DNA from: a virus
IMG/VR virus record: IMGVR_UViG_3300019760_000001
Coordinates: 1-64,000 of that record
Direction: 5' to 3' (one strand)
DNA length: 64,000 bases
The position numbers and the translations under genes are program-made. Below are positions 1-64,000 of this stretch, piece by piece (the stretch's first letter is position 1; every line of letters begins with the position of its first letter). Below the pieces are notes generated by a model that was given only the letters and a program-made list of their open reading frames with translations, was not told the origin of the DNA and searched no databases.

Positions 1-31
1 AATCCAACAAAACAGTCAACTTCAGTAAAAC

Positions 32-53
32 ACAAGCCAATGTGACCTATAAT
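32..53 (+). promoter_or_regulatory. Putative promoter before the ClpP-like gene
   Basis: A perfect TATAAT lies at 48-53. Nine bases upstream of it is ACAAGCC (32-38), a variant of the YTAAGYT element that precedes other -10 hexamers in this genome at the same distance. No TTGACA-like -35 box is visible. It lies about 50 bases before the first gene. Confidence 0.5.
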
Positions 54-103
54 GTAGTCAGGTAGTTAAGATAGACTGCCTGAAACTACAATAAAGGGCC
101 AAT

Positions 104-703
104 ATGGAATTAGAACTAACATTCAACGAAGATAAAGCACCAGGAGCAACTAGCGAATGGGAAAAAGCAGTACCGATAATAGCGGATAAAGATACAGTAT
201 ATGCGTACCTACCAGAAGAGGTATACTCAGTTGGTAATTACTGCGAACTAATACACACATTAGAACACACAAAAGCAAAAACAGTAAAATTAATAATGAA
301 TAACGGTGGCGGCTATATGGATAGTATGCTGAGTATACGTTCGGCAATACAGAAATCCAACGCAAAAGTAATAGCAGTACTAGACGGTACAGTAGCTAGT
401 GCAGCAACTATGATTACGATGTGTTGTGATGAGATAGAAATAGGGGACTGGACAAGTTTTATGATACACAGCTCATCTGGAGGTACACAAGGCAAGCACC
501 ACGAAACTAAAGCATACATGGAGTTTAGTGATAAACTGCTAGCCGGTGTATTCAATGACTTATACAAAGGATTTCTGAGTAATAAGGAAATTAATAGAGT
601 ACTTGAGGGTAAAGATCTGTGGCTAGATAAGGATGAGGTACTAGACAGATGGAAAAGGAAACGTAAATTAAGTTATAATACAGACGGAAAAGGATATAAT
701 TAA
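104..703 (+). CDS. ClpP-like serine protease (S14 family)
   Basis: This 199-residue protein resembles ClpP-type serine peptidases. The family nucleophile is visible in the segment GTVASAAT (Ser99), and the family His in MIHSSSGG (His122), close to the usual ClpP spacing. The segment NNGGGYMDSM matches the substrate-binding glycine-rich strand, and the C-terminal GKDLWLDKDE matches the region after the family Asp. It has no signal peptide. In phages such proteins are often head-maturation proteases, but here it sits before the PhoH and terminase genes and not beside the capsid gene. A role in processing virion or host proteins is therefore inference. The ATG follows a good Shine-Dalgarno (AAAGGG). 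Confidence 0.8.
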   Translation: MELELTFNEDKAPGATSEWEKAVPIIADKDTVYAYLPEEVYSVGNYCELIHTLEHTKAKTVKLIMNNGGGYMDSMLSIRSAIQKSNAKVIAVLDGTVASAATMITMCCDEIEIGDWTSFMIHSSSGGTQGKHHETKAYMEFSDKLLAGVFNDLYKGFLSNKEINRVLEGKDLWLDKDEVLDRWKRKRKLSYNTDGKGYN

Positions 704-728
704 ACATAAAAAGAATGAGGTACAAACT

Positions 729-1880
729 ATGGCGAAGTCACTAACAGTTGAAGAAGTTATCCAAAGAGCTAACAATAAGCATAATTATAAGTATGATTAT
801 AGTAAGGTGAAATACATAGACGCAAAAACAAAGATTGAAATAGTGTGTCCTGAGCACGGAGGCTTCTGGCAGTCTCCCTCGAAGCACTATGGCAGAGGAC
901 AAGGGTGTCCTGTGTGTGCCGGAGTCAGAATTAAAATGACTGACGAGAATTTCATAGAGCGGGCCCGTAAAGTACATAGAGACGTATATGATTACAGCAA
1001 AGTAATTAATGCGACCTCTAGGAATAAAGTAAAAATTATCTGTTCCGTACATGGAGAGTTTGAGCAACGCTGCGACCAACACCTAGCTGGTAAAGGTTGT
1101 ACAAAGTGCGGCAATAATACACATACTACTGTAAGTTTCATAGAGTCTGCAAACATACTACACGCAAACAAGTTCGACTACGCTGAAGTCGAGTATACGT
1201 TATCAACTACTCCTGTGACGATTATATGCCCTGAACATGGTAGATTTAGTCAATCCCCTACAAACCACTTAAATGGTACAGGGTGTCCTAAGTGTGGGGT
1301 AGTCTCTAGTGCCAAGAGTAAAGAGTGCTCACAAGAGGAATTTATCCAGAAAGCAAAGAAAGTTCACGGAGATAAGTATACCTACGATAAGACTACGTAT
1401 ACAGCTGCTAGAGACAAGATTACAATAACATGCCCTGAACACGGAGATTTTGAACAACTGGCATCAGGGCACTTAAGTGGCTATGGCTGCAAACACTGTG
1501 TAAGCTATGGAGGAGGTAAAGGAGACATCCATAAAAAGTGTATGGTTTACTACTTCAACGTAATAGGAACAGACCTCTACAAAATAGGGCTGACCTCACA
1601 AAGCATAGAGCAGAGATATAGGACTCAGTTCGATAGAGACCAGATAAGACTAATCTATACAACAGAATACGATAATGGCGCTTCCGCTTACAAGGTGGAG
1701 CAACACATATTAAAAAAGTACACTAGACACAAGTACAAGGGGGATAAAGTAATGAGCACAGGAAATACGGAATTATTTACTAGAGATATACTAGGGTTAG
1801 ACGGATTAACAGACACGGAGAAAGCCGAACGATGGGAAGCTGAACTAGGCAATGAGAACAAGAAAAAGGCAGGTAAGTAA
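729..1880 (+). CDS. Zinc-ribbon-repeat protein with C-terminal GIY-YIG/T5orf172-like nuclease domain
   Basis: The 383-residue protein has four tandem units of about 65 residues, roughly 1-260. Each ends in a C..H - H - GxGCxxC pattern (for example CPEHG then GCPVC), so each probably binds one zinc. The C-terminal part (about 268-360) starts YYFNV and continues LYKIGLTSQSIEQRY, which fits a GIY-YIG nuclease fold of the T5orf172/MUG113 kind. The combination is typical of freestanding phage homing-type endonucleases, where zinc repeats bind DNA and the GIY-YIG domain cuts. It lies between the protease and PhoH genes, and its codon use is more mixed than that of the structural genes, consistent with a mobile gene. 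The cutting site is unknown. Confidence 0.7.
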   Translation: MAKSLTVEEVIQRANNKHNYKYDYSKVKYIDAKTKIEIVCPEHGGFWQSPSKHYGRGQGCPVCAGVRIKMTDENFIERARKVHRDVYDYSKVINATSRNKVKIICSVHGEFEQRCDQHLAGKGCTKCGNNTHTTVSFIESANILHANKFDYAEVEYTLSTTPVTIICPEHGRFSQSPTNHLNGTGCPKCGVVSSAKSKECSQEEFIQKAKKVHGDKYTYDKTTYTAARDKITITCPEHGDFEQLASGHLSGYGCKHCVSYGGGKGDIHKKCMVYYFNVIGTDLYKIGLTSQSIEQRYRTQFDRDQIRLIYTTEYDNGASAYKVEQHILKKYTRHKYKGDKVMSTGNTELFTRDILGLDGLTDTEKAERWEAELGNENKKKAGK

Positions 1881-1881
1881 C

Positions 1882-3231
1882 ATGAAAACAATTGTGATGG
1901 ATACAAATATCCTGCTAAATAACGCACAAGATATGCTGGTAGAAGACACACTGGTAATTCTATGTGAGACTGTATTATCCGAGACAGACAAACACAAAGG
2001 TGGGTTCGAGGAAATCAACTTCCAGGCAAGAGCTGCAGCTAGAATACTAGAGAGTGCTGAAATCGTAGTAACAAGACACCCGAAGTATGGTACAATAACT
2101 GAACTGCTTGTACAAAGTAAGTACATGTTGGGGATAGTTGCACTAAATTCGTACGAAGCAGATGCTGCAGATTACGGTGGTAATGACAGGCGAATAATTG
2201 AAGTTGCACAGAAGTTGGGTTGTCCACTAATGACAAACGACTTGCATATGAAGTTCCAGGCAATAGCAAAAGGGGTGGAAGTGACTAGCCTGAAAGCAGT
2301 TGAGGATGTGCCAATTGAGTTCGTGAAAGAGTTGGCAGTAGAAGATGATGAGCAATTCAGAACACTACACAACAGTGACGTGCTTGGGATTGACCCAGAC
2401 TACCAAATTGGTAACTATAGCTATAAATTCACAAACCCAAATACAAACCAGATGAAGTTAGCAACAGTAACAAATGGGTTCGTTAGTGTGCTTGGTGATA
2501 CCACAGAGAAAGACTTGCGTAAGCAAAGATGTGGACCAATCAATTCGGAGCAGTTACTTGCAAGTAAAGCAATACAAGACCCAACAATGGACTTGGTACT
2601 AATAGAAGGACTTGCTGGATCAGGTAAAAATGTGGTAGCACTGAGCAACGCAATTAGGTTGGTTGAGACTAACAGAGACAAGTATAGCTCGATAGTGTAC
2701 ATCAGATCCCCAATCAATGATGAAGAAAGCGGTGAGGACATTGGCTACTTAGCAGGAAATGATGAGAAGATGAGCGTATACCTCGGCCCAATGGAAGATA
2801 CACTAGACTTCATCGTAAGAAGTGAGATTAACCCAAAAGGCAAGAAGAAGATTGAGATTGACCAAATGGTTGAGGAGAAACGTGACAAATTAGTAGCAGA
2901 TTGCGGTATGGAGTCGATGATATCAACTGGGTTGAGAGGTAGAACATTCCACGATACAGTGTTCATCATCGATGAGGCACAAAATGGAAACACAGCAACT
3001 ACACAGAAAATACTGACAAGAGTTGGTAAGAACTGCAAGGTGATAGTGATTGGTAGTCAGCGCCAAATAGACAACAAATACGTGAATAAGTACAACAATG
3101 GGTTGGCTGTGCTGATGGATGAAGCTAACCGAAGAATGGTAGATACAGACATCAACATGTTCGCAATTACGCTACACAAAGTTGTGAGAAGTGATATGGC
3201 ACTGTTTGCAGAAGGGCTGTTCAGCAAATAA
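1882..3231 (+). CDS. phoH: PhoH-like ATPase with N-terminal PIN domain
   Basis: The start is placed at ATG 1882, one base after the previous stop, because translation from here begins MKTIVMDTN, the first strand of a PIN domain (Asp7 would be an acidic metal ligand). The C-terminal half is a PhoH P-loop ATPase. The Walker A segment is GLAGSGKN near residues 243-250 and the Walker B segment is FIIDEAQN, followed by the family's LTRVGKNCKVIVIG. PIN-PhoH fusions are PhoH2-type proteins, thought to be RNA helicase/ribonucleases, and phoH is a frequent marine-phage gene of uncertain role. The Walker A has Asn after the Lys where most P-loops have Thr or Ser. A stem-loop follows the stop. Confidence 0.88.
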   Translation: MKTIVMDTNILLNNAQDMLVEDTLVILCETVLSETDKHKGGFEEINFQARAAARILESAEIVVTRHPKYGTITELLVQSKYMLGIVALNSYEADAADYGGNDRRIIEVAQKLGCPLMTNDLHMKFQAIAKGVEVTSLKAVEDVPIEFVKELAVEDDEQFRTLHNSDVLGIDPDYQIGNYSYKFTNPNTNQMKLATVTNGFVSVLGDTTEKDLRKQRCGPINSEQLLASKAIQDPTMDLVLIEGLAGSGKNVVALSNAIRLVETNRDKYSSIVYIRSPINDEESGEDIGYLAGNDEKMSVYLGPMEDTLDFIVRSEINPKGKKKIEIDQMVEEKRDKLVADCGMESMISTGLRGRTFHDTVFIIDEAQNGNTATTQKILTRVGKNCKVIVIGSQRQIDNKYVNKYNNGLAVLMDEANRRMVDTDINMFAITLHKVVRSDMALFAEGLFSK

Positions 3232-3233
3232 AC

Positions 3234-3255
3234 ACTAAGGTCACTCGGCCTTAGT
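3234..3255 (+). terminator. Stem-loop after phoH
   Basis: The arms ACTAAGGTC and GGCCTTAGT pair over nine positions (one G-T wobble) around the loop ACTC, starting three bases after the phoH stop. No U-run follows, so this could be a weak terminator or an mRNA-stabilising hairpin. A promoter-like element lies 20 bases downstream. Confidence 0.5.
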
Positions 3256-3275
3256 CAACACTACTTCAACACTCC

Positions 3276-3297
3276 TTAAGAAACACTACAGTATACT
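3276..3297 (+). promoter_or_regulatory. Putative promoter of the terminase operon
   Basis: TTAAGAA (3276-3282), nine bases, then TATACT (3292-3297). This matches the shared element of this genome in both parts and spacing. It lies between the phoH hairpin and the first gene of the terminase group. Confidence 0.6.
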
Positions 3298-3322
3298 AAA
3301 GAAAAACAACAAAGGCACTTCA

Positions 3323-3514
3323 ATGAAGATTCATTATAAAGCTCAAGTGAGCAGCACAAGCAAAGAAGTTGATGGGCTACCAATGACACTAACAGTTGGT
3401 AGTGTTGTGAACTGCAAACTAAAGAATGTAACACCGTTATGCAGGAATGCTGATGACAGAGAAAAAAAGTGGTACAAAGAACAGATCGAGAGGAATACTG
3501 TAGATGGGAAGTAA
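3323..3514 (+). CDS. Small hypothetical protein
   Basis: A 63-residue basic protein beginning MKIHYKAQ, with a Shine-Dalgarno AAAGG before the ATG. I do not recognise it. The sequence looks like a small beta-rich protein (LPMTLTVGSVVNCKLK). It ends inside the start of the next gene (11-base overlap), so the two are probably translated together. Confidence 0.65.
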   Translation: MKIHYKAQVSSTSKEVDGLPMTLTVGSVVNCKLKNVTPLCRNADDREKKWYKEQIERNTVDGK

Positions 3515-4304
3515 GATAGAAGATAGGCTGACAACCGAGATCCAAGGTGAGTTCACCCAAGAGGAATTAGCCAGTAAATGGGCTCCAAGGAATACAAATA
3601 AACAACTACTAACACGTGAGAGATTAGAGTCGTTCATGCCAAAGGGCAGTTCGGTAACAATCACAGACGAGATACTGAAACTGATCAATAGAGTAGAGCA
3701 AGATACCGGGATGGACCAAGGGTTGTTCGAAGAGCAGATATGCAGCTATGCACACTTGATTGGGCCTGGTATCAGCGTAGAGAAGTTGATGAACGCAATA
3801 AAGTATGTGACACTACGAGAAGTAATGGGTGGAAGTGCAAAGGCATACAGAGTGGTGTTCCCAGAGAAGACCGTAGAGATTGAGGGCAGAGGTGCGACAG
3901 TAGATAACTTCGCTAGTATGTACTCAAACACAAAAGCAGTAATAGAAGTACAGAAGTTGGTAATGGTTGGGGTACACATCACACATGCACCACTACGTAA
4001 CCAATTACTACAAAAGATGGTAAACTTGAGTAACGGAGTAGGAGCAAAACCAGACGATTACGTAAGTCCGACAGTGCAGCTGAACGCAACAATAGCAGCA
4101 TACGATGCAGTGAAGATGCCGGAAGACAATACGATGGAACTGAAGATTGGGATGAGTGATGCGTCAATTGAGTCACAAAATAATCTAGCTGAGCAGATTT
4201 CTAAAATGGCAGAGATGCAAATGACTAACTACAAAGCCGGAAAGTCGATAAACGAAGTACAGAGACTGAATATAGTGCATACTGTGGAGGTTGAGGATGA
4301 CTAA
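3504..4304 (+). CDS. N4 gp69-position protein, possible small terminase subunit
   Basis: This 266-residue soluble protein lies directly upstream of the large terminase and overlaps it by 8 bases. In N4-like phages a protein of about 30 kDa (gp69) occupies this place, and a small terminase role is a reasonable guess. I see no clear helix-turn-helix. The N-terminal part is charged and helical (RLTTEIQGEFTQEELASKW), and the C-terminal part (LAEQISKMAEMQMTNYKAG) could form a helix for oligomerisation. Identification rests on position and size, not on a motif. Confidence 0.55.
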   Translation: MGSKIEDRLTTEIQGEFTQEELASKWAPRNTNKQLLTRERLESFMPKGSSVTITDEILKLINRVEQDTGMDQGLFEEQICSYAHLIGPGISVEKLMNAIKYVTLREVMGGSAKAYRVVFPEKTVEIEGRGATVDNFASMYSNTKAVIEVQKLVMVGVHITHAPLRNQLLQKMVNLSNGVGAKPDDYVSPTVQLNATIAAYDAVKMPEDNTMELKIGMSDASIESQNNLAEQISKMAEMQMTNYKAGKSINEVQRLNIVHTVEVEDD

Positions 4305-6237
4305 AGAAGAATTGGCCGAAATAGAAAGCTTTGACCTACCTCCAGAGGTATTAAAAAAGCTACGTAAATACGTCAGTCAACCTCCTGCAGTCGATGAGTA
4401 TTCGGCAGTCACCTTCGAAGACGATTATGCTGAAATAGAATACACAGAAGAAGTAATTGCAGATGAAGCCATAGATGCTGATGAAGAATTCAATAAAGAG
4501 TTATTAGAGCACGCAATAAATACCAAAGAGTTCGAGTTGGACTTTGCACTAGATAGTTATGACCCTGCATTTCCAGGATATACACCAAGTCAAGAGGCGT
4601 TTGAGTTCTTTACGATAATGAGATTAATAGAGGGAGGGGACTTCGAGTTTGATACTCCTATAGCCCACTACTTCATGGTAGATCTACTACTAAACAATAT
4701 AACAGATCCGCATATGTTCCCTTACAGTAAGGAAATCTGTGATACTATAGAGATAAATCACTTACGACTAGCATTTATGTGTAGTAGAGGGGTTGCTAAG
4801 TCTTCAGTAGTTATATCATTCTTTGGAGTGTATAGTGCAATAAAAGGTGAGTTACCAAACGGCATAGGTAAAGTGTGGTTCTACCTAGTACTAGCTGCCT
4901 CGAGTCGTGGGGGTGCAAGAGTAAATGCCCTTGCAGTCAGAGCAATGTGTGAAGAGAGTGAGTTCCTGCTGGGGTACTTTGAAGAGATGAGGTTCACAGA
5001 AACAGAGTCGGAGTTCGTTAGAAAAGGAAACGGCCCAAGGAAAAATAGGTCATTCCTGATTAGGTACCAGGGTGTAGGAACAGGGGTAAGAGGGATAAGA
5101 TACGGTCAAAGAAGAATCTGCTGCATAATTAATGATGATATTATACTTAATGAATCAGCAGCATACTCAAAGACAATTACTGAAAACCTAGAGTTGGTGA
5201 TCCACTCGGATTCAGTTGCAGCACTAAAGGGTGGGGGTAAAGGACGGATACTTAACTGTTTCACCCCCTTCTCGTACACAGACGTAAATACTAGACTCGT
5301 GCTTAGTGGGGCTTATACTCCGTGCGTTATTCCACTAGCTAATGACTTCGACGCAGAATCTGAGGTACTGACTACTAAGGACATAAACAGTACTTGGGAG
5401 TCCTATCATCCAAGTAAGTCAATTATAGCCTTAGTGAGAGATGCTAAAAAGACCAGGACATTAAATAAGTTCATGCAGGAGAGGATGCTACGATTAACAA
5501 GTGGTGCAGATAGACTAGTCCAAGATGATTGTTTCCAGTTCGTAGACATGCAGTACATAATCAAAAATATACACATGTACAACTTGTATGTAACAACGGA
5601 CTACACAACAACAAGTGGTGAGCAATCTGATTACAGTGGTAGAGCAACATGGGCTATTAGTAATAATGGGGATATATTCATGCTGGACTTAGCACTACGT
5701 AAGATGAACATGGCGGAACAGTATACAGGTACAATGAACGAATTATCCAACTGGAGAAGACGTGGTAAGCACATAGAACTTGGCGTTGAGCTTGATGGTG
5801 GACAAACCGCACATGTGTACTCACTAGAACAAGAGATGATGAAACGTGGGGACTTCTATACATTTGCAAGAGATCGAAATAACCCTAATAGTGATAGAAA
5901 AGGTATACTGAGTAGATCAACAGGGGTTAAGAAACACGAGAGGTTCAGGATTGCTGCACAGATAATGCAACAGAAAAAGTTGTGGTTGCCTGCACATTTG
6001 GAGCACACACCAGATATGAAAGAATGGGTTAGTCAAGTAAAAGGCGCAACACACGAGCAGTTCACACGATCTGATGACGGGCCTGATTTGCTAACAATGC
6101 TACAAGTGAGTATGCAGACACAAACACCAAGTGAAGGCGTACCACTACAAGAAAGCCAAGGTGGATACACCAGGTCAATATACAGTGACTTCGACTATGA
6201 AGAACCAGAAGAATATGGTAATAGTACCGTATTCTAA
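4297..6237 (+). CDS. Terminase large subunit, N4-like
   Basis: The ATPase-nuclease that pumps DNA into the prohead. The start is ATG 4297, preceded by GGAGGTTGAGG, and it overlaps the previous stop. A Walker A variant of terminases (CSRGVAKSS, Arg164-Lys168-Ser169) is followed by a Walker B-like INDDII. In the C-terminal half, YVTTDYTTT and the following YSGRATWAI fit the RNase H-like nuclease with its acidic residues. The first 90 residues are very acidic (repeated EE, DDYAEIEY), a feature not needed for catalysis. Length (646) suits the family. A promoter and a structured leader follow. Confidence 0.88.
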   Translation: MTKEELAEIESFDLPPEVLKKLRKYVSQPPAVDEYSAVTFEDDYAEIEYTEEVIADEAIDADEEFNKELLEHAINTKEFELDFALDSYDPAFPGYTPSQEAFEFFTIMRLIEGGDFEFDTPIAHYFMVDLLLNNITDPHMFPYSKEICDTIEINHLRLAFMCSRGVAKSSVVISFFGVYSAIKGELPNGIGKVWFYLVLAASSRGGARVNALAVRAMCEESEFLLGYFEEMRFTETESEFVRKGNGPRKNRSFLIRYQGVGTGVRGIRYGQRRICCIINDDIILNESAAYSKTITENLELVIHSDSVAALKGGGKGRILNCFTPFSYTDVNTRLVLSGAYTPCVIPLANDFDAESEVLTTKDINSTWESYHPSKSIIALVRDAKKTRTLNKFMQERMLRLTSGADRLVQDDCFQFVDMQYIIKNIHMYNLYVTTDYTTTSGEQSDYSGRATWAISNNGDIFMLDLALRKMNMAEQYTGTMNELSNWRRRGKHIELGVELDGGQTAHVYSLEQEMMKRGDFYTFARDRNNPNSDRKGILSRSTGVKKHERFRIAAQIMQQKKLWLPAHLEHTPDMKEWVSQVKGATHEQFTRSDDGPDLLTMLQVSMQTQTPSEGVPLQESQGGYTRSIYSDFDYEEPEEYGNSTVF

Positions 6238-6252
6238 CTCAACAAGCTAAGG

Positions 6253-6274
6253 CTAAGTTTCAGTACAGTATAAT
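6253..6274 (+). promoter_or_regulatory. Putative promoter of the tail operon
   Basis: CTAAGTT (6253-6259), nine bases ending in ACAG, then a perfect TATAAT (6269-6274). It lies in the 95-base gap between the terminase and the tail genes. The spacing equals that of the other promoter-like sites in the window. Confidence 0.65.
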
Positions 6275-6285
6275 AAGAGAAATAC

Positions 6286-6323
6286 GGACTGAGCCTTGTG
6301 GCTAATCAATTAGTCCACAAAGG
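6286..6323 (+). promoter_or_regulatory. Structured mRNA leader that may mask the ribosome binding site
   Basis: Two mutually exclusive foldings are visible. In one, GGACT (6286-6290) pairs with AGTCC (6312-6316), enclosing AGCC/GGCT (6292-6295 with 6300-6303). In the other, CCTTGTGG (6294-6301) pairs with CCACAAAGG (6315-6323) with one bulge, which would bury the Shine-Dalgarno AAAGG of the gene at 6333. The pairing is seen in the sequence; regulation is inference. Confidence 0.35.
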
Positions 6324-6332
6324 ATAAGCTAA

Positions 6333-6986
6333 ATGAAGTTATCAACAATACTTAGGCAAGCTAAGTCAGGGGAGTTGTCAAACATAGCAGCAAGAAACAA
6401 TGATGAGTTGATAGTAGATTACATCAACTTGGGGTTAATTGCACTATATAGCCGATTCCTACTGAAGGTAGAAGAAGCCTTAATAGAATTACAAGACGGC
6501 AAAACACTGTACCACTTAGATGGGACAGATGGTGCGCTAGTAACAGTAAATGGAGATCCGCTAACAGATGATTCGGTAGTAACAATACTGGATGCATATG
6601 ATGAAGGTGGTAGAGTTCCGCTGAATGAAATAGATGACGAACGATCAATATTCACACCGACGTACAACTCAATACAAATACCAGTAACTGGTGATGGCGC
6701 GTTCGTTAGTGCTATATACCAAGCACACCCAGAAGAAATAGTGTTCGAGGATGCTGGTGAAGGCGTAGCTACAGAAAAGACAGTACAATTACCAAAACAA
6801 TTACTAGAGCCATTACTACATTACATAGGTTACAGAGCACATGGGTCAATGGATAGTTCGGTACAAGCAGATGCACAAACACACTACCAAAAGTTCCTGT
6901 TCAGTTGTAATGAGGCCGTTAAGTTGGGGTTAGTAGAAGTAGACAACTTAAGCACAAGACCAGTAACAAGGGGAGGTTGGGTATGA
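6333..6986 (+). CDS. Putative virion/tail-connector protein
   Basis: A 217-residue protein beginning MKLSTILRQAKSGELSNIA, the first gene after the tail promoter. The beginning, with a helix of the kind LIVDYINLGLIALYSRF, resembles head-tail connector proteins of podoviruses, but I cannot assign it to a family with certainty. N4 gp67 is at the equivalent position. The stop overlaps the start of the next gene (GTATGA). Confidence 0.55.
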   Translation: MKLSTILRQAKSGELSNIAARNNDELIVDYINLGLIALYSRFLLKVEEALIELQDGKTLYHLDGTDGALVTVNGDPLTDDSVVTILDAYDEGGRVPLNEIDDERSIFTPTYNSIQIPVTGDGAFVSAIYQAHPEEIVFEDAGEGVATEKTVQLPKQLLEPLLHYIGYRAHGSMDSSVQADAQTHYQKFLFSCNEAVKLGLVEVDNLSTRPVTRGGWV

Positions 6987-7471
6987 TTAGAGTAACATCA
7001 CTAAACAAACCACAAGTAGCAATCGATAGAAATGTGGATAACACAACAGTAGATGCAGTAACTAATATAAATGCTAACTTGCCTGCAATACTTGCGTTGG
7101 CTGAGGAGGATACGTTAGCTGATATAAGTGCAATAGCTGACTTGGATCTGACTGAAGTACAGGAACAGATAGAAGATTTGGAGAACCTAACAGCAACAAT
7201 AGTAGAGACGCTTCCGGCTGGCACACCACCAGAAGTTGAATTAGTTGGTAGTGAGCTACAGTTCAAACTGCCTCAAGGGGTTGATGGGTTAAATGGATTA
7301 ACACCAATACCAACGTTTGCCTACGATGCTGTCAGCGGTATGCTAACGGTTGAAGTGAATGAGTACAGTGATATTAATACAGGCACGTCAGTAGTAGTAA
7401 CTGGTAATGTTGACACAGAAGCACTAAAAAATGATATAATCACCGAAATAAACGAAAATGAGGAGTGGTAG
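6983..7471 (+). CDS. Hypothetical tail/appendage protein
   Basis: A 162-residue acidic protein. ATG 6983 is chosen because it overlaps the previous stop by four bases and follows GGAGGTTGGGT. The middle (VQEQIEDLENLTATIVETL) is a likely coiled coil, followed by PPEVELVGSELQFKLPQGVDG. This alternation of short coiled coil and beta segments is common in phage fibre adaptors. The next gene starts one base after this stop, so they probably form one adsorption module. Confidence 0.6.
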   Translation: MIRVTSLNKPQVAIDRNVDNTTVDAVTNINANLPAILALAEEDTLADISAIADLDLTEVQEQIEDLENLTATIVETLPAGTPPEVELVGSELQFKLPQGVDGLNGLTPIPTFAYDAVSGMLTVEVNEYSDINTGTSVVVTGNVDTEALKNDIITEINENEEW

Positions 7472-9712
7472 ATGCCAACAAATATAGTAAACTTACACAC
7501 GCTAATAGCAGATGCGTCAAACAGCTACATAGCAGCTAATGCTGAAGTGTTCAAGAGTACAGTACCAGGGGATACAGGACCACAAGGGCCTATAGGAATA
7601 GATGGAGCTGCACTAACGCTAACAAACTCAGTAAACAATGGTAATGGTACATTCACACTAACGTTCAGTGACGGATCAACACACACAACTGAAGATTTGC
7701 GAGGAGTTGCTGGGGTAGACGGAACAAATGGAGTAGATGGAAACGACGGTCAAGATGCAGATGCGTTGACTGTAACAGACATAACAATGAACCCTGACTA
7801 CACATTAACACTAGAGTTCAGTGATGGATTCGAATACACAACAACAAGTAGTATAAGAGGAGCTGATGGTAGAAACATACACCATATAGTACATATATCA
7901 AGCCAATTACCAAATGGTGACATAGTACCTGCTGTTGGGTACGGTCAGTTCGGTGAAGAGGAAGCAGAAGTTGGCACAGGCGGGAACAAAGATACATATG
8001 CCGCATATGCTGATGAAGATGAAAACACACATGTTGGTGAAATAGTAATCCAGAATGGGGATAGTGCATACACATATGCTGTTGAAGGTGGGTTCACAGG
8101 AACTAGAGAAGAGTTCATATCATTACTTGGACAGGTAGATGATTTGGTACTAGCCGCAACAACTGCAATCACACAGTCAGAAGCTGCTAGAGATAAAGCA
8201 GAACAATGGGCAGAGGAAGATGAGGACGTTGAAGTTGAACTAGGGCAGTTCAGTGCAAAACACCATGCAATAAAAGCAGCAGCAGATGCAGTAACAGCAA
8301 ATACTGATGCTGGAATTGCTAGTGCGGCAGCAATTAGTGCTACGGCAAGTGAGGGTAACGCACTAACATACAGCAATGCAGCTGACACTAGTGCTGGGAA
8401 TGCACTAGTGAGTGAGAATAACGCAAAAGATAGTGAGACAGTAGCAGGATTATCAGAGACAAATGCACTTGCTAGTGAAAATTCAGCTAGTATAGATGCT
8501 GGGCTGGCCGCAACTAGTGCTGCAAATGCAGCTGTGTCAGAGACAAATTCTAGTGTAAGCGAAACAAATGCAGGAATCAGTGAGATTAATGCAGCAGCTA
8601 GTGAAGTAGTAGTTGCTAACGCACTAAGTACAAAACAAGATATACTAGTAGATACAGTAAACATAAAAACACTAAACGGCGATTCTGTACTAGGTACTGG
8701 TGACTTGACAATTAGTGCAGGTTCAGGTGGGTATGCAGCTAACTTGTATTTCAGTGACGTACAGTCGACGATAAATCCAGCCTATAAAACACTTAGCTAC
8801 ACAGCTGATGTTGCGCCAACAGTTAAGCAGATTACTTGTAACAATGGTGAAACTGCAGGTGAAGTGTACTTGTTCGAACTGCCAATAGATACTGATAAGA
8901 TAGATGGTGGTAGCTGGTTAGCTAAGTTCCATGCTGGTGTTAGTAGTAGCAACGGAATAACTAAGTTAAGATATGAAGGGTTCATGAGAGCTCCAAATGG
9001 TGACGAAACTACATTATTTACATCAGAGAGTAAAGAGCTTGATAATGTGACTGTGTATAGAGAGTTCGAAACAGTTGAGACGGCGTTCACAGTTGATCCG
9101 TTATCACGATATGGAATTAGAGTATTTGCGAACACTGACTCAAACAGTGATAAAATAGTAAACTACACAGTTGGTGATGGTAGTGCATCATACACAAACA
9201 CACCAGCTGCATTACGACATGACCAGCTAAGAGACAGAAGCAGGGAAGATAGTCACCCAATTGAGGCAATAACTGACTTAACAGAGCAATTGTCTGTTAG
9301 AGGCACATACACCGAGTCAGCAACGGAGCCGGGCGGTAGTAAAGTGGGTGATGAGTGGTTAGACACAACAAATGAAGTACTATACAAACGAGTTAGTGAC
9401 GGTGTAACATCAGCTTGGCTACAAACCAACGGGAGTGCAGGAACAACATTCACTAATGCTACTAGAGGACCAATTACAGTAACAAGTGACTACGTTGTTG
9501 AGCAGAAGTATAAGAGAGTGTTTGTTGATGCCTCAAACAGTGATGTGCTAATTACACTACCAAGTGCTGTTGGCAACATAAACGAGTTCAGCGTAACGAG
9601 AATAGACAATTCTGGCAATTCGGTTGACGTTGATGGTATTGTACCATCAGGTTTACTAGATGGTGAGACAGTTGATTTAGCAAGTGATGGAACACAATGG
9701 AGGATAGTATAG
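7472..9712 (+). CDS. Large tail appendage/fibre protein with collagen-like and coiled-coil segments
   Basis: A 746-residue protein built like a trimeric fibre. Collagen-like G-x-y stretches occur near the N-terminus (PGDTGPQGPIGIDG around residues 32-45, and GVDGTNGVDGNDGQD around 85-100). Residues about 260-390 are Ala/Ser/Asn-rich with repeated SETNA/SENNA units, typical of long coiled or beta-helical shafts. The C-terminal part is beta-rich. Two short repeats (LTLTFSDGSTHTTED and LTLEFSDGFEYTTTS) frame the collagen segments. It matches the position and nature of the N4 appendage gene (gp66). It starts at ATG right after the previous stop with GGAG upstream. Confidence 0.75.
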   Translation: MPTNIVNLHTLIADASNSYIAANAEVFKSTVPGDTGPQGPIGIDGAALTLTNSVNNGNGTFTLTFSDGSTHTTEDLRGVAGVDGTNGVDGNDGQDADALTVTDITMNPDYTLTLEFSDGFEYTTTSSIRGADGRNIHHIVHISSQLPNGDIVPAVGYGQFGEEEAEVGTGGNKDTYAAYADEDENTHVGEIVIQNGDSAYTYAVEGGFTGTREEFISLLGQVDDLVLAATTAITQSEAARDKAEQWAEEDEDVEVELGQFSAKHHAIKAAADAVTANTDAGIASAAAISATASEGNALTYSNAADTSAGNALVSENNAKDSETVAGLSETNALASENSASIDAGLAATSAANAAVSETNSSVSETNAGISEINAAASEVVVANALSTKQDILVDTVNIKTLNGDSVLGTGDLTISAGSGGYAANLYFSDVQSTINPAYKTLSYTADVAPTVKQITCNNGETAGEVYLFELPIDTDKIDGGSWLAKFHAGVSSSNGITKLRYEGFMRAPNGDETTLFTSESKELDNVTVYREFETVETAFTVDPLSRYGIRVFANTDSNSDKIVNYTVGDGSASYTNTPAALRHDQLRDRSREDSHPIEAITDLTEQLSVRGTYTESATEPGGSKVGDEWLDTTNEVLYKRVSDGVTSAWLQTNGSAGTTFTNATRGPITVTSDYVVEQKYKRVFVDASNSDVLITLPSAVGNINEFSVTRIDNSGNSVDVDGIVPSGLLDGETVDLASDGTQWRIV

Positions 9713-10999
9713 ATGAGTAATTTCAGAAGAGTAGACAATAACGCAAATAGCCTTGGGACTGATGCGTGGGGTAGAAACAAAGCGGTGTTGGACAAGAGCT
9801 TGTTCCACGGAATTAATACAATGGGTATCCAGAAAGAATCATGGAAGAAGTTATTAAATGGTAATGAAGTAGTTGGTAACGGTCTTGATACATATATAAG
9901 AGATGAGAATGGCTCTACTAAAGTAACATCAACAATCTTAGGTGCTAGAAATACATTACAGTCACTACAACACCCAGGATACCAACCAAATAGAGGGCAC
10001 TTATTCAGTGATTCAAGTTGGATACCAAATGCAAATAACGGTAAGTTTGGGTTGGTAGTAAGAACAATGACTGATGGTACAGTAAGTGAGAGGTTCACTG
10101 AAATAGGTACAATGACTGGTGCTACACTTACTGTGGATGGCCAAACATATGACATTACTAAAGGTAATGTACATGACATCCAAATACAGTGGAGAGGTGT
10201 TGGTAACTTCGAGACGTTTATCAATTTACAAGATGCTGATAACAACGAAGTACTCGGTACGTTAAACGGACTGTCAGTTAGCAATCCATCGCTACCAGTG
10301 CGATACGAGGCTATAAAAGGTGGGCACACGTTAGGCGGATTAGCTAGAGTAGGTTCAGCCGTTAGGTTAGGTATCGGTACGGAAGAAAATGCAATCATGT
10401 TAGAGTATCAATACACGGATGACGCTGATGCAGTTCTGTATATGGGTTGTTGTGACATCACTAGTGAAGGTGGAGATAGAGAGACACAAACACTCGGGTC
10501 AGTGGTACAGAAGAGATTCCCTACACATACTGGGACTAATAGTACAGAAGAAGCAGATGAGTTTGCAGTACTGGCGTTCAGGGTACCTGAGACAAGGACA
10601 GTAAATGGCACAGTTGGTACATATCAAGCATACAACACAAGAGATATACAGATTAAAGGACTTGATATAAAGGCAAATGACGAAGGGGATTTTGCGTTAT
10701 ATAGAACAAGAAACCCAAATGCAATTGTTGCAAATACTTGGGTGCCAAATTGGTCAGATGATGTGGAGTTTGCTGTAGGACTGAACGGAGCTGCAAATCA
10801 AGTGACGAACTTCCTGCCAAGTGAAATGGACGAGCTATACTTCATGGGAGTTGAGCAAGATCATGGTAGACCTGTTGACCTTAAGGATGATAACTTATGG
10901 GCCACTAATGGAGATTACTATATACTAACATACCACGCAGCTAATAATGGTGTTGGGGACAACGTTAGTGCATCAATCAAATTAGGAGTAGAGAAATAA
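9713..10999 (+). CDS. Tail fibre/appendage structural protein
   Basis: A 428-residue soluble protein starting at the base after the previous stop, so coupled to the appendage gene. It begins MSNFRRVDNNANSLGTDAWGR, which resembles N-termini of podovirus adhesins whose first domain attaches to the virion. The body is rich in beta-type sequence (DGQTYDITKGNVHDIQIQWRG). No catalytic motif is visible. A receptor-binding or accessory appendage role is inferred from context only. Confidence 0.6.
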   Translation: MSNFRRVDNNANSLGTDAWGRNKAVLDKSLFHGINTMGIQKESWKKLLNGNEVVGNGLDTYIRDENGSTKVTSTILGARNTLQSLQHPGYQPNRGHLFSDSSWIPNANNGKFGLVVRTMTDGTVSERFTEIGTMTGATLTVDGQTYDITKGNVHDIQIQWRGVGNFETFINLQDADNNEVLGTLNGLSVSNPSLPVRYEAIKGGHTLGGLARVGSAVRLGIGTEENAIMLEYQYTDDADAVLYMGCCDITSEGGDRETQTLGSVVQKRFPTHTGTNSTEEADEFAVLAFRVPETRTVNGTVGTYQAYNTRDIQIKGLDIKANDEGDFALYRTRNPNAIVANTWVPNWSDDVEFAVGLNGAANQVTNFLPSEMDELYFMGVEQDHGRPVDLKDDNLWATNGDYYILTYHAANNGVGDNVSASIKLGVEK

Positions 11000-11220
11000 T
11001 GATAAACTTACCAACAAACCCAACACTGGGCGAGGAGATAGAACTAGATGGCGTGATGTACTCGTACAACGGAGTAGGTTACGAAATAGTGACAGATGTA
11101 CTGGAAACGAAGTCAGCTACAGTTAGTAGTGATAGCGTGATAGTGCAGGATAGTGAAAATGGTGGAGTGTACAAGGTTGTACCACTAGCAGACTTCAATA
11201 ATACAATAACTGAGTGGTAG
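10999..11220 (+). CDS. Small hypothetical protein of the fibre operon
   Basis: A 73-residue protein whose ATG overlaps the previous stop (TAATG). It starts MINLPTNPTLGEEIELDG, a short beta-hairpin-like motif (YSYNGVGYEIVTD) also seen at the ends of tail-fibre connectors. The operon seems to end here, because a promoter-like site follows within 50 bases. Confidence 0.6.
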   Translation: MINLPTNPTLGEEIELDGVMYSYNGVGYEIVTDVLETKSATVSSDSVIVQDSENGGVYKVVPLADFNNTITEW

Positions 11221-11231
11221 TTAATACTACC

Positions 11232-11253
11232 ATAAGTTATAACAAGATAAAAT
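11232..11253 (+). promoter_or_regulatory. Putative promoter of the second fibre/lysis operon
   Basis: ATAAGTT (11232-11238), nine bases, then TAAAAT (11248-11253), 21 bases before the next start. It fits the shared element of this genome; only one base of the -10 differs from TATAAT. Confidence 0.6.
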
Positions 11254-11273
11254 GGTAAAAATAAAGGATATAT

Positions 11274-12647
11274 ATGGGAGCAAAGATTACAAAAATTGAC
11301 ACTGATGGTGTCATAACAAACCCAAACACACTGGGTGACTTGTCGATTGACAATTATATTGCTGGTGGAGATGCTGGACGGATGTATTACAATGACGGTA
11401 CTGATGACATTGCCATAGCACGAAAAGACGAGATTGATAACATTGATAACACCAGTGATGCAGATAAACCAGTAAGCACAGCGCAACAAGCTGAACTTGA
11501 CTTAAAGGCAAATGCAGCAGATGTAGTTACATTAGCTGGTACACAAACAATTACAGGGGATAAGACATTCTCAGGCACTGTTGAGGTTCCAACACAAGCG
11601 GCTGATGATAGTTCAACTAAAGTGGCAAGCACGGCATTTGTTCAGCAAGAAATTACGAATAATATACCTACAGGTTCTGCACCAATTGTATCTTCTAGGT
11701 TTATTCCTACTGTTCTATCTGTGATTAACACCACTAGCTTTTCTGTTACAGATGTTGTAGTTATGTATGGTTCATTTGATACTACTGCAGGTTTTACCCA
11801 AACTAATGAAATATTGACAGGAACTACGAATATAACTCCATCGAACGGGTTTGGTTCTGATGGTTTTAAATACATAAAGTCGGTAAATGGTGCTCCTTCT
11901 ACGTATGTAAGAGTAGATAATAAACCAAGTTTCGGTATGTATACTAAAGAGTTTGTTGACGATAACCGAGAGGTGTTAGTTGATGGCAATTGGTATAGTA
12001 CTAGTGGTGGTGAGTTAATTAGCAATGGTACTTTTGACAGTAATGTAGACGGTTGGATTAATGGTACTGATTGTATAGCTAGTTTTGATTCTGGTAGGAT
12101 GAAGATTACATCACTTGCAAGTGATGCATCAAATAATGGTGTAAGTACTGCTATTAGTACAATTGCAGGAGAAGAGTACTCAGTTACACTTAGCTACATA
12201 GTAGGTACAAGGGGTTATATGAGAGTACTTGTAGAGGGTGCTACATTAGGTAACATATCAGTAACTGGTACTTACACATTTAACTTCACTGCTAGTGTTA
12301 CAGGAACATCCAGTGTGGTTTTTGCTATGGCTACTGCTGCTACTACTTATGATTATGTCGATAATATATCTGTGTATAAAACTCAACCTACACTAGGTGC
12401 TGCACTGCCTCAACAATCATACCTAGAGAATCCTGATGGTACTCTGGCTAAGTTTGAGGTGGTTAATGGAGACTTGGTAGCGGTTGATAAAGGTGAGATA
12501 GTTCCTAGTTTGGTGCTAAACGAAGTAAACCTAAACGGCCTGAGTTCTGGCACTATAGTACTGAAGGGATTAGAAACCGTAGATCCTTTGATCATAGGTA
12601 CAGTATGGAATGATACTGGAATATTGAAAATAAGTTCAGGAGTGTAG
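11274..12647 (+). CDS. Tail fibre protein with carbohydrate-binding-like C-terminal region
   Basis: A 457-residue fibre. The first ~135 residues have the typical fibre pattern SDADKPVSTAQQAELDLKAN and TGDKTFSGTVEVPTQ...STKVASTAFV. Residues about 245-370 (ELISNGTFDSNVDGW ... YDYVDNISVYK) have the start and end signatures of a CBM4/9-like jelly-roll, a sugar-binding fold. From about base 11650 the codons change: TTT, ACT and other T-ending codons replace the C- and A-ending ones used around it. This suggests the distal, receptor-binding part was acquired separately. Shine-Dalgarno AAAGGA precedes the ATG. Confidence 0.7.
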   Translation: MGAKITKIDTDGVITNPNTLGDLSIDNYIAGGDAGRMYYNDGTDDIAIARKDEIDNIDNTSDADKPVSTAQQAELDLKANAADVVTLAGTQTITGDKTFSGTVEVPTQAADDSSTKVASTAFVQQEITNNIPTGSAPIVSSRFIPTVLSVINTTSFSVTDVVVMYGSFDTTAGFTQTNEILTGTTNITPSNGFGSDGFKYIKSVNGAPSTYVRVDNKPSFGMYTKEFVDDNREVLVDGNWYSTSGGELISNGTFDSNVDGWINGTDCIASFDSGRMKITSLASDASNNGVSTAISTIAGEEYSVTLSYIVGTRGYMRVLVEGATLGNISVTGTYTFNFTASVTGTSSVVFAMATAATTYDYVDNISVYKTQPTLGAALPQQSYLENPDGTLAKFEVVNGDLVAVDKGEIVPSLVLNEVNLNGLSSGTIVLKGLETVDPLIIGTVWNDTGILKISSGV

Positions 12648-12648
12648 T

Positions 12649-13179
12649 ATGGTATTGAGAGTGAGAGTACATGAAGATGGTAGGCATGAGTTCTACAACT
12701 TCAAAGATAGTACAAAAGTAAACGAGTCTGTATGGTTGCTTGCTGGCGATAAGTATACAAAATTAGGTGAAGGTAGATACGAAGAGTTCTATCTTGATGA
12801 GATTGTTGATGGCAAGTATGTAGTTGACAACGAGGCCTCTGCTTCGGCTTCACTGGCTAAGTACAAAGCTGAGGCTAAAGCCGCTATCGAAAAGGCTATT
12901 GCTATTATGAGAGTAGAAGTTGATGGGCTAGGTTATGACGGTGATGAGACTGCTACTACTAGAATGCAGAAGGCTATCACCACACTAGTTGGTGACGAAG
13001 AGATTAACTGGAGGTTGTATGACAATAGCATGGCTGTTGTTACACAAACTGAGTTAGGTAAAGCTATGAGAGCTGCTGGAGTTCTTATGAGCAAGTTGTG
13101 GTTCTGCGCAAGCGTAGAAGAAGTAGAAGCTATCGTTGGACTTGATCCAATATGGCTAGACAAGTACAAAGCTCAGTAG
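12649..13179 (+). CDS. Fibre-associated protein with DUF4376-like domain
   Basis: A 176-residue protein right after the fibre gene. Residues about 80-160 (YDGDETATTRMQKAI ... WRLYDNSMAVVTQTELGKAM) follow the pattern of DUF4376 in phage tail-fibre proteins and their assembly partners. The first 60 residues are beta-rich. Part of the Ala/Lys-rich middle (SASLAKYKAEAKAAIEKA) is probably coiled coil. An assembly or attachment role is inferred. Confidence 0.6.
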   Translation: MVLRVRVHEDGRHEFYNFKDSTKVNESVWLLAGDKYTKLGEGRYEEFYLDEIVDGKYVVDNEASASASLAKYKAEAKAAIEKAIAIMRVEVDGLGYDGDETATTRMQKAITTLVGDEEINWRLYDNSMAVVTQTELGKAMRAAGVLMSKLWFCASVEEVEAIVGLDPIWLDKYKAQ

Positions 13180-13180
13180 C

Positions 13181-13441
13181 ATGCGAACACCGGAAGAAGT
13201 TAGACTACTAATTTGTAAGTTTGAGAACGATGTTAAAAAAAGAAGTAGAGGCTTTAGGTTTCTACTCGTTCTTGATCAGATGTTCAATGTACTGCTATGG
13301 AACGGCTCACATGACGAAACAATTAGCTCACATGTAGGTAGACGTATCACAGAAGGTAAGGCGAATTGGTTTGATAAGGTGGTCTGTTGTGCTCTCAAGA
13401 AGATGGAAAACAATCACTGCAAAGAAAGTTTAGGGGAATAA
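13181..13441 (+). CDS. Small hypothetical protein
   Basis: An 86-residue basic protein (MRTPEEVRLLICKFENDVKKRSRG...). It starts two bases after the previous stop and ends just before the next ATG. I do not recognise it; no membrane segment or zinc motif is seen. Confidence 0.55.
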   Translation: MRTPEEVRLLICKFENDVKKRSRGFRFLLVLDQMFNVLLWNGSHDETISSHVGRRITEGKANWFDKVVCCALKKMENNHCKESLGE

Positions 13442-14077
13442 ATGTATAAATACATAGAGTTCATAGGTATAATGATATGGACGTTGATAAGAAAAGTAGT
13501 AGGCATGATATGGTACTGGTTTGTCGTTTGGCTTAGAGGGCCTGCTAGAAGTGTTGTGTATAACTATGTGCTACAGAATGATATATACTTAGCTAGACTA
13601 CTATCACGTAGCCCTAAGTGGGACGACGATAGAAAAGGTTGGGTATTGACGGGGTATCCTTGGCATACTACAAGAAACGGTTTCATAGCCTATAGAAAAG
13701 TTAGTAAGACACAATACTTGTTTTGGTATTGGGTTGTGTGGGGTTGGTTAGATGATGACTCGACAAATGATACATACTGCTCAAAGAAGTTTTTCAGAGA
13801 GTACAAAGATATAAAAGGGTATAGTTGGGTAGATGAAATACCTGTTACCAGCGACGATGGTAATTCGTTTGACCTTGGGGATGAACTAGAGCCGTGCTTT
13901 AGTGTAAGACCTGCTTTCTGGTGGACATTAAGAAATACTGCGTACAACTTCAAGTATGTGCAGTTTGAGACGGATAAACCAAGAAGTGAATGGTTCTGGA
14001 TAGATGTGAGTTTCCTAGGTGGAACTGGGTTTGGTAATCGACCAAAAGATGGAAGATTAGAGTTTGGGTGGTTCTAG
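13442..14077 (+). CDS. Hypothetical protein with N-terminal membrane segment
   Basis: A 211-residue, Trp-rich protein. Residues about 5-33 (FIGIMIWTLIRKVVGMIWYWFVVWL) form a hydrophobic stretch able to cross or lie in the membrane. The rest is soluble, with repeated WY/WW motifs. Similar proteins of unknown function occur near lysis genes of phages. It directly precedes the holin, so a lysis or superinfection role is possible but unproven. Confidence 0.55.
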   Translation: MYKYIEFIGIMIWTLIRKVVGMIWYWFVVWLRGPARSVVYNYVLQNDIYLARLLSRSPKWDDDRKGWVLTGYPWHTTRNGFIAYRKVSKTQYLFWYWVVWGWLDDDSTNDTYCSKKFFREYKDIKGYSWVDEIPVTSDDGNSFDLGDELEPCFSVRPAFWWTLRNTAYNFKYVQFETDKPRSEWFWIDVSFLGGTGFGNRPKDGRLEFGWF

Positions 14078-14098
14078 CCACTCATGAAAGGATAAGAT

Positions 14099-14593
14099 AT
14101 GTTACCAATATTAGCGCCTATAGTTAGTATGTTAGCTGGTAAAGGACTTGATTTGCTTAGCAATGCCATAGAAGGTGGAGCTGACAAAGCAATTGAACTA
14201 GTAAGTGAGAAGACTGGTATTGATCTGACAAAAGGGTCAGTAAGTAAAGAAGAAATTGCGGAGCTAAAGAAGTTCCAAAGAGAACATGAGAGTGAGTTAC
14301 TGAAGTATCATGCTGAGAATACAGCTAATGCCCGAGCAATGCAAGCAGAGGCGCTGGCACAAGATGATGTGTTCAGTAAGAGGTTTGTGTACTACTTCGC
14401 TTCGTTGTGGAGTATAGCTGCAATTGTGTTCATATTCGGTATTACGTTCATCACGATACCAGAAGGCAATGAGAGATTCGCTGATACAATACTTGGGTTT
14501 CTACTAGGAACAATCGTAGCAACGATAATCAACTTCTTCTACGGGTCAAGTAAAGGTAGTCAGGACAAAGATATCCTGATTAAAGGTAAGTAG
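14099..14593 (+). CDS. Holin-like protein (3TM holin family type)
   Basis: A 164-residue protein. Residues about 96-118 and 127-149 are strong membrane helices (FVYYFASLWSIAAIVFIFG and ILGFLLGTIVATIINFFYG), ending with the charged tail GSSKGSQDKD. A charged helical region (50-90) precedes them. This layout fits the holins known from gene transfer agents and many marine phages (PF11351-like). It heads a lysis cassette that ends in the peptidase at 15719. Shine-Dalgarno AAAGGA lies upstream. Confidence 0.75.
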   Translation: MLPILAPIVSMLAGKGLDLLSNAIEGGADKAIELVSEKTGIDLTKGSVSKEEIAELKKFQREHESELLKYHAENTANARAMQAEALAQDDVFSKRFVYYFASLWSIAAIVFIFGITFITIPEGNERFADTILGFLLGTIVATIINFFYGSSKGSQDKDILIKGK

Positions 14594-14595
14594 TT

Positions 14596-14652
14596 ATGAT
14601 AAATAATTACATAGTCGTGACGTGTGTTCCAAAGGTCGTACACCAAGTATGA
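14596..14652 (+). CDS. Possible 18-codon leader peptide
   Basis: A very short frame (ATG 14596 to TGA 14652) fills the gap between holin and PAS-protein genes. Its stop overlaps the next start as ATGA, and AAAGG lies before its ATG. It may simply deliver ribosomes to the PAS gene, whose own Shine-Dalgarno is poorly spaced. The peptide itself need not be functional. Confidence 0.35.
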   Translation: MINNYIVVTCVPKVVHQV

Positions 14653-15320
14653 AAGTAGTAAACAAATGGATCAGTGCAGTACTAGACTTCATGGATGTAC
14701 TTGGATTAGGCAAATCAATGAGTAAAGCAGAAGACGGGTTAAAGACACTGTCTGACTGCGTTGCTTGTAAGGACATCATGCTATCAAAGTACCAAGCAGA
14801 ACTACGGGAGTTAAAGCAACAACACCAAGAATCTGATAATATGTTTATGCAGGTTATCAACCATTTACCAGACATGGTGTGGGCCAAAGACGTTGAAGGT
14901 CGTTATATCATGGCAAACAACATATTCATGAAGAATTTCTGTTATGATATGTCATGGGAACAGTTACAAGGTAAGACAGATACAGAGATTGCTAAACTAT
15001 TCAAAGAAAAGGTTGGTAATGAAAACCATACATTCGGTGAGAAGTGTGCTAACTCAGACGTAATAGTAAGAGACACAGAGAAAGCCAGAAGGTTCCTGGA
15101 GTTAGGTAATATAAATGGTAAACAAATGAAGTTGGAAGTACACAAAAGCCCTGTGTACAACTTAGAAGGTACATTATATGCAATATGTGGTGTTGGTAGA
15201 GACATAACAGAGATGCATGATGAGTTAATGGATGCAATAGATGCATCAAATGCTTGTTTTGGTAAAGAAGGTAGAGAATTCTTGAAAAAGATAGCAAATA
15301 AATACGAGTTCAAGGATTAG
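14649..15320 (+). CDS. PAS-domain protein in the lysis cassette
   Basis: A 223-residue protein. Residues about 25-60 are helical with a C..C pair (CVACKD). Residues about 65-190 form a PAS sensor fold: NHLPDMVWAKDVEGRYIMAN at the start, then LQGKTDTEIAKLF, and the typical end YAICGVGRDITEMHDE. There is no kinase, cyclase or DNA-binding domain after it. PAS folds bind small ligands or haem/flavin, or sense redox. In a phage lysis operon it could time lysis, but that is inference. ATG 14649 is chosen because of the ATGA overlap; a GTG at 14622 is an alternative start. Confidence 0.7.
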   Translation: MKVVNKWISAVLDFMDVLGLGKSMSKAEDGLKTLSDCVACKDIMLSKYQAELRELKQQHQESDNMFMQVINHLPDMVWAKDVEGRYIMANNIFMKNFCYDMSWEQLQGKTDTEIAKLFKEKVGNENHTFGEKCANSDVIVRDTEKARRFLELGNINGKQMKLEVHKSPVYNLEGTLYAICGVGRDITEMHDELMDAIDASNACFGKEGREFLKKIANKYEFKD

Positions 15321-15326
15321 ATACGT

Positions 15327-15716
15327 ATGGGAATGGATGAAATGGTTGTAAGCCAAATAAACTTACGAATTGATGATGTACATAACAGACAAGATAATGC
15401 TGATGCCTTAATTGAGAAGATACGAGAAGAAAATGCTGACTTCAATAGTAAGATAGTTGCAGCAATGAACGACCAAGCTGTTGCGTTCAGTGACATTAAG
15501 ACAAAGCAGACAATTTACGTATCAATTGCTGTATTCGTAATAACATTAGCACTAAACTTTGGTTTGGATGCAGTGAAAAGCTTCAGTGAACCGGAGAAGA
15601 AAAAGTACTACAATGAGCGAGTTGAACAATCGGATGCAGCAAAAAGACTTCAAAATGAAGTAAACATACTAACAGAAAAACTCAATGAAGTTCTGTTAGC
15701 TAAACACAAAGGATAA
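15327..15716 (+). CDS. Membrane-anchored coiled-coil protein, possible spanin-like lysis protein
   Basis: A 129-residue protein. Residues 1-60 are soluble, 62-80 form one membrane helix (TIYVSIAVFVITLALNFGL), and 90-129 are charged and helical (QNEVNILTEKLNEVLLAK), likely coiled coil. It lies between the PAS gene and the peptidase. The single helix with a long periplasmic-type coil recalls i-spanins, although the long N-terminal cytoplasmic part is unusual. No separate lipoprotein o-spanin was seen. Confidence 0.55.
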   Translation: MGMDEMVVSQINLRIDDVHNRQDNADALIEKIREENADFNSKIVAAMNDQAVAFSDIKTKQTIYVSIAVFVITLALNFGLDAVKSFSEPEKKKYYNERVEQSDAAKRLQNEVNILTEKLNEVLLAKHKG

Positions 15717-15718
15717 GA

Positions 15719-16069
15719 ATGAAATATTTTAAAAGATTAGAGTTTGCATGTAAGTGTAATTGCGGGTTTGATACGGTTGACTACGAATTAGCAGAAGTAC
15801 TAGACGATGTTAGAGAACACTTCGGTAAGCCAGTAACAATAACAAGTGGATGTAGATGTGATGCACATAATGCAAAGGTTGGTGGAGCTAAGAACTCAGT
15901 ACACAAGACAGGACAAGCTGCCGACTTCAGAGTAAAAGATGTGCATGCTGATGATGTTGCTATGTACCTACACAACAAGTACCCAAATAAGTATGGGATT
16001 GGTAGATATGTTGGCAGAACACATGTCGACACTAAAAGCGGTGTACCACGAAGATGGGATAAACGGTAA
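15719..16069 (+). CDS. M15 family peptidase, endolysin candidate
   Basis: A 116-residue enzyme with the zinc-binding pattern of D-Ala-D-Ala carboxypeptidase/VanY-type peptidases. SVHKTGQAADF gives His62 and Asp69, and THVD gives His102. Such phage enzymes (Peptidase_M15_3) cut peptidoglycan stem peptides. There is no signal peptide, so release to the periplasm depends on the holin. An N-terminal CKCNCGFD segment is common in this family. The product is small and compact, like known single-domain endolysins. Confidence 0.82.
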   Translation: MKYFKRLEFACKCNCGFDTVDYELAEVLDDVREHFGKPVTITSGCRCDAHNAKVGGAKNSVHKTGQAADFRVKDVHADDVAMYLHNKYPNKYGIGRYVGRTHVDTKSGVPRRWDKR

Positions 16070-16076
16070 GCTACAA

Positions 16077-16098
16077 TTAATAAATAGTAAGCTATAAT
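16077..16098 (+). promoter_or_regulatory. Putative promoter of the portal operon
   Basis: A perfect TATAAT (16093-16098) with TTAATAA nine bases upstream. The upstream part is a weaker match to YTAAGYT than at other sites. It sits 19 bases before the portal ATG. Confidence 0.5.
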
Positions 16099-16116
16099 CG
16101 AGAAGATAACAAATGG

Positions 16117-18180
16117 ATGGTACAGATGGAAAGACCTAAAATAAAAGACATACTAAGCAAGTTCAAGAAGGATTACACTAATAGTAAGACGCAGCACGAC
16201 ACGCAGATGAATAAGATACAAGACTACAGACGTGTGTACAATGCTGACCTGTACGGTAATGAAGAGGAAGGAAAGTCAAAGATTGTAAGTAAGGACTCAA
16301 GACGTCAGTCGGAGTGGTTATACGCAAGCTTGATGGCGCCCTTCATGGATCAGGACATAATCAAGAGTAAACCAATAACATGGGAAGATAAGGCAATTGC
16401 CAGACAGACTGAGTTGGTAATCAATACACAATTCACTAGACGATTCCCAAGATACAACTTCCTTCAGAAAGCAATAAAAATATACGACAGAGATGGTACG
16501 GTTGCTGTACAATGTGGCTGGGAATACAAAGGTAAGAAGATCCAGGTTGAGCAGGCTATCGTGATGGTAGATGAAACAACTGGCGAAGAGTACTTGGGCG
16601 GGATTGAAACAGTTACACAAGAAGTAACAAAAGTAAATAACCCGACAGCAGTAGTTAGACGAAATGAAGATGTGTTTATTGACCCTACATGTGAGGATGA
16701 TATGGATAGATGTCAGTTCGTCGTGGTAAGGTATAAATCAAATCTGAGTGGACTTAAACAAGATGGTAGATACAAGAACTTAGATAGAATCAAAAAGCAC
16801 GCTGATGACGCTGATCCACAAAGTGATGAGGATTATGAAGAACAGGATGAGTCATCATTCAAGTTCGAGGACGACCCAAGAAAAGAGTTGCTGGTATACG
16901 AGTACTGGGGTAACTATGATTTAGACGGTGATGGGATTGCTGAACCAATCGTATGTACTTGGGTAAATGACACAGTAATCAGACTACAAGGTAATCCATA
17001 CCCAGACAAACAAATACCATTCCTATTCACATCAGCTAATAGTGTACCATTCGAAATGTACGGTGAGGCAAATGCTGCGTTAATTGCTGATAGTCAACAA
17101 ATCAAAACTGCTGTGTTCAGAGGTATGATTAACAACATGGCTCAGTCGAATAATGGGCAGATAATCACTAAGAAAGGCGCACTAGACACACGTAACAAGA
17201 AACGTATGGAAGCTGGTAAGCACTTCGAAGTAAACACATCAATTGCTGATATACAACACGGTTCGTTCAACCAAATGCCAGGCACTGCGTTCGACATGCT
17301 GAATGTAGCAGATAGAGACATTGAGTCTATAACTGGTGTTATGGGAATGAATGAAAAAGGACTAAGTGGTGGAATTGGTGGTAGTGCCAAAGGTGCTGGT
17401 GGAGTACTTGATTCAATCAGTACAAGAAGACTAAACACAGTAAGAAACCTCGCAGAGAACTTGATTAAGCCATTAGTTAGAAAATGGATTAGTTACAACG
17501 CTGAGTTCATGTCACCTGAAGAAGTAACAAGAATAACAAATGAAGAGTATGTACAGCCAAGTACAGATGATGTTGGCTCGTCAATCGACATAGAGATTGA
17601 GGTAAGCACAGTAGAAGATAACGCACTAAAAGCCGAAAAGCTTGCGTTTATGCTACAAACACTTGGACCGTCAATGGAGCCAGACTTACTAGCAGAGATG
17701 ACAGCAGATTACTATGAGTTAGCAAAAATGCCAACAGAAGCTAAGAGAATGAGGGACAGAGCAGACCAACTGAGAGAACAGATGGCTAATCCAGACCCAA
17801 TGATCGAAATGATGAAGCAAGAAGAATATAGAGCAGCTAAGTTAGCAAATGACAAAATAGAAGCTGAGATAAGGCAAATGAAAGCAAGTGGTGAAGAAGA
17901 TATAGCAGATAAAGCTGAAAAAAATTCAAAAGCGAAATTACTAGATGCTCAACGCTACAAGTTACTAAAAGAGGCTAAGCTACTTGACGAGAAGATTGAC
18001 AATGAAGCCCTTACCTACCTTAAAAATGACAATGGGGTTAGTCACTTAGAGGCGCTTGAGTTAGAAGATAGAAAAGCTGCGGGTAAGAAAGAGATAGAAC
18101 AAATGAAAGCTAGAGTGAACTTGATTCAGATGAGATATCAAGCTCAGCAAGGTGATAAAAATATAGGAGTGGTAGAATAA
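16117..18180 (+). CDS. Portal protein, N4-like
   Basis: A 687-residue protein forming the dodecameric channel for DNA at one capsid vertex. The N-terminal region (SKFKKDYTNSKTQHDTQMNK) and long helical C-terminal tail (residues about 560-680, rich in charged helices such as AKLANDKIEAEIRQMKASGEE) are typical of podovirus portals. The middle region holds FLFTSANSVPFEMYGEANA and a Gly-rich stretch around GGIGGSAKGAGG. Size, position before scaffold and capsid genes, and sequence style fit N4 gp59. The stop overlaps the next ATG (TAATG). A second in-frame ATG at 16126 is possible. Confidence 0.82.
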   Translation: MVQMERPKIKDILSKFKKDYTNSKTQHDTQMNKIQDYRRVYNADLYGNEEEGKSKIVSKDSRRQSEWLYASLMAPFMDQDIIKSKPITWEDKAIARQTELVINTQFTRRFPRYNFLQKAIKIYDRDGTVAVQCGWEYKGKKIQVEQAIVMVDETTGEEYLGGIETVTQEVTKVNNPTAVVRRNEDVFIDPTCEDDMDRCQFVVVRYKSNLSGLKQDGRYKNLDRIKKHADDADPQSDEDYEEQDESSFKFEDDPRKELLVYEYWGNYDLDGDGIAEPIVCTWVNDTVIRLQGNPYPDKQIPFLFTSANSVPFEMYGEANAALIADSQQIKTAVFRGMINNMAQSNNGQIITKKGALDTRNKKRMEAGKHFEVNTSIADIQHGSFNQMPGTAFDMLNVADRDIESITGVMGMNEKGLSGGIGGSAKGAGGVLDSISTRRLNTVRNLAENLIKPLVRKWISYNAEFMSPEEVTRITNEEYVQPSTDDVGSSIDIEIEVSTVEDNALKAEKLAFMLQTLGPSMEPDLLAEMTADYYELAKMPTEAKRMRDRADQLREQMANPDPMIEMMKQEEYRAAKLANDKIEAEIRQMKASGEEDIADKAEKNSKAKLLDAQRYKLLKEAKLLDEKIDNEALTYLKNDNGVSHLEALELEDRKAAGKKEIEQMKARVNLIQMRYQAQQGDKNIGVVE

Positions 18181-18551
18181 TGGCTAATGATTGGATGATA
18201 GGACAAGGATTTGAGAGTACGAGAGCAGTAGACACAGAAGGTGCTGCTGAACAAGAGTATTTCGACAGACTCGACCAAAGACAAAAAGAAACTGGTGCAA
18301 TAAACGGAAGTAAGCTGTACGACCTAGATAATGGTACTGGAATCAGTGAGAAGTTGAGTAATGCTGAGTTAGGTAAACAAGCAAAGCAATCAATGAGAGA
18401 TCAACAAGTAGCTGGACAAGTTGCATCAGCAAAGGACCAGGAGATTGGTGCTATGTATGGTAGACTAAAAGACATAATTGAGAACACACAAATGGAGAAT
18501 GAAGCACTTAAGAGTGTGATTAATCCACAAAGTTTAGCCTTCCAAGGTTAG
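18180..18551 (+). CDS. Hypothetical protein after the portal
   Basis: A 123-residue, polar, helical protein (RDQQVAGQVASAKDQEIGAMYGRLKDIIENTQ). It is translationally coupled to the portal gene through a TAATG overlap. N4 has a small gene (gp58) at this place. I see no motif; a head-assembly role is likely from context. Confidence 0.6.
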   Translation: MANDWMIGQGFESTRAVDTEGAAEQEYFDRLDQRQKETGAINGSKLYDLDNGTGISEKLSNAELGKQAKQSMRDQQVAGQVASAKDQEIGAMYGRLKDIIENTQMENEALKSVINPQSLAFQG

Positions 18552-18552
18552 G

Positions 18553-18574
18553 TTAAGCTAGTGTGTAGTAAAAT
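18553..18574 (+). promoter_or_regulatory. Putative promoter of the scaffold-capsid operon
   Basis: TTAAGCT (18553-18559), nine bases, then TAAAAT (18569-18574). The upstream element is identical to that before the two minus-strand sites at 41675 and 50827. It starts just after the previous stop. Confidence 0.65.
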
Positions 18575-18607
18575 TAGAGCAATAAAAGACACAACAAGGG
18601 AGTACAT

Positions 18608-18850
18608 ATGGCAAATGGATTAGCAGGAGCTGGAGCACCAGTGAATCAGCAAGGATTACAAGCTGTAGAAGAAGTTAAGGCAATGCTTATGCAAGGAGCT
18701 ACACCAGAAGAATTAATTGGTATGGGTATCCCAGAAGATGTGATCATGTTGGCAATACAAGAGCTAGAAGCTGAATTAGCACAACAACCACAGGCACAGA
18801 TTGCGTCACAACCACCAAGAGCTGGATTAGCAGCACAAGGTATGGCGTAA
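18608..18850 (+). CDS. Small Ala/Gln-rich protein
   Basis: An 80-residue protein with a strong Shine-Dalgarno (AAGGGAG). It contains a helical stretch with the pattern of a UBA- or CUE-like three-helix bundle (VKAMLMQGATPEELIGMGIPEDVIMLAIQE, residues about 17-47), then a Gln/Ala-rich tail. Function is unknown; its place suggests head assembly. Confidence 0.6.
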   Translation: MANGLAGAGAPVNQQGLQAVEEVKAMLMQGATPEELIGMGIPEDVIMLAIQELEAELAQQPQAQIASQPPRAGLAAQGMA

Positions 18851-18906
18851 GTCCATAAGTAATGACTAAAAACTTGACTAATAAATAAACAACAGAAGGA
18901 CTTGCA

Positions 18907-19182
18907 ATGAGTGCAAATACCCAAGAATCTGATTTAGAAATTAGAAAAAGAGAAATAGAGTTGGGTCAGGCATTAGCCAGACTGAAAACAAATCCAGACT
19001 TCCAGTTAGTAATCGTACAAGAGTACATGATGAAAACGTTACTAGAAGATTCAGGAGACTTAATCGATATGAACCCTGCATTGAGACAACAGACAATGGA
19101 AGAGATCATGAGTGTTAAGTACTTACAGAGAAAGCTAGAAGTTATGCAAACTACTGCTGATAATGCGGGAGAAGATGAATAA
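18907..19182 (+). CDS. Hypothetical head-morphogenesis protein
   Basis: A 91-residue acidic helical protein (MSANTQESDLEIRKREIELGQALARL...). The stop overlaps the scaffold start (TAATGG), so both are made together. No motif is recognised. Shine-Dalgarno GAAGGA lies upstream. Confidence 0.6.
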   Translation: MSANTQESDLEIRKREIELGQALARLKTNPDFQLVIVQEYMMKTLLEDSGDLIDMNPALRQQTMEEIMSVKYLQRKLEVMQTTADNAGEDE

Positions 19183-20393
19183 TGGATGAGTTAAACAACA
19201 TGACAGACGAAGAGTTTGAAGCTAAGATGAACAGTGGTGAGTTCGATGAACAACTAACTGAAACATCAAGTGAAGAACAAGAGCAAGTGGAAACAACTGA
19301 GACAGCTGAAGATACTACGGAACAACCTATTACGGATTCCAGTGATATTTCTGATGATGAAAATACAGATGACGAAACTAAAGAAGATCCGAAAGAAGAT
19401 GATAAAGTGGATGCCGATCCAGACGAGTCAACAGAAGACGGGAAATCAACTGAAGAAGAGACTGAAGTAAAAGACTCAAAAGATGACCTACTCGCAGAGT
19501 ATTTAAACTCTACTAGCACAATTAAGGCTATTGGTAAAGAGTTTGCGTTTACAAATAAAGAGAAGCTTGAATCATTTGACAAAGTGTACAAACAAGCGAT
19601 GGACTATACACGTAAGACACAAGCAGTTGCCAAACATAGAAAAAGGATTAGTGCTATGGAAGAATTGGGCATGACGGATGAACAATTCAATACAATGATT
19701 GATGTAGCAAAAGGTAATAAAGATGCGATAACGTCGGTAATCAAACAAGCAGGCATAGATGCACTTGATATTGATACTGAACAAGAGCTGAACTACACAC
19801 CTAACCATCACGGTAAAAGTGATAAAGAACTAGAGATTGATGATGCATTCGGTGCAATCAAAGGTACGCCAACTGGTGATAGAACAACTAACGTACTAGG
19901 TGCGGAATGGGATGATAGATCTAGGGACCAAATCGTTGAAGGGTTAACACTACCAAATGGTGCGAAGATGGGAACTCAAGAAGTGATTGAAAACCTACAC
20001 TACGACATGGAAAATGGGATATACGATGAAGTTGCTCCAGAAATGCTTAAGTTAAAGCAATTAGACGGTGCTAAGAAATCAGACCTAGATTACTACGTAG
20101 AAGCAGGTATACAAAGACTTGAACGAATGGCTCAAGCAAAGGTCGCAGCTGAGCAAGCAGAGAAACTTGAGGCAGTTAGATTGCAGGCAGAAGCTGACGC
20201 TAAGGCGAAGGTAATTGCAGACGCAAAAGCAGCACAAGTGGCTACAGAGCAAGCTAAGATTGCGGCAGAGAAGAAAAAGGCAGCAGCAGTAACGCAAGGA
20301 GCTGGTGGAACTACTAATGGAGTAGACTACTTAGATATGGATAACATGTCAGATGAAGAGTTTATGAAGTTTATGGATAAACAAATAGGATAA
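19182..20393 (+). CDS. Probable scaffolding protein
   Basis: A 403-residue protein immediately before the capsid gene. Residues about 1-110 are extremely acidic (runs of E/D/S/T), and residues about 300-375 form a long Ala/Lys/Glu helix (AEADAKAKVIADAKAAQVA). Both are usual in phage scaffolds, which chaperone the coat protein and then leave. A short motif, M-S/T-DEEF followed by M, occurs at both ends (MTDEEFEAKM near residue 7, MSDEEFMKFM near 390). N4 gp57 lies at this position. Catalytic protease residues are not evident. Confidence 0.7.
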   Translation: MDELNNMTDEEFEAKMNSGEFDEQLTETSSEEQEQVETTETAEDTTEQPITDSSDISDDENTDDETKEDPKEDDKVDADPDESTEDGKSTEEETEVKDSKDDLLAEYLNSTSTIKAIGKEFAFTNKEKLESFDKVYKQAMDYTRKTQAVAKHRKRISAMEELGMTDEQFNTMIDVAKGNKDAITSVIKQAGIDALDIDTEQELNYTPNHHGKSDKELEIDDAFGAIKGTPTGDRTTNVLGAEWDDRSRDQIVEGLTLPNGAKMGTQEVIENLHYDMENGIYDEVAPEMLKLKQLDGAKKSDLDYYVEAGIQRLERMAQAKVAAEQAEKLEAVRLQAEADAKAKVIADAKAAQVATEQAKIAAEKKKAAAVTQGAGGTTNGVDYLDMDNMSDEEFMKFMDKQIG

Positions 20394-20398
20394 CAAAC

Positions 20399-21640
20399 AT
20401 GGGATATAATACAGGAAAAACAGGTGGAGAATCTACAATAGATAACTCAGCAGGTAACGTACAACTTAACCAACATTACTACAACAAGAAAGCGATTATC
20501 GAATCAAAAGATATGATGTACCTTGGTCAAATGTCAGGTTCAATGTCACAACCTAAACACATGGGTAAAGAAGTAGTTAAACACAGATACATTCCGTTAT
20601 TAGACGACGAAAATGCAGGTGGTGCAGGATTAGGGCTTGATAGTGCTGGTGTAGCATACGCAAATGGTAACTTATACGGTTCAAGTAGAGGTACTGGTGT
20701 AATTTCAGGTAAACTACCAGAATTGTCAGAAGATGCTGAAAGAGTGAACAAAGTTTCTTTCTCAAGAAAAGAAGTTAGAGGTAATATTGTTAATAGAGGA
20801 TTCTTCTTCGAGTGGACAAAAGACGAAGTGAACTTCGATTCAGACCCTAAGTGGAAAGAGCACGTAACAAGAGAAGCAGTAAAAGGTGCTACACAAATTA
20901 ACGAAGACGTACTTGCTATTGAGTTAATTAACGGTGCTGGTGTTAATATGTTCGCAGGTGATGCTACAACATTAGCTACAATTGATGCTACTTCAGTTCC
21001 AACATTGAAAGATTTATACGCTTTAGACACAGAGTTAGATAATAACAAATGTGCAAAAGACACTAAAATCATCAAAGGTTCAAGATTAGTTGATACTAAA
21101 ACAGTTGCGGCAGCTAGATACATCTTCATTACTCCAGACCAAAAAATGGATTACATGACAATCGAAGCATTAGATTCAACAGCTACTAACCCTAAAATGG
21201 CGTTCGTGCCAGTAGAACAGTACGCAGATGCAGACAAAGACGGTAAGTACAGAAATGCAATTCACGGTGAGATCGGTAAAGTTGGTCCATTCAGAATCGT
21301 AGTTAACCCTAAAATGGTTAAATATTCAGATGCAGCTGGTGCGGCAGTTGGTGCGGCATGGACATCAAATGCAACTAATGATGCGTTCAGAAATGATGGT
21401 ACTAAGTTCGAAGCATACGCTTCATTAATCGTTGGTTCAGAATGTTTCACACACATCGGATTCGAATACGGTGCTGGTACAAAAGGTAAGTTCAACGTAG
21501 TTACTAAAACTCCAGAAGAGTTAAGAACTAAAGAGAACCCGTACGCTAAAACAGGTATGACTGTAATCGAGTTCTGGAATGGGGTTCTGGTTGATAGACC
21601 TGATCACTTAGCAGTATACTCAACAGCTTCTAAATACTAA
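20399..21640 (+). CDS. Major capsid protein, N4-like
   Basis: A 413-residue protein, close to the length of N4 gp56. It begins MGYNTGKTGGESTIDNSAGN and has the long loop and helix pattern of HK97-fold coats (for example EVVKHRYIPLLDDENAGG and FNVVTKTPEELRTKENPYAK). Codons are highly regular (TTC, GGT, AAA), as expected for the most expressed gene. A UUCG stem-loop follows the stop, which would isolate this transcript. Confidence 0.85.
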   Translation: MGYNTGKTGGESTIDNSAGNVQLNQHYYNKKAIIESKDMMYLGQMSGSMSQPKHMGKEVVKHRYIPLLDDENAGGAGLGLDSAGVAYANGNLYGSSRGTGVISGKLPELSEDAERVNKVSFSRKEVRGNIVNRGFFFEWTKDEVNFDSDPKWKEHVTREAVKGATQINEDVLAIELINGAGVNMFAGDATTLATIDATSVPTLKDLYALDTELDNNKCAKDTKIIKGSRLVDTKTVAAARYIFITPDQKMDYMTIEALDSTATNPKMAFVPVEQYADADKDGKYRNAIHGEIGKVGPFRIVVNPKMVKYSDAAGAAVGAAWTSNATNDAFRNDGTKFEAYASLIVGSECFTHIGFEYGAGTKGKFNVVTKTPEELRTKENPYAKTGMTVIEFWNGVLVDRPDHLAVYSTASKY

Positions 21641-21657
21641 TTAGAAGCTAGGTGCTG

Positions 21658-21673
21658 ACAGGGTTCGCCCTGT
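21658..21673 (+). terminator. Terminator-like hairpin after the capsid gene
   Basis: ACAGGG and CCCTGT pair perfectly around the stable tetraloop TTCG. The stem starts 18 bases after the capsid stop. The following bases (TGGTTAAC) are only partly U-rich, so it may be a terminator or a 3' end protecting the very abundant capsid mRNA. Confidence 0.6.
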
Positions 21674-21734
21674 TGGTTAACAAACGTCTGGTATCACCGA
21701 TGACAATAAAAATAAGATAAAACAGGAAAACAAA

Positions 21735-22256
21735 ATGGCAACAGAAAGAGAAGAACTAATAGCGAAAGCTGGCGAGATGGGATTAGAGTTCAAGAAGAAC
21801 ATGAGTACAGTAGATTTGCAATTACTAGTAGATGAAGCAGAACAAGAAGCAGCTGATAAAGCGATTGAAGAAAAAGCAAGTAAAGCTGAAACAGCTTCAG
21901 TAGAGGTTAGTGAAAAGATTGTAGCAGAAAAGAACAAAGCTAGTGGTATGAGATCAAGTACTGAAATGGTTAAAGTAATAGTTACTGCATTAGACCCAAG
22001 AATGAGAGAGATCCCTTCTGATATGTTTACACATATGGGTAAATTTGGTACTAAGAAACAAGTAGTTAAGTTCGGTAAAGAGCAATTAGTGTTCAAGGTA
22101 ATAACAGATATGTTAGCTGAAAAGAAATCACTACAGCAAGTTAAAAGAACAAGCTCAAAAGGTAGAGAAATTACTACATATCAAATGTCCCCAGCATTCA
22201 TGATTCAAGAAATTCCGTTAACAGCAGAAGAACTAGCCGAAATACAAGGTAAGTAA
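21735..22256 (+). CDS. Hypothetical virion-region protein
   Basis: A 173-residue protein. The N-terminal third is helical and acidic (IEEKASKAETASVEVSEKIVAEKNK). The rest (TALDPRMREIPSDMFTHMGKFGTKKQVVKFGKEQLVF) suggests a folded domain. N4 gp55 holds this place after the capsid gene. No catalytic motif is seen. The 60 bases before it hold an AT-rich stretch with AAGATAAAAC that may be a weak promoter. Confidence 0.6.
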   Translation: MATEREELIAKAGEMGLEFKKNMSTVDLQLLVDEAEQEAADKAIEEKASKAETASVEVSEKIVAEKNKASGMRSSTEMVKVIVTALDPRMREIPSDMFTHMGKFGTKKQVVKFGKEQLVFKVITDMLAEKKSLQQVKRTSSKGREITTYQMSPAFMIQEIPLTAEELAEIQGK

Positions 22257-22309
22257 TTAGATTCAGCTCATCAAATTGGTGGGTTGAAGTGTGATTACAA
22301 GGAGACTAC

Positions 22310-22705
22310 ATGGGTACATCAATACTAAACGGTAAAAGTAAAAAGTTCGGAAAGATTGGTATAGCCAAAGCTAACACAATAGTTATTGACGTAGATAGTA
22401 AATACGAAGACGATAGACTAAGATTTCTCTCAATGGCCACTTCGCTTGGTGTTAACTTCACAGGCACGGCAGTATCAGCAAACAACACAAATGATAGACT
22501 GGATACGCTTGAGACCGATACAGGTACAATTAATACAGAACTTGCTATACTAAACAATAAAATGGATGCAATAGCAATAGCACTTGAAGTGACGTTCAAT
22601 CCAGATGGTACATTAGACACTGAGGCTTATACAGCACATACACATACGTATGTAGATGATAATGGTACTACAACAACTAATAAAACAACACAAGGAATAG
22701 ATTAA
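22310..22705 (+). CDS. Hypothetical virion-region protein
   Basis: A 131-residue protein beginning MGTSILNGKSKKFGKIGIAK, with GGAG before the ATG. Residues about 65-95 (DRLDTLETDTGTINTELAILNNKMD) look like a trimeric coiled coil, which suggests a structural or decoration protein. The stop overlaps the next ATG. Confidence 0.55.
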   Translation: MGTSILNGKSKKFGKIGIAKANTIVIDVDSKYEDDRLRFLSMATSLGVNFTGTAVSANNTNDRLDTLETDTGTINTELAILNNKMDAIAIALEVTFNPDGTLDTEAYTAHTHTYVDDNGTTTTNKTTQGID

Positions 22706-23229
22706 TGGCATTTACAGAAGACTATTTAGTAAAATATACAAACCTAATGGCGGCAGCAACAGCTGATGGCAGTCCGTATGACTTAACAAAAGCATTCGTA
22801 CAGAATGAGTTCAATAACTTCAACATTACTGAGAAGGAAAAAGCTGAGTTACTTACTAACTTCATAGCAAACATAACAACTAGTATTACAACAGGGGCTA
22901 TGCAAACAGCACTAGCATTAGCTGATAAAGAAGGTAAATACCAACTAGAGGTGGATAACATCGCTAAACAAGGTGGTATACTAGACTCACAGATTGCCAA
23001 AATGGTTGCAGATACTGCATACGTTGAGACACAAGAAGAGAAGTTAATCGAGCAAGTTGAGCACAATAAATTAATTAAAGCAATGGATAGTATGGGTGAT
23101 ATGATTGGTACAGTTGGAGCAGGAGGGTTAAAACCAACAGCAACAATGTGGGCAACGTACTTCAACCTAAACGCAGCATTAACAGGTGAGGCAGCTCCGT
23201 TAAATCCAGACTTATCACCTGCGGCATAG
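22705..23229 (+). CDS. Hypothetical virion-region protein
   Basis: A 174-residue, mostly helical protein (LLTNFIANITTSITTGAMQTALALADKEG). Proteins of this style accompany the ejection proteins of podoviruses. No motif is recognised. Its start overlaps the previous stop (TTAATGG). Confidence 0.55.
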   Translation: MAFTEDYLVKYTNLMAAATADGSPYDLTKAFVQNEFNNFNITEKEKAELLTNFIANITTSITTGAMQTALALADKEGKYQLEVDNIAKQGGILDSQIAKMVADTAYVETQEEKLIEQVEHNKLIKAMDSMGDMIGTVGAGGLKPTATMWATYFNLNAALTGEAAPLNPDLSPAA

Positions 23230-23238
23230 GTGGTTAGT

Positions 23239-23478
23239 ATGACTGAAGAACAATTCCTAAGTCAGATAAATGAGTTCATCGAAGAACAGGATGGACTTGA
23301 AATACTGGATATAGACGACTTGCTAATAAATAGTGAAATGGACTCGTTCTCGTACGCATTCTTCTGGGCCTACTTCGAGTCCGAGGTAGTAGAACTTGGC
23401 AATGAGTACGTTAATGGTATAGACTACGAAACATACACAATTAGAGACTTGTATAGAGAGTACCATGAACGTAGTTAA
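23239..23478 (+). CDS. Small acidic protein
   Basis: A 79-residue acidic protein. ATG 23239 follows AGGTGGTTAGT and is preferred to a GTG nine bases earlier. The protein is rich in Glu, Asp and aromatic residues (MDSFSYAFFWAYFESEVVELG). It overlaps the next gene by 14 bases. Function unknown. Confidence 0.55.
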   Translation: MTEEQFLSQINEFIEEQDGLEILDIDDLLINSEMDSFSYAFFWAYFESEVVELGNEYVNGIDYETYTIRDLYREYHERS

Positions 23479-24331
23479 TTATGTTTACGTACTGCCAGAC
23501 ACAATAAGTGAAGATGGTAAGGCTATGTACATAGGATCAACATTAGAGAAGCGTGATAAAACGTTTATGAACACATACAATAGTCGGACATATAAAGACA
23601 AGGTAAACAGTATCAAACCAACTGGTAGAACTGCTGTGTTGTACGTAATTGGTCCAAGTGAACACCATAGTTGCTCTAGGGATTTCACAGATACAGCACC
23701 AATACCAAAAGGAGTAATGCCAGTACAAAGTCAAGCTGGGTTCATAGCAAGTAAAGTAGCTGCTCGATACGGTGCTGACTACTTGAGTATATGTGCCAAT
23801 ACCTGTGGGGCTAGTATGCACGCACTACAGGAAGCTGAGATGCTACTAAACAGCAATAAGTTCGATGATGTGATTGTGTATGCCGAAGACTGGACTGATC
23901 CAACACAAAGACTGCTGTTCGAGAAGATGGGGATAACACTAACTTGTAGTGATGGGTTTGCTATATTACACTTACAAAGAGGTGAACAAATCAGTACAGT
24001 GAATTGGGTGTACCATGCAGACAAAAATCCGTTCTTCGTAAGTAAAGAAGGATATATGAAGGCTATGAAACCATTTGCCGAAGAGCAGATAAAAGCAGTG
24101 AAAACACATGGTACACAGACACCAAACAACACTGAGGCTGAGTATACTGCAATCGAAGAAATGTACGGTGATGTTGAGCTGATTGAGTACAAGAAAGAAA
24201 TAGGTCACACACAAGGAGTTAGCACAGCAATAGAACTGTGTATGCTCCTGGATAGAGAAGAGCCAGGCAAGTACTTGGTAAATGCTAGTGGACTGGGGAA
24301 CTTCTACGGAAGTTGTACAATAGAGGTATAA
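23465..24331 (+). CDS. Thiolase-fold protein resembling beta-ketoacyl-ACP synthase
   Basis: A 288-residue protein whose sequence follows the condensing-enzyme pattern. ICANTCGASMHAL (Cys114) matches the nucleophile motif TACSSSL. SDGFAILHL (about 162-170) matches the SDGAAAxxL strand. HGTQTPNN (His215) matches HGTGTxxND. IGHTQGVSTAIEL (His248) matches GHTxGAAG. The Cys-His-His triad is therefore complete and in the right order. The protein is about 120 residues shorter than usual KAS enzymes, with the N-terminal half shortened. It sits among virion genes, near the position of N4 gp54. It may be an active ketosynthase or a virion protein that adopted the fold. Confidence 0.65.
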   Translation: MNVVNYVYVLPDTISEDGKAMYIGSTLEKRDKTFMNTYNSRTYKDKVNSIKPTGRTAVLYVIGPSEHHSCSRDFTDTAPIPKGVMPVQSQAGFIASKVAARYGADYLSICANTCGASMHALQEAEMLLNSNKFDDVIVYAEDWTDPTQRLLFEKMGITLTCSDGFAILHLQRGEQISTVNWVYHADKNPFFVSKEGYMKAMKPFAEEQIKAVKTHGTQTPNNTEAEYTAIEEMYGDVELIEYKKEIGHTQGVSTAIELCMLLDREEPGKYLVNASGLGNFYGSCTIEV

Positions 24332-24332
24332 T

Positions 24333-24875
24333 ATGGTAAATACAATTGCACACAATAACATAGAACGAATAAAGTCACTACCGACAATTGAAGAGATTGA
24401 GAAGTTGGTAAAACCATTGATAGAACAAAAGGCCAAGCCTGAGTTCGAGCCAACTGGTAATGATGAATACGAGCTGATGAGGATGGGTGCAAAAGACACA
24501 GTAAAAGTATTAAAATACTTGAAAGATACTGGTGTTGAGATGGAATTACCAACTAGGACTGAGATGAAAAATTATGTGGCTCTTGGCTATGGTGCAATAA
24601 TTAGACATAAGAAAACAAGAAAGTACGCTGGGGTTGCATTAACGTTCGAAACAGAAGGCTATAACGTGTTTGCGTTCTTCCATGTGCAAGAAGAGTTGAG
24701 ACGTAAGCCAGTAGTTGGTAGTATGTTCAAAGCAATAATAAAATCACTAAATAAGGAGAAACCAATGCTGATAGAATCAAGAGATATACACACGTTCAAA
24801 AACTGTGTAGTTCCGTCAGAGCTTGGGGAGAACCTATACGAGTGGAAGAAGGGTTGGTCAAAATGGGCGGGGTAG
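24333..24875 (+). CDS. Hypothetical protein, possibly GNAT-like
   Basis: A 180-residue protein starting one base after the ketosynthase-like gene. The middle (GYGAIIRHKKTRKYAGVALTF) and the following helix after RRKPVVGSMFKAI are reminiscent of acetyl-CoA-dependent acyltransferases, where R/QxxGxG binds the coenzyme, but the match is weak. A link with the thiol-based enzyme next door is possible. It overlaps the next gene by 13 bases. Confidence 0.5.
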   Translation: MVNTIAHNNIERIKSLPTIEEIEKLVKPLIEQKAKPEFEPTGNDEYELMRMGAKDTVKVLKYLKDTGVEMELPTRTEMKNYVALGYGAIIRHKKTRKYAGVALTFETEGYNVFAFFHVQEELRRKPVVGSMFKAIIKSLNKEKPMLIESRDIHTFKNCVVPSELGENLYEWKKGWSKWAG

Positions 24876-26005
24876 CTAAAAAGGTAGGCTCCGCACTTGA
24901 GAAGGTTGGTGATTTAGTAGTAGCTGAGATAAAGATGTCTCTCCAGTTGAATGTTATAGCCCCTGCTAAGTTTATTGGTAGTGTTGTTAGCGGAGATAGC
25001 TGGTCAGGTGCATTTGAGGAATTCGGTTCGGATGTTGTTACCGCTCATGGTGACTTTCTACAACAGGAGTACTTAAGCTTGTATAAACCTCTTGGATTAG
25101 ATGACAGGAGTTGGTTCGGTAAAATAGTAAAGGATTTTTTCTATGATGATGCGTACAGCACTGCTGCCATTGGGGTAATTGTAGCAGCACTAGCTCTAGC
25201 TTACTTCTCTGCTGGAACGATGTCAGATTGGTCTGCTGGTGCTATTGCAGGTGCCAGTGCATGGCTCGGTGGAGCAGCTTATGTAGCTGCTGCGTCAATG
25301 ATAATCATAACAGAGATAGTTGTTGGTCTTGGTATCTCATTAATAATAGGTGGTGTAATAAATGGAGCACTGTCGCACTTGATGAACCCAAAAACAATTC
25401 AGTTTGCTATGCAACAATTGATACAGGCGCAAGAGCAAGAAGCTAGGCTACGGTATCAGAACCTAATAGATGTAGCGGATGGCACGGTGTTTGAAAAGAT
25501 GGCTGGTGGAGTTATATACAACGAAACCTACTCAGGTGGTGACTTGTATGGATATGACCAAAAGAACTCACTTGCAGTAAGTGTTGGTGGTGAGTTTGGG
25601 TTAAGTGAGGGAAATAAATTAATTAATCACGTAGATGCCGATCAAGCTGGAGGAGGGCTATTCGAAAACAAATTCAACTTGAATATTGTAAACACAGATG
25701 TGAGTGAAAGCAGTGGAGGAATGCCTCCACAGGAAGCAATAAGAATGAGAAACCTACAAAACTATAATAAGCTAACTAAGCAGTATAATACCAAGACAAA
25801 GACATACAATGATAAAGTTGCTCAGTACAAAAGTATAGCAAATGCTTACAACGATTTGCCCTCCGCTATGAAAACTAAAGAGAGCTATGAAAGTACAATG
25901 AAGCAGCTAAGTGTAATTGAAGCTGGCTTAGGTGGAATGGAAAAAGAGCTAACAGATATACGGAAATCAATGGAAAATGTGTGGAAGAAGCCATGGGAAA
26001 AATAG
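24863..26005 (+). CDS. Putative DNA-ejection (internal virion) protein with membrane segments
   Basis: A 380-residue protein. ATG 24863 lies within the end of the previous gene, with AAGGG upstream. Residues about 95-180 contain several hydrophobic helices (AAIGVIVAALALAYFSAG, ASMIIITEIVVGLGISLIIGG), rare in virion proteins except those that make a channel in the cell envelope. The C-terminal part (about 300-380) is a long charged coil. It would fit an ejection protein acting before the polymerase. Function is inferred from position and topology. Confidence 0.6.
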   Translation: MGGVAKKVGSALEKVGDLVVAEIKMSLQLNVIAPAKFIGSVVSGDSWSGAFEEFGSDVVTAHGDFLQQEYLSLYKPLGLDDRSWFGKIVKDFFYDDAYSTAAIGVIVAALALAYFSAGTMSDWSAGAIAGASAWLGGAAYVAAASMIIITEIVVGLGISLIIGGVINGALSHLMNPKTIQFAMQQLIQAQEQEARLRYQNLIDVADGTVFEKMAGGVIYNETYSGGDLYGYDQKNSLAVSVGGEFGLSEGNKLINHVDADQAGGGLFENKFNLNIVNTDVSESSGGMPPQEAIRMRNLQNYNKLTKQYNTKTKTYNDKVAQYKSIANAYNDLPSAMKTKESYESTMKQLSVIEAGLGGMEKELTDIRKSMENVWKKPWEK

Positions 26006-26019
26006 CCCCAAAGCTGAAA

Positions 26020-26041
26020 TTAAGTGAATTAGTAGTAAGAT
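26020..26041 (+). promoter_or_regulatory. Putative promoter before the ejection-protein genes
   Basis: TTAAGTG (26020-26026), nine bases, then TAAGAT (26036-26041). The -10 is a weaker match, but the spacing agrees with the other sites. Shine-Dalgarno GGAG for the next gene follows. Confidence 0.45.
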
Positions 26042-26071
26042 AAAAACAAAAACCAATACAGGAGAATAGAT

Positions 26072-26419
26072 ATGTCAGGATGGATACAAGCAGCCGGATC
26101 AGTAATAGGTGGTGGGTTACAAGCCTATGGTGGAGTAAAGAGTGCTAAAATGATGGCTGATCAACAGTCAAAGATGAATCAGTTAGCACGAGACCAATTC
26201 AATTACGCAAAAGAGTTAGCCGGTAAAGCAGATATAGCTAAGGAAAACACACAAAACGAGATGGAGATGGGGTTAGCTAACAGCTTGTATGGTAACAAGA
26301 AGCCTGCTGCTCCGATACCTGGACAAACAACAGTACAAACAGGGTTAGCTGGTGCGGCTGGTATACCACAAGCACAAAACACGCAACAAAATCCGTTTGC
26401 AATACCACAAGTAGGATAA
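26072..26419 (+). CDS. Small ejection protein candidate (N4 gp51 position)
   Basis: A 115-residue protein. It starts with a Gly-rich helix (MSGWIQAAGSVIGGGLQAYGG), followed by a charged helix and a Gln/Pro/Ala-rich tail. This is the style of small podovirus internal proteins, such as T7 gp14-type ones. Position before the next gene and the polymerase agrees with N4 gp51. Confidence 0.6.
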   Translation: MSGWIQAAGSVIGGGLQAYGGVKSAKMMADQQSKMNQLARDQFNYAKELAGKADIAKENTQNEMEMGLANSLYGNKKPAAPIPGQTTVQTGLAGAAGIPQAQNTQQNPFAIPQVG

Positions 26420-26423
26420 CAGC

Positions 26424-27779
26424 ATGGCAAAAGGTTGGTATGATAACAGTGCAGAAGCAAATGCTTACTTGAGTGGTGCTAATAGAGCAACAGCGTCAGC
26501 GCAACAGGCAGCAATTGCCGGTGCAGATGCAACTCGTGGTGTATTCAATACACTTGGTAATACAGTGATAAAAGGTGTTGAATTAGCAGAACAAAGAGAA
26601 CAACGGAACAAAGCTGAGGCTAAAGACAAGTTGAACTCGGAGTACCTAAAAACAGTAATTGCTGGCGGGGACGTTAGTGATAAGAAGTTCGCTGGAGTTG
26701 ATGCTGGTGTACTTGCTAAGGGTGTGACGTTGCAGAACTCAATAAACACAAACACAAGAGCTGAAAATAAAGCAGAACAAGATAAGTTACTTGGGGATGC
26801 ATTGGTACAAGCAAATCAGGATAAAACGATTACTGGTACAGAGAAAAGAGTAACGAGACAAGGCAATGAGGCAGAAGTCGAACTTGCTAAAAACCTGCGT
26901 AATCGAGTTATTGATAAAAATACAAAAAGGTTACAACAACAAGAAGAAGGCTCTACAAAATATGCTGAACTGTTCGATAAATACAGTAATCAAAAAGTTG
27001 GTGCTGCTCCTAGGGTTCCTGGTACACAGTACACTAAAAATACCGATGGTAGCTATATAGAAGCAGATTCAGTATTTGGTAGATGGTTAGGTAAAAAACA
27101 ACCAAGTGAACAAATGTATACTCCAGAACAGGCACATACACTTGCACTGAGAGAATCAGGGCTAGGTGGAGTTCGTGGTACATTAGAAGTGCCAACAGTA
27201 CCAAAACTAGTTGAGACAGTTACTAAGCAAGTACCAGTTACACGTAATATGACACAAACAGAGTGGTTAAAGAAGTCAGTAGACTCTATAATGAATAGAA
27301 CAGACTTGACTGGTAGCACTAAATTAGCAGCAAAGAAAGCTCTTGAAAAAGAAGTTAAAGGGCCTACATTCGATCAGCTGTTCAAGGTTAAAAAGATGCA
27401 AAAAGAAACACAAGATGACCACAGAGTCGGTACAAATTTAGCTAAAACATTGAACATTCAGATACCAAAGGGGTTAACAGGTACTGCTCTACTGGATTAC
27501 GTAAAAGGCACTAAACAATATGCCAACCGAGGGGATGCGTTCAAGACACCAAAGAAATATGGGGCTGGGCCAAAAACGCTACAAGCGTACGATAGTGGGT
27601 TAGGCACAATTGACGAAAAAGACCAAGCTAAAATAGCAAAAGCAGCAAAAGATGTTAAGATGAGCGACGCTGATTTGGCAAGTATAATCACAACATTCAA
27701 TACTCAAGATTGGACCCCTCGGTTCAGTGGAGAGGTTACTAAAGATGTAGTAAAATACATAAAAGATAACGCTAAATAA
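26424..27779 (+). CDS. Internal virion/ejection protein (N4 gp52 position)
   Basis: A 451-residue, mainly helical, highly polar protein (for example ELAEQREQRNKAEAKDKLNSEY). It has no membrane segment or catalytic signature. It lies four bases after the small ejection gene and just before the virion polymerase gene, so it is probably packaged and injected with it. Confidence in the function is moderate and comes from context. Confidence 0.6.
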   Translation: MAKGWYDNSAEANAYLSGANRATASAQQAAIAGADATRGVFNTLGNTVIKGVELAEQREQRNKAEAKDKLNSEYLKTVIAGGDVSDKKFAGVDAGVLAKGVTLQNSINTNTRAENKAEQDKLLGDALVQANQDKTITGTEKRVTRQGNEAEVELAKNLRNRVIDKNTKRLQQQEEGSTKYAELFDKYSNQKVGAAPRVPGTQYTKNTDGSYIEADSVFGRWLGKKQPSEQMYTPEQAHTLALRESGLGGVRGTLEVPTVPKLVETVTKQVPVTRNMTQTEWLKKSVDSIMNRTDLTGSTKLAAKKALEKEVKGPTFDQLFKVKKMQKETQDDHRVGTNLAKTLNIQIPKGLTGTALLDYVKGTKQYANRGDAFKTPKKYGAGPKTLQAYDSGLGTIDEKDQAKIAKAAKDVKMSDADLASIITTFNTQDWTPRFSGEVTKDVVKYIKDNAK

Positions 27780-27792
27780 AACCATAAGACAA

Positions 27793-27814
27793 ATTGTGCT
27801 ACACTCAGTAAAAT
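27793..27814 (+). promoter_or_regulatory. Possible promoter of the virion polymerase gene
   Basis: TAAAAT at 27809-27814 is preceded by TACACTCAG, similar to the spacer before other -10 boxes here (ACTACAG, GTACAG), but the upstream element (ATTGTGC) is a poor match. It is 22 bases from the polymerase start. Confidence 0.35.
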
Positions 27815-27835
27815 AAAAACTGAAGGTGACACAAT

Positions 27836-30800
27836 ATGCCAACTCAAAAAGAATTACTAGATAGTGCGTTCGCAGAACCAACTACACAAACAAATAAATA
27901 CAACACAGATACATACATATACGATGCTGATACCGTATACCAAGACGGACAAGGATATAGAATAGCTGGAATTGATGCACCAGAAATGCCAAAAGCTGCA
28001 CTAAAAGCTGATAGACTGAGCAAAGCAAGAGAAAGTAAACTTGGTAGACACGTAAGTAAAGCAACAGCTGGAGAAGCCGCTAAATTAGAGGCTGAGTTCA
28101 GTACACTGGATTTCAGTGGAATTGATGGGGGCTTCCAAGAAACACACTTCGACGATACAAAACAACAACCAGTATATCAGAATACACCAGAAGCATCGAC
28201 AGTTGGGGTGCATGGTAGAGACGTGATAGAGAATAAGGCATACCAGAATAAAATGGTATCCGATGGGTATGCAATACCTGCATTCGATAATCAAACACCA
28301 GAAGCACAAGAACTGATGCTACAAGCAAAAGAGCAAGGCAAAGGACTATGGGCTGACCCAGAGTACGCTGCAGAAATGGAATCAGTTGCTAGTAAACGTG
28401 GCACAGAAACAGTAAGACCAGTAGAAGATTACAACACGCTAAGAGGAGTTGGTAGTGCTTCGTTCAATGTAGGGGTAAAAGTAGGCTCACTTGTTGGTGA
28501 GGGGATTGAGTCACTTGGACAACTGATTGGGGTTGAGGATGTAGAGAAAAGTGGTACAGCAATACAACAAGCTGCTACAGAGTTCCTACAAAGTGGGTTT
28601 GCTGATAAGATAACTGGGTACAATGCAGTAAACGTGCAAGAACTGAGTAAAGAGATAGAAGACACAATAGAAACAGATGGATATATGTCGGCACTTGGTA
28701 AAGCTGTAACGGATGTAAGATCACTTGAAGTGCTTGCAGGGAGCTTACCTGAAATGGTTGCACTAGCTGCAAGTGTTGGTACAATGGCCGTAGCTAACGT
28801 AAATAATAACATTAACATAGCAGAATCGAAATTAAAGAGAAAATTAACAACAAATGAGAAAGTACTAAGTGCTGGGTCAAGTATTGTTGGTACATACTTG
28901 GATAGATTCGGTGATAAACTAGCATTAAGCGGAATGAATCCAGTTAAGAAAGCACTAAAGACAGTAGTAGACAACATGAGCCAAACAGGTAAACGAACCC
29001 TTGCTAAACAATACGGTAGAGGGATACTACAGATTGGGTCAGCTCCGTTAAGACTTGCTGCTGCTGGTGGAGTAGAAGGACTAACTGAGGCAGGACAAAC
29101 ATTCCTTGAAACAGCCGCACAAACACCAAGAGTATTCGACAAAGGGTTCACAGAAGACGAGATAAAAGAAGCTGAAGTAGCAGGAGTACTAGGTGCTGCA
29201 ATGGGTACACAAATAGCATCACCAAAAGTAGGGTATGACGTGGCAAAAACAGTTGGTACAGTAGCTAATGAGAAGTTGGTAAATATCACAGACAGTCAAC
29301 CAGACCCAACAAATGTTGATGTGTCAAAGACAAGAGATGGTAGACAAAATAGATGGGAGTCAGTTGGTAGTGAAGGGTACGAAGTTGCTCCAGAAGCAGT
29401 AAAAGCACACGCACATGATATTGCTGCATATGCTACAGAGATATGGACAAGTCCGGAAATACAGAAGAAGTCAGGATATGCTGGTAGACCACTTGATGCA
29501 ATGAAAGACGCTACTGAAAAGATAGCAGACGTGTATGGTGTAGACAAAACAGATAAAGTAGCAATGGATGTACTGCATGCTGGATTGGTAAGAGATGCTG
29601 TAAGACACATGACATCGAAAGGTGAAGACGAAGTAAGAGTTGCAACAGACGCTGAAGTTGACTCAATGCTGAGTGAAATGATAAAAAACCAAGAAGTTGG
29701 GATGGTTACTCAGTCAGAAATAGAGCAAATATACAGCAACAGAGTAGCAGAAGAAATAGATACACTAACTGAATCAATGACAGATGAACAGAAAGCTGAG
29801 ATCAACGAAAATACTCCATTAAACGCTGAAGGACTAGCGAAGGTTAAAGCAGTACTACAAGACATGAGAAAGCTTGGTAGTGAGCCGGTAACACAGTATG
29901 CTAACAAGGTTGAAGATGGATTAGAACTGTATGAGAAACAACTTGGTAGTGAAGCAAATGAGGATGGTAAATCACCAAAAAAGACAGCACAACAAGTAGC
30001 AGATGAGATTGAGTTTATGGGATTCGTGAAAAGAAACTCGGTTGGTAAGAGTTTACGTCAGCACGAAGCAGATGTAGTCGGGACAATAGTTAGCCCACTA
30101 ACAAAAGACGAAGATGCAGCAAGTGGAGTAGTGAATGAACTAACAACATTCATGCACTCAAGAGTTGGTAAGCTGGAAGGTGTGACAACACAATCGAAGA
30201 AAGTTGAAGGTCAAAAGCAACGAGTAAAAGTAAAGAGATTGCGTACACCACAAGAGATTAGCAACTACATAATGAGCCAAGAAGCAGAGAATAGCAGAAT
30301 GGCAGAAATAGCAGAAGCTGCGATAGAATCTGGTAACTTGACACCGGCTCAACTAGAGAAGATTACAGAGGCACAAACAGCACTGAATGGTGAAATGGAT
30401 GCGATTGCTAGTATCAAGGAGAAGTTGGAGCTAAAACAGTACAAATCGATGTACACAGAGCTATTAAGTAAAGAATCAGCTGATACAGCACAACAGGACA
30501 CAATAGTAGCCGAATTAGCTAAGTACGAGGACACAAACATACCACAAGCAGATGAGAGTGCACCAGACCTATTCGTAGATGAGGTAATAGAGCAAAATGA
30601 GGGTGACTTGGACAGAGCAATGGCACAAGTTGATGCCGATAGCACAATACCACAAGAAACAAAGGTAGAAGTAGCAGAGAAGATCCGAGCAAAGCAAGAC
30701 GGAGAAGTTACTAAGCCAAAAGAAACAACAGCAGAGACAGTGGCCGAAGCAACAGAAAAGACTGAGAAGTCAATAGATGAAGCAGTAAAGAAAGTTGGTG

Positions 30801-33800
30801 AGCAAATAGTGCAAGTGAAGGCTGGTAAGAGGCTAGACGCAGAGTTGGTAAATGAGATAATCGAGAAGGTACAAAACGACATAGATGAGTACACAGTAGA
30901 ACTTGGTAAACTAGAGAGTGACAAAGCAGCAATACAAAGTAGAATGGACCAACACAAGAGCAGGTTAACAATGGTTAGCAAGATGCTGAAAGCTGCTAAG
31001 AACAAAAAAGACTTAGCACCACAAACACTGGTACAAAGAGTATGGAAGTTGTTCAAGACAGCAAGAGAAGTTATTGGTTCATTGAAGAAGATAATAGTAG
31101 AGCAAAAAGAGAACATCAGACTGGCTAAAGAAGAGATCAAAGAGGTTGACAAAAAGATAAAATCAGTAAAAGCCGACATTCAGATCAAGAAAAAAGCACA
31201 GGAGATGGTAAAGGTTGAGGCACTAGGTATTCCGGTAGTTGAGGGAATAACTAAGTCGAAGTCAGGCGGAGTAAGTACTACACATACAGTATTGAACATG
31301 AAAGATAAAGAAGCTGGATTGATGAAAATCATGCCAAGAATCATCCAAAACGCTGGTAAAAAAGGCGTAGAGAGAGTAAAAACAGCATTGAAAACACTGA
31401 ATACGTTCAGCACAGACAGAGCTAACATACCAGTACTAGAGCAAACAAACTTAGCAAAATTAGAGCTAAACGACAAGAACATACTGATACAAAGTGGAAT
31501 GAACGACATACTGTCAGACCCAGAAAATGCTGAGTTGGTAAAGGGTGCAATGGACACAACATCACTGATAATGTTCAGTAAAGCAAAAGCAATGATGACA
31601 TACAACAGAGACCAGATGCACGACTTGATAGATGGTTCGTTCGGTAACTTGTTCCCAGCAACAGGAATAGTTCCAGATAGTTCGAAGAAGATGTTAGAAA
31701 GCAAGATAAAACGAGGAGAGTTAGTACCAGCAGCAAGCCTGTATGAATCAGCAGGTAAGACACTACTGACTGAGATGGGAATAAAGCTAGACGATTCACT
31801 AATAATTGAGGATAAGAACGCGATTGAGCACTCACTAGGAGCAATGGTATTAAGTAACATGCTAAGAACACACTCGTCACATAAGAACGGTGTATACAGA
31901 CAAAATGCGTTCGTGCAACACGGGATGATAGACTTCGAGAAGCCAAGTGAAGACAAGAGACCTGGTGGAGTAATCAGCGTACTGATGATGGAAGATGTGC
32001 CGGCAGAATACGCTAGAGTTGGGTCAACACTAGAGTTCGCACAAAGCAGTACAACACCAACAATAGACACAGAACCAATACACACAAAGAAAGGTAAGAA
32101 AGCAAGAAAGACAAGCACAGAGATGAGTGATCCAGCAGTTGAGTACCAAGAGAGATTGGGTACTACACCGTGGACGTTCAGTGAACAGGCACACAAAGTA
32201 CTGGGACAATATGCTAAAGCTGATGATACAATTGACGTAGATAAGCTTAAAATGGACATACTGGGGGACTTGGACACAATACTGGCAAGTACAGCAACAA
32301 TGAACGCTGAGTCGGTGCACGCTAAGTACACAGCAGATGAGTTGCAGATAGAGAGAATGATTGAAGTGTATGAGATGGTAGGAGCTGGTGAGTTCTACAT
32401 CCCGTACGACTACACAAAAAGTGGTAGAACAATGATGGACTCAATGATGATGAACCCACAAAACAGTAAGATCAGTAGATTCCTGGTAGGTGCAGGAGAC
32501 ATGACAACAACAATAGAAACTGGTAAAGTAGACAAGGAGACAATGGCGTTCGTAAGAGCTGGTGCAGCACAAGCACTGGACATGGACATCGATAAGTTGG
32601 AAGATGCTACATCAATAGCTAAGATGAGTGAGAAATACTTCACTATCGACGATAATGCAAAAGTAACATACAGCAGTAAAGAGTTCGAAGAAATGGTAAA
32701 AGAAGGTACGCTAGAAGCAGTTAACAAATGGGGTGGAGTACATAGCATAGATGAGAAGTTACACACACTACAGTTGGTACAAATGCTGAATGACTTGGAA
32801 AAGCACGGTATAGCAACAACTAACTTGGCACTAGAGATAGATGGGATTACTAACGGAATGAGTGCGACACTAATGCAAATTGGGTACACAGAAGCAACAA
32901 AACTGCACTTATCGAAAACTGGGATGTACGTTGATGATTACTACGACCGGTACGACAATCATGGACAATACAAAGAGCAAGGCGGTAAAGATATATACCA
33001 AACACCAGAAACAATGGTAGTTGAGGGAATACTGAAGCAAGAAGGTGGAGCAGAGATACTAGCAGCAATGGAAGAAGTACTAGGAGGTAAGTGGAGAAAC
33101 TTCATGAAGGGACCAGTAATGGTATTCATATACGGTGCTGGAATGGCAAACATCCGTCAGGCTGCTGCAAGATCACTGATAGTTGGTAATAGCTACATCC
33201 CTGGAGGAATGAGTAAAGGTGCAACAGATGCACTGCAAAAACTAACAGGTAAGACAGCTGCTGAGTTGGAGATTAAGTACGAGAACAAGATATACAACCC
33301 AGAAAATGGTAAAGTACAAAGTGAAGTACAATTGGCAAAAGAGATAGCAAAGTACGATGAAACGATTGCTAGTGCAAACAAGATGCTGAAGTACAACAAA
33401 GACACTAAGAAACTAGCAAAAGCGGCAGATGATAAGGCTGAAGCTGAAGCAAGTAAAAAACCAATAGCGAAGTTACAAAAACAACTAGCAGACAGAGTTG
33501 CTAAAGGTGACACAACAGTACGGTATATGGAAGATGAGACAGTAAATACACTAACCAACGCAATAGATGAACAAGTTGGTGAACAACTAGCAAATGCGTT
33601 CACAACAGAGTTCGGTGAAGTAGTGAAGTTCAGAGAGTCGGTAAAGCTGATTGAGCAACTGAACTACATGGTGTTCCGAACAGAGCTGAATAAGAAACTA
33701 GCTAAATTGGGTGCTACGAGAATATCGCAGTTAACACAAAAGCAACTAGACAAAGTGTACGCTGAGATGCAGAAAGAAGGGACATACTACAGCTCGAACA

Positions 33801-34672
33801 ATGCTAGTGGTGGACAACAAGAATTAGTAAAACTGGAGAAAACAGATGCAAACACAAGTAAGCTGTCAGTACAGGTGAGAAATGCTGGGTTCCAGAGTGG
33901 TAGTGGAAGTACAGCAGTAACACTAAGCAACCAGGTAAAAGATGTAGTAACAAACGTTGGAGCCGTTGGAGTTGTGCAAATCCATGACGTGGATGGTACA
34001 GTAATGATTGAAGGTAATACAGAAGATGTGCTGAACGTGTACGATGCATTGATGCTAGGAGTAAATGGTGAAAAAGGAATACTACAAGCACAAGCAATGA
34101 ACAAAGCGTTCCTGGACATCAACATGAGACACAGCATACTTGGTAATGCAGTACAGAAGTTACTGAAGCTAAAGAAAGACGGTAAACTGAACATCAAACA
34201 AGCACTAGAGTTGATTGACTTCGACGAGACAGAGAGTGCAATGAAGAGAGTATATCCAGACATGAAAAGTGTGAACCAAGTGGCTGAGGCACTGAATAGT
34301 GGTGATCCGTTAACAGAGATTGATAAAATACATGATAACAGAGTAGCAATGAGAGGTAAGAAAGTAAAATCGAACCAATACTACGCTACAGACATTGCAC
34401 CAGCATACGAAGCAAAGGGTGACGAGACAGTAAATGCTGTGTTCGACGAAAATACAAAAGATGAGCAAATAACTGAGCTTGGCGACGTACTTGGACAATT
34501 CGCACAAAACTTGCGAAGTAAAGCTAAGAAACAAAGTAACTCAAATAGAAGAAATGGTATACTACAATCAATAAATGAAACACTTGGTAATATCGAAGAT
34601 AAGAAACTAAGAAAAGTACTGCAAACTAAGTTCGACCAAATGCAGACACAAAGACTAGAGGAGAACTGCTAA
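27836..34672 (+). CDS. Virion RNA polymerase (N4 vRNAP-type) with N-terminal thermonuclease domain
   Basis: A 2278-residue protein. Residues about 25-180 form a complete staphylococcal-nuclease domain: DADT (Asp30, Asp32), YRIAGIDAPE (Arg42, Asp47, Glu50), HGRD (Arg128) and GKGLWAD, which cover the family's catalytic residues. Residues 200-1200 are largely helical. The polymerase core is near 1250-2200: TKSGR (1527-1531), EIDG with Asp1669 (motif A), Arg1754-x3-Lys1758-x7-Tyr1766-Gly1767 (motif B), and His2050-Asp2051 (motif C). These are the motifs of N4 vRNAP. In N4 the enzyme is packaged, injected, and transcribes early genes from hairpin promoters. The protein ends about 200 residues after motif C, shorter at the C-terminus than N4's (about 3,500 residues). 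The stop overlaps the next ATG. Confidence 0.9.
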   Translation: MPTQKELLDSAFAEPTTQTNKYNTDTYIYDADTVYQDGQGYRIAGIDAPEMPKAALKADRLSKARESKLGRHVSKATAGEAAKLEAEFSTLDFSGIDGGFQETHFDDTKQQPVYQNTPEASTVGVHGRDVIENKAYQNKMVSDGYAIPAFDNQTPEAQELMLQAKEQGKGLWADPEYAAEMESVASKRGTETVRPVEDYNTLRGVGSASFNVGVKVGSLVGEGIESLGQLIGVEDVEKSGTAIQQAATEFLQSGFADKITGYNAVNVQELSKEIEDTIETDGYMSALGKAVTDVRSLEVLAGSLPEMVALAASVGTMAVANVNNNINIAESKLKRKLTTNEKVLSAGSSIVGTYLDRFGDKLALSGMNPVKKALKTVVDNMSQTGKRTLAKQYGRGILQIGSAPLRLAAAGGVEGLTEAGQTFLETAAQTPRVFDKGFTEDEIKEAEVAGVLGAAMGTQIASPKVGYDVAKTVGTVANEKLVNITDSQPDPTNVDVSKTRDGRQNRWESVGSEGYEVAPEAVKAHAHDIAAYATEIWTSPEIQKKSGYAGRPLDAMKDATEKIADVYGVDKTDKVAMDVLHAGLVRDAVRHMTSKGEDEVRVATDAEVDSMLSEMIKNQEVGMVTQSEIEQIYSNRVAEEIDTLTESMTDEQKAEINENTPLNAEGLAKVKAVLQDMRKLGSEPVTQYANKVEDGLELYEKQLGSEANEDGKSPKKTAQQVADEIEFMGFVKRNSVGKSLRQHEADVVGTIVSPLTKDEDAASGVVNELTTFMHSRVGKLEGVTTQSKKVEGQKQRVKVKRLRTPQEISNYIMSQEAENSRMAEIAEAAIESGNLTPAQLEKITEAQTALNGEMDAIASIKEKLELKQYKSMYTELLSKESADTAQQDTIVAELAKYEDTNIPQADESAPDLFVDEVIEQNEGDLDRAMAQVDADSTIPQETKVEVAEKIRAKQDGEVTKPKETTAETVAEATEKTEKSIDEAVKKVGEQIVQVKAGKRLDAELVNEIIEKVQNDIDEYTVELGKLESDKAAIQSRMDQHKSRLTMVSKMLKAAKNKKDLAPQTLVQRVWKLFKTAREVIGSLKKIIVEQKENIRLAKEEIKEVDKKIKSVKADIQIKKKAQEMVKVEALGIPVVEGITKSKSGGVSTTHTVLNMKDKEAGLMKIMPRIIQNAGKKGVERVKTALKTLNTFSTDRANIPVLEQTNLAKLELNDKNILIQSGMNDILSDPENAELVKGAMDTTSLIMFSKAKAMMTYNRDQMHDLIDGSFGNLFPATGIVPDSSKKMLESKIKRGELVPAASLYESAGKTLLTEMGIKLDDSLIIEDKNAIEHSLGAMVLSNMLRTHSSHKNGVYRQNAFVQHGMIDFEKPSEDKRPGGVISVLMMEDVPAEYARVGSTLEFAQSSTTPTIDTEPIHTKKGKKARKTSTEMSDPAVEYQERLGTTPWTFSEQAHKVLGQYAKADDTIDVDKLKMDILGDLDTILASTATMNAESVHAKYTADELQIERMIEVYEMVGAGEFYIPYDYTKSGRTMMDSMMMNPQNSKISRFLVGAGDMTTTIETGKVDKETMAFVRAGAAQALDMDIDKLEDATSIAKMSEKYFTIDDNAKVTYSSKEFEEMVKEGTLEAVNKWGGVHSIDEKLHTLQLVQMLNDLEKHGIATTNLALEIDGITNGMSATLMQIGYTEATKLHLSKTGMYVDDYYDRYDNHGQYKEQGGKDIYQTPETMVVEGILKQEGGAEILAAMEEVLGGKWRNFMKGPVMVFIYGAGMANIRQAAARSLIVGNSYIPGGMSKGATDALQKLTGKTAAELEIKYENKIYNPENGKVQSEVQLAKEIAKYDETIASANKMLKYNKDTKKLAKAADDKAEAEASKKPIAKLQKQLADRVAKGDTTVRYMEDETVNTLTNAIDEQVGEQLANAFTTEFGEVVKFRESVKLIEQLNYMVFRTELNKKLAKLGATRISQLTQKQLDKVYAEMQKEGTYYSSNNASGGQQELVKLEKTDANTSKLSVQVRNAGFQSGSGSTAVTLSNQVKDVVTNVGAVGVVQIHDVDGTVMIEGNTEDVLNVYDALMLGVNGEKGILQAQAMNKAFLDINMRHSILGNAVQKLLKLKKDGKLNIKQALELIDFDETESAMKRVYPDMKSVNQVAEALNSGDPLTEIDKIHDNRVAMRGKKVKSNQYYATDIAPAYEAKGDETVNAVFDENTKDEQITELGDVLGQFAQNLRSKAKKQSNSNRRNGILQSINETLGNIEDKKLRKVLQTKFDQMQTQRLEENC

Positions 34673-35322
34673 TGAGCAAATGTATAATAGACGAAATGAT
34701 AGCACTTACAGAGCGATACGCTAAGGTAGGTGCCAATCAGACAGCAGGCAGACAAGTAGAGCTGAATGAAGCACTACAAGGGCTGAAAATAACTAAATTG
34801 AAAGCAGATGGAGAGGTGACAATAGTTGATGGCACTAACGTAATGCACCCAAACAACACACTAAGTAACGAAGTACAGTTCCTACAGAATGTGTGGAACA
34901 GTAGATACCCAAAAACAAACAAGACGGTAGGGTATAAGAGCATGGTTGAGGCGTTCAATTTCCAGAAGTCGAAGAAGGTAAATGGAAAGAAAGTAACAAG
35001 ACCAGTATTAGAGCAGAAGCAGTTAATGGCAGAGTTGGTTACTAAAGTAGTAGCAAATGACCCTAAGTTCAAGGAAGAACTGATGAAGGCAAAAGGTTAC
35101 ATAGTGATTGGTGATGCAGCAGATCCAGATGGTAGTAAGTTGGGTAAAGATACAACAAAGATGCTCGAAGATACACTAATGAGACACAAAATGCTGCTAG
35201 ACGATGGTGAAGTAGAGGTAAAAACGGTTGCAGAAACTAAGCAAAAAGATGGTAACATAACTGATACAGATAAAAAGAATAATCGACACGAAGAACTGAA
35301 GGAATGTATGAATGGGATGTAA
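34672..35322 (+). CDS. Protein coupled to the virion polymerase
   Basis: A 216-residue protein whose ATG overlaps the polymerase stop (TAATG). It lies where the C-terminal domain of a full-length N4 polymerase would continue. I do not recognise a fold. The segment AKGYIVIGDAADPDGSKLG is the most structured-looking part; the last 40 residues are charged. A role in packaging or injection of the polymerase is inferred from the overlaps on both sides. Confidence 0.65.
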   Translation: MSKCIIDEMIALTERYAKVGANQTAGRQVELNEALQGLKITKLKADGEVTIVDGTNVMHPNNTLSNEVQFLQNVWNSRYPKTNKTVGYKSMVEAFNFQKSKKVNGKKVTRPVLEQKQLMAELVTKVVANDPKFKEELMKAKGYIVIGDAADPDGSKLGKDTTKMLEDTLMRHKMLLDDGEVEVKTVAETKQKDGNITDTDKKNNRHEELKECMNGM

Positions 35323-38300
35323 ACTAGACACACTAATAAACGAAGAAAATGAAGCTAGAGAAGTAATAGAAACTGCTAAACAAGCAGTTGAGTACAAAAG
35401 ACGGATTGAGGCAGGAGTGAACAGAGCTACTCGGCAAGGTATGTATGCAGACCCAGATAAAAGGGTCAGTCCGTACATCGATAGAGGCTCTGAGCTAGTT
35501 GGTAAGACACTGACACTACAGGACATGGAAACTAACACAGAAGCTGACGTGAAGGTTGAGACTACAGAGATGTTGTCGAACAACAAAGTAAGAATAAACG
35601 GTGAACATGATCTGAAACTAGACACAGGAATGCTGACAGATGGAATAACAATGGCCACACTGGGTAGTGAAAAGGGTAAAAGAAATACTGAGTTCATGGG
35701 ACAATTGGGTGGTACGATAGTAAATGACATCGACATACTAGCAACAGTAGCTGCAGAAGCAGATGGTAAGCCAGTAAGTGAGCAGTTGAAGCGAGTGATG
35801 AATATGTACAAAGACGTACTGATGAAAGCTGGTAAAGACGTGAAGATTGACGTAGAGCTGTTCAAGGACCTGGACAATAAAGGCGCAAAAGGTGAGGCTA
35901 CAGTAGATAGTGGTAAATTGAAGTTAATACAAGGTAACACAAGATTCAACAGCAACTCAGACATACTAGCACATGAATTACAACATATACTAATACACAA
36001 TGTACTGGTAAGAGATAAAGTACTGACATCACAGATACTGAGAATGAGAGACGCAATAGCAAAAGAGATCAGCTGGGAAGTATTCTTGCCAGATGGTGAT
36101 GTGACAGCAGAAGATAAGGCGTTCGCTAAAGAGAGATGGGAATATGTGTTTAGAAACCCGATAGCATCAGACCAAGCAAGTGAGTTCCTGGCAGCAGCAA
36201 CAACAAATGAGAAATTAGCAGAAGCACTTGGTACAGTAAATCAGTTCGAAGAGTACCAAATAATGGGTACAATGAAGATAGAACCAGGTACAAAAAGCAG
36301 ATGGAAGAAGCTGTGGAACAACATAGCTAAGATAATCAATCAAGTGTACAGAAACACTAAGTTCAAAGGTAAGGACGCCAGAGAAATAACAATAGACATG
36401 TTAAATAAAGCAATGGAGTTGGGTCATAGTAACAGAAAACAAGAAGAAATGACTATCTCGGAGAGGTTACTACAGAGATTAGACAAGATTGATAGTAAAG
36501 TAGCGGAGTTAACAACACTAGAGAAGAAAGCACAAAGGTCGTACGCTGATTACATCAGACAAACTGAGAACAAAAGTGGACTGAAGAAAGCGATTGATAA
36601 GGTATGGGAAATAAGAGGTATAGCAAAAGCAAAAAGTTACATATTGAAAAATAACATATTCGCAAGTGTGACAAGAGATATGTCGAATAAAGATGTGGCA
36701 AAGTTCTACCAAATGTTCCGACACGCAAAAGCATTTGTAGAGAACGCAGTAGCACCAGTAAAGCACTTCACGATTGAGGTACTGGACAAAGATTACGAAT
36801 TGGGTAGACTATCGAAAGGTGAGAGACGAGCAGCAAAGAGAGTGCTGATAGACACAGATGCGAAAGTGCTGGGCGGTAGTAAGCAAATACTGAAGTACTT
36901 ACAAGACGAGAGAAGAATAACAGCTGAGTTGAATATATTTAAACACAACTATAGTAAACAGGTAGTGGACGCAACAGAACAATTGGGTAAACTACTAGTA
37001 GATAACAGCACAGACACAGCAAATGGATATGTGAATGCATCACAGATCAGTTACGCACTACTAAAGACACAAAACCAAAAGACAGTGGCAGAGATTGACA
37101 AGATGGCGTCGCTGATAGCATTAAGATACAGTGCAAAAGAAAATAAAGATTTGGTAATACAAGCACTGACAAAAGAGTCGGTAACGCCAGAGGGTAAAAT
37201 AGTGGATGTGGCAAAAGGATTTGACCACGCAATGGAGTTGATGAGAACAAATGAAGCAAAAGTACTAGAAGATGCATATAGTGGAGATTCTATGTACCAA
37301 ATAAAAGGCGCAAAGCAAGAAGAGTATATTGGTAACAAAAGATACTACATAGTAGAAGAAAAAGAGTTAAAGGGCTTGGAAAGAGCTAAAATGAGTAACT
37401 TGGGTAAGCAGGAAGCACTGAGTGAAGCAGTTGGTAAAGATATGTACTTGGTAGTAGGCGAATCAATGGAAGTTGGGTATACGGAAGGACTAATGAGCAA
37501 GGTACAGCTGAAGAATGAAGGTGACAGCTTAAGAAGAATTCTAATGGAAGTAAACGAGTTAACAGACGTAGAAGCAGAGATAGTAATAGATAACATGAGT
37601 AAAGAAACAGCTAAAGTAAAGAATGCGTTAATACCAGAAAGATCAGGTAAGAATGAAATATATGACTACAGAGTAAGAATACCACATGAGGTTAAGAGTA
37701 AGTATTTGGAGATAGAAGATGACATATTACCAACAGTTGGTGGTACAGTGTCGGATTTGACTCACAAGCAAGAGGCAATGATAAGTAACAAGGAAGCAAT
37801 AGCGTACTTCAAACGGTTCCACACAAAGTACGAGAGCAGTAGAGATTATAAGTTCGTAGAGATAAGCGAAAACTCAGAGGGCAAAGAAAAAGAATACTGG
37901 GATAGTATACCGTACTACTTAAAAGCACAGATTGATAAAACAATGGGTGGCAGATTGATGGTAGAAGAAAGTATGTTAGTAGACTTCTTTGGATACAAAG
38001 ACATGAGCGCAATGAACTTGCCGATGATAAAGAACAGTAAAAGACGACAGTTGGTGGTGAGAAAGGCTGAGAAGATTGTACAGGAGTTGACACAAGGCTG
38101 GAAACAAGCAGTAGTAGCAAAAACAGCTGGGACAATAATTGGTAATAATGGGTCGAATATGGTAATTGCCCTGCAACACACAAAGAGTAAAGACCCACTG
38201 AAGTACTTGGGTAGATTCACAGACATGTGGTCGGAGATGAATAAATACCAAGACGATAGAAGAATGGCAAGTAAGCTGGCAATCAGAAGAGAAGCTGGTG

Positions 38301-39031
38301 AAACAATAGACGAAAAAGAGTTGAAAAACATAGAAAACAGAATGAAAAACAGTCCAGTTGAACCGTTGATGAAGGATGGGCAGTACACTGCGATATTGGA
38401 AGATTTGAACACAGAATGGATGAATGAAAAAGGGATAATTGAGGGTAAATTGGATGCTGTACTGGACAAGCTGAAAAGAAAGAATGATAAAGTTGGGATA
38501 AAAGAAGTAATAGATACGTTGTACGTGCGAAAAGACTCGCCACTGTATGATTCGACAATGAAGTTAACGACATATGCCGATGTGATAACAAAGATGATAA
38601 TATACCAAGACTTGATGGCAGATTACAATAGTGCTGATAAAGATAAACAGCATGAAACGTTTGCTGGTAAGTTGGGCGGTAAAGACGCTACTGCTAAGCA
38701 AGTAGAGCAAAATGTATTGAATTATGTGGATGGGTTAACAGTAAATTATGGTTATTTGGATAATAGAGGGATAAAGTATGCGAATGATACGCTGATATTC
38801 AGCTTCACAAAGTACTTCTTCAGAGTATTTCCAGCAATGATGAAGATGCTAGGTAAAAAAGCAGGAACAGTGTTCATAACAGAAGGTGCTCAAGGAGTGA
38901 GCGGGATAGACGCAGAAACGCCATGGGATCAGTACTACTCGCCAATAGATGCAATACTACGGAAAGTAGGTGGTTGGGGAGACCCAATCAACATACTGAA
39001 GATGATAACAACACCAGCTGTGGCTAAGTAG
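35312..39031 (+). CDS. Large injected protein with HExxH metalloprotease motif
   Basis: A 1239-residue protein starting inside the previous gene (11-base overlap). The motif AHELQHILIHN places His221-Glu222-x-x-His225, the zinc site of zincin metallopeptidases. Such domains are known in polyvalent phage proteins that enter the cell with the DNA. The rest is long, helical and charged, with no membrane segment. Together with the two preceding genes it gives about 3,730 residues, close to one N4-type polymerase, so it may be the separated C-terminal domain used for packaging and injection. Protease activity is a prediction from the motif only; the third zinc ligand was not identified. It is the last plus-strand gene. 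Confidence 0.65.
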   Translation: MGCKLDTLINEENEAREVIETAKQAVEYKRRIEAGVNRATRQGMYADPDKRVSPYIDRGSELVGKTLTLQDMETNTEADVKVETTEMLSNNKVRINGEHDLKLDTGMLTDGITMATLGSEKGKRNTEFMGQLGGTIVNDIDILATVAAEADGKPVSEQLKRVMNMYKDVLMKAGKDVKIDVELFKDLDNKGAKGEATVDSGKLKLIQGNTRFNSNSDILAHELQHILIHNVLVRDKVLTSQILRMRDAIAKEISWEVFLPDGDVTAEDKAFAKERWEYVFRNPIASDQASEFLAAATTNEKLAEALGTVNQFEEYQIMGTMKIEPGTKSRWKKLWNNIAKIINQVYRNTKFKGKDAREITIDMLNKAMELGHSNRKQEEMTISERLLQRLDKIDSKVAELTTLEKKAQRSYADYIRQTENKSGLKKAIDKVWEIRGIAKAKSYILKNNIFASVTRDMSNKDVAKFYQMFRHAKAFVENAVAPVKHFTIEVLDKDYELGRLSKGERRAAKRVLIDTDAKVLGGSKQILKYLQDERRITAELNIFKHNYSKQVVDATEQLGKLLVDNSTDTANGYVNASQISYALLKTQNQKTVAEIDKMASLIALRYSAKENKDLVIQALTKESVTPEGKIVDVAKGFDHAMELMRTNEAKVLEDAYSGDSMYQIKGAKQEEYIGNKRYYIVEEKELKGLERAKMSNLGKQEALSEAVGKDMYLVVGESMEVGYTEGLMSKVQLKNEGDSLRRILMEVNELTDVEAEIVIDNMSKETAKVKNALIPERSGKNEIYDYRVRIPHEVKSKYLEIEDDILPTVGGTVSDLTHKQEAMISNKEAIAYFKRFHTKYESSRDYKFVEISENSEGKEKEYWDSIPYYLKAQIDKTMGGRLMVEESMLVDFFGYKDMSAMNLPMIKNSKRRQLVVRKAEKIVQELTQGWKQAVVAKTAGTIIGNNGSNMVIALQHTKSKDPLKYLGRFTDMWSEMNKYQDDRRMASKLAIRREAGETIDEKELKNIENRMKNSPVEPLMKDGQYTAILEDLNTEWMNEKGIIEGKLDAVLDKLKRKNDKVGIKEVIDTLYVRKDSPLYDSTMKLTTYADVITKMIIYQDLMADYNSADKDKQHETFAGKLGGKDATAKQVEQNVLNYVDGLTVNYGYLDNRGIKYANDTLIFSFTKYFFRVFPAMMKMLGKKAGTVFITEGAQGVSGIDAETPWDQYYSPIDAILRKVGGWGDPINILKMITTPAVAK

Positions 39032-39091
39032 CCTGGCCGGTGAGGTGTTCGAATATGATACAAGCAAAGATAAATAATAGAACAAACTCCA

Positions 39092-39244
39092 TCACTTCCC
39101 CTTGATTGCATTGTTGATCTTGCGGATGTATGGAGCTGACCAATAAATGGCTAGACCGACAGTGAACAAGACTAGTAGTTGGAAGGCATAAAAGCCGACA
39201 ACAATAGCTAAGACAGCAAGAGCTGACAAAATTAAGTCACGCAC
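39092..39244 (-). CDS. Small membrane protein (GTG start)
   Basis: A 50-residue protein with two hydrophobic stretches (LILSALAVLAIVVGFYAF and LVLFTVGLAIYWSAPYI) and a basic end (RKINNAIKGK). The GTG at 39244 follows the strong Shine-Dalgarno AAAGGAGG and overlaps the previous gene's stop. It is the last gene of the minus-strand group, 60 bases from the end of the plus-strand group. A small holin, antiholin or membrane effector are possibilities. Confidence 0.6.
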   Translation of the reverse strand: MRDLILSALAVLAIVVGFYAFQLLVLFTVGLAIYWSAPYIRKINNAIKGK

Positions 39245-39479
39245 GGACACCTCCTTTGGTTGGTGGACTGAACCACAGAAAAATAGATACTAGAAATGAA
39301 GCAATCATACCAACAAACAAGCCGGCTTGGCCAGCGTATGAGAATATGATACAAATAGCACCAAAGATACACAAATCTAGTGTTGCATCAGCGATACGTT
39401 TACATTTGAACTTGATGTAGATTAAAATAAAGTTGGCAAATGTGACAACACCCATAATTGATAAAGCAGATAGTGGCAT
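39237..39479 (-). CDS. Small membrane protein
   Basis: An 80-residue protein with three likely membrane helices (ALSIMGVVTFANFILIYI, LCIFGAICIIFSYAG, GLFVGMIASFLVSIFLWF). ATG 39479 follows GGAGGAG. It overlaps the next gene by 8 bases. Two neighbouring tiny membrane proteins at the operon end suggest a joint envelope function. Confidence 0.6.
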   Translation of the reverse strand: MPLSALSIMGVVTFANFILIYIKFKCKRIADATLDLCIFGAICIIFSYAGQAGLFVGMIASFLVSIFLWFSPPTKGGVRA

Positions 39480-39481
39480 TA

Positions 39482-39868
39482 TTACTCCTCCCATCCAAAT
39501 GCAGCAACAATAGCTGGTTCGGATTCCATATCGAGAACGATAGAATTAAGTACAGAAAGTACAACAAAAGACTGTTTAGGGTTACGACCAAATGAAGATT
39601 TGGTGGCAATGTATTTAGACAGCCCAGACTTGAGCTGTGAGAGCGATAAGTCGGTGTAGGCAGACAATTGTGGCACGAAGTCCAGTAAAGTGTCGTCACG
39701 GCTCCCTGAGACAAAACTGCCAGCAGGCACATCCTCGTCAGAAATTGATACGCGAGTTACCACATCAGACTCAACACGTGAATCCTCGATATATCCACCC
39801 CCAATAGAGTAAGCAGTAGTGCCGTCGTAGACACTCAACAGTTCGATGAACTTAGATAACTGAGTCAT
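39482..39868 (-). CDS. Hypothetical protein
   Basis: A 128-residue acidic protein (MTQLSKFIELLSVYDGTTAYS...). I do not recognise it; there is no membrane segment or cysteine motif. Its ATG overlaps the end of the upstream gene by 4 bases (ATGA). Confidence 0.6.
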   Translation of the reverse strand: MTQLSKFIELLSVYDGTTAYSIGGGYIEDSRVESDVVTRVSISDEDVPAGSFVSGSRDDTLLDFVPQLSAYTDLSLSQLKSGLSKYIATKSSFGRNPKQSFVVLSVLNSIVLDMESEPAIVAAFGWEE

Positions 39869-40089
39869 GATCGGTTATTCACCCAGTCAAGTGCGTCCTG
39901 GTCGAACTGGTCGTCAGTTTGCACGATTTCCAGTGCTTGCTCGTAACTGATGTTAGTCATAGCGAACTCAGATAAGCTAGTATAGCAAGAATGTTCAAGT
40001 ATGTGCTCAAGCAGTTCATCCTCATGCTGTTGAGTAAATTCTGCGCTGTCCTCGATCATTTGGTCGAGTTGTTCGATAAATTGGTTCAT
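39865..40089 (-). CDS. Hypothetical acidic protein
   Basis: A 74-residue, strongly acidic helical protein (QLDQMIEDSAEFTQQHEDELLEHILEH). Small acidic early proteins of phages often bind host enzymes or mimic DNA, but nothing specific is seen here. Confidence 0.55.
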   Translation of the reverse strand: MNQFIEQLDQMIEDSAEFTQQHEDELLEHILEHSCYTSLSEFAMTNISYEQALEIVQTDDQFDQDALDWVNNRS

Positions 40090-40090
40090 G

Positions 40091-40306
40091 TTAGTCTCCG
40101 TAGTTAAAAGTTGTGTAGTCGTCAGACACCTTGAACTTAGCTCGTTCCCTAGTGGCTTCAGGCCAAGTAGTTAATGAACGCTCAATAGATAGTCGTTTGT
40201 GTTCCTTGATCGACTGCTCCACTTCGTCAATAGACTTGGGTGGAGTTGGTTCGATAGTGACAGATGGTTGGTTATTCAGTAGCCAGTCGGCTTGTAGTTT
40301 GTTCAA
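40091..40306 (-). CDS. Hypothetical protein (TTG start)
   Basis: A 71-residue protein with a charged helix (IDEVEQSIKEHKRLSIERSLTTW). A TTG at 40306 with AAAGGA six bases upstream gives the best start; longer frames would run deep into the next gene. Function unknown. Confidence 0.45.
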   Translation of the reverse strand: MNKLQADWLLNNQPSVTIEPTPPKSIDEVEQSIKEHKRLSIERSLTTWPEATRERAKFKVSDDYTTFNYGD

Positions 40307-40359
40307 ATTAGTTCCTTTGTTGATTAACTTAGTAAGACACTCAGTGAGTGCCTGGTAGA

Positions 40360-40563
40360 TTAACGTTTGATACGTGAGTACAAGATTGAGCCTGTGATGA
40401 ACACAAAAGCCCAAGTTTGTACAAACAGTAACCGAACGACTTGAAATAAATCCTGTTCGGCGGTTAGCTCCCCAAATGGGGTAAGTGTAGATGCACAGTA
40501 ACCAAAATAGGCTACTGCAATGAATGCTAATACGTCAAAGACGTTCAGTGGTGCGAATTTCAT
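40360..40563 (-). CDS. Small membrane protein
   Basis: A 67-residue protein with two hydrophobic segments (NVFDVLAFIAVAYFGYCAST and FVQTWAFVFITGSILYSRI). Its ATG overlaps the preceding gene's stop (ATGA). Function unknown. Confidence 0.6.
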   Translation of the reverse strand: MKFAPLNVFDVLAFIAVAYFGYCASTLTPFGELTAEQDLFQVVRLLFVQTWAFVFITGSILYSRIKR

Positions 40564-40910
40564 GTTGACTCCTCATGAACAATTCCGTAAATACTACGTA
40601 CTTGCTCGTAAGTAAGACTTGATTCACCATAACGAAATAGTTCACTGATCTCTCGTTCCCACACATTCTTGTGGAGGTGATTTTCTGCGTCTTCCATTGA
40701 TAGAAAATGCTGATAACCGTAATTGTGGTTATTTAAATCTCCTGTCATGTCGTAACTCCCTTCAGTAGTAAGCAGATTTTTACGTCCTACTTTCAGCAAT
40801 TTGACTGACTTGATTTGTTGCTCCAGAGGCACTCCCTTAGCAACAGCATTACCTTCAGGGATAATTGCTATATACTGCCCGATTAAGGGTTTAAATTGTT
40901 TGATATTCAT
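40560..40910 (-). CDS. Hypothetical protein
   Basis: A 116-residue soluble protein starting MNIKQFKPLIGQYIAIIPEGN. The middle looks beta-rich and the end helical (YGESSLTYEQVRSIYGIV). It is overlapped by its neighbours at both ends, as in one tightly translated operon. No family recognised. Confidence 0.6.
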   Translation of the reverse strand: MNIKQFKPLIGQYIAIIPEGNAVAKGVPLEQQIKSVKLLKVGRKNLLTTEGSYDMTGDLNNHNYGYQHFLSMEDAENHLHKNVWEREISELFRYGESSLTYEQVRSIYGIVHEEST

Positions 40911-41098
40911 GTTGACTCCTTTGGTTGGGTATTAGGCCAGTAATCTTTATTTAGCCAGTCACGATAGTCTCTATGTATACCAACTAACCAGTTAGATATA
41001 CTAAAATGGTACCATTCGCAAAACGATAGCATTAATGTTATAGGCAGAAGTAAAAGACCTCTGACAAAATAAAACAATTGTTTAAGTCTCCAACTCAT
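40907..41098 (-). CDS. Small membrane-associated protein
   Basis: A 63-residue basic, aromatic-rich protein with one hydrophobic segment (LFYFVRGLLLLPITLMLSF) followed by a Trp/Tyr-rich tail. Start and stop overlap both neighbours (ATGA-type). Function unknown. Confidence 0.55.
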   Translation of the reverse strand: MSWRLKQLFYFVRGLLLLPITLMLSFCEWYHFSISNWLVGIHRDYRDWLNKDYWPNTQPKEST

Positions 41099-41640
41099 GT
41101 TGACTCCGGCTTCGGTAGTAGAGTTTGGTAATCACCAGATCCTACAGACAGATACTTAGACTCAACACCAGACTTACCAAACATGTGTTCAGCATGAACT
41201 ACCACATCCTCACCAGCTGAGTTAGCGTCCTCGAACATGTACTTCCATACACGTTGAGTAAGATGGCCTGAATTACGAATATTACGATCGCCTTTAGGCA
41301 GAAATATGAATGGGTTAAGCATCAACTTTCCTTGGCATTCTGCCATAATTCCATGATCAAATAATTTCTTCTTGAACTTACTACGTGTTGACTTACTCAT
41401 TTGTGAGGTCAATTTGTGGAAAGGCCCAATCAGAAGATTATGGTAATCAATTGTGTCAGATCCAAATAACTTTAGGGCTGCCTTTAATTCATCTTTAGTT
41501 AGTACGTCAACGAGTACGTCTATGCTTGCGTTGTACATTTTATATCCTCTTACTGTAAATTTATTGTCTTTGAACTTAAGATCTGTGTTGAATGTTTCAC
41601 CTGACTCTAAGTTAATTGCTGTTATACTACGTGTATCCAA
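41095..41640 (-). CDS. RepL-like winged-helix protein
   Basis: A 181-residue protein. Residues about 60-140 run from a helix pair (GPFHKLTSQMSKSTRSKFKK) to KLMLNPFIFLPKGDRN and LTQRVWKYMFED. This order is typical of RepL-type winged-helix proteins, known from small plasmids as replication initiators and from phages as regulators. The start is a TTG after AAGGA. It is the first gene after a 259-base non-coding stretch holding a promoter-like site and two palindromes, so it probably binds them itself, but that is inference. Confidence 0.55.
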   Translation of the reverse strand: MDTRSITAINLESGETFNTDLKFKDNKFTVRGYKMYNASIDVLVDVLTKDELKAALKLFGSDTIDYHNLLIGPFHKLTSQMSKSTRSKFKKKLFDHGIMAECQGKLMLNPFIFLPKGDRNIRNSGHLTQRVWKYMFEDANSAGEDVVVHAEHMFGKSGVESKYLSVGSGDYQTLLPKPEST

Positions 41641-41674
41641 TTTAATATCCTTGTGTTGTTATTCTGATAAACTA

Positions 41675-41696
41675 ATTATACAAGATATTAGCTTAA
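41675..41696 (-). promoter_or_regulatory. Putative promoter of the RepL-like operon
   Basis: On the minus strand TTAAGCT (41696-41690), nine bases, then a perfect TATAAT (41680-41675), 35 bases before the TTG start. It has the same upstream heptamer and spacing as the site before the HU gene. Confidence 0.65.
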
Positions 41697-41697
41697 G

Positions 41698-41716
41698 GGT
41701 TTATAAAATGTAAACC
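41698..41716. promoter_or_regulatory. Operator-like inverted repeat next to the promoter
   Basis: GGTTTA (41698-41703) and TAAACC (41711-41716) form a perfect inverted repeat, extendable to eight of nine bases per arm. It directly abuts the upstream promoter element at 41690-41696. The other half of this 41641-41899 gap is AT-rich with no gene. Confidence 0.5.
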
Positions 41717-41795
41717 TTTATAAGTAAAAGTCACTTAAAATAAACAACCAAAAAATCCTAAGAGTTAACACCATAAACACCAATTAATCCATAAG

Positions 41796-41810
41796 GTTTA
41801 CACAGTAAAC
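41796..41810. promoter_or_regulatory. Second operator-like palindrome
   Basis: GTTTACACAGTAAAC is a perfect palindrome with 6-base arms and a 3-base centre. Its half-site GTTTAC also occurs in the repeat at 41698. Two related sites about 95 bases apart suggest cooperative binding of one dimeric protein. Confidence 0.5.
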
Positions 41811-41899
41811 AACCAGTAACTACCTACAATCGCCGATAAACACTGGGCTTACAAGCAATTGCAAATAATTATGTATATAATATACTAATTAAAGGATTA

Positions 41900-42391
41900 C
41901 TACTTACCATCCAAGATAGCTTGTAGCTTCGGTTCAGGTGCGTAAAGTTGCTCCCACTGATCAGGCTTAATAACCTTCCCGTTGGAGTCCTTAGCAGAAC
42001 CCTTCATCGAATTAGCTGTGTGCACTACCTGCAATCCGTCGACAATCTGCGAAGATGAGATACCTTGCATGTGCAAATTACCCACTTCAATGTAGATTGC
42101 GTCTAGGCTAGAATCAAATGCACCAACTGGTGATACGTCTCCTCTAACAAATCCGTCAACATCGCTACCAGTAGTTAAACCAACAATACACCTAGCCAAA
42201 GACTTTGGATTGTTGTCACAACCAAGTTGATCAGCAAGTTTATCTGCTAAAGGCAACTTCTCCAGTGCTTCTTCTATAACTAATGCTGCTGCTTTGCTTG
42301 CGTCGTAAGAACCTGCTGGGTTATTCCATGTCGTGTCATTTAGTCTGCATATGTCCTCAAAGATTGAGTAAAGTTGCTTTTTGTGTAACAC
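41900..42391 (-). CDS. MazG-like NTP pyrophosphohydrolase (GTG start)
   Basis: A 163-residue helical protein. VIEEALEKL gives the E-x-x-E pair of all-alpha NTP pyrophosphatases, DSSLDAIYIEVGN fits the second acidic helix, and the end LQVVHTANSMKGSAK ... GKVIKPDQW matches the C-terminal VxxANxSK region of phage members. Such enzymes clean dNTP pools or lower alarmone. The GTG follows GGAGAG and overlaps the previous stop. It ends the nucleotide-metabolism block. Confidence 0.6.
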   Translation of the reverse strand: MLHKKQLYSIFEDICRLNDTTWNNPAGSYDASKAAALVIEEALEKLPLADKLADQLGCDNNPKSLARCIVGLTTGSDVDGFVRGDVSPVGAFDSSLDAIYIEVGNLHMQGISSSQIVDGLQVVHTANSMKGSAKDSNGKVIKPDQWEQLYAPEPKLQAILDGK

Positions 42392-43125
42392 TATACTCTC
42401 CTAGATAAAGAAATTTGGTTCAGCTTCAGTAAAACATTAGCAGACTCGTTGTCGATTAGCTTATCAGTGTTCAGCCTGTCCAGGATAATACCGTCGATCT
42501 TCGTTGCAATATCAGCTCCCATCTCTAAGTAAGTTGGCGTTGGGTCAACTGGCTCTACAGCATCCGTTGAAGAATTGTCTGGTCTAGGCTCTCCCGCTAA
42601 ATCCGCAATAGCATCTGCTTCAGTAATAGGAGGTTTAGGTAAAGGTAAACCCAAAGACTGCATTTCTGCGTCAGTAAGGTTGACAATATCTCCGTCACTA
42701 CTAGTAATCTTATAGTATCTTCCATCAGCACTAATTATGTGTGTATAGCCTAATGAATATGCAGCAAAAGCTTGTGTATGAAACTGTCTTTCAAGAACTT
42801 CATTGGCTGTGTTAAAGTTAATGTTAGATTGCCAAGAACTAATAGTTGTAGGCTCAACTGGATTAGTCTCTGCTACTAAAAACAGCTTCACTTCGTCACT
42901 AAGGACCGAATCAGGTACACCATCAGGGTAGTTAGCATCCAGTACTTCCAGCACACACGCTGGACTTAATGGTGTGGCACCTAGCATGTTATCATGCTCA
43001 GTGATATAGCAAACTTCCTTAGTATCGGTGCATTGGATGTACTCAAAACCATTAGTGTACGCTGCTGATAGTTCCGTACCAAATGCAGCAGATCCTGGTT
43101 CAGATTGTATTGTAAAAATATTCAA
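42391..43125 (-). CDS. Hypothetical protein with internal duplication (TTG start)
   Basis: A 244-residue acidic protein. Two similar segments occur, around residues 14-45 (AFGTELSAAYTNGFEYIQCTD...YITEHD) and 115-148 (TQAFAAYSLGYTHIISADGRYYKITSSDGD), indicating a duplicated domain. The start is TTG after AAGGAAAC. The last 60 residues are Pro/Asp-rich then helical. Not recognised. Upstream, 43126-43233 is a 108-base gap where I see only a weak stem (ACCG/CGGT). Confidence 0.55.
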   Translation of the reverse strand: MNIFTIQSEPGSAAFGTELSAAYTNGFEYIQCTDTKEVCYITEHDNMLGATPLSPACVLEVLDANYPDGVPDSVLSDEVKLFLVAETNPVEPTTISSWQSNINFNTANEVLERQFHTQAFAAYSLGYTHIISADGRYYKITSSDGDIVNLTDAEMQSLGLPLPKPPITEADAIADLAGEPRPDNSSTDAVEPVDPTPTYLEMGADIATKIDGIILDRLNTDKLIDNESANVLLKLNQISLSRRV

Positions 43126-43233
43126 ATTGTTTCCTTGTGTTTGGTTAATCGGATTTAATACACATGCTCGACTGCAGCCACCGTAAGCTGAGCGGTTCCG
43201 GGATACAGAACATAACCCACATGTGCGAATTGA

Positions 43234-44298
43234 CTAAACTAACGGATTGCCGTCAGTGTCACAGTCTCTGAAGTTGAGACCTACGGGTTTTGTGGGCTTC
43301 CCTGAGTCCGAATAAGATTCAAACTCAACAGTTAGCCATTTGCCAATATTATGAACAGCTACGGTTGCGTCCTTAAGACGTTCAAATGCCGTACCCTTCC
43401 GCTTCACTGAAAAGTCACCACCATCAGATGCACATGTGTACACTGGATGACCATACTTGTCCAGCTTGTAACCAGTAACCAAGAACTCCTTGTCCAGTGC
43501 TACCTTCATCTTGAAAGCTGAATTGGACCTGGTGTTATATTCGTAGATACAATCTGCATTACGAATGATAATACCCTCGTAACCCTGTTCGACCGCTAAG
43601 TCGTGTAGTTCCTGCAGTTCCTCGTGAGAGTTTGCTAGAACAGCTGGGACAATATGAGGGTAATCAGTGTTGATTAACTGAGCAATTCGTTGTGCGTAAG
43701 TACCACCCAAGTTCGGTGCGTCAAACACATGGAACTCAAGTAAACCCGACTCAGGTTTTGGCTTCTTCACGTAACTGGTGATCTTCTGTAAGGAAGTACC
43801 GTGTACATAAAGTTCACCATTCAATGCGTCAGTGCCAAGGTCTGACATCAGCTTGCGAACTGATTGTTCAATGTGTGGTATGCGAGGATACTCCTCTCCA
43901 CCACGACTGAGTAAAGTAAGTTCGGTGCCAAGACGTTCCTCTGCGTTAACACCATTCAACTTGCGTGACACGTAACAAGGGAACTTGACCTTCGACTTGT
44001 GTTTCCAATAATCGTTGACCTTCATTGGTGTTTTGGTTGATTGTTCGCCAGATGGGTCGGTAGTGTAACCAGACTTCATCTTCTTTGCGTGCTTCGACTT
44101 GGCCTCCAGTACAGCTTGTTCGGCTGCAGTAGTTTCGTTTGATCTGCCAATGTTCTTCCCAAAAGACTCAGTGCGGTACTCGACTAACTTGCCGCCAACT
44201 TGACCTTGGGTTGCGATAACAAAAGCTCCATCAGTCGTCACAGACCATTGCTGGACTTTGCCGTTAGAGGGGCTGAGTTTGTATAGTGTGCTAAGCAT
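43234..44298 (-). CDS. ATP-dependent DNA ligase
   Basis: A 354-residue enzyme that seals nicks. Adenylation motif I is KLNG with Lys113 (KxDG type with Asn). Motif III is in ALNGELYVHG, motif IV in YEGIIIRN, and motif V in FKMKVALDKEF. The first 75 residues (QQWSVTTDGAFVIATQGQVGGK) look like a WGR domain, a nucleic-acid binding fold rare in small phage ligases. A C-terminal OB fold follows (KWLTVEFESYSDSGKP). ATG 44298 has AAGGAG upstream and overlaps DHFR by 8 bases; an upstream in-frame extension lies inside DHFR and is rejected. Confidence 0.85.
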   Translation of the reverse strand: MLSTLYKLSPSNGKVQQWSVTTDGAFVIATQGQVGGKLVEYRTESFGKNIGRSNETTAAEQAVLEAKSKHAKKMKSGYTTDPSGEQSTKTPMKVNDYWKHKSKVKFPCYVSRKLNGVNAEERLGTELTLLSRGGEEYPRIPHIEQSVRKLMSDLGTDALNGELYVHGTSLQKITSYVKKPKPESGLLEFHVFDAPNLGGTYAQRIAQLINTDYPHIVPAVLANSHEELQELHDLAVEQGYEGIIIRNADCIYEYNTRSNSAFKMKVALDKEFLVTGYKLDKYGHPVYTCASDGGDFSVKRKGTAFERLKDATVAVHNIGKWLTVEFESYSDSGKPTKPVGLNFRDCDTDGNPLV

Positions 44299-44794
44299 GT
44301 TTGCTCCTTGTGTATTTGCGATAAGTCCAACTAGGACCGCCATCAGTAAATGGATGCGAGATGTCCGGTCTGGTATACACTGGCATACCACCGTCAGTCC
44401 ACTCGTCACCGATTTCCGGGAAGAATGTGTCAGCTTCACCAGTCCAATTCATGTGTGAAATATGAAGTTCATCAGCTAAAGGTAGAGCTTGCTCATAGAT
44501 TGAGGCTCCACCGATGATGAATACTTCGTCAGAAGGAGTACCTAACAAGGCATCCTCAATGGAGTGTACACGATTAACTCGGTTATCGTAAATTGGTTTA
44601 GATGATACGACATAGTGAGGTCTACCAGGTAAAATACCGGGTAATGACTCGAATGTCTTACGTCCCATGATGATTGGTTTGCCTAAAGTCAGTTGCTTGA
44701 AGTGCTCCAAGTCAGACTCCGACTTCCACAGTAGTTGGTTGTTTAGACCGATTTCGTTGTTCTTGCCGATTGCTGCAATAATTGATATTTTCAT
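44291..44794 (-). CDS. folA: Dihydrofolate reductase
   Basis: A 167-residue enzyme that reduces dihydrofolate, needed to recycle folate used by ThyA. The start KISIIAAIGKNNEIGLNNQLLW, the NADPH-binding GRKTFESLPGILPGRPHYVVS, and FIIGGASIYEQALPLADELHISH are all diagnostic. It overlaps the ligase and the upstream gene, so they form one translational chain. Confidence 0.93.
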   Translation of the reverse strand: MKISIIAAIGKNNEIGLNNQLLWKSESDLEHFKQLTLGKPIIMGRKTFESLPGILPGRPHYVVSSKPIYDNRVNRVHSIEDALLGTPSDEVFIIGGASIYEQALPLADELHISHMNWTGEADTFFPEIGDEWTDGGMPVYTRPDISHPFTDGGPSWTYRKYTRSKHA

Positions 44795-45090
44795 AAGAAA
44801 TGTCTCCTAAGCTTTCCGCAAATAGCAGAATCCATACCAGATCCAAAGTTATACGTCAAAAACTCAGAAAGTTCTATATATTCTTCGTCTTTCCAGCCGG
44901 CTTGTAGAACACTATAAATAGCGTCTCTAAACCAAAGAGATTGAGAATCAACGTCTATTGCTATTAGGTCGCCATAACAATCACCCTGCGTAAAATTACA
45001 TTTTGAGTTTTTTAGCTTAATTGGAATAGTGTATCCTCCGTATTCTTCATCAGGCTTTATTTGTTCTTTTAAGTCAATTATAAATTTCAT
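44791..45090 (-). CDS. Hypothetical protein
   Basis: A 99-residue protein (MKFIIDLKEQIKPDEEYGGYTIPIK...) overlapping DHFR by 4 bases. A helix-rich end includes two Cys. Not recognised. The 129 bases upstream (45091-45219) contain an A/T run and no gene. Confidence 0.55.
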   Translation of the reverse strand: MKFIIDLKEQIKPDEEYGGYTIPIKLKNSKCNFTQGDCYGDLIAIDVDSQSLWFRDAIYSVLQAGWKDEEYIELSEFLTYNFGSGMDSAICGKLRRHFL

Positions 45091-45219
45091 ACTACTTCCT
45101 GTCCTATTGTTGAGATTATGTTAATTTTCATTAGAGCCCCTTTTTTTTATCGGTAAGAATTCATTACATTGTGATGCATGATCGTTAGCCGGTTCTATTT
45201 GACCACTTTTATCGTTCGT

Positions 45220-45456
45220 TCAAGGGTAATAAGTACCTCCATGACCGCTAGTACTAACACAGACTAACCATACACAGTTAATACACAGTCGTTTGTTATT
45301 ACTCATACCGCCATCCCCCACTTTGATTGCTGGAGTAACCAGTATAGGGAATTCTCTCTGTTTAGGTAAAAGTTTACCATACATCTTCGGAGGAGGTGAT
45401 CCGTCAGAAGTACAGTACTTCTTAGGTATCCTCAACTGTTCGATTGGTTGTGCCAT
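45220..45456 (-). CDS. Small Cys-containing hypothetical protein
   Basis: A 78-residue basic protein. ATG 45456 has AAGGGG upstream; a longer frame overlapping ThyA is rejected. The segment NNKRLCINCVWLV has a C-x-x-C pair, possibly metal-binding or redox. Function unknown. Confidence 0.5.
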   Translation of the reverse strand: MAQPIEQLRIPKKYCTSDGSPPPKMYGKLLPKQREFPILVTPAIKVGDGGMSNNKRLCINCVWLVCVSTSGHGGTYYP

Positions 45457-45466
45457 AGTTACCCCT

Positions 45467-46318
45467 TTATACCGCAAATGAGTATTTGATTGGTTCATGG
45501 CACTCGTACCCTTCGACATGAAAGTCATCCATAGTTACCCAAGTCTCCAAGTCCTCTAGTGACTTGATGTCAGGGTTAATATGTAACTTAGGTAATGGAA
45601 ATGGTTCACGTTTAAGTTGTACATCACGCATAAGTTCCAGTTGGTCCTCGTAGATGTGTGCGTTCACTATCTTGTGATAAGCTTTACCAGGTTTGTGTCC
45701 AGTAATCTGTGCTACAATAGCCAGAAAGAAGAATACCTGTACCTGGTTAAAGTTCAGTCCAAGTGGCACGTCGCAACTACGTTGATAGCTAGTTAAGTGA
45801 AGTGTATCACCGACTAGTGAAAACGTATGTGTGTGCATGCAAGGTCGTAAACAACCAATGTCAAATTCCCCAGGGTTGTAGAAAGTAACTATCTCCCCAC
45901 GATCATCAATACCATTAGACAGGTTAGTAATTACTTTACGTAATTGGTCCAAAGTAGATCCATCAGGCTTACGCCAAGACCTAGCTTGAATGCCATACAC
46001 TCGTCCCATATCGTCAGTACCAAGCCGAGCTGGGTTGTTAAGCCAGTCGAGGTTCAGGTTTGCGTTAGCGTCCCATGTCTTGGTACCAAGTTTACGGAAG
46101 TCCGCTGCATTAGAGTAGCCTCGGATGTACCCAAGAAACTCTGCAATAGCTGACTTGAAGTAAGACTTACGAGTAGTTAGTAGTGGGAACTTGTTACTCC
46201 CGACATCATATTCAAGATCTGCGTTTATTAGCGTAAGGCATCGTTTGCCAGTACGTTCGTTATCAACCCAAGTACCATCAGAGATAATTCGGTTACACAA
46301 GTCGAGATATTGCTTCAC
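45467..46318 (-). CDS. thyA: Thymidylate synthase family protein
   Basis: A 283-residue enzyme making dTMP (or a modified dUMP) with methylene-tetrahydrofolate. [35 protein letters not shown], the catalytic Cys160 in [23 protein letters not shown] with Arg180, Asp183 and Asn191, and [12 protein letters not shown] are family motifs. The residue after the nucleophile is Met where most ThyA have His. The GTG start at 46318 gives MKQYLDL, the usual ThyA beginning, and overlaps the tiny upstream frame as GTGA. The dUMP-specific Asn is kept. Confidence 0.9.
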
Positions 46319-46401
46319 GACACTAACCAAACGATTGATACAGCTGAAGCCGAAATAACTGCTGTTGCTGCGTAAATGTTGTCAAATAAATTAACTATCA
46401 T
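46315..46401 (-). CDS. 28-residue micro-protein coupled to thyA
   Basis: A short frame from ATG 46401 to TGA 46315, with GGAAC upstream. The peptide ([20 protein letters not shown]...) is hydrophobic. Its stop overlaps the thyA GTG (GTGA), and its start overlaps the end of the preceding gene. It probably provides translational coupling for a thyA start lacking a Shine-Dalgarno. Confidence 0.5.
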
Positions 46402-46822
46402 GTTGTTCCTTTACATCGATTTGACGAATAAGCTCATCGATGATGTGCTTGCATTTGGTTAAGTCCTGCTTACGTGAGTCCCGTGTGTTAGTACGAATAA
46501 TACGCTTAATAACATCACATTCCATGTAATTTAGGTCAGGGTTGCCTAAGAAGATGGTCCAAGGTTGGATTAACTTGCTAGAATAATCAGATTGCCCCAC
46601 ATGAGTGCCTCTCACGTCAGATGGGATAAGCCCTAAGTAGTTGAGCTGATCATACAATGAAGTTGGGATTTCCGACATAGAAACAGTTGGCTCAGCTGCT
46701 ATTTGGCTCGGATGAACGTAGTGCAAAAAAGGCGTAACCTCGACTAGTTCGGTGTGCTCGGCATGGTATGCAGTTGCTGCATGACCGGTTAGTTGTGTTC
46801 CGTTGTGGTCAATTACTGTCAT
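46391..46822 (-). CDS. DUF3310-like protein
   Basis: A 143-residue protein. The C-terminal half (QPWTIFLGNPDLNYMECDVIKRIIRTNTRD then LTKCKHIIDELIRQID) follows the DUF3310 pattern of small phage proteins placed among nucleotide enzymes. The N-terminal half (HAATAYHAEHTELVEV...) is less conserved. The molecular role of DUF3310 is unknown. AAGGAG precedes the ATG. Confidence 0.6.
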   Translation of the reverse strand: MTVIDHNGTQLTGHAATAYHAEHTELVEVTPFLHYVHPSQIAAEPTVSMSEIPTSLYDQLNYLGLIPSDVRGTHVGQSDYSSKLIQPWTIFLGNPDLNYMECDVIKRIIRTNTRDSRKQDLTKCKHIIDELIRQIDVKEQHDS

Positions 46823-47043
46823 TTAAGCTCCTTAAGTACGTCTTGGTTATGTTTGATTGCTTTGTGTACCTTCGCAATCCTGTCCTCATCTCTGCTGTCC
46901 ATTGGCTCCTCATACAACTCGGCTATCAGATCTTTAGCAAGTTCATGCTTAAGAGTGATTGCTTCGAAGTAGTTGAGTTGCATAAGACGTTCAGGTTCGA
47001 TACCATACAAATAAAATGTAGTTGTCACAGCATAGACTCCCAT
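46819..47043 (-). CDS. Hypothetical helical protein
   Basis: A 74-residue charged protein (LMQLNYFEAITLKHELAKDLIAELYEEP). Two starts are plausible: ATG 47043, inside the NrdB end, or GTG 47028, which would overlap the NrdB stop as GTGA. Function unknown. Confidence 0.55.
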   Translation of the reverse strand: MGVYAVTTTFYLYGIEPERLMQLNYFEAITLKHELAKDLIAELYEEPMDSRDEDRIAKVHKAIKHNQDVLKELK

Positions 47044-48149
47044 TCCTCATTCGAGATGTCAGTGTCGACGATACCAAGTAAATAATTACCAGATGTCTTC
47101 TCTTTCTGAGCAGTTTGTATGTTCGATGGTTTGCTGTACTTACTAGCCCAAATACATGGGTTAGGCAGCTTCTCTACGATTGGCGGTTGCTGTACAGACA
47201 TCATAACTGAGTGTAAGTTAGAAGTTACGAATTGCTTCATAATTGCTTCATTAACACCCATTAGTCGTGCATTGTCTCTGAATAGGTGGTCAATCCACAT
47301 GTAATCAGCTTCAATAGCATCTCTGTACAGTTGGTCAATCTCATCAGAACACTCAACAAAGATGTAGGCCCACTCAGGGTCTTTACGTAATCGATTAAGT
47401 AAATTAACCGACATAGCGTAATGCCCAGCTTCGTCCTGTGCAATTTTGCTAATAATGTCAGCAGTAACTGAGTAAAGTCCGTTTTCCTTGAAAGCAAAGC
47501 TAGTAAGGAATGAAGACTTGAACAGAACTGCTTCCAGAATGTTGAGTGCAAATAATGACATAACGATTGACTTCATGTGCTTCGCTTTGTCGTAGCCAAC
47601 GTTGATTAACTCACCATTGTCATCAAACTCTGTGCTAAGGATCATCTTACAGTTCCATCGAACAGTATCTTCGAAACAATCCAGTACCGATTTAGCTCGA
47701 TCCTGGATTGCCGGGTTGATCATGATATCGTCAAAGATTGCCTTTGCGTCAACTGGTAAACCCTTCAGGATGTCTGCATAAGACTGTGAGTGAATGTTGT
47801 TCTCGAAGAAAGCATGTTGATACCACCAAGACTCCAGTTGAGGATTAGTAGTGATTGGTATAAATACTTCAGCTACTGTCCTTGCTGCTACTGAGTCGAG
47901 CGTAGTTTGGAATTTAAGATTCTCCATAAATAAGTTATTCAGTACAGTCCCACAAGCTAAGTGATCCTTACCGTCCTTCTTTGGACTGAAGTCACCTGAG
48001 AACCATAGTTTACCGATGGCATCTGCTGTGTTTTTGCTGATTGTTGGTTCGATTGATAAATCAAGTCGTGATATGTTCCTACCGGCACCAAGAAACAGTG
48101 GCTGATTAGTGAAGTCGATTGGTTCGTTGTTGAATAAGTGATTACTCAT
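47025..48149 (-). CDS. nrdB: Ribonucleotide reductase small subunit, class Ia
   Basis: A 374-residue diiron-tyrosyl radical protein, partner of NrdA. Asp85 in TLDSV, Tyr124 in IHSQSY, Glu in LEAVLFKSSF, and the E-x-x-H of AQDEAGH match the family's metal and radical residues. In the first E-x-x-H region the sequence is FENNIHSQSY: the Glu is four residues before His120 instead of three, an unusual spacing. The gene lies in a block with NrdA, ThyA and DHFR for dNTP production. Confidence 0.92.
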   Translation of the reverse strand: MSNHLFNNEPIDFTNQPLFLGAGRNISRLDLSIEPTISKNTADAIGKLWFSGDFSPKKDGKDHLACGTVLNNLFMENLKFQTTLDSVAARTVAEVFIPITTNPQLESWWYQHAFFENNIHSQSYADILKGLPVDAKAIFDDIMINPAIQDRAKSVLDCFEDTVRWNCKMILSTEFDDNGELINVGYDKAKHMKSIVMSLFALNILEAVLFKSSFLTSFAFKENGLYSVTADIISKIAQDEAGHYAMSVNLLNRLRKDPEWAYIFVECSDEIDQLYRDAIEADYMWIDHLFRDNARLMGVNEAIMKQFVTSNLHSVMMSVQQPPIVEKLPNPCIWASKYSKPSNIQTAQKEKTSGNYLLGIVDTDISNEEWESML

Positions 48150-48309
48150 CGTTTGCTCCTATAATGTGCTGGTATTCATAATTATAGAACTCGCTAACAC
48201 AGACAGGTTCTCCTGAATTGGTATAGTCGAAATCCTGTATATAGTAGTTGTATTCTCTAATTAGCCTACATAGATCCTCGTAGTCTAAATCATCTTCATA
48301 GTCCATCAT
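48142..48309 (-). CDS. Small acidic protein between NrdA and NrdB
   Basis: A 55-residue, Tyr/Asp/Glu-rich protein (MMDYEDDLDYEDLCRLIREYNYY...). ATG 48309 overlaps the NrdA stop (ATGA), and its end overlaps NrdB. This spot in other phages holds a glutaredoxin, but this protein has no C-x-x-C. Function unknown. Confidence 0.55.
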   Translation of the reverse strand: MMDYEDDLDYEDLCRLIREYNYYIQDFDYTNSGEPVCVSEFYNYEYQHIIGANDE

Positions 48310-50522
48310 ACTGAACATCCTCCTGATCCACAAGCGTCTGTGGTTAATTCTACCTCATCAGGTAGTTTGGTATTCTGGTAGTATCTACCTTTCACACCAT
48401 AGTACTTAGCTAACATCAAGTCAGATACAACTGCTTTGGCTTTCACTTTTCCGTTATGCCACTCAGGGTTGTAAAAAGTGTTTGCTGAGATTCCTTTGTC
48501 CATCCACTTCTGTGTAACAGCTACGTTCTTCAAGAATCTAGTGTTAATATCAGAAGTGTCATAGACAAAATCGTACTTATCAGCCAACCTAATACAATCC
48601 GGTGCAAATTGCTTGTAGTTAGTACCAGCTTTGTCCTTGATTGTCAATAAGTTCCTAATAGGCTCAAGACCAGTTGTTTGGTTCGATGGACCCGCAGATG
48701 TTTCTGCAGGAGGTACCATAGATAGACCACAATTGTACATACCGTGAATTAAGATTTGGTTTTCAAGCCAGTCCCAGTCACAATACGGCACTGAAGTACA
48801 TAGTTCGTCGACAGTACGCTTGTACCTAGATAAAGGTAAAAGCTTATCGTGGAACTCGAAACCAGGTGCAGCACCAAGTTCAGATGCCAGTTCCATAGAA
48901 GCAACATGCAGACCGAATGAAAAATGCTCCATCCACTCGTTATGTGCCTCAAGTGCAGCTGATTGACCGTATCGTAGGCCCTGATTAGCTAACCAAAATG
49001 CGTGATTCGATAGTCCGATACCAATATCCCTATACATAGCAACAAATGCGTTTGCTTGAGATGTTGGGTGGACTTGTCTTGTCATGATGTGCGATTGTGC
49101 CCTAACCAATAGATTAGTCACATGAGGTAATCTGTCGATTCCTACAGTTCCCTGGTTAACATTACCAAGTACACATACACCAATATCAGGTGAATCAGGC
49201 TTAGCTGGGTCCAGTGGCTCAACACCAGTCATGTATTCGATACATATGTTAGCCATAGTAATAGGCCTAGTGATGTTCGAGTTTGAGTTCATTTCATCCA
49301 CATTAAGTACATAATAAGACGATGTTTCCGTAGATTCGACAGCAAGTATCCTGTTAAGGAGCTCTCTAGCATCAATCTGCGATGAGTGTAGTCCCTGTGC
49401 TTCCAATGACTCGTAGTACTCAGTAAATGCTCTCACATCATCCGAGTAGAAGTAATCAAGCAGTTTAGGTGCGTTTCTAACTGAAAATAGTGAGATTGGC
49501 TTGTTCTGCTTAGCTCTATCGTACACAAGTTGGTTTAGCTTAATACCATAAGATAGGTCGTTAATTCGATCCTCAACAGGCATACGAGGGGACTTCAGTG
49601 CGAAGATTTGCTCGATTTCTGGGTCGAAGAAGTTAACATAACCAGTGGCTGAACCTCTCCTACCGTTCTGTGATGCTTTTTGAATAGTTGAGTCAATTGA
49701 CTTAAGAATTGGTAATTTACCTGAATGGGCAATTCTCCCTTTCTTCACATTGTCCCCAATAGAAGCAACATCCGCAATATCTATACCAACTCCAGCAGAT
49801 GCTACAGTGTGACCAAGCAGTGCTTTGTCGGCTTCTTGCCAAGATGGGATATTGTCACCCATTCTGAATATGATACAAGATGCATAGTCAGTGTTGTCAG
49901 TTCGAAGTGCTCTCATTTCCGGTGAAGGTAGTGTGATGTCGAAGTTAGACAATGCTTCGTAGAAATCAATGATATACTTCATTGGTGTAACGTGATAATC
50001 CCTAAATATGTCTATAGCAATTGCCATGAACATAAACTGAGGTGTTTCATACTTACACACTCCATATCCGTTAATTAGTGCATCTAGCCCAGAACTAGTG
50101 AATGTAAAGTCCCTAGAATGGTCAATAACCTTCTCCAGTTCGTCATAATCCACATAATCTGCTCTAGGCAGAATGTTCTGTGAATAATGACCTGCATCAA
50201 CTCTGGCTTGTATGAAATCGGCAAGTGATTGAGGCTCAACTGAGTTGAAAACTCGTTTGTACAGTCGTTGTAACTTGAGGTTTCTGGCTACTTGGTCGTA
50301 GTTCGGGTTTCTCAAGTCTGCTAAATCGTCACATGTTTTGATAAATATGTCAGTGATGTAGCTAGTCTCAATTCCATCGAAGAAATGCAACTTCGACTGA
50401 ACTTCAACCTCCGACTGTGATACACCAGGGACACCTTCCATAGACCACTCAAGACTTGCTGAAGCTTTTGCTAGATCCAATGGTTCGGTAGTTCCGTCAT
50501 GCTTAACTACATTAATACTCAC
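48306..50522 (-). CDS. nrdA: Ribonucleotide reductase large subunit, class Ia (GTG start)
   Basis: A 738-residue enzyme that reduces ribonucleoside diphosphates. The first active-site Cys is in DYASCIIFRMGDN (about 215), the thiyl-radical Cys with Asn and Glu in MANICIEY (about 426), and the second redox Cys in CVLGNVNQG (about 448). The C-terminal tail ends ACGSGGCSV (Cys731, Cys736), able to pass electrons from thioredoxin or glutaredoxin. An ATP-cone is short or absent. The GTG lies two bases after the HU stop. Confidence 0.93.
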   Translation of the reverse strand: MSINVVKHDGTTEPLDLAKASASLEWSMEGVPGVSQSEVEVQSKLHFFDGIETSYITDIFIKTCDDLADLRNPNYDQVARNLKLQRLYKRVFNSVEPQSLADFIQARVDAGHYSQNILPRADYVDYDELEKVIDHSRDFTFTSSGLDALINGYGVCKYETPQFMFMAIAIDIFRDYHVTPMKYIIDFYEALSNFDITLPSPEMRALRTDNTDYASCIIFRMGDNIPSWQEADKALLGHTVASAGVGIDIADVASIGDNVKKGRIAHSGKLPILKSIDSTIQKASQNGRRGSATGYVNFFDPEIEQIFALKSPRMPVEDRINDLSYGIKLNQLVYDRAKQNKPISLFSVRNAPKLLDYFYSDDVRAFTEYYESLEAQGLHSSQIDARELLNRILAVESTETSSYYVLNVDEMNSNSNITRPITMANICIEYMTGVEPLDPAKPDSPDIGVCVLGNVNQGTVGIDRLPHVTNLLVRAQSHIMTRQVHPTSQANAFVAMYRDIGIGLSNHAFWLANQGLRYGQSAALEAHNEWMEHFSFGLHVASMELASELGAAPGFEFHDKLLPLSRYKRTVDELCTSVPYCDWDWLENQILIHGMYNCGLSMVPPAETSAGPSNQTTGLEPIRNLLTIKDKAGTNYKQFAPDCIRLADKYDFVYDTSDINTRFLKNVAVTQKWMDKGISANTFYNPEWHNGKVKAKAVVSDLMLAKYYGVKGRYYQNTKLPDEVELTTDACGSGGCSV

Positions 50523-50523
50523 T

Positions 50524-50796
50524 TTACTTAACCGCTTTTTTCAGCTTCGACCCAGCTTTAAACTTCGGTGAAACTGTTTCAGCAATTTGGATTTTGTCAC
50601 CAGTTGATGGGTTGATACCTTCTCTAGCAGCTCTTACACCAGTTGAGAATGTACCAAAACCGATAAACTGAACTGAGTCACCAGAAGCTAATGCATCTGT
50701 AATTGTACTTAATACCGCTTCAACTGCAGCCGCAGCGTCTTTTTTAGTCATTGTGTTCTTGTCCGCAACTTGTGCGATAAATTGTTGTTTGTTCAT
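50524..50796 (-). CDS. HU/IHF family DNA-binding protein
   Basis: A 90-residue nucleoid protein. The start MNKQQFIAQVADKNTMTKKDAAAAVEAVLSTI and the beta arms region FIGFGTFSTGVRAAREGINPSTGDKI with the C-terminal PKFKAGSKLKKAVK are clear HU signatures; the proline tip (NP) is present. It may bend phage DNA for replication or transcription. It has its own promoter-like site upstream. Confidence 0.93.
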   Translation of the reverse strand: MNKQQFIAQVADKNTMTKKDAAAAVEAVLSTITDALASGDSVQFIGFGTFSTGVRAAREGINPSTGDKIQIAETVSPKFKAGSKLKKAVK

Positions 50797-50826
50797 ATTT
50801 GTTTCCTTTAAAATTAATTGGTTGAG

Positions 50827-50848
50827 ATTATAGCTTACAAAAGCTTAA
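50827..50848 (-). promoter_or_regulatory. Putative promoter of the HU-NrdA-NrdB operon
   Basis: TTAAGCT (50848-50842), nine bases, TATAAT (50832-50827). AGCTT and AAGCT within this element can also pair around TTGT. It is 30 bases before the HU start. The rest of the gap 50797-50934 shows no gene. Confidence 0.65.
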
Positions 50849-50934
50849 TCCGAAAGAAGGACTTACATCAACTTAAATCCATTAAACTTACTTTGTGGTT
50901 ACACATGGTAGAGGTTGAAGTCGAATGCCAGATA

Positions 50935-51186
50935 TTAAGTCACTTTGATAAATGGTTTATCAGTTGGATTACTACGTAAAATACCGACTGTTAAGTCCAT
51001 AAACTTGTCTGGTCCCAACTCCTTTAGTTCATAGGATTGTCTGTAATAGATGCGAATACTCTCGTGGCTCATAAGTTCACACCACGAATCGTAGTCCATA
51101 GTAAGCACGGAAGGTTTGTGATTAGGCCCATGAGAGCAGTAAAACTCTTGCTCCAATTGGCGGATTGTGTTGATTATATCAGGCAC
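50935..51186 (-). CDS. Hypothetical protein (GTG start)
   Basis: An 83-residue protein (MPDIINTIRQLEQEFYCSHGPNHKP...) overlapping the upstream gene by 8 bases. It is not recognised. It ends the operon before the HU promoter. Confidence 0.55.
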   Translation of the reverse strand: MPDIINTIRQLEQEFYCSHGPNHKPSVLTMDYDSWCELMSHESIRIYYRQSYELKELGPDKFMDLTVGILRSNPTDKPFIKVT

Positions 51187-51370
51187 GGTACTGTCCTATT
51201 ACAAGATTACCATTATTGATAGTCACCATAGCAATCCTAGTCGGTTTGTGTGAATAGACAAACATTCGCACATCCTCTTTAGTTTGTGCTAATCTGATAG
51301 CCTCTTGTTCAGACACTTTTCCATAAATTTGGGGGAATGGATGGTCTTTATATGTTATGTTAATTTGCAT
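51179..51370 (-). CDS. Hypothetical small protein
   Basis: A 63-residue, beta-rich protein (MQINITYKDHPFPQIYGKVSEQEAIRLAQ). Shine-Dalgarno AAGGAG precedes the ATG. No family seen. Confidence 0.55.
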   Translation of the reverse strand: MQINITYKDHPFPQIYGKVSEQEAIRLAQTKEDVRMFVYSHKPTRIAMVTINNGNLVIGQYRA

Positions 51371-51379
51371 TTAATCTCC

Positions 51380-51469
51380 TTAACTTGTTATGTGCTGCAA
51401 AAATATTGCGCCAATAGCTGCTGCAACTCCTGCCCAAAATAGGTAAGGTTGGTGCTTAATCGGTATCAT
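51380..51469 (-). CDS. 29-residue membrane micro-protein
   Basis: A short frame with a strong Shine-Dalgarno (AAGGAGGAG) starting inside the end of the helicase gene. Residues about 9-25 (YLFWAGVAAAIGAIFL) form one membrane helix. The stop is followed at once by the Shine-Dalgarno of the next gene. Its good initiation signal argues that it is real. Confidence 0.55.
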   Translation of the reverse strand: MIPIKHQPYLFWAGVAAAIGAIFLQHITS

Positions 51470-52949
51470 TTGCTCCTCCTTGGTATAAAAAATCAGCATT
51501 TTTTAATGTTGCAGTATGTCTAGTTACTGCTACATATGCAATCATCAATGACTCACGTTCGGTTGCTGTTAATGTGTGGTTGCCAGTTCGTAGCAATGCT
51601 AGAGTATCGTCAATAGACTTGCCAATACCATCATCAAGTTCGACGTGGGTAAATGTTCCGCCCTTGGCTGTGTGTACTGTCATCAAGCTGAGATTGGCTG
51701 AAGACTTCTTGTGAGCTTCTGCTGCTTCCCTTGCTGCGATTAGTGCATCCGTATCCTTACACTGCAACACCAGTTTAACTGCTTGCTCGATAGTTGAGTT
51801 ACCTTTGTGTAGACCCAACAACATAGTGTACTTGTTCTTGTACAGTCGCTTGAGTTTGTGGCTAGAATGCCAGTTGTCGACGTCCTTCTGCAAGTCCATC
51901 AATTCAGGCGATTTCTGGTTATACCCAGGTTTAAGATACAGAATACCAAGAGGTAATTTGAACATCTGGTCGACTTTCGTTGTGCTAGATAGCTTGTACG
52001 GAGTTCCGCACTTGTTCAGTTCCATCATCTTGGCAATCAACTCGGAGTTAGTACGGGTTAAATATGCGTAAGACGGATTAGTTGGTTCAGGTGAGTCGAA
52101 ACCCTCGAATACCATATCCGGTGCAAAAGTTGAGTTAGTGAAGTTCTGGATTAGTTTGGCATCAGCTACATTCACACGAAAGGACTTGGTTAACTGAAGA
52201 GTTGTGCCCTGACCTGCGTAGTACTCGAATGCATTGATACACCCCATCCATCCGAAAATAGACTGAAACTCATCACCAACAACAACCTTCAGTTTGGCCG
52301 GGTAGTTGTCGAATATGTCGAGAGTGATTGGAGTAAGATCCTGGGCTTCGTCAACAGCTAACACATCAACCTCGTCGAGTTGAAGGTTGCCATTCATCAG
52401 TTTACGATGGAATACCTTCAGATAGAAATCGTGTGTGCAAGGCATAGTACCCTTCAGCATGTGATTCATATACAGTCGTGCATAGTGAACCATGTCAGTA
52501 GATGGTCGTTCCGTTCGTGGAAAGTCATTGATAAACTGACCAAGTTCCAAGAATCGAGACGAAGTAAACTGATTAATCAGCTGAAACACGTTGTAATCAA
52601 TCCCAAATGGTCGTTTGATAGACTTGGGAACATCGTGGTAAGACAAATAGCCCTTACGTGAGACATTCATATTAGAAGTACGGATGGTATGTGCATAAGC
52701 AAGTTGGTGAATGGTTGATACAACTGCATTAGTACCGAATGCTGTACGTGCTTCCTCACTAGCTGCTCGACCAAAAATTAAATATTTAAACTCCTTGCCT
52801 GGATGTGACAGTTGAAGTTGCTTAGCTGCTTCGGTTAGGGTTGTAGTCTTCGATGCTCCGGCAACTGCTTGTACTTTGAGTAAAGTATCAGTTGGGTTGG
52901 AGATGAAGTCAACAATCGCTTGCTGCTCGTTGGTTAACTTATAACTCAT
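51456..52949 (-). CDS. SF1 UvrD/Rep-like DNA helicase
   Basis: A 497-residue helicase. The Q-motif is LTNEQQAIVDF. Walker A is AVAGASKTTTL (Lys34), with Ser where most have Gly-Lys preceded by Gly. Motif II is AVDEAQDLTPI, motif III is VVGDEFQSIFGWMG, and motifs V and VI are MTVHTAKGGTFTHVELDD and YVAVTRHTA. This is the FBH1/Dda-like compact type of phage helicase, used for replication or recombination. It overlaps genes at both ends. Confidence 0.82.
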   Translation of the reverse strand: MSYKLTNEQQAIVDFISNPTDTLLKVQAVAGASKTTTLTEAAKQLQLSHPGKEFKYLIFGRAASEEARTAFGTNAVVSTIHQLAYAHTIRTSNMNVSRKGYLSYHDVPKSIKRPFGIDYNVFQLINQFTSSRFLELGQFINDFPRTERPSTDMVHYARLYMNHMLKGTMPCTHDFYLKVFHRKLMNGNLQLDEVDVLAVDEAQDLTPITLDIFDNYPAKLKVVVGDEFQSIFGWMGCINAFEYYAGQGTTLQLTKSFRVNVADAKLIQNFTNSTFAPDMVFEGFDSPEPTNPSYAYLTRTNSELIAKMMELNKCGTPYKLSSTTKVDQMFKLPLGILYLKPGYNQKSPELMDLQKDVDNWHSSHKLKRLYKNKYTMLLGLHKGNSTIEQAVKLVLQCKDTDALIAAREAAEAHKKSSANLSLMTVHTAKGGTFTHVELDDGIGKSIDDTLALLRTGNHTLTATERESLMIAYVAVTRHTATLKNADFLYQGGANDTD

Positions 52950-53097
52950 CAGGCAAGGATTCTATGTAGGTAATGAGTTTGGCTATGCTAATTTGTAAGG
53001 ACTCCCATTCCTTAACGCTGTTTGTATCCCACTCATCAGGATGAGACACATCCCAAATTAGGTAAGATAGTTCCTGTAATGCTTCTTGTTTGTTCAT
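52939..53097 (-). CDS. Hypothetical small acidic protein
   Basis: A 52-residue protein starting MNKQEALQELSYLIWDVSHPDEW. ATG 53097 has AAAGGA upstream and is preferred over a longer frame. It overlaps the helicase start by 11 bases. Function unknown. Confidence 0.5.
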   Translation of the reverse strand: MNKQEALQELSYLIWDVSHPDEWDTNSVKEWESLQISIAKLITYIESLPDEL

Positions 53098-53111
53098 GTA
53101 TATTCCTTTAA

Positions 53112-53312
53112 TTAGTTTCCGGCATGCCATTCGGTCCAGTAAACATACCCTGCTTCGTAGTCAAGTTCGTGTTGTTGTTCGGTATAGCCGTCGACATACA
53201 GACACTCGTCCGAGCAAGCGTAACCTTCGCCATCGCCCCAACAATAACCTTCTGTCATCTCTGATCCACAGTTGTCACAGATTCGGATGCCGTTGTCTGG
53301 TTCGTAACTCAT
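53112..53312 (-). CDS. Small zinc-finger-like protein
   Basis: A 66-residue acidic protein with ICDNCGSEMTEGYCWGDGEGYACSDEC: two C-x-x-C-type pairs and a further Cys fit one zinc site. Proteins of this kind are common in phage early regions and are thought to bind nucleic acid or proteins. Its start overlaps the upstream stop. Confidence 0.6.
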   Translation of the reverse strand: MSYEPDNGIRICDNCGSEMTEGYCWGDGEGYACSDECLYVDGYTEQQHELDYEAGYVYWTEWHAGN

Positions 53313-53611
53313 AACCTAGGCTCCAATATGTACTGACCAGACGCAAGTTTGGCTCTAGTGTCAGCAGCACATTGTCCGTTGAGGAATTGGTTAAGGTACT
53401 TCATAGTAGTCCTAGAATAATCCCAATCAGCTCCAAGGTAAACCTTCCCAGGTTCGTCGTGTGGAATGAAGGCTATATTCGATTGGTAAGAACGAAACAT
53501 TCTGCCGTGAGCTGAGTGGATGATGAACTGATTAGGTACTGCATTACCACTAGCTGACACCATAGATTGGATTGATATACCAATCTTGAGCTGTTTGTTA
53601 ATTGCTTTCAT
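53309..53611 (-). CDS. Hypothetical protein
   Basis: A 100-residue protein (MKAINKQLKIGISIQSMVSASGN...) with a beta-rich start and a helical end (MKYLNQFLNGQCAADTRAKL). It overlaps both neighbours. Not recognised. Confidence 0.55.
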   Translation of the reverse strand: MKAINKQLKIGISIQSMVSASGNAVPNQFIIHSAHGRMFRSYQSNIAFIPHDEPGKVYLGADWDYSRTTMKYLNQFLNGQCAADTRAKLASGQYILEPRL

Positions 53612-53979
53612 TAGTTAGTCCTAAAATAGTAATAGTAGTTATCTGATTCCTCAGAACCGTCGTAAGAACTGAAATGTTCTCCGTAGTCAGTGTCCTTCGC
53701 CATCTGCTTCCAGTCAATATATCGCATAAGCCATTCAGACCCTTCACCAAGTTGGTAACAGTCTGTGATTAGATCCTCCAGAGAATCCTCTAGGATATCG
53801 TCAATCCAGTACTCAGAGATAATTCTGTACTCGTAGCCATTATTTGGTAGTTCGATATAGAATTCCTTACTCTCGTACTTGTCCTCAATATGCTCGTCAA
53901 GTTCTTTCAGTTCAGACAATGAAAAGGGCTCATCAGTAAAGTTACAGATTGTTTGGATAATAGATTTGTTAGTTAGCAT
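53611..53979 (-). CDS. Hypothetical acidic protein
   Basis: A 122-residue, strongly acidic protein. ATG 53979 follows a near-perfect Shine-Dalgarno (AGGAGG), which overrides a longer frame. The end is Tyr/Ser-rich (GSEESDNYYYYFR). Function unknown. Confidence 0.55.
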   Translation of the reverse strand: MLTNKSIIQTICNFTDEPFSLSELKELDEHIEDKYESKEFYIELPNNGYEYRIISEYWIDDILEDSLEDLITDCYQLGEGSEWLMRYIDWKQMAKDTDYGEHFSSYDGSEESDNYYYYFRTN

Positions 53980-54109
53980 GGTAAACCTCCTGTGGATTAA
54001 TTGTGTAGAACTTAACATAGCCGTCGTGTACTTCGGCATGTGCTAGCTCGAGATAAGATTGGTAAACCCAATCAGGTACTTCGTGTTCGTAAATAATTAA
54101 ATAGTTCAT
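53969..54109 (-). CDS. 46-residue hypothetical protein
   Basis: A short gene (MNYLIIYEHEVPDWVYQS...) filling the gap between two genes. Its ATG overlaps the upstream stop (ATGA), and its last codons contain the next gene's Shine-Dalgarno and start. Both overlaps follow the habit of this operon, so I consider it real. Function unknown. Confidence 0.6.
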   Translation of the reverse strand: MNYLIIYEHEVPDWVYQSYLELAHAEVHDGYVKFYTINPQEVYHAN

Positions 54110-54336
54110 GCGCAAAACTCCTCTTGGTCAATAGTAAAACCAAAGTCCTGTATGGCTTTGGCAACAGTTCGTGGGATTACATAGCAACCATCCATATCAG
54201 TAACAACGTCGTGTTCCATTTCGAAACTACCTCCGTCGTCCTCACCATAATCATCGTGTTCGAAGTAGCCGTACTGAGCTTCAGTGTCGATTGACAACCA
54301 GTATGGACCGGCTTGTATTTGTTTGTCATATTGCAT
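54106..54336 (-). CDS. Hypothetical acidic protein
   Basis: A 76-residue, Asp/Glu/Tyr-rich protein (AQYGYFEHDDYGEDDGGSFEME). It ends in the ATGA shared with the 46-residue gene. It overlaps the preceding gene's stop by one base. Function unknown. Confidence 0.55.
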   Translation of the reverse strand: MQYDKQIQAGPYWLSIDTEAQYGYFEHDDYGEDDGGSFEMEHDVVTDMDGCYVIPRTVAKAIQDFGFTIDQEEFCA

Positions 54337-54620
54337 TAAGAGTCCTCACTAAGAACATGAGAGTATTCGTCCCACATTGCCTCTATTAATGTATTGGCCA
54401 TGTCTGGGGCTGTTTCTTCGGCTTCTGCTTGTGAGTAATTCTGGTACTCTACAAGGTCGTCAATAACTTGCGCAAGAAAAGCCTCATCATTAATAATCTC
54501 CCAGTCTGGTACTAATTTGTAACCACTACGATTGAGGGTAGTGAGAATGTCCGCTACCTGTAAGATATTTTGCTGTTCGATTTGTTTGTCAATAAAGTCT
54601 TGTGTTGGTTGTAAGTTCAT
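54336..54620 (-). CDS. Hypothetical acidic protein
   Basis: A 94-residue helical, acidic protein starting MNLQPTQDFIDKQIEQQNILQ. AAGGAA lies upstream. It shares the end SxxLSE with the 63-residue protein at 54709 (SHVLSEDS compared with SFILSETV), so the two may be related paralogues. Confidence 0.55.
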   Translation of the reverse strand: MNLQPTQDFIDKQIEQQNILQVADILTTLNRSGYKLVPDWEIINDEAFLAQVIDDLVEYQNYSQAEAEETAPDMANTLIEAMWDEYSHVLSEDS

Positions 54621-54682
54621 GTGTGTTCCTTGTTGGTTGGGATTGATTAACAGGGCCTAAAAAGGATAATAAATAGGCTCTG

Positions 54683-54704
54683 CTAACCAATCGAAATTGG
54701 TTAG
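54683..54704 (-). terminator. UUCG stem-loop terminator
   Basis: CTAACCAAT and ATTGGTTAG pair over nine bases. On the minus-strand RNA the loop is UUCG, the most stable tetraloop. It starts just after the stop of the gene at 54709. No long U-run follows, though TATTTATTATCC is A/U-rich. Confidence 0.65.
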
Positions 54705-54708
54705 TTGG

Positions 54709-54900
54709 TTAGTCGTTATACTCGTCTGGAGCTCCGACTGTTTCGCTTAGGATGAAACTAAACTCGTCCCACATTTGTGAGAAAAGTTTGTCCTTGTGTT
54801 GCTCCCAAGCATTGAATGCTTGAACTTCGTCAAAGTCGTGATTGGCTGTAAGATCTTCGATAAAACACTCTTCGATTGCCATAGTTTCGTACCTAGACAT
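54709..54900 (-). CDS. Hypothetical acidic protein
   Basis: A 63-residue protein (MSRYETMAIEECFIEDLTANHDFDEVQ...). Its ATG overlaps the previous stop (TAATG), and the UUCG hairpin follows, so it is the end of the SSB operon. Function unknown. Confidence 0.55.
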   Translation of the reverse strand: MSRYETMAIEECFIEDLTANHDFDEVQAFNAWEQHKDKLFSQMWDEFSFILSETVGAPDEYND

Positions 54901-55274
54901 TACTCTGCAGGATCGTCGATTGGTGCTTCAGCATCCTGTTCGTTAACTGGTTCCTCTACAGGAATGTCCAAGTCACTAGGAGACTGCTCGTCTACACCAG
55001 GCTTGCTTGCTCTCACAACAGGCACTTTCAGTGTAACGTTTGCTGTACCGTCCTCGTTGATTTCTGATAAAGTAACGTTAGTAAAGTCTGGGAACTGCGG
55101 GAACTTACCAGATAAGAATGGTTGCAGCACTCTTCTGATTGCTGAATTGTCCTCTGCTGCTAATGCCTCAGTTACGATAGTTAAAAGCTCTTGCTTACCT
55201 AGTGTGATGTCGATTTGTGATTTGATGATTTCCAATTGAATTGCCTTGTTAAGATATTGATTAGGGTTAGTCAT
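54900..55274 (-). CDS. Hypothetical protein with acidic tail
   Basis: A 124-residue protein. Residues 1-85 are helical then beta-rich; the last 30 are Pro/Asp/Glu-rich (EEPVNEQDAEAPIDDPAE). An acidic tail next to an SSB candidate may serve protein-protein contacts. Not recognised. Confidence 0.55.
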   Translation of the reverse strand: MTNPNQYLNKAIQLEIIKSQIDITLGKQELLTIVTEALAAEDNSAIRRVLQPFLSGKFPQFPDFTNVTLSEINEDGTANVTLKVPVVRASKPGVDEQSPSDLDIPVEEPVNEQDAEAPIDDPAE

Positions 55275-55467
55275 TGCTGACTGCCAGTGTTTTGTCGAAT
55301 GCGATTAGGTCTTTTCTAAGCTGTACCGACGTATCGTCAAGTAACTTAGAACACTGCCTAACAGTAACTGATGAGTCTTTGCTCACAGCTACCCTAAGAG
55401 CAGCTATAGCACCCAACTCCGCGACGAGTAGTTGTTCCCTCTCGTCAAGGATTGCTGGTAGGTTCAT
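55267..55467 (-). CDS. Hypothetical helical protein
   Basis: A 66-residue helical protein (MNLPAILDEREQLLVAELGAIAAL...) one base after the SSB candidate's stop and overlapping the next gene by 8 bases. Function unknown; co-transcribed with SSB. Confidence 0.55.
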   Translation of the reverse strand: MNLPAILDEREQLLVAELGAIAALRVAVSKDSSVTVRQCSKLLDDTSVQLRKDLIAFDKTLAVSND

Positions 55468-55468
55468 C

Positions 55469-56269
55469 CTAGAATTCCGGCTCGTTGTCTGCTACTGTGT
55501 TAGTTGCTGATGCTGACTCAACTGCTGGAGCTTGGCCACCAGATGCGATTACCTTAAGCTCACTGATACAAGCTGCTTTTGACTTGTCTGAGAACTTGAT
55601 ACCGTAACCAATATCAGCGTACTGTGCCGCTGGTTGCTTAGCTAACTTCACGATAGCGTGGATTGCTGATGGTTCAGTTTTCCCTGCGTCTGCTTCAACT
55701 TGTGATAAACCAGTTGCAGTGAATAAGTGAGACATAGACACCTTTTGGTTTCTGTATACTTTCTTCGGGTCTTTCTTGTCAGCAGTAATTTCGTAGCTAG
55801 TAACAATAGTTAACTCTCTACCAATTAAGTCATTCCAGATTGGTGCAACAATAGTCTTACCGAATGCAGTAACATTTCCATCAGTAATTGTTCCGGCTGC
55901 TTCCTCAAGTGTTGTACCAACGATCTTACATAGGTTCTTAACGATACCCATAGTCTTTAAGTTATCATATCTGTCACCTTTGTTATTCAATTGTGTTTGT
56001 ACACCATTAACTGAGTACATACCAGCTTGAACAGCTCCGTCCTTCTCTGTAACCTCAGAAGTTAAGTATCCAGTCCATTCAACAGTCTTTCCTTGTGCGT
56101 CTTCGAATGTTACGTTAAAGTTTGGTTGACCCTCGTAGTCACCCTCGTAAGCTGAAACGATCTTCACTTTGTGGTCCCCATCTGAGTTGATTCTTGTTCC
56201 TACAACTCCAATTTTTTTCTTCTCTGCGTCTCCCATATTTGAGTACGCTTTAGCAATGAATGATGCCAT
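55469..56269 (-). CDS. Single-stranded DNA-binding protein candidate (N4 gp45 position)
   Basis: A 266-residue protein, nearly the length I recall for N4 gp45 (265). The middle (NVTFEDAQGKTVEWTGYLTSEV) has the alternating pattern of an OB fold, and the end is Ala/Ser-rich with the short acidic-hydrophobic tip NEPEF, as in SSBs whose tip binds partners. In N4 the SSB also activates host RNA polymerase at late promoters, relevant to the promoter family seen here. The assignment rests on size, place in the replication block and fold impression. Confidence 0.6.
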   Translation of the reverse strand: MASFIAKAYSNMGDAEKKKIGVVGTRINSDGDHKVKIVSAYEGDYEGQPNFNVTFEDAQGKTVEWTGYLTSEVTEKDGAVQAGMYSVNGVQTQLNNKGDRYDNLKTMGIVKNLCKIVGTTLEEAAGTITDGNVTAFGKTIVAPIWNDLIGRELTIVTSYEITADKKDPKKVYRNQKVSMSHLFTATGLSQVEADAGKTEPSAIHAIVKLAKQPAAQYADIGYGIKFSDKSKAACISELKVIASGGQAPAVESASATNTVADNEPEF

Positions 56270-56371
56270 AATTATAATTCCTTAATGTGATATTCCCCAC
56301 AATGTGGTTCAGTTGTTGCTATTAGCACTAATAAATTTGTGTTAAGTCAGCCGTCGTTGGCGTGCAGTGTG

Positions 56372-56635
56372 TTAATCCCGCAATAAATTGGTAATAAACT
56401 CAATATCGGCCTCAGTACCGACCTTGAGAAAGTGTGTGAACCGTTTGGCAACTGAGTCGCCAAGTTCGGCAAAGTCGTCACCAAGAATGTCCACATCAGA
56501 CTCCAGTGAGTCAAACAACAGCTCAAACTCGGCCCTAGTAAATGGTTTACCAGTCGATTTGTTGTGGATGTAGCCTGGCTTGGGCTGAAATTCCTTCAAC
56601 AGTTGCCTGATTTGCTTACCAGTTAAAGTTGACAT
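56372..56635 (-). CDS. Hypothetical acidic protein
   Basis: An 87-residue protein (MSTLTGKQIRQLLKEFQPKPGYIHNK...) starting at the last base of the ATPase gene. Not recognised. The 102 bases after it (56270-56371) hold a CCACA/TGTGG repeat and no gene. Confidence 0.55.
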   Translation of the reverse strand: MSTLTGKQIRQLLKEFQPKPGYIHNKSTGKPFTRAEFELLFDSLESDVDILGDDFAELGDSVAKRFTHFLKVGTEADIEFITNLLRD

Positions 56636-57534
56636 TACGACTCCTTTGGTACCAGTTCGCCATCGACAACTACCTTCAGACCGGCAAATATCTGTTCCAA
56701 GTCGTCAAGTGAAGTTCTGGCAAAGCTAAATTTACCGTCAACTACCTTCGTTCTCGATGTGTCCAGTGAGCTGTCGTTGTCACACTCGAATACTCTGCTT
56801 GCATCCTCAGTAACGTGTGCAAATACGATTGTGTTGTAGTGTGTTTCCACGTTGTTTTTCATAATACCACCCTTAACAGCGATAACTTGCTTAGGTGTAG
56901 TTGCGTACTGTGCAGCTGGGATGAAGTCATGGTGCGCCATAACGTATGTGTACTTGTAACCAAAGATAGTTGCTTCCTTGATTGCTTGTAAAATCCTCTG
57001 ATGAGCAACACCGTAGTTAGCCCATACTTCCCTTCCGTCGAAGTTATGGTTAGCCCATGCTTCACAGAAGTCCGTCATTGCAGTTAATGTGTCTGTCACT
57101 AGTCTGTCAACATCGTTGTTGAAAGTCAGTTCCAGGATAACAGCAACAACCTTGTCGATTGCTTCGATATCGTCGATGAAGAATGATTGTGCCTTCAGCT
57201 TCTTCAGTTCCTTCACTTGTGCTCTCAATCTTGGTAGAGCTGGGTGTTTAGCATCCTCTGCTGCTAGTTCCTTACCTTTGGCAGTAAGTAGAGTAATTTG
57301 CTTGTCAAGGTTCTCAGAAGTTGATGCTGCTTGATACAGGCTGTGGAACTCAGTCTCCGAACCGTCTCCGATTGGCTTAAGATCCCAGTTCAGTACTACA
57401 GTCCTAGCCTTGTCGGCTGGGTCCATAGACTCAACTGCGAATGATTTTCCACTAGAATTCGACCCGACTAATAAAAGGGGGAAGTGACTAGTATACTGCT
57501 TGGCTTGTGTGATTGTTAATTCACTTAGATTCAT
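56635..57534 (-). CDS. Sak4/RecA-like P-loop ATPase (AAA_24 type)
   Basis: A 299-residue ATPase. Walker A is GSNSSGKS (residues 24-31). The middle VTDTLTAMTDFCEAW and WANYGVAHQRILQAI followed by YVMAHHD fit the Walker B and sensor pattern of Sak4-type phage recombinases. These are single-domain RecA relatives that anneal or load on SSB-coated DNA. Its place next to SSB, primase and helicase supports a replication-recombination role. Confidence 0.65.
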   Translation of the reverse strand: MNLSELTITQAKQYTSHFPLLLVGSNSSGKSFAVESMDPADKARTVVLNWDLKPIGDGSETEFHSLYQAASTSENLDKQITLLTAKGKELAAEDAKHPALPRLRAQVKELKKLKAQSFFIDDIEAIDKVVAVILELTFNNDVDRLVTDTLTAMTDFCEAWANHNFDGREVWANYGVAHQRILQAIKEATIFGYKYTYVMAHHDFIPAAQYATTPKQVIAVKGGIMKNNVETHYNTIVFAHVTEDASRVFECDNDSSLDTSRTKVVDGKFSFARTSLDDLEQIFAGLKVVVDGELVPKES

Positions 57535-58316
57535 GTTTGTCCTTTGTGTTTGAATTTGCTGAGAACTCGGCGATTTACGTCATACTCAGATTTAGGGGTA
57601 AGAAACATGCGATTGACTGCATGCACACCAGTTGCGATTTGCTCGAACGTACAACCAGATTCACGTAACTTGAAGGCTACACTGAATAAGGACTTGGTAC
57701 GTTTGCCAGGCAATGCGTTGCGGTATGAGCTGAACTCGGCTTCGAAGTTGTCCAGTAGTTCCTGGGGGTTCATACTGGAATAGTCAACTTGCTCGTCCTC
57801 GACCATATAGTCATCAACAGACAATGAATTGCCAGTAAAATGAGTAAGAACAGTCGAGCCTGAGTAGCTGAACATAAAGCCACCTGCCTTGACAGATGCA
57901 CCAACGTCCATGTCCGTGACCAGTCCGTTAGACGCGATTCCACGAACAACTCGTCGATACTCCAGGTCGGTAACTTGCTTATCCAGTGGGAATAAGATAC
58001 GGTACTTGTGCATGTTGGTTGGGTCAGAAGTAGTTGCCACGATGTGGGTTAGTTCCTCGGCCAGTAGCTCAGCATGCCGTTCCGTAATCGATACTGTGGT
58101 TGTGTCCACATCCAGCACTACAAAGTTGGTAGTACTACAAATGTTCTCCGTACCACGCTTGTATCCGAGGAATGAAAACGGTGAGTAGATATAATCGTTC
58201 CGCAAGAGCTTGGGTAAATCACTGAAGTGACGTTCTACATACCGGTTGAAATGCGTTTGGTATTCCCTATCCTCCTTGGTAAACCCAGGGACGTGACGGA
58301 TTGATAGACGGATCAT
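57531..58316 (-). CDS. AEP-type primase
   Basis: A 261-residue protein. The catalytic pattern of archaeo-eukaryotic primases is visible: VVLDVDTT (Asp69, Asp71), the HKYRI strand (His103, Arg106), and DMDVGASVKAGGFMF (Asp135/137). The C-terminal 60 residues (KLRESGCTFEQIATGVHAVNRMF...) fit a PriCT-like helical domain. It starts one base after the helicase stop and would supply primers to the phage polymerase. The ATG overlaps the next gene by 4 bases. Confidence 0.65.
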   Translation of the reverse strand: MIRLSIRHVPGFTKEDREYQTHFNRYVERHFSDLPKLLRNDYIYSPFSFLGYKRGTENICSTTNFVVLDVDTTTVSITERHAELLAEELTHIVATTSDPTNMHKYRILFPLDKQVTDLEYRRVVRGIASNGLVTDMDVGASVKAGGFMFSYSGSTVLTHFTGNSLSVDDYMVEDEQVDYSSMNPQELLDNFEAEFSSYRNALPGKRTKSLFSVAFKLRESGCTFEQIATGVHAVNRMFLTPKSEYDVNRRVLSKFKHKGQT

Positions 58317-58317
58317 G

Positions 58318-59985
58318 CTAAATAGATTGAAATGGTTCGATTACAAATTCAGTAATCACCGCTGATGGGATTGACTCAATAAGGCTTGAGTTAATGTTGT
58401 TGACAACGTCAGTAGCACGTTCAGTTGGCACATAATGACAAGCCATATCGTAATACAATCCTGCCATCAGTAATAGTGGATTGTCAGATGCATCAAGCAT
58501 GTCGACAATATCGCCTCGATGGGCTAGGATGTCATCTTTTAAATACTTATCAACAATGTTCTTTGCTGGCTTCGTCTTCGACTTAACAGTTAGCAATGGT
58601 ACATCAGACCCACTTGCGTAATTACCGACAATACCAGACACATCAAACAACTTCGCATCAGGTTGATGAGTAAGTTGAACAGAATCGTTCACCCCGTGGT
58701 AAATAGACTCCGCTTCGTGTAATTCTGGTAAGGCTTTCAACATCATCTGCTCGGCAACTGATAAACAAACAAACTTGTACTCAGACTTGCTAATAACCGT
58801 GTTCAACGGAATAACCAAGTTGAATGAGTGGTTGTTATTCGGTTCTACTGTGCTGATAAAGTGCTGTGTATCGGCTAAGTATGTGTTCACTTGCTGCATA
58901 GACAGAAATGAATCAGTAACAGACAGGCAGATGAATTTGGTAGTATCATCAACAAATGGATTGAATGATGATAACTTGCTAGTCAACTTGCCAAGAGACT
59001 CGGCTGGACGATTTTCGTGAATCGCATGGATTGGTCGTTCGTCAGAGAAAGTTGAGATTGCTCTGAATGAATAATCACCGGATACCGTATTAGTAACAAC
59101 TGGAATAAACACAAATGCGTTGTCCTTGTCGTTGTATGAAACAGTTGCTGTACCAGCTAAACGTGAGTTAACAGGCTTAAGAAATCCCTCAAGGGCTGCC
59201 TTGTTCACTTGCCGAGTAGTTATGTATCCACGAGTGATTGCTTCGTCAATTGGTAAAATATTGTCGAAAAAACCTTGCTCCCAATCGTTGATGAACAGCT
59301 CATAGTCTTTGAGTTCCAGAGTTGCTGCAAAACGTTTAAGATGCTCCGCAGTGTAGTCACAGAAGTAAATTGCTGCGATTAGTGTTTGCTTGTCAATAGT
59401 TCGTTTGTTCTGTGCCATTGCCCAAGTTGCTGCGATCCTGCCCATCTTGAACGCTCTACCTGCCATCTCGATACCTTCCACAGATTCACCATCCTTCAAC
59501 AGAAGTAATTCGCTCAGTGTGTTGGTATATGACTTGTAGTCGTCGTATACAATTGCTGCATCCTCGTCGAACATGATTTGTCCGTCGTCCATAATTGACT
59601 TGATAGCAGTTAACATAAGTTCGTCGATTGATAGAGTAAGTTCCCTAACATTCTGCCTAGCTTCGGCTTGTCGAGTACGGTTCTCTGCAGGAGTTCCTGG
59701 GATTACCTTGTTCTCAAACTCTTCTTTAGCATTAGAGAAAACAACAGTAATTCTACGAGCTAATGAAGTAGTTAACATTGGTACCAGCAACTTACGAACG
59801 TTACCATCTGCTTGGTAGAATGGAGTTGGTGAACTAATACCAAGTAAATTAGTATAAGCGTTATCAACTGCTTCTTCCTTCGACTCCAGGCCCTTGAACT
59901 CCGGTGCAACAGACTGCCCCATATCGAAAAGAACTGAGAAAAGCTCAAGAACTTCCATGATAGTGGAGTTAGACTGGATTGCCAT
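58318..59985 (-). CDS. DUF3987-type replicative helicase, exon 2
   Basis: The second exon (555 residues) of a helicase joined with 61184-61801. It begins MAIQSNSTIMEVLELFSVLFDMG, the conserved stretch that in DUF3987 proteins follows the Walker B-like SELG. Later segments (FKMGRIAATWAMAQNK and helical YFCDYTAEHLKRFA) match the C-terminal part of these proteins. An in-frame stop directly upstream of 59988 shows the frame does not continue into the intron. The spliced product would be 761 residues. The C-terminal ~250 residues are less conserved. Confidence 0.75.
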   Translation of the reverse strand: MAIQSNSTIMEVLELFSVLFDMGQSVAPEFKGLESKEEAVDNAYTNLLGISSPTPFYQADGNVRKLLVPMLTTSLARRITVVFSNAKEEFENKVIPGTPAENRTRQAEARQNVRELTLSIDELMLTAIKSIMDDGQIMFDEDAAIVYDDYKSYTNTLSELLLLKDGESVEGIEMAGRAFKMGRIAATWAMAQNKRTIDKQTLIAAIYFCDYTAEHLKRFAATLELKDYELFINDWEQGFFDNILPIDEAITRGYITTRQVNKAALEGFLKPVNSRLAGTATVSYNDKDNAFVFIPVVTNTVSGDYSFRAISTFSDERPIHAIHENRPAESLGKLTSKLSSFNPFVDDTTKFICLSVTDSFLSMQQVNTYLADTQHFISTVEPNNNHSFNLVIPLNTVISKSEYKFVCLSVAEQMMLKALPELHEAESIYHGVNDSVQLTHQPDAKLFDVSGIVGNYASGSDVPLLTVKSKTKPAKNIVDKYLKDDILAHRGDIVDMLDASDNPLLLMAGLYYDMACHYVPTERATDVVNNINSSLIESIPSAVITEFVIEPFQSI

Positions 59986-61183
59986 CATTTATATTCAAGT
60001 AAGGCGTTACACTTACTCCGAGCTTTTAACTCGCTTACAGTCTCCTGTAAGATTAGAACATATCTTAAACTAAATTATTTATTTTTACAAATTTTACATT
60101 TTCTCATAGGCCGTCCTATAAGACTAGATTTCTTTTTATCAGTAGTATCACCACATAAAGTACATTGACAAGTTAAGACTTGTACTTCATCGTCGAAGTA
60201 GTAATCCAGTATATGCCAGTGATCCTTATATGTGCCTTTGAGTTTCTCCAATGTCCTAACTGAACGTTCTCTTCCAGCTTGTTTAGTCCTACAACTTAAA
60301 CAACCTTCAGATTTACCAGAGATTAATTGATTTTTATCAACTACTGAATCCGTTCCACACCCTGTACAAGTTACATTCATATTAAATCTGAACATTCCTT
60401 GCGTCCCAATCTCTTCACGTCCGTGAAATCCTGTGACTTCCCATAAACCAAATGTACGACCAGTTAACTCTGCTACTTGTTCAGCGATTTCTGCTTGAAC
60501 TTTAGCATTTGCTGCTTGTCCGCCTTTAGACTGAGACTCAAATAGCCTACCCTGTAATTGAGCATGTACGAGGTTCTCTGAATAGGTACACCACTCGATA
60601 TTGTTAACTGAGTTGTTAGACCCGTTATTGTCAATATGGTTTACGCACGGTTTGTTAGTTGGGTTGTCTATGAAGTGTGATGCTACAAGTCGGTGGACTA
60701 AGAATCTCTCGATTCTGCCATTGTCTTGTAATGTCACCCTAAGATAGGTTGTTTGCGGTTGGATAGACTTTGCCAGTGTTAAATAGATCTTACTACGTTT
60801 AGAGTAAACTCTACCTTTACTGGTAATTGAGTATAATTCCTCAAAGCCTTTGATATCTTTATGTATTTCTTCCATTATGTTCTCCTATTATGTTTAATAA
60901 CATTATAGCAGAAAATATTTATTTGTAACTTAAATAAGTTAGTTTATTCCTATTTCTTCCTCATTTTATAACTAGAGGTTCTACTCCCTGACGGGATGTT
61001 CGTTGAACGTTCATCGGTAAATTAATACTACGATGCTTCGCTGCTGATTTTCTCTATCGTACACATTTTCAGGGTTCGTTACCTACTTTCGTGGTAATAT
61101 CCTAGTGTACGCCTAACAAGACGTTCCAGACAATTAAAGAATTTTGCTACATACTCTCACGAGTACGAGGGGCTGGTTAGTTA
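59986..61183 (-). ncRNA. Group I self-splicing intron in the helicase gene
   Basis: A 1198-base insert. Core elements are visible on the minus strand: a Q-like segment AATCAGCAGCGAAGC (61049-61035), an R-like segment CGTTCAACGAACAT with GAACAT at 61001-60996, and an S-like AAGATATGTTC with ATGTTC at 60061-60056. GAACAT and ATGTTC form a perfect P7. The 5' exon ends GGGT and can pair with GCCC in the intron with a U-G pair at the splice site (P1); the intron ends in G. Removal joins GGT to ATG in frame. The HNH gene sits between the P7 strands, in the P8 region. The non-coding parts are 60876-61183 and 59986-60074. Confidence 0.82.
60075..60875 (-). CDS. HNH homing endonuclease with NUMOD4-like domain
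   Basis: A 266-residue protein encoded inside the intron. It begins EEIHKDIKGFEELYSITSKGRVYSK, a NUMOD4 domain, followed by the HNH core VHRLVASHFIDNPTNKPCVNHIDNNGSNNSVNNIEWCT, where the HxxxN and NNxxNL-like parts are clear. The C-terminal 100 residues carry two C-x-x-C pairs (CTGCGTD, CLSCRTK) and a further CxCxxC/CKICK, probably zinc-binding DNA contacts. GGAGAA precedes the ATG. It should spread the intron by cutting intronless helicase genes. Its AT-rich flanks and codons differ from the neighbours. Confidence 0.88.
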   Translation of the reverse strand: MEEIHKDIKGFEELYSITSKGRVYSKRSKIYLTLAKSIQPQTTYLRVTLQDNGRIERFLVHRLVASHFIDNPTNKPCVNHIDNNGSNNSVNNIEWCTYSENLVHAQLQGRLFESQSKGGQAANAKVQAEIAEQVAELTGRTFGLWEVTGFHGREEIGTQGMFRFNMNVTCTGCGTDSVVDKNQLISGKSEGCLSCRTKQAGRERSVRTLEKLKGTYKDHWHILDYYFDDEVQVLTCQCTLCGDTTDKKKSSLIGRPMRKCKICKNK

Positions 61184-61801
61184 ACCCAATTCCGAGCTGA
61201 AGATTGACTTAGTACCAAATTGAGACTTCGCCATTCGGTTCATCGATGAAGTAAGTCCGCCACGAGTTGAGGCAAGACTGGTAATAGCCATCTCCAACTT
61301 CGGTACTTCGTCCTTGAAGTCCTCGATAGTCACTGTGCTCTCGTCAAACTCAGGGTTAGCTGCCTTCATCGCTTTGCAGTAAGATAGTTTGGCTTTCTCC
61401 TCGGCTTCGTCACGTTGCATAGAGTTGATTAGCTCAAGTGCTGATGCAGTTGCCTTCGATAAAGCTTGGTAAGTTGAGTCCTTACCAGAACCAGACTTAC
61501 TGATTACCATTCCATATGTGTTGATACCAATAACATCGTCCGAATAAATTGGGTCGTTGATTACTGGTCGACACTGTCCAAATAAATGGCTAAGAACGAA
61601 ATTGGCTACACTCAGTGCAGACACGTTCGAGAATGATGGTGATTTGCTAGTAGCTAACTTGATCATGTCCTGCATGATTGATGGTAGACCAGATGTGTCA
61701 AATTGACGCATGTTACGGTTCTGTAAAAAACCTAGTTCGGCTTCGTACTGGTTAACAAGGTGCTGAAGGTCGGTTGCTATTTTTGATTCAATATTGCTCA
61801 T
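61184..61801 (-). CDS. DUF3987-type replicative helicase, exon 1
   Basis: The first 206 residues of the helicase. The P-loop is SKSGSGKDST (Lys107), and the exon ends KSIFSSELG, which corresponds to the Walker B region. Read without splicing it would stop immediately after ELG. Joined to 59985-58318 it gives a protein of the length usual for these helicases. ATG 61801 follows AAAGGA. The gene is followed by AEP primase, as often for this helicase class. Confidence 0.75.
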
Positions 61802-61812
61802 GTATATCCTTT

Positions 61813-62403
61813 CTATGAGCTACAATTACCGCCTACTACCCAATACATTTCTGCTTTGCTAGTGGATCGGATGTGTTGTAGATTAGTGGTTGCTCTTTCG
61901 AGCTTCTTGTGTGCTGACTTCAGTCGAGTATGATCAGTTGGTGAACATAGCTTGTTACCACAAACCGGACAGTTCAATGAGTTGATGAAGTTAGTTGCAA
62001 TTGCTGATGTACAACTCTTACAAGTTCTACGTGTTGCTTTAACGTTACGCATAGAATTGATAATTGATTGCTCAAGCTTTGGTATGCTGTCTCTAGCTTC
62101 AAAGAACTGTGATTCAGCTGCCTTGAGTTTATTTGATTCACCTGTACTTGGTTCCGATATGACAACCTTACAGGCCCAAAGAGGACCCCATTTGTCATTG
62201 TGACAATAAATTTGATCATTTGCTTCATCCAGGGAAGTAAATACTTGATCTAAGTAGATAATTCCTTGATCTTTTGACGCCCATGTACCAGAGTACTCAC
62301 AACCATACTCATTAGCCATTTGTTCAGTGTCACGAGTAACTTGCTCCTCGAGTTCCTGCTTTGTGCAGTACTTGTAATGATTTGATAAAAATTCTGCTCC
62401 CAT
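61813..62403 (-). CDS. Zinc-ribbon protein upstream of the helicase
   Basis: A 196-residue protein. Residues 1-90 look like a compact alpha/beta domain (IIYLDQVFTSLDEANDQIYCHNDKWGPLWACKV). Residues about 125-150 hold CKSC...CPVC, a zinc ribbon. A coiled helix lies on each side of it (residues about 90-115 and 155-175). It could be a nucleic-acid binding partner of the helicase. Not assigned to a known family. Confidence 0.6.
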   Translation of the reverse strand: MGAEFLSNHYKYCTKQELEEQVTRDTEQMANEYGCEYSGTWASKDQGIIYLDQVFTSLDEANDQIYCHNDKWGPLWACKVVISEPSTGESNKLKAAESQFFEARDSIPKLEQSIINSMRNVKATRRTCKSCTSAIATNFINSLNCPVCGNKLCSPTDHTRLKSAHKKLERATTNLQHIRSTSKAEMYWVVGGNCSS

Positions 62404-62404
62404 A

Positions 62405-62548
62405 TTATGCTCCTATAATTAATTTGATAATGTCATAAGTTACTACAATTCCAGTAACGTCAACAATAACTGTGCCAATGTAAATACCTGTCCATTCAAA
62501 AGTAGGTTTGGCTTGAGATTCGCACCAGATTGTGAATGCTGTGATCAT
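62405..62548 (-). CDS. 47-residue membrane protein
   Basis: A short gene with ATG 62548 overlapping the previous stop (ATGA). The stop lies one base before the next start, with AGGAGC shared. Residues about 21-44 are hydrophobic (GIYIGTVIVDVTGIVVTYDI), giving one membrane helix. Function unknown. Confidence 0.55.
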   Translation of the reverse strand: MITAFTIWCESQAKPTFEWTGIYIGTVIVDVTGIVVTYDIIKLIIGA

Positions 62549-62940
62549 AATTGTTTCCTAATCCACTCACATGCTGCGAATACTGCTTCTGGTTCTGAAT
62601 CTGCAAAGAAGTTCTTCGCTACTTCTGGCTCACCACAAGACACGCAATTTTCCTCATTAGAGTAAACTGAGTAACTTGCACAAGCCCCAGAAACACGGTC
62701 GATTAACAAGTTAGAGTTAATGAAGGCGTCATTATCCAATGCCCATACCTTACACGTATGGGCTAATTCATGTATAGGCATAAATCTAGTCTCTTTATTG
62801 CCGTACAAATAACTATATGATACTCCAAGTTGATAATTTTCAAAAGTAATACTATTTCTTATCTCACATTTAACTTCATCAAAACATAGTATTGTAATAG
62901 GACTTCCTAAAACCTCACTCAATAGCTCTTTACTAATCAT
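62545..62940 (-). CDS. Hypothetical protein
   Basis: A 131-residue protein. The segment MPIHELAHTCKVWALDND contains HELAH, which fits HExxH (His57 to His61 approximately), and NCVSCG gives a C-x-x-C pair. The HExxH could be a zinc site, but the protein is short and the rest shows no protease features, so metallopeptidase activity is only a possibility. It overlaps neighbours on both sides. Confidence 0.5.
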   Translation of the reverse strand: MISKELLSEVLGSPITILCFDEVKCEIRNSITFENYQLGVSYSYLYGNKETRFMPIHELAHTCKVWALDNDAFINSNLLIDRVSGACASYSVYSNEENCVSCGEPEVAKNFFADSEPEAVFAACEWIRKQL

Positions 62941-63373
62941 CTGATTTCACCATCTGCTTAGCTTTCATTGAATACAGTCCTTTCTTGACAATGCCAGTTC
63001 GGTATCGTTTGAGTTCGGCTTGTGACTTAAAGAAGTTATCATACAAAAATGTGCTCGCAAGTTGTTCCGTATACTCATAAACTACTCGGTCAGCGTCTTT
63101 GATAGTTGCTGGTCGGTGGTAATGAACTAATGAGTTAAACATAGTAACAAAGTCAGTGATAGACCTAGGTGCTAATACCTCGTCGTTGACCATGATTGGT
63201 GAATCAAGTCTGGCATGTTCGAAACTGCCTTCCCTCAGCTTACGTTCGGCTTCCTCCAGCTTCTTCGTCAGTTGCTCGTTAGTCTCGCGTAAGATTGCGT
63301 CCGGTTCAGTTTGGACAGCACGTAACTCGTCGTATTGTGCTTGTGTTAGTGGGTAAATTGGTTCTATTTCCAT
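62933..63373 (-). CDS. Hypothetical protein with coiled coil
   Basis: A 146-residue protein. ATG 63373 follows AGGAGC and gives MEIEPIYPLTQAQYDEL. Residues about 22-50 (ILRETNEQLTKKLEEAERKLREG) form a clear coiled coil; the remainder is helical. Function unknown. Confidence 0.6.
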   Translation of the reverse strand: MEIEPIYPLTQAQYDELRAVQTEPDAILRETNEQLTKKLEEAERKLREGSFEHARLDSPIMVNDEVLAPRSITDFVTMFNSLVHYHRPATIKDADRVVYEYTEQLASTFLYDNFFKSQAELKRYRTGIVKKGLYSMKAKQMVKSDD

Positions 63374-63383
63374 TTGTATGCTC

Positions 63384-64000
63384 CTAGTAGTGTAAAAGTT
63401 CCTCATAATCCAGAGTACAGTTGTTTAAGAACATAGAATAAACTAAGTCCTCGATATCCCACTTATATGGGTCGGACATCATGTCCATCGCTTTACAGTC
63501 CTGTTGGTCGACTTTGTAAGTTGTTCTACCAGATTTGTGCACAGTTAAACTGTATTTACATTCGTAAGTTGATTTGTAAGTATCTTTGTCGAAGTACACA
63601 TCAACCCATTCGTAGCTTGGGTTGTCATTCGGCTCAACAATGAAAGTAAACACTTCGTCAAGTCCTATGTACTCCCTGTAATAGTCAAGGTCAGGTGAAT
63701 CACCACAACCACAATGGTCAGATGTGTCCGCTGCTTCCAGTAATTTACCTTGCAGTGCATTCAATGATACCACTTTGTCGATAGGTGATAAGATTTGGTT
63801 AATACTGTCCTCAATTTGCTGCTTTGACTCAACTCTAACAACTTGCTTCAGTTTGTTAGTTAAGATTTCAGTTAAGAACTTGTTAGTCCCTTCCATTCCA
63901 AGGTCAGATGTGTTGAAAGACAATTGGTTCTTTACAACATCCTCAATCTGTGTCTTTAAGTTACCATTCCATCTGAAGGCTTCCTTGACAGCTTCGTTCA
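63384..64000 (-). CDS. Hypothetical protein, partial at the right edge
   Basis: An open frame continuing to the edge of the window. The visible 205 residues include NEAVKEAFRWNGNLKTQIED before any internal start and end DYEELLHY. A small CGCGDSPD motif lies in the middle. The edge bases read xTG, so the start codon may be exactly at the boundary or beyond. Not recognised; it probably belongs to the replication operon. Confidence 0.55.
   Translation of the reverse strand, partial: NEAVKEAFRWNGNLKTQIEDVVKNQLSFNTSDLGMEGTNKFLTEILTNKLKQVVRVESKQQIEDSINQILSPIDKVVSLNALQGKLLEAADTSDHCGCGDSPDLDYYREYIGLDEVFTFIVEPNDNPSYEWVDVYFDKDTYKSTYECKYSLTVHKSGRTTYKVDQQDCKAMDMMSDPYKWDIEDLVYSMFLNNCTLDYEELLHY

Follow-up and report, generated by a model that had tools for sequence, protein, structure and literature searches.

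A phased GTTTA repeat array and a predicted RNA hairpin in the putative control region of an exchangeable phage gene cassette

Results and discussion

A non-coding stretch of 259 bp between two minus-strand phage genes carries a non-random array of GTTTA repeats that ends over a predicted promoter, preceded by a predicted RNA hairpin. We put at about even the chance that the stretch serves to control a gene cassette that was swapped in, with a putative operator array over the promoter together with the hairpin. It occupies positions 41641-41899 (minus strand) of the window, that is, the 64,000-bp stretch of DNA analyzed here, which corresponds to bases 1-64000 of a virus record of 107,713 bp. 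An exact 123-bp repeat is found at both ends of the record (window 1-123 and the end of contig piece L025), and the phage genome is probably complete, given these identical ends.

Structural genes occupy the plus strand up to ~39 kb, and nucleotide-metabolism and replication genes occupy the minus strand beyond that point. The genes on either side of the control region, both on the minus strand, are one for a nucleotide pyrophosphohydrolase-like protein (41900-42391; phrog_671, 1.4e-8) and one with a TTG start encoding an orphan protein of 181 aa (41095-41640). The region has a GC content of 0.27, compared with 0.41 for the window, and overlaps the second-lowest-GC 250-bp stretch of the record (start 41531). 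A preliminary description had called it the longest non-coding stretch of the minus-strand genes outside an intron; this holds when minus-strand ORFs of 40 or 60 aa are counted as genes, but at a cut-off of 90 aa the stretch ranks eighth. The same description had proposed a control function, which is supported by three features ahead of the 181-aa gene: the non-random repeats, a -10 element, and a ribosome site.

A degenerate direct-repeat array ends over the predicted promoter

Two palindromes had been reported in the region, and both are present: GTTTACACAGTAAAC at 41796-41810 (GTTTAC-N3-GTAAAC) and GGTTTATAAAATGTAAACC at 41698-41716 (GGTTTA-N7-TAAACC). Their common half-site and the perfect TATAAT element (41675-41680, minus strand) were confirmed. 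They do not flank this element as had been claimed, however, but both lie upstream of it, and the second overlaps its -35 position. No convincing -35 hexamer was found for TATAAT; the sequence at 17 bp spacing is TAAACC, within the second palindrome. Promoter-like hexamer pairs in the surrounding 10 kb were at chance level (23 found, 23.2 expected). A Shine-Dalgarno-like AAGGA (41648-41652, minus strand) is located 7 nt ahead of the TTG start.

Taken alone, two such gapped palindromes in AT-rich DNA are weak evidence. At least two with 6-bp arms occurred in 13% of 2,000 shuffles; pairs with a common half-site were rarer, at 9 of 2,000. The exact palindrome GTTTACNNNGTAAAC has a single occurrence in the 107,713-bp record; the hexamer GTTTAC itself is frequent, with 55 copies in the window against 44.3 expected.

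Both palindromes belong to a larger direct-repeat array. On the minus strand, GTTTA starts at 41841, 41810, 41778, 41745, and 41715, with spacings of 31, 32, 33, and 30 bp, or approximately three helical turns, and a sixth copy starts at 41672. The five starts 30-33 bp apart define a degenerate array of GTTTAY cores (41711-41841, minus strand), the best-preserved part of which is a 32-bp unit present in 2.4 copies with 78% matches (41739-41815, minus strand; TRF score 96). This score is the highest of any tandem repeat in the 107.7-kb record (the next being 59) and was reached in none of 3,000 shuffles, for which the maximum was 67. Six GTTTA copies appeared in 3 of 3,000 shuffles; none of 3,000 dinucleotide shuffles reproduced the five-site chain. 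With the test widened to all 5-mers and to all spacings between 10 and 62, a five-chain arose in 2 of 1,500 shuffles, and chains of four or more in 44 of 1,500. The array is the sole five-chain of the record (searched in four pieces) among 5-mers with at least three different letters. Weaker evidence came from a comb test over periods 12-37, with 34 of 3,000 shuffles reaching the array (3 of 3,000 at a fixed period of 32.5). The GTTTA cores are retained while the spacers between them diverge. Because the first core (41841) falls within the RNA hairpin, the secure array consists of the last four cores, and the first may be accidental.

No second genome carrying this control region was found. 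In a viral scan for DNA relatives with GTTGTTTAYTGTGTAAACC, one contig was returned, but its match lies inside a coding ORF lacking the array and was attributed to chance.

The transcribed strand is predicted to form a strong hairpin

Upstream of the array and directly after the upstream gene, the minus strand is predicted to form an RNA hairpin of 24 pairs (16 Watson-Crick, 8 G-U) with one mismatch and a 5-nt loop (41817-41871), a feature absent from the preliminary description. The fold is strand-specific: the minus strand gave an E of -23.7 and a z of -6.8 (0 of 500 shuffles), whereas the plus strand of the same DNA gave an E of -5.0 and a z of 0.1. The reliance of the predicted stem on G-U pairs points to a role in RNA rather than as a DNA cruciform. 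The remaining 175 nt of the control region fold no better than shuffles (z -0.4).

An equally good fold was found in 1 of 14,836 sampled 56-nt windows (record 1-104000, steps of 14), at 78267 on the minus strand; this comparison favors the hairpin, since the hairpin was framed exactly. In a composition-corrected scan of 60-nt windows in steps of 10, it ranks tenth, with some coding stretches alongside it. Among the best-folding places in that scan, 14 of 22 are intergenic, a few of the 14 being two strands of one stretch or both terminal-repeat copies; intergenic bases make up 7,861 of the 107,713 in the record. Other strongly folded intergenic stretches are at window 54641-54700 and 21621-21680 and at record 81161 (L023 17161-17220). 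As a long imperfect RNA stem on the transcribed strand between two genes, the predicted hairpin would resemble the intercistronic RNase III hairpins of T7.

The control region belongs to a variable cassette slot

The nearest relative of the window phage, hereafter the sister (L034, contig IMGVR_UViG_3300019764_000012), has an upstream gene that is 83% identical to the pyrophosphohydrolase-like gene, the conserved left neighbor of the region. The two phages then differ over a variable slot (40564-41899, minus strand), for which the sister has unrelated genes at L034 2547-3709. Their common genes resume at a 67-aa protein, the conserved right neighbor (40360-40563, minus strand; 70% identity in the sister). 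A region of 230 bp lies in the sister's slot together with an unrelated ATPase-like gene of 194 aa (AAA_24 at 3.4e-5, below Pfam's cut-off; Sak4-like phrog_124 at 3.2e-6), which has its own TTGACT-N17-TATAAT promoter and a predicted pseudoknotted leader RNA ahead of it. In five other loci, L028-L031 (with an upstream gene of 33-35% identity) and L035 (73%), the gene that comes next overlaps the upstream one or starts within ~40 bp. Two of the seven compared loci thus carry a cassette at the slot, and each of these cassettes comes with a control region of its own. GC content is 0.35-0.39 in the three window cassette genes, compared with 0.42-0.45 in five measured neighbors. These observations suggest that, in this phage group, cassettes are exchanged at a single fixed site along with the control regions that belong to them.

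The same 13-bp junction (GGAGTCAACATG-like), in which a stop, a ribosome site, and the next start overlap, ends three successive small genes (window 41095-41107, 40907-40919, and 40560-40572). It recurs at 88% in the sister (L034:3513-3537) and may help cassette exchange.

A predicted leader RNA accompanies replication and recombination genes

The control region of the sister folds at a z of -6.7. After its TATAAT, the leader is predicted to contain a short hairpin followed by a long one; the loop of the long hairpin, TTCGTCCAGATT, can pair with the downstream AATCTGGACA. The same layout minus the short hairpin occurs in the window phage itself, near 77.95-78.05 kb, ahead of its O-like initiator gene. 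Altogether, a predicted leader RNA in which the TTCGTCCAG loop of the long hairpin can pair with a downstream CTGGACA was detected in four phage contigs. These are the window phage (L023:13950-14052, record 77950-78052, minus strand; ahead of the O-like initiator), the sister (L034:2611-2735; ahead of the ATPase-like gene), L043 (7482-7598; after a RecT-like gene and ahead of a DEAD/SNF2-like helicase gene), and L049 (about 120-250; ahead of two genes with HTH_36 matches at 0.0066, below the cut-off, and 9e-10). L043 and L049 were the convincing finds of pattern scans, and all four elements adjoin replication or recombination genes.

The loop and its partner are common to the examples by construction of the scan patterns, which did not specify the other features. 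Stem sequences vary between the examples, yet the arms, taken alone, form 17-23 pairs. In the loop helix there are 7-10 pairs, and both of its sides show changes (A-T to T-A, C-G to T-A). Folded without pseudoknots, the four elements gave z values of -5.8, -6.1, -4.3, and -3.1; in the minimum-energy fold of L049, the loop helix replaces the long stem. Rfam gave no match in the leader-RNA loci scanned.

Several hits of the pattern scans were discarded. Three of five in one scan (L044, L045, and L047) lie inside coding ORFs and have no stem, and a further hit, L046, proved to be the sister contig. In a second scan with nine hits, L048 and L050-L054 lack a stem around the loop, and all but L054 are also in ORFs. 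A scan of genome_contigs with a tighter pattern gave a single hit (L055) in an ORF, which we regard as a coding chance hit.

Being common to phages that otherwise differ, such a leader RNA could serve more generally to control phage replication genes. Going further, the slot might be an RNA-controlled module, with the leader representing a new cis-acting RNA class that controls phage DNA-replication genes and the window hairpin being its diverged counterpart; we hold this to be improbable. The four examples are few. Homology between the window hairpin and the sister's pseudoknot RNA was rejected, as no sequence match was found. A CCAGU/ACUGG loop pairing can be drawn by eye in the window hairpin, but it leaves no linker over the long stem and was left uncounted.

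The 181-aa protein cannot be assigned to RepL

The gene following the control region had been taken for a winged-helix RepL. The RepL profile PF05732 had no match in the whole record at E values up to 10. At the same threshold, Pfam and PHROGs searches of the 181-aa protein returned only FANC_SAP (0.27) and a holin family (0.1), and an NCBIfam search returned nothing. No relatives were found in phages, viral_contigs, or genome_contigs. The sole plasmid match had an E of 0.1 over 38 residues, the one match among PDB sequences an E of 1.3, and two phage matches to the 111-aa core E values of 5 and 7. The gene was absent from 21 related phage records besides its own, most of which are fragments (four are of 90-101 kb); 16 of these were searched with a positive control and the other five, including L035, without one.

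Single-sequence AlphaFold2 models reached a pLDDT of 43 for the whole protein and 53 for the 111-aa part, and Foldseek with the latter model (pLDDT 53) returned nothing (best E 2.7). By eye, the protein contains a LMLNPFIFLPKGD stretch that we take to be loosely similar to RepL. The protein may still have a winged-helix fold. As the profile, family, PDB-sequence, and fold searches were all negative or uninformative, we rejected the RepL identity, and the analysis argues against the tempting annotation as RepL or origin.

An operator model and its alternatives

In the explanation that we prefer, the 24-bp hairpin in the minus-strand transcript would probably end, process (e.g. through RNase III), or stabilize the upstream transcript and would separate it from the cassette. 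The four or five GTTTA cores, placed every three turns and some with a partial dyad, extend as far as the -35 position of the putative TATAAT promoter. Cooperative binding of a protein along one side of the helix would occupy the whole array and govern the output of the promoter. Phase-dependent cooperative binding of this kind is described for iteron-binding Rep proteins (PMC4980987). The cheapest candidate binder would be the 181-aa product itself as an autoregulator, which is plausible by position. The searches established no DNA-binding domain in this protein, so a different protein, from the phage or its host, could be the one that binds.

Operator arrays of autoregulated phage and plasmid regulators are known as a class. 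The control region resembles them in its repeated half-sites and dyads that end over the regulator gene's own -35. As in an operator whose sites overlap its own promoter, the palindrome at 41698-41716 covers the -35 position of the predicted TATAAT promoter. It differs in that five same-direction sites over ~130 bp exceed the need of simple repression. The poor -35, the moderate comb test (34/3,000), and the four-core result (44/1,500) weigh against the operator reading, and the hairpin part is weakened by several other places in the genome that fold as strongly, some of them coding. The operator model nevertheless provides a compact, testable regulatory array.

Alternatively, the RNA may be the essential element, with the hairpin, in common with the leader that the sister carries in this slot, acting as a cis-acting RNA in processing, stability, termination control, or as a sensor, and with the repeats being secondary. 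The z of -6.8 on the coding strand only fits this idea, as do the z of -6.7 in the sister region and the presence of the pseudoknot in two further contigs and once in the window's phage. However, the window hairpin and the sister element have no common sequence, the window hairpin lacks the TTCGTCCAG loop, and the rest of the control region folds like shuffles (z -0.4). Moreover, since TATAAT lies 3' of the hairpin, the hairpin would be missing from a transcript that starts at that promoter. On balance, we judge this explanation unlikely. The region could also be an unselected AT-rich leftover of the cassette swap, the array being a decaying tandem duplication without function. This would agree with the presence of just 2.4 copies at 78%, with the lack of a preserved array in any relative found, and with the moderate comb test, in which 34 of 3,000 shuffles reached the array. 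The cores, however, were kept while the spacers diverged, and the spacing stays near three turns; in addition, phages seldom retain 259 bp of idle DNA. These points make a functionless leftover quite improbable. An N4-type virion RNA polymerase promoter, formed by extrusion of GTTTAC-N3-GTAAAC with its 6-bp stem and 3-nt loop, would fit in stem and loop sizes, and this phage, like N4, encodes a virion-RNA-polymerase-like protein, here split (phrog_2206). Window 27836-34672 corresponds to positions 1086-1925 of that family and 35312-39031 to positions 2280-3359; what we take to be polymerase motif patterns are present in the first part. The palindrome loops in the window are ACA and TGT, and so lack the 5'G and 3'A stated to be required in the N4 promoter loop (PMC4496689). 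Perfect-stem hairpins with a C-G[AG]A-G loop number zero in the record (one each for two control loops), and 3-nt loops are not enriched (32, compared with 25-35 for loops of 4-8 nt). This phage may use a different promoter grammar, but an N4-type promoter at this site seems highly improbable.

An origin-like function had also been proposed for the region. As an iteron-type origin, it would be bound at its repeats by the 181-aa protein, melt in its AT-rich part, and start replication, making it a plasmid replicon inside a phage. As in the plasmid iteron origins of RK2, P1, F, and R6K, several phased direct repeats lie in AT-rich DNA (GC 0.27, the second-lowest 250-bp stretch of the record) beside a candidate DNA-binding gene. 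The period of ~32 bp is longer than the 17-22 bp of these origins, although in PMC4980987 iteron origins are given 2-7 repeats, usually of 17-22 bp but of up to 76 bp. Unlike them, the region has no convincing DnaA box or IHF site, its initiator identity is unsupported, and its candidate gene was found in none of the 21 related records, most of them fragments. Using what we take to be the DnaA-box and IHF consensus sequences, DnaA-box-like sites were found only at one mismatch (2, compared with 0.54 expected), and no IHF consensus site was present in the region. The RepL profile was unmatched, and no adjacent initiator of a known Rep family was found. The phage instead has an O-like initiator gene elsewhere (record 77370-77912; HTH_36 2.1e-6, phrog_678 1.3e-8). 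This initiator is not shown to be the general one of the group: relatives were found in 2 of 11 other records (G003, with a 44% relative, and G008, with a weak one) and in none of the other nine searched, which leaves some room for an origin here. The cumulative GC skew, proposed as a check, did not mark an origin, as it has a maximum at 40,567 (39,080 after drift removal), which is terminus-like, rather than a minimum. This maximum coincides with the switch in gene orientation, which also drives skew. Taken together, we regard an iteron-type origin as very doubtful.

After drift correction, the cumulative GC skew reaches its minimum at 100,908. A ParB-like gene is located there, at the divergence of gene orientation (record 100692-101483, L024:16692-17483), with PHROGs matches and a Pfam ParB_N value of only 0.068. 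Judged by these sequence features, the ParB-like locus would be the better place to look for an origin.
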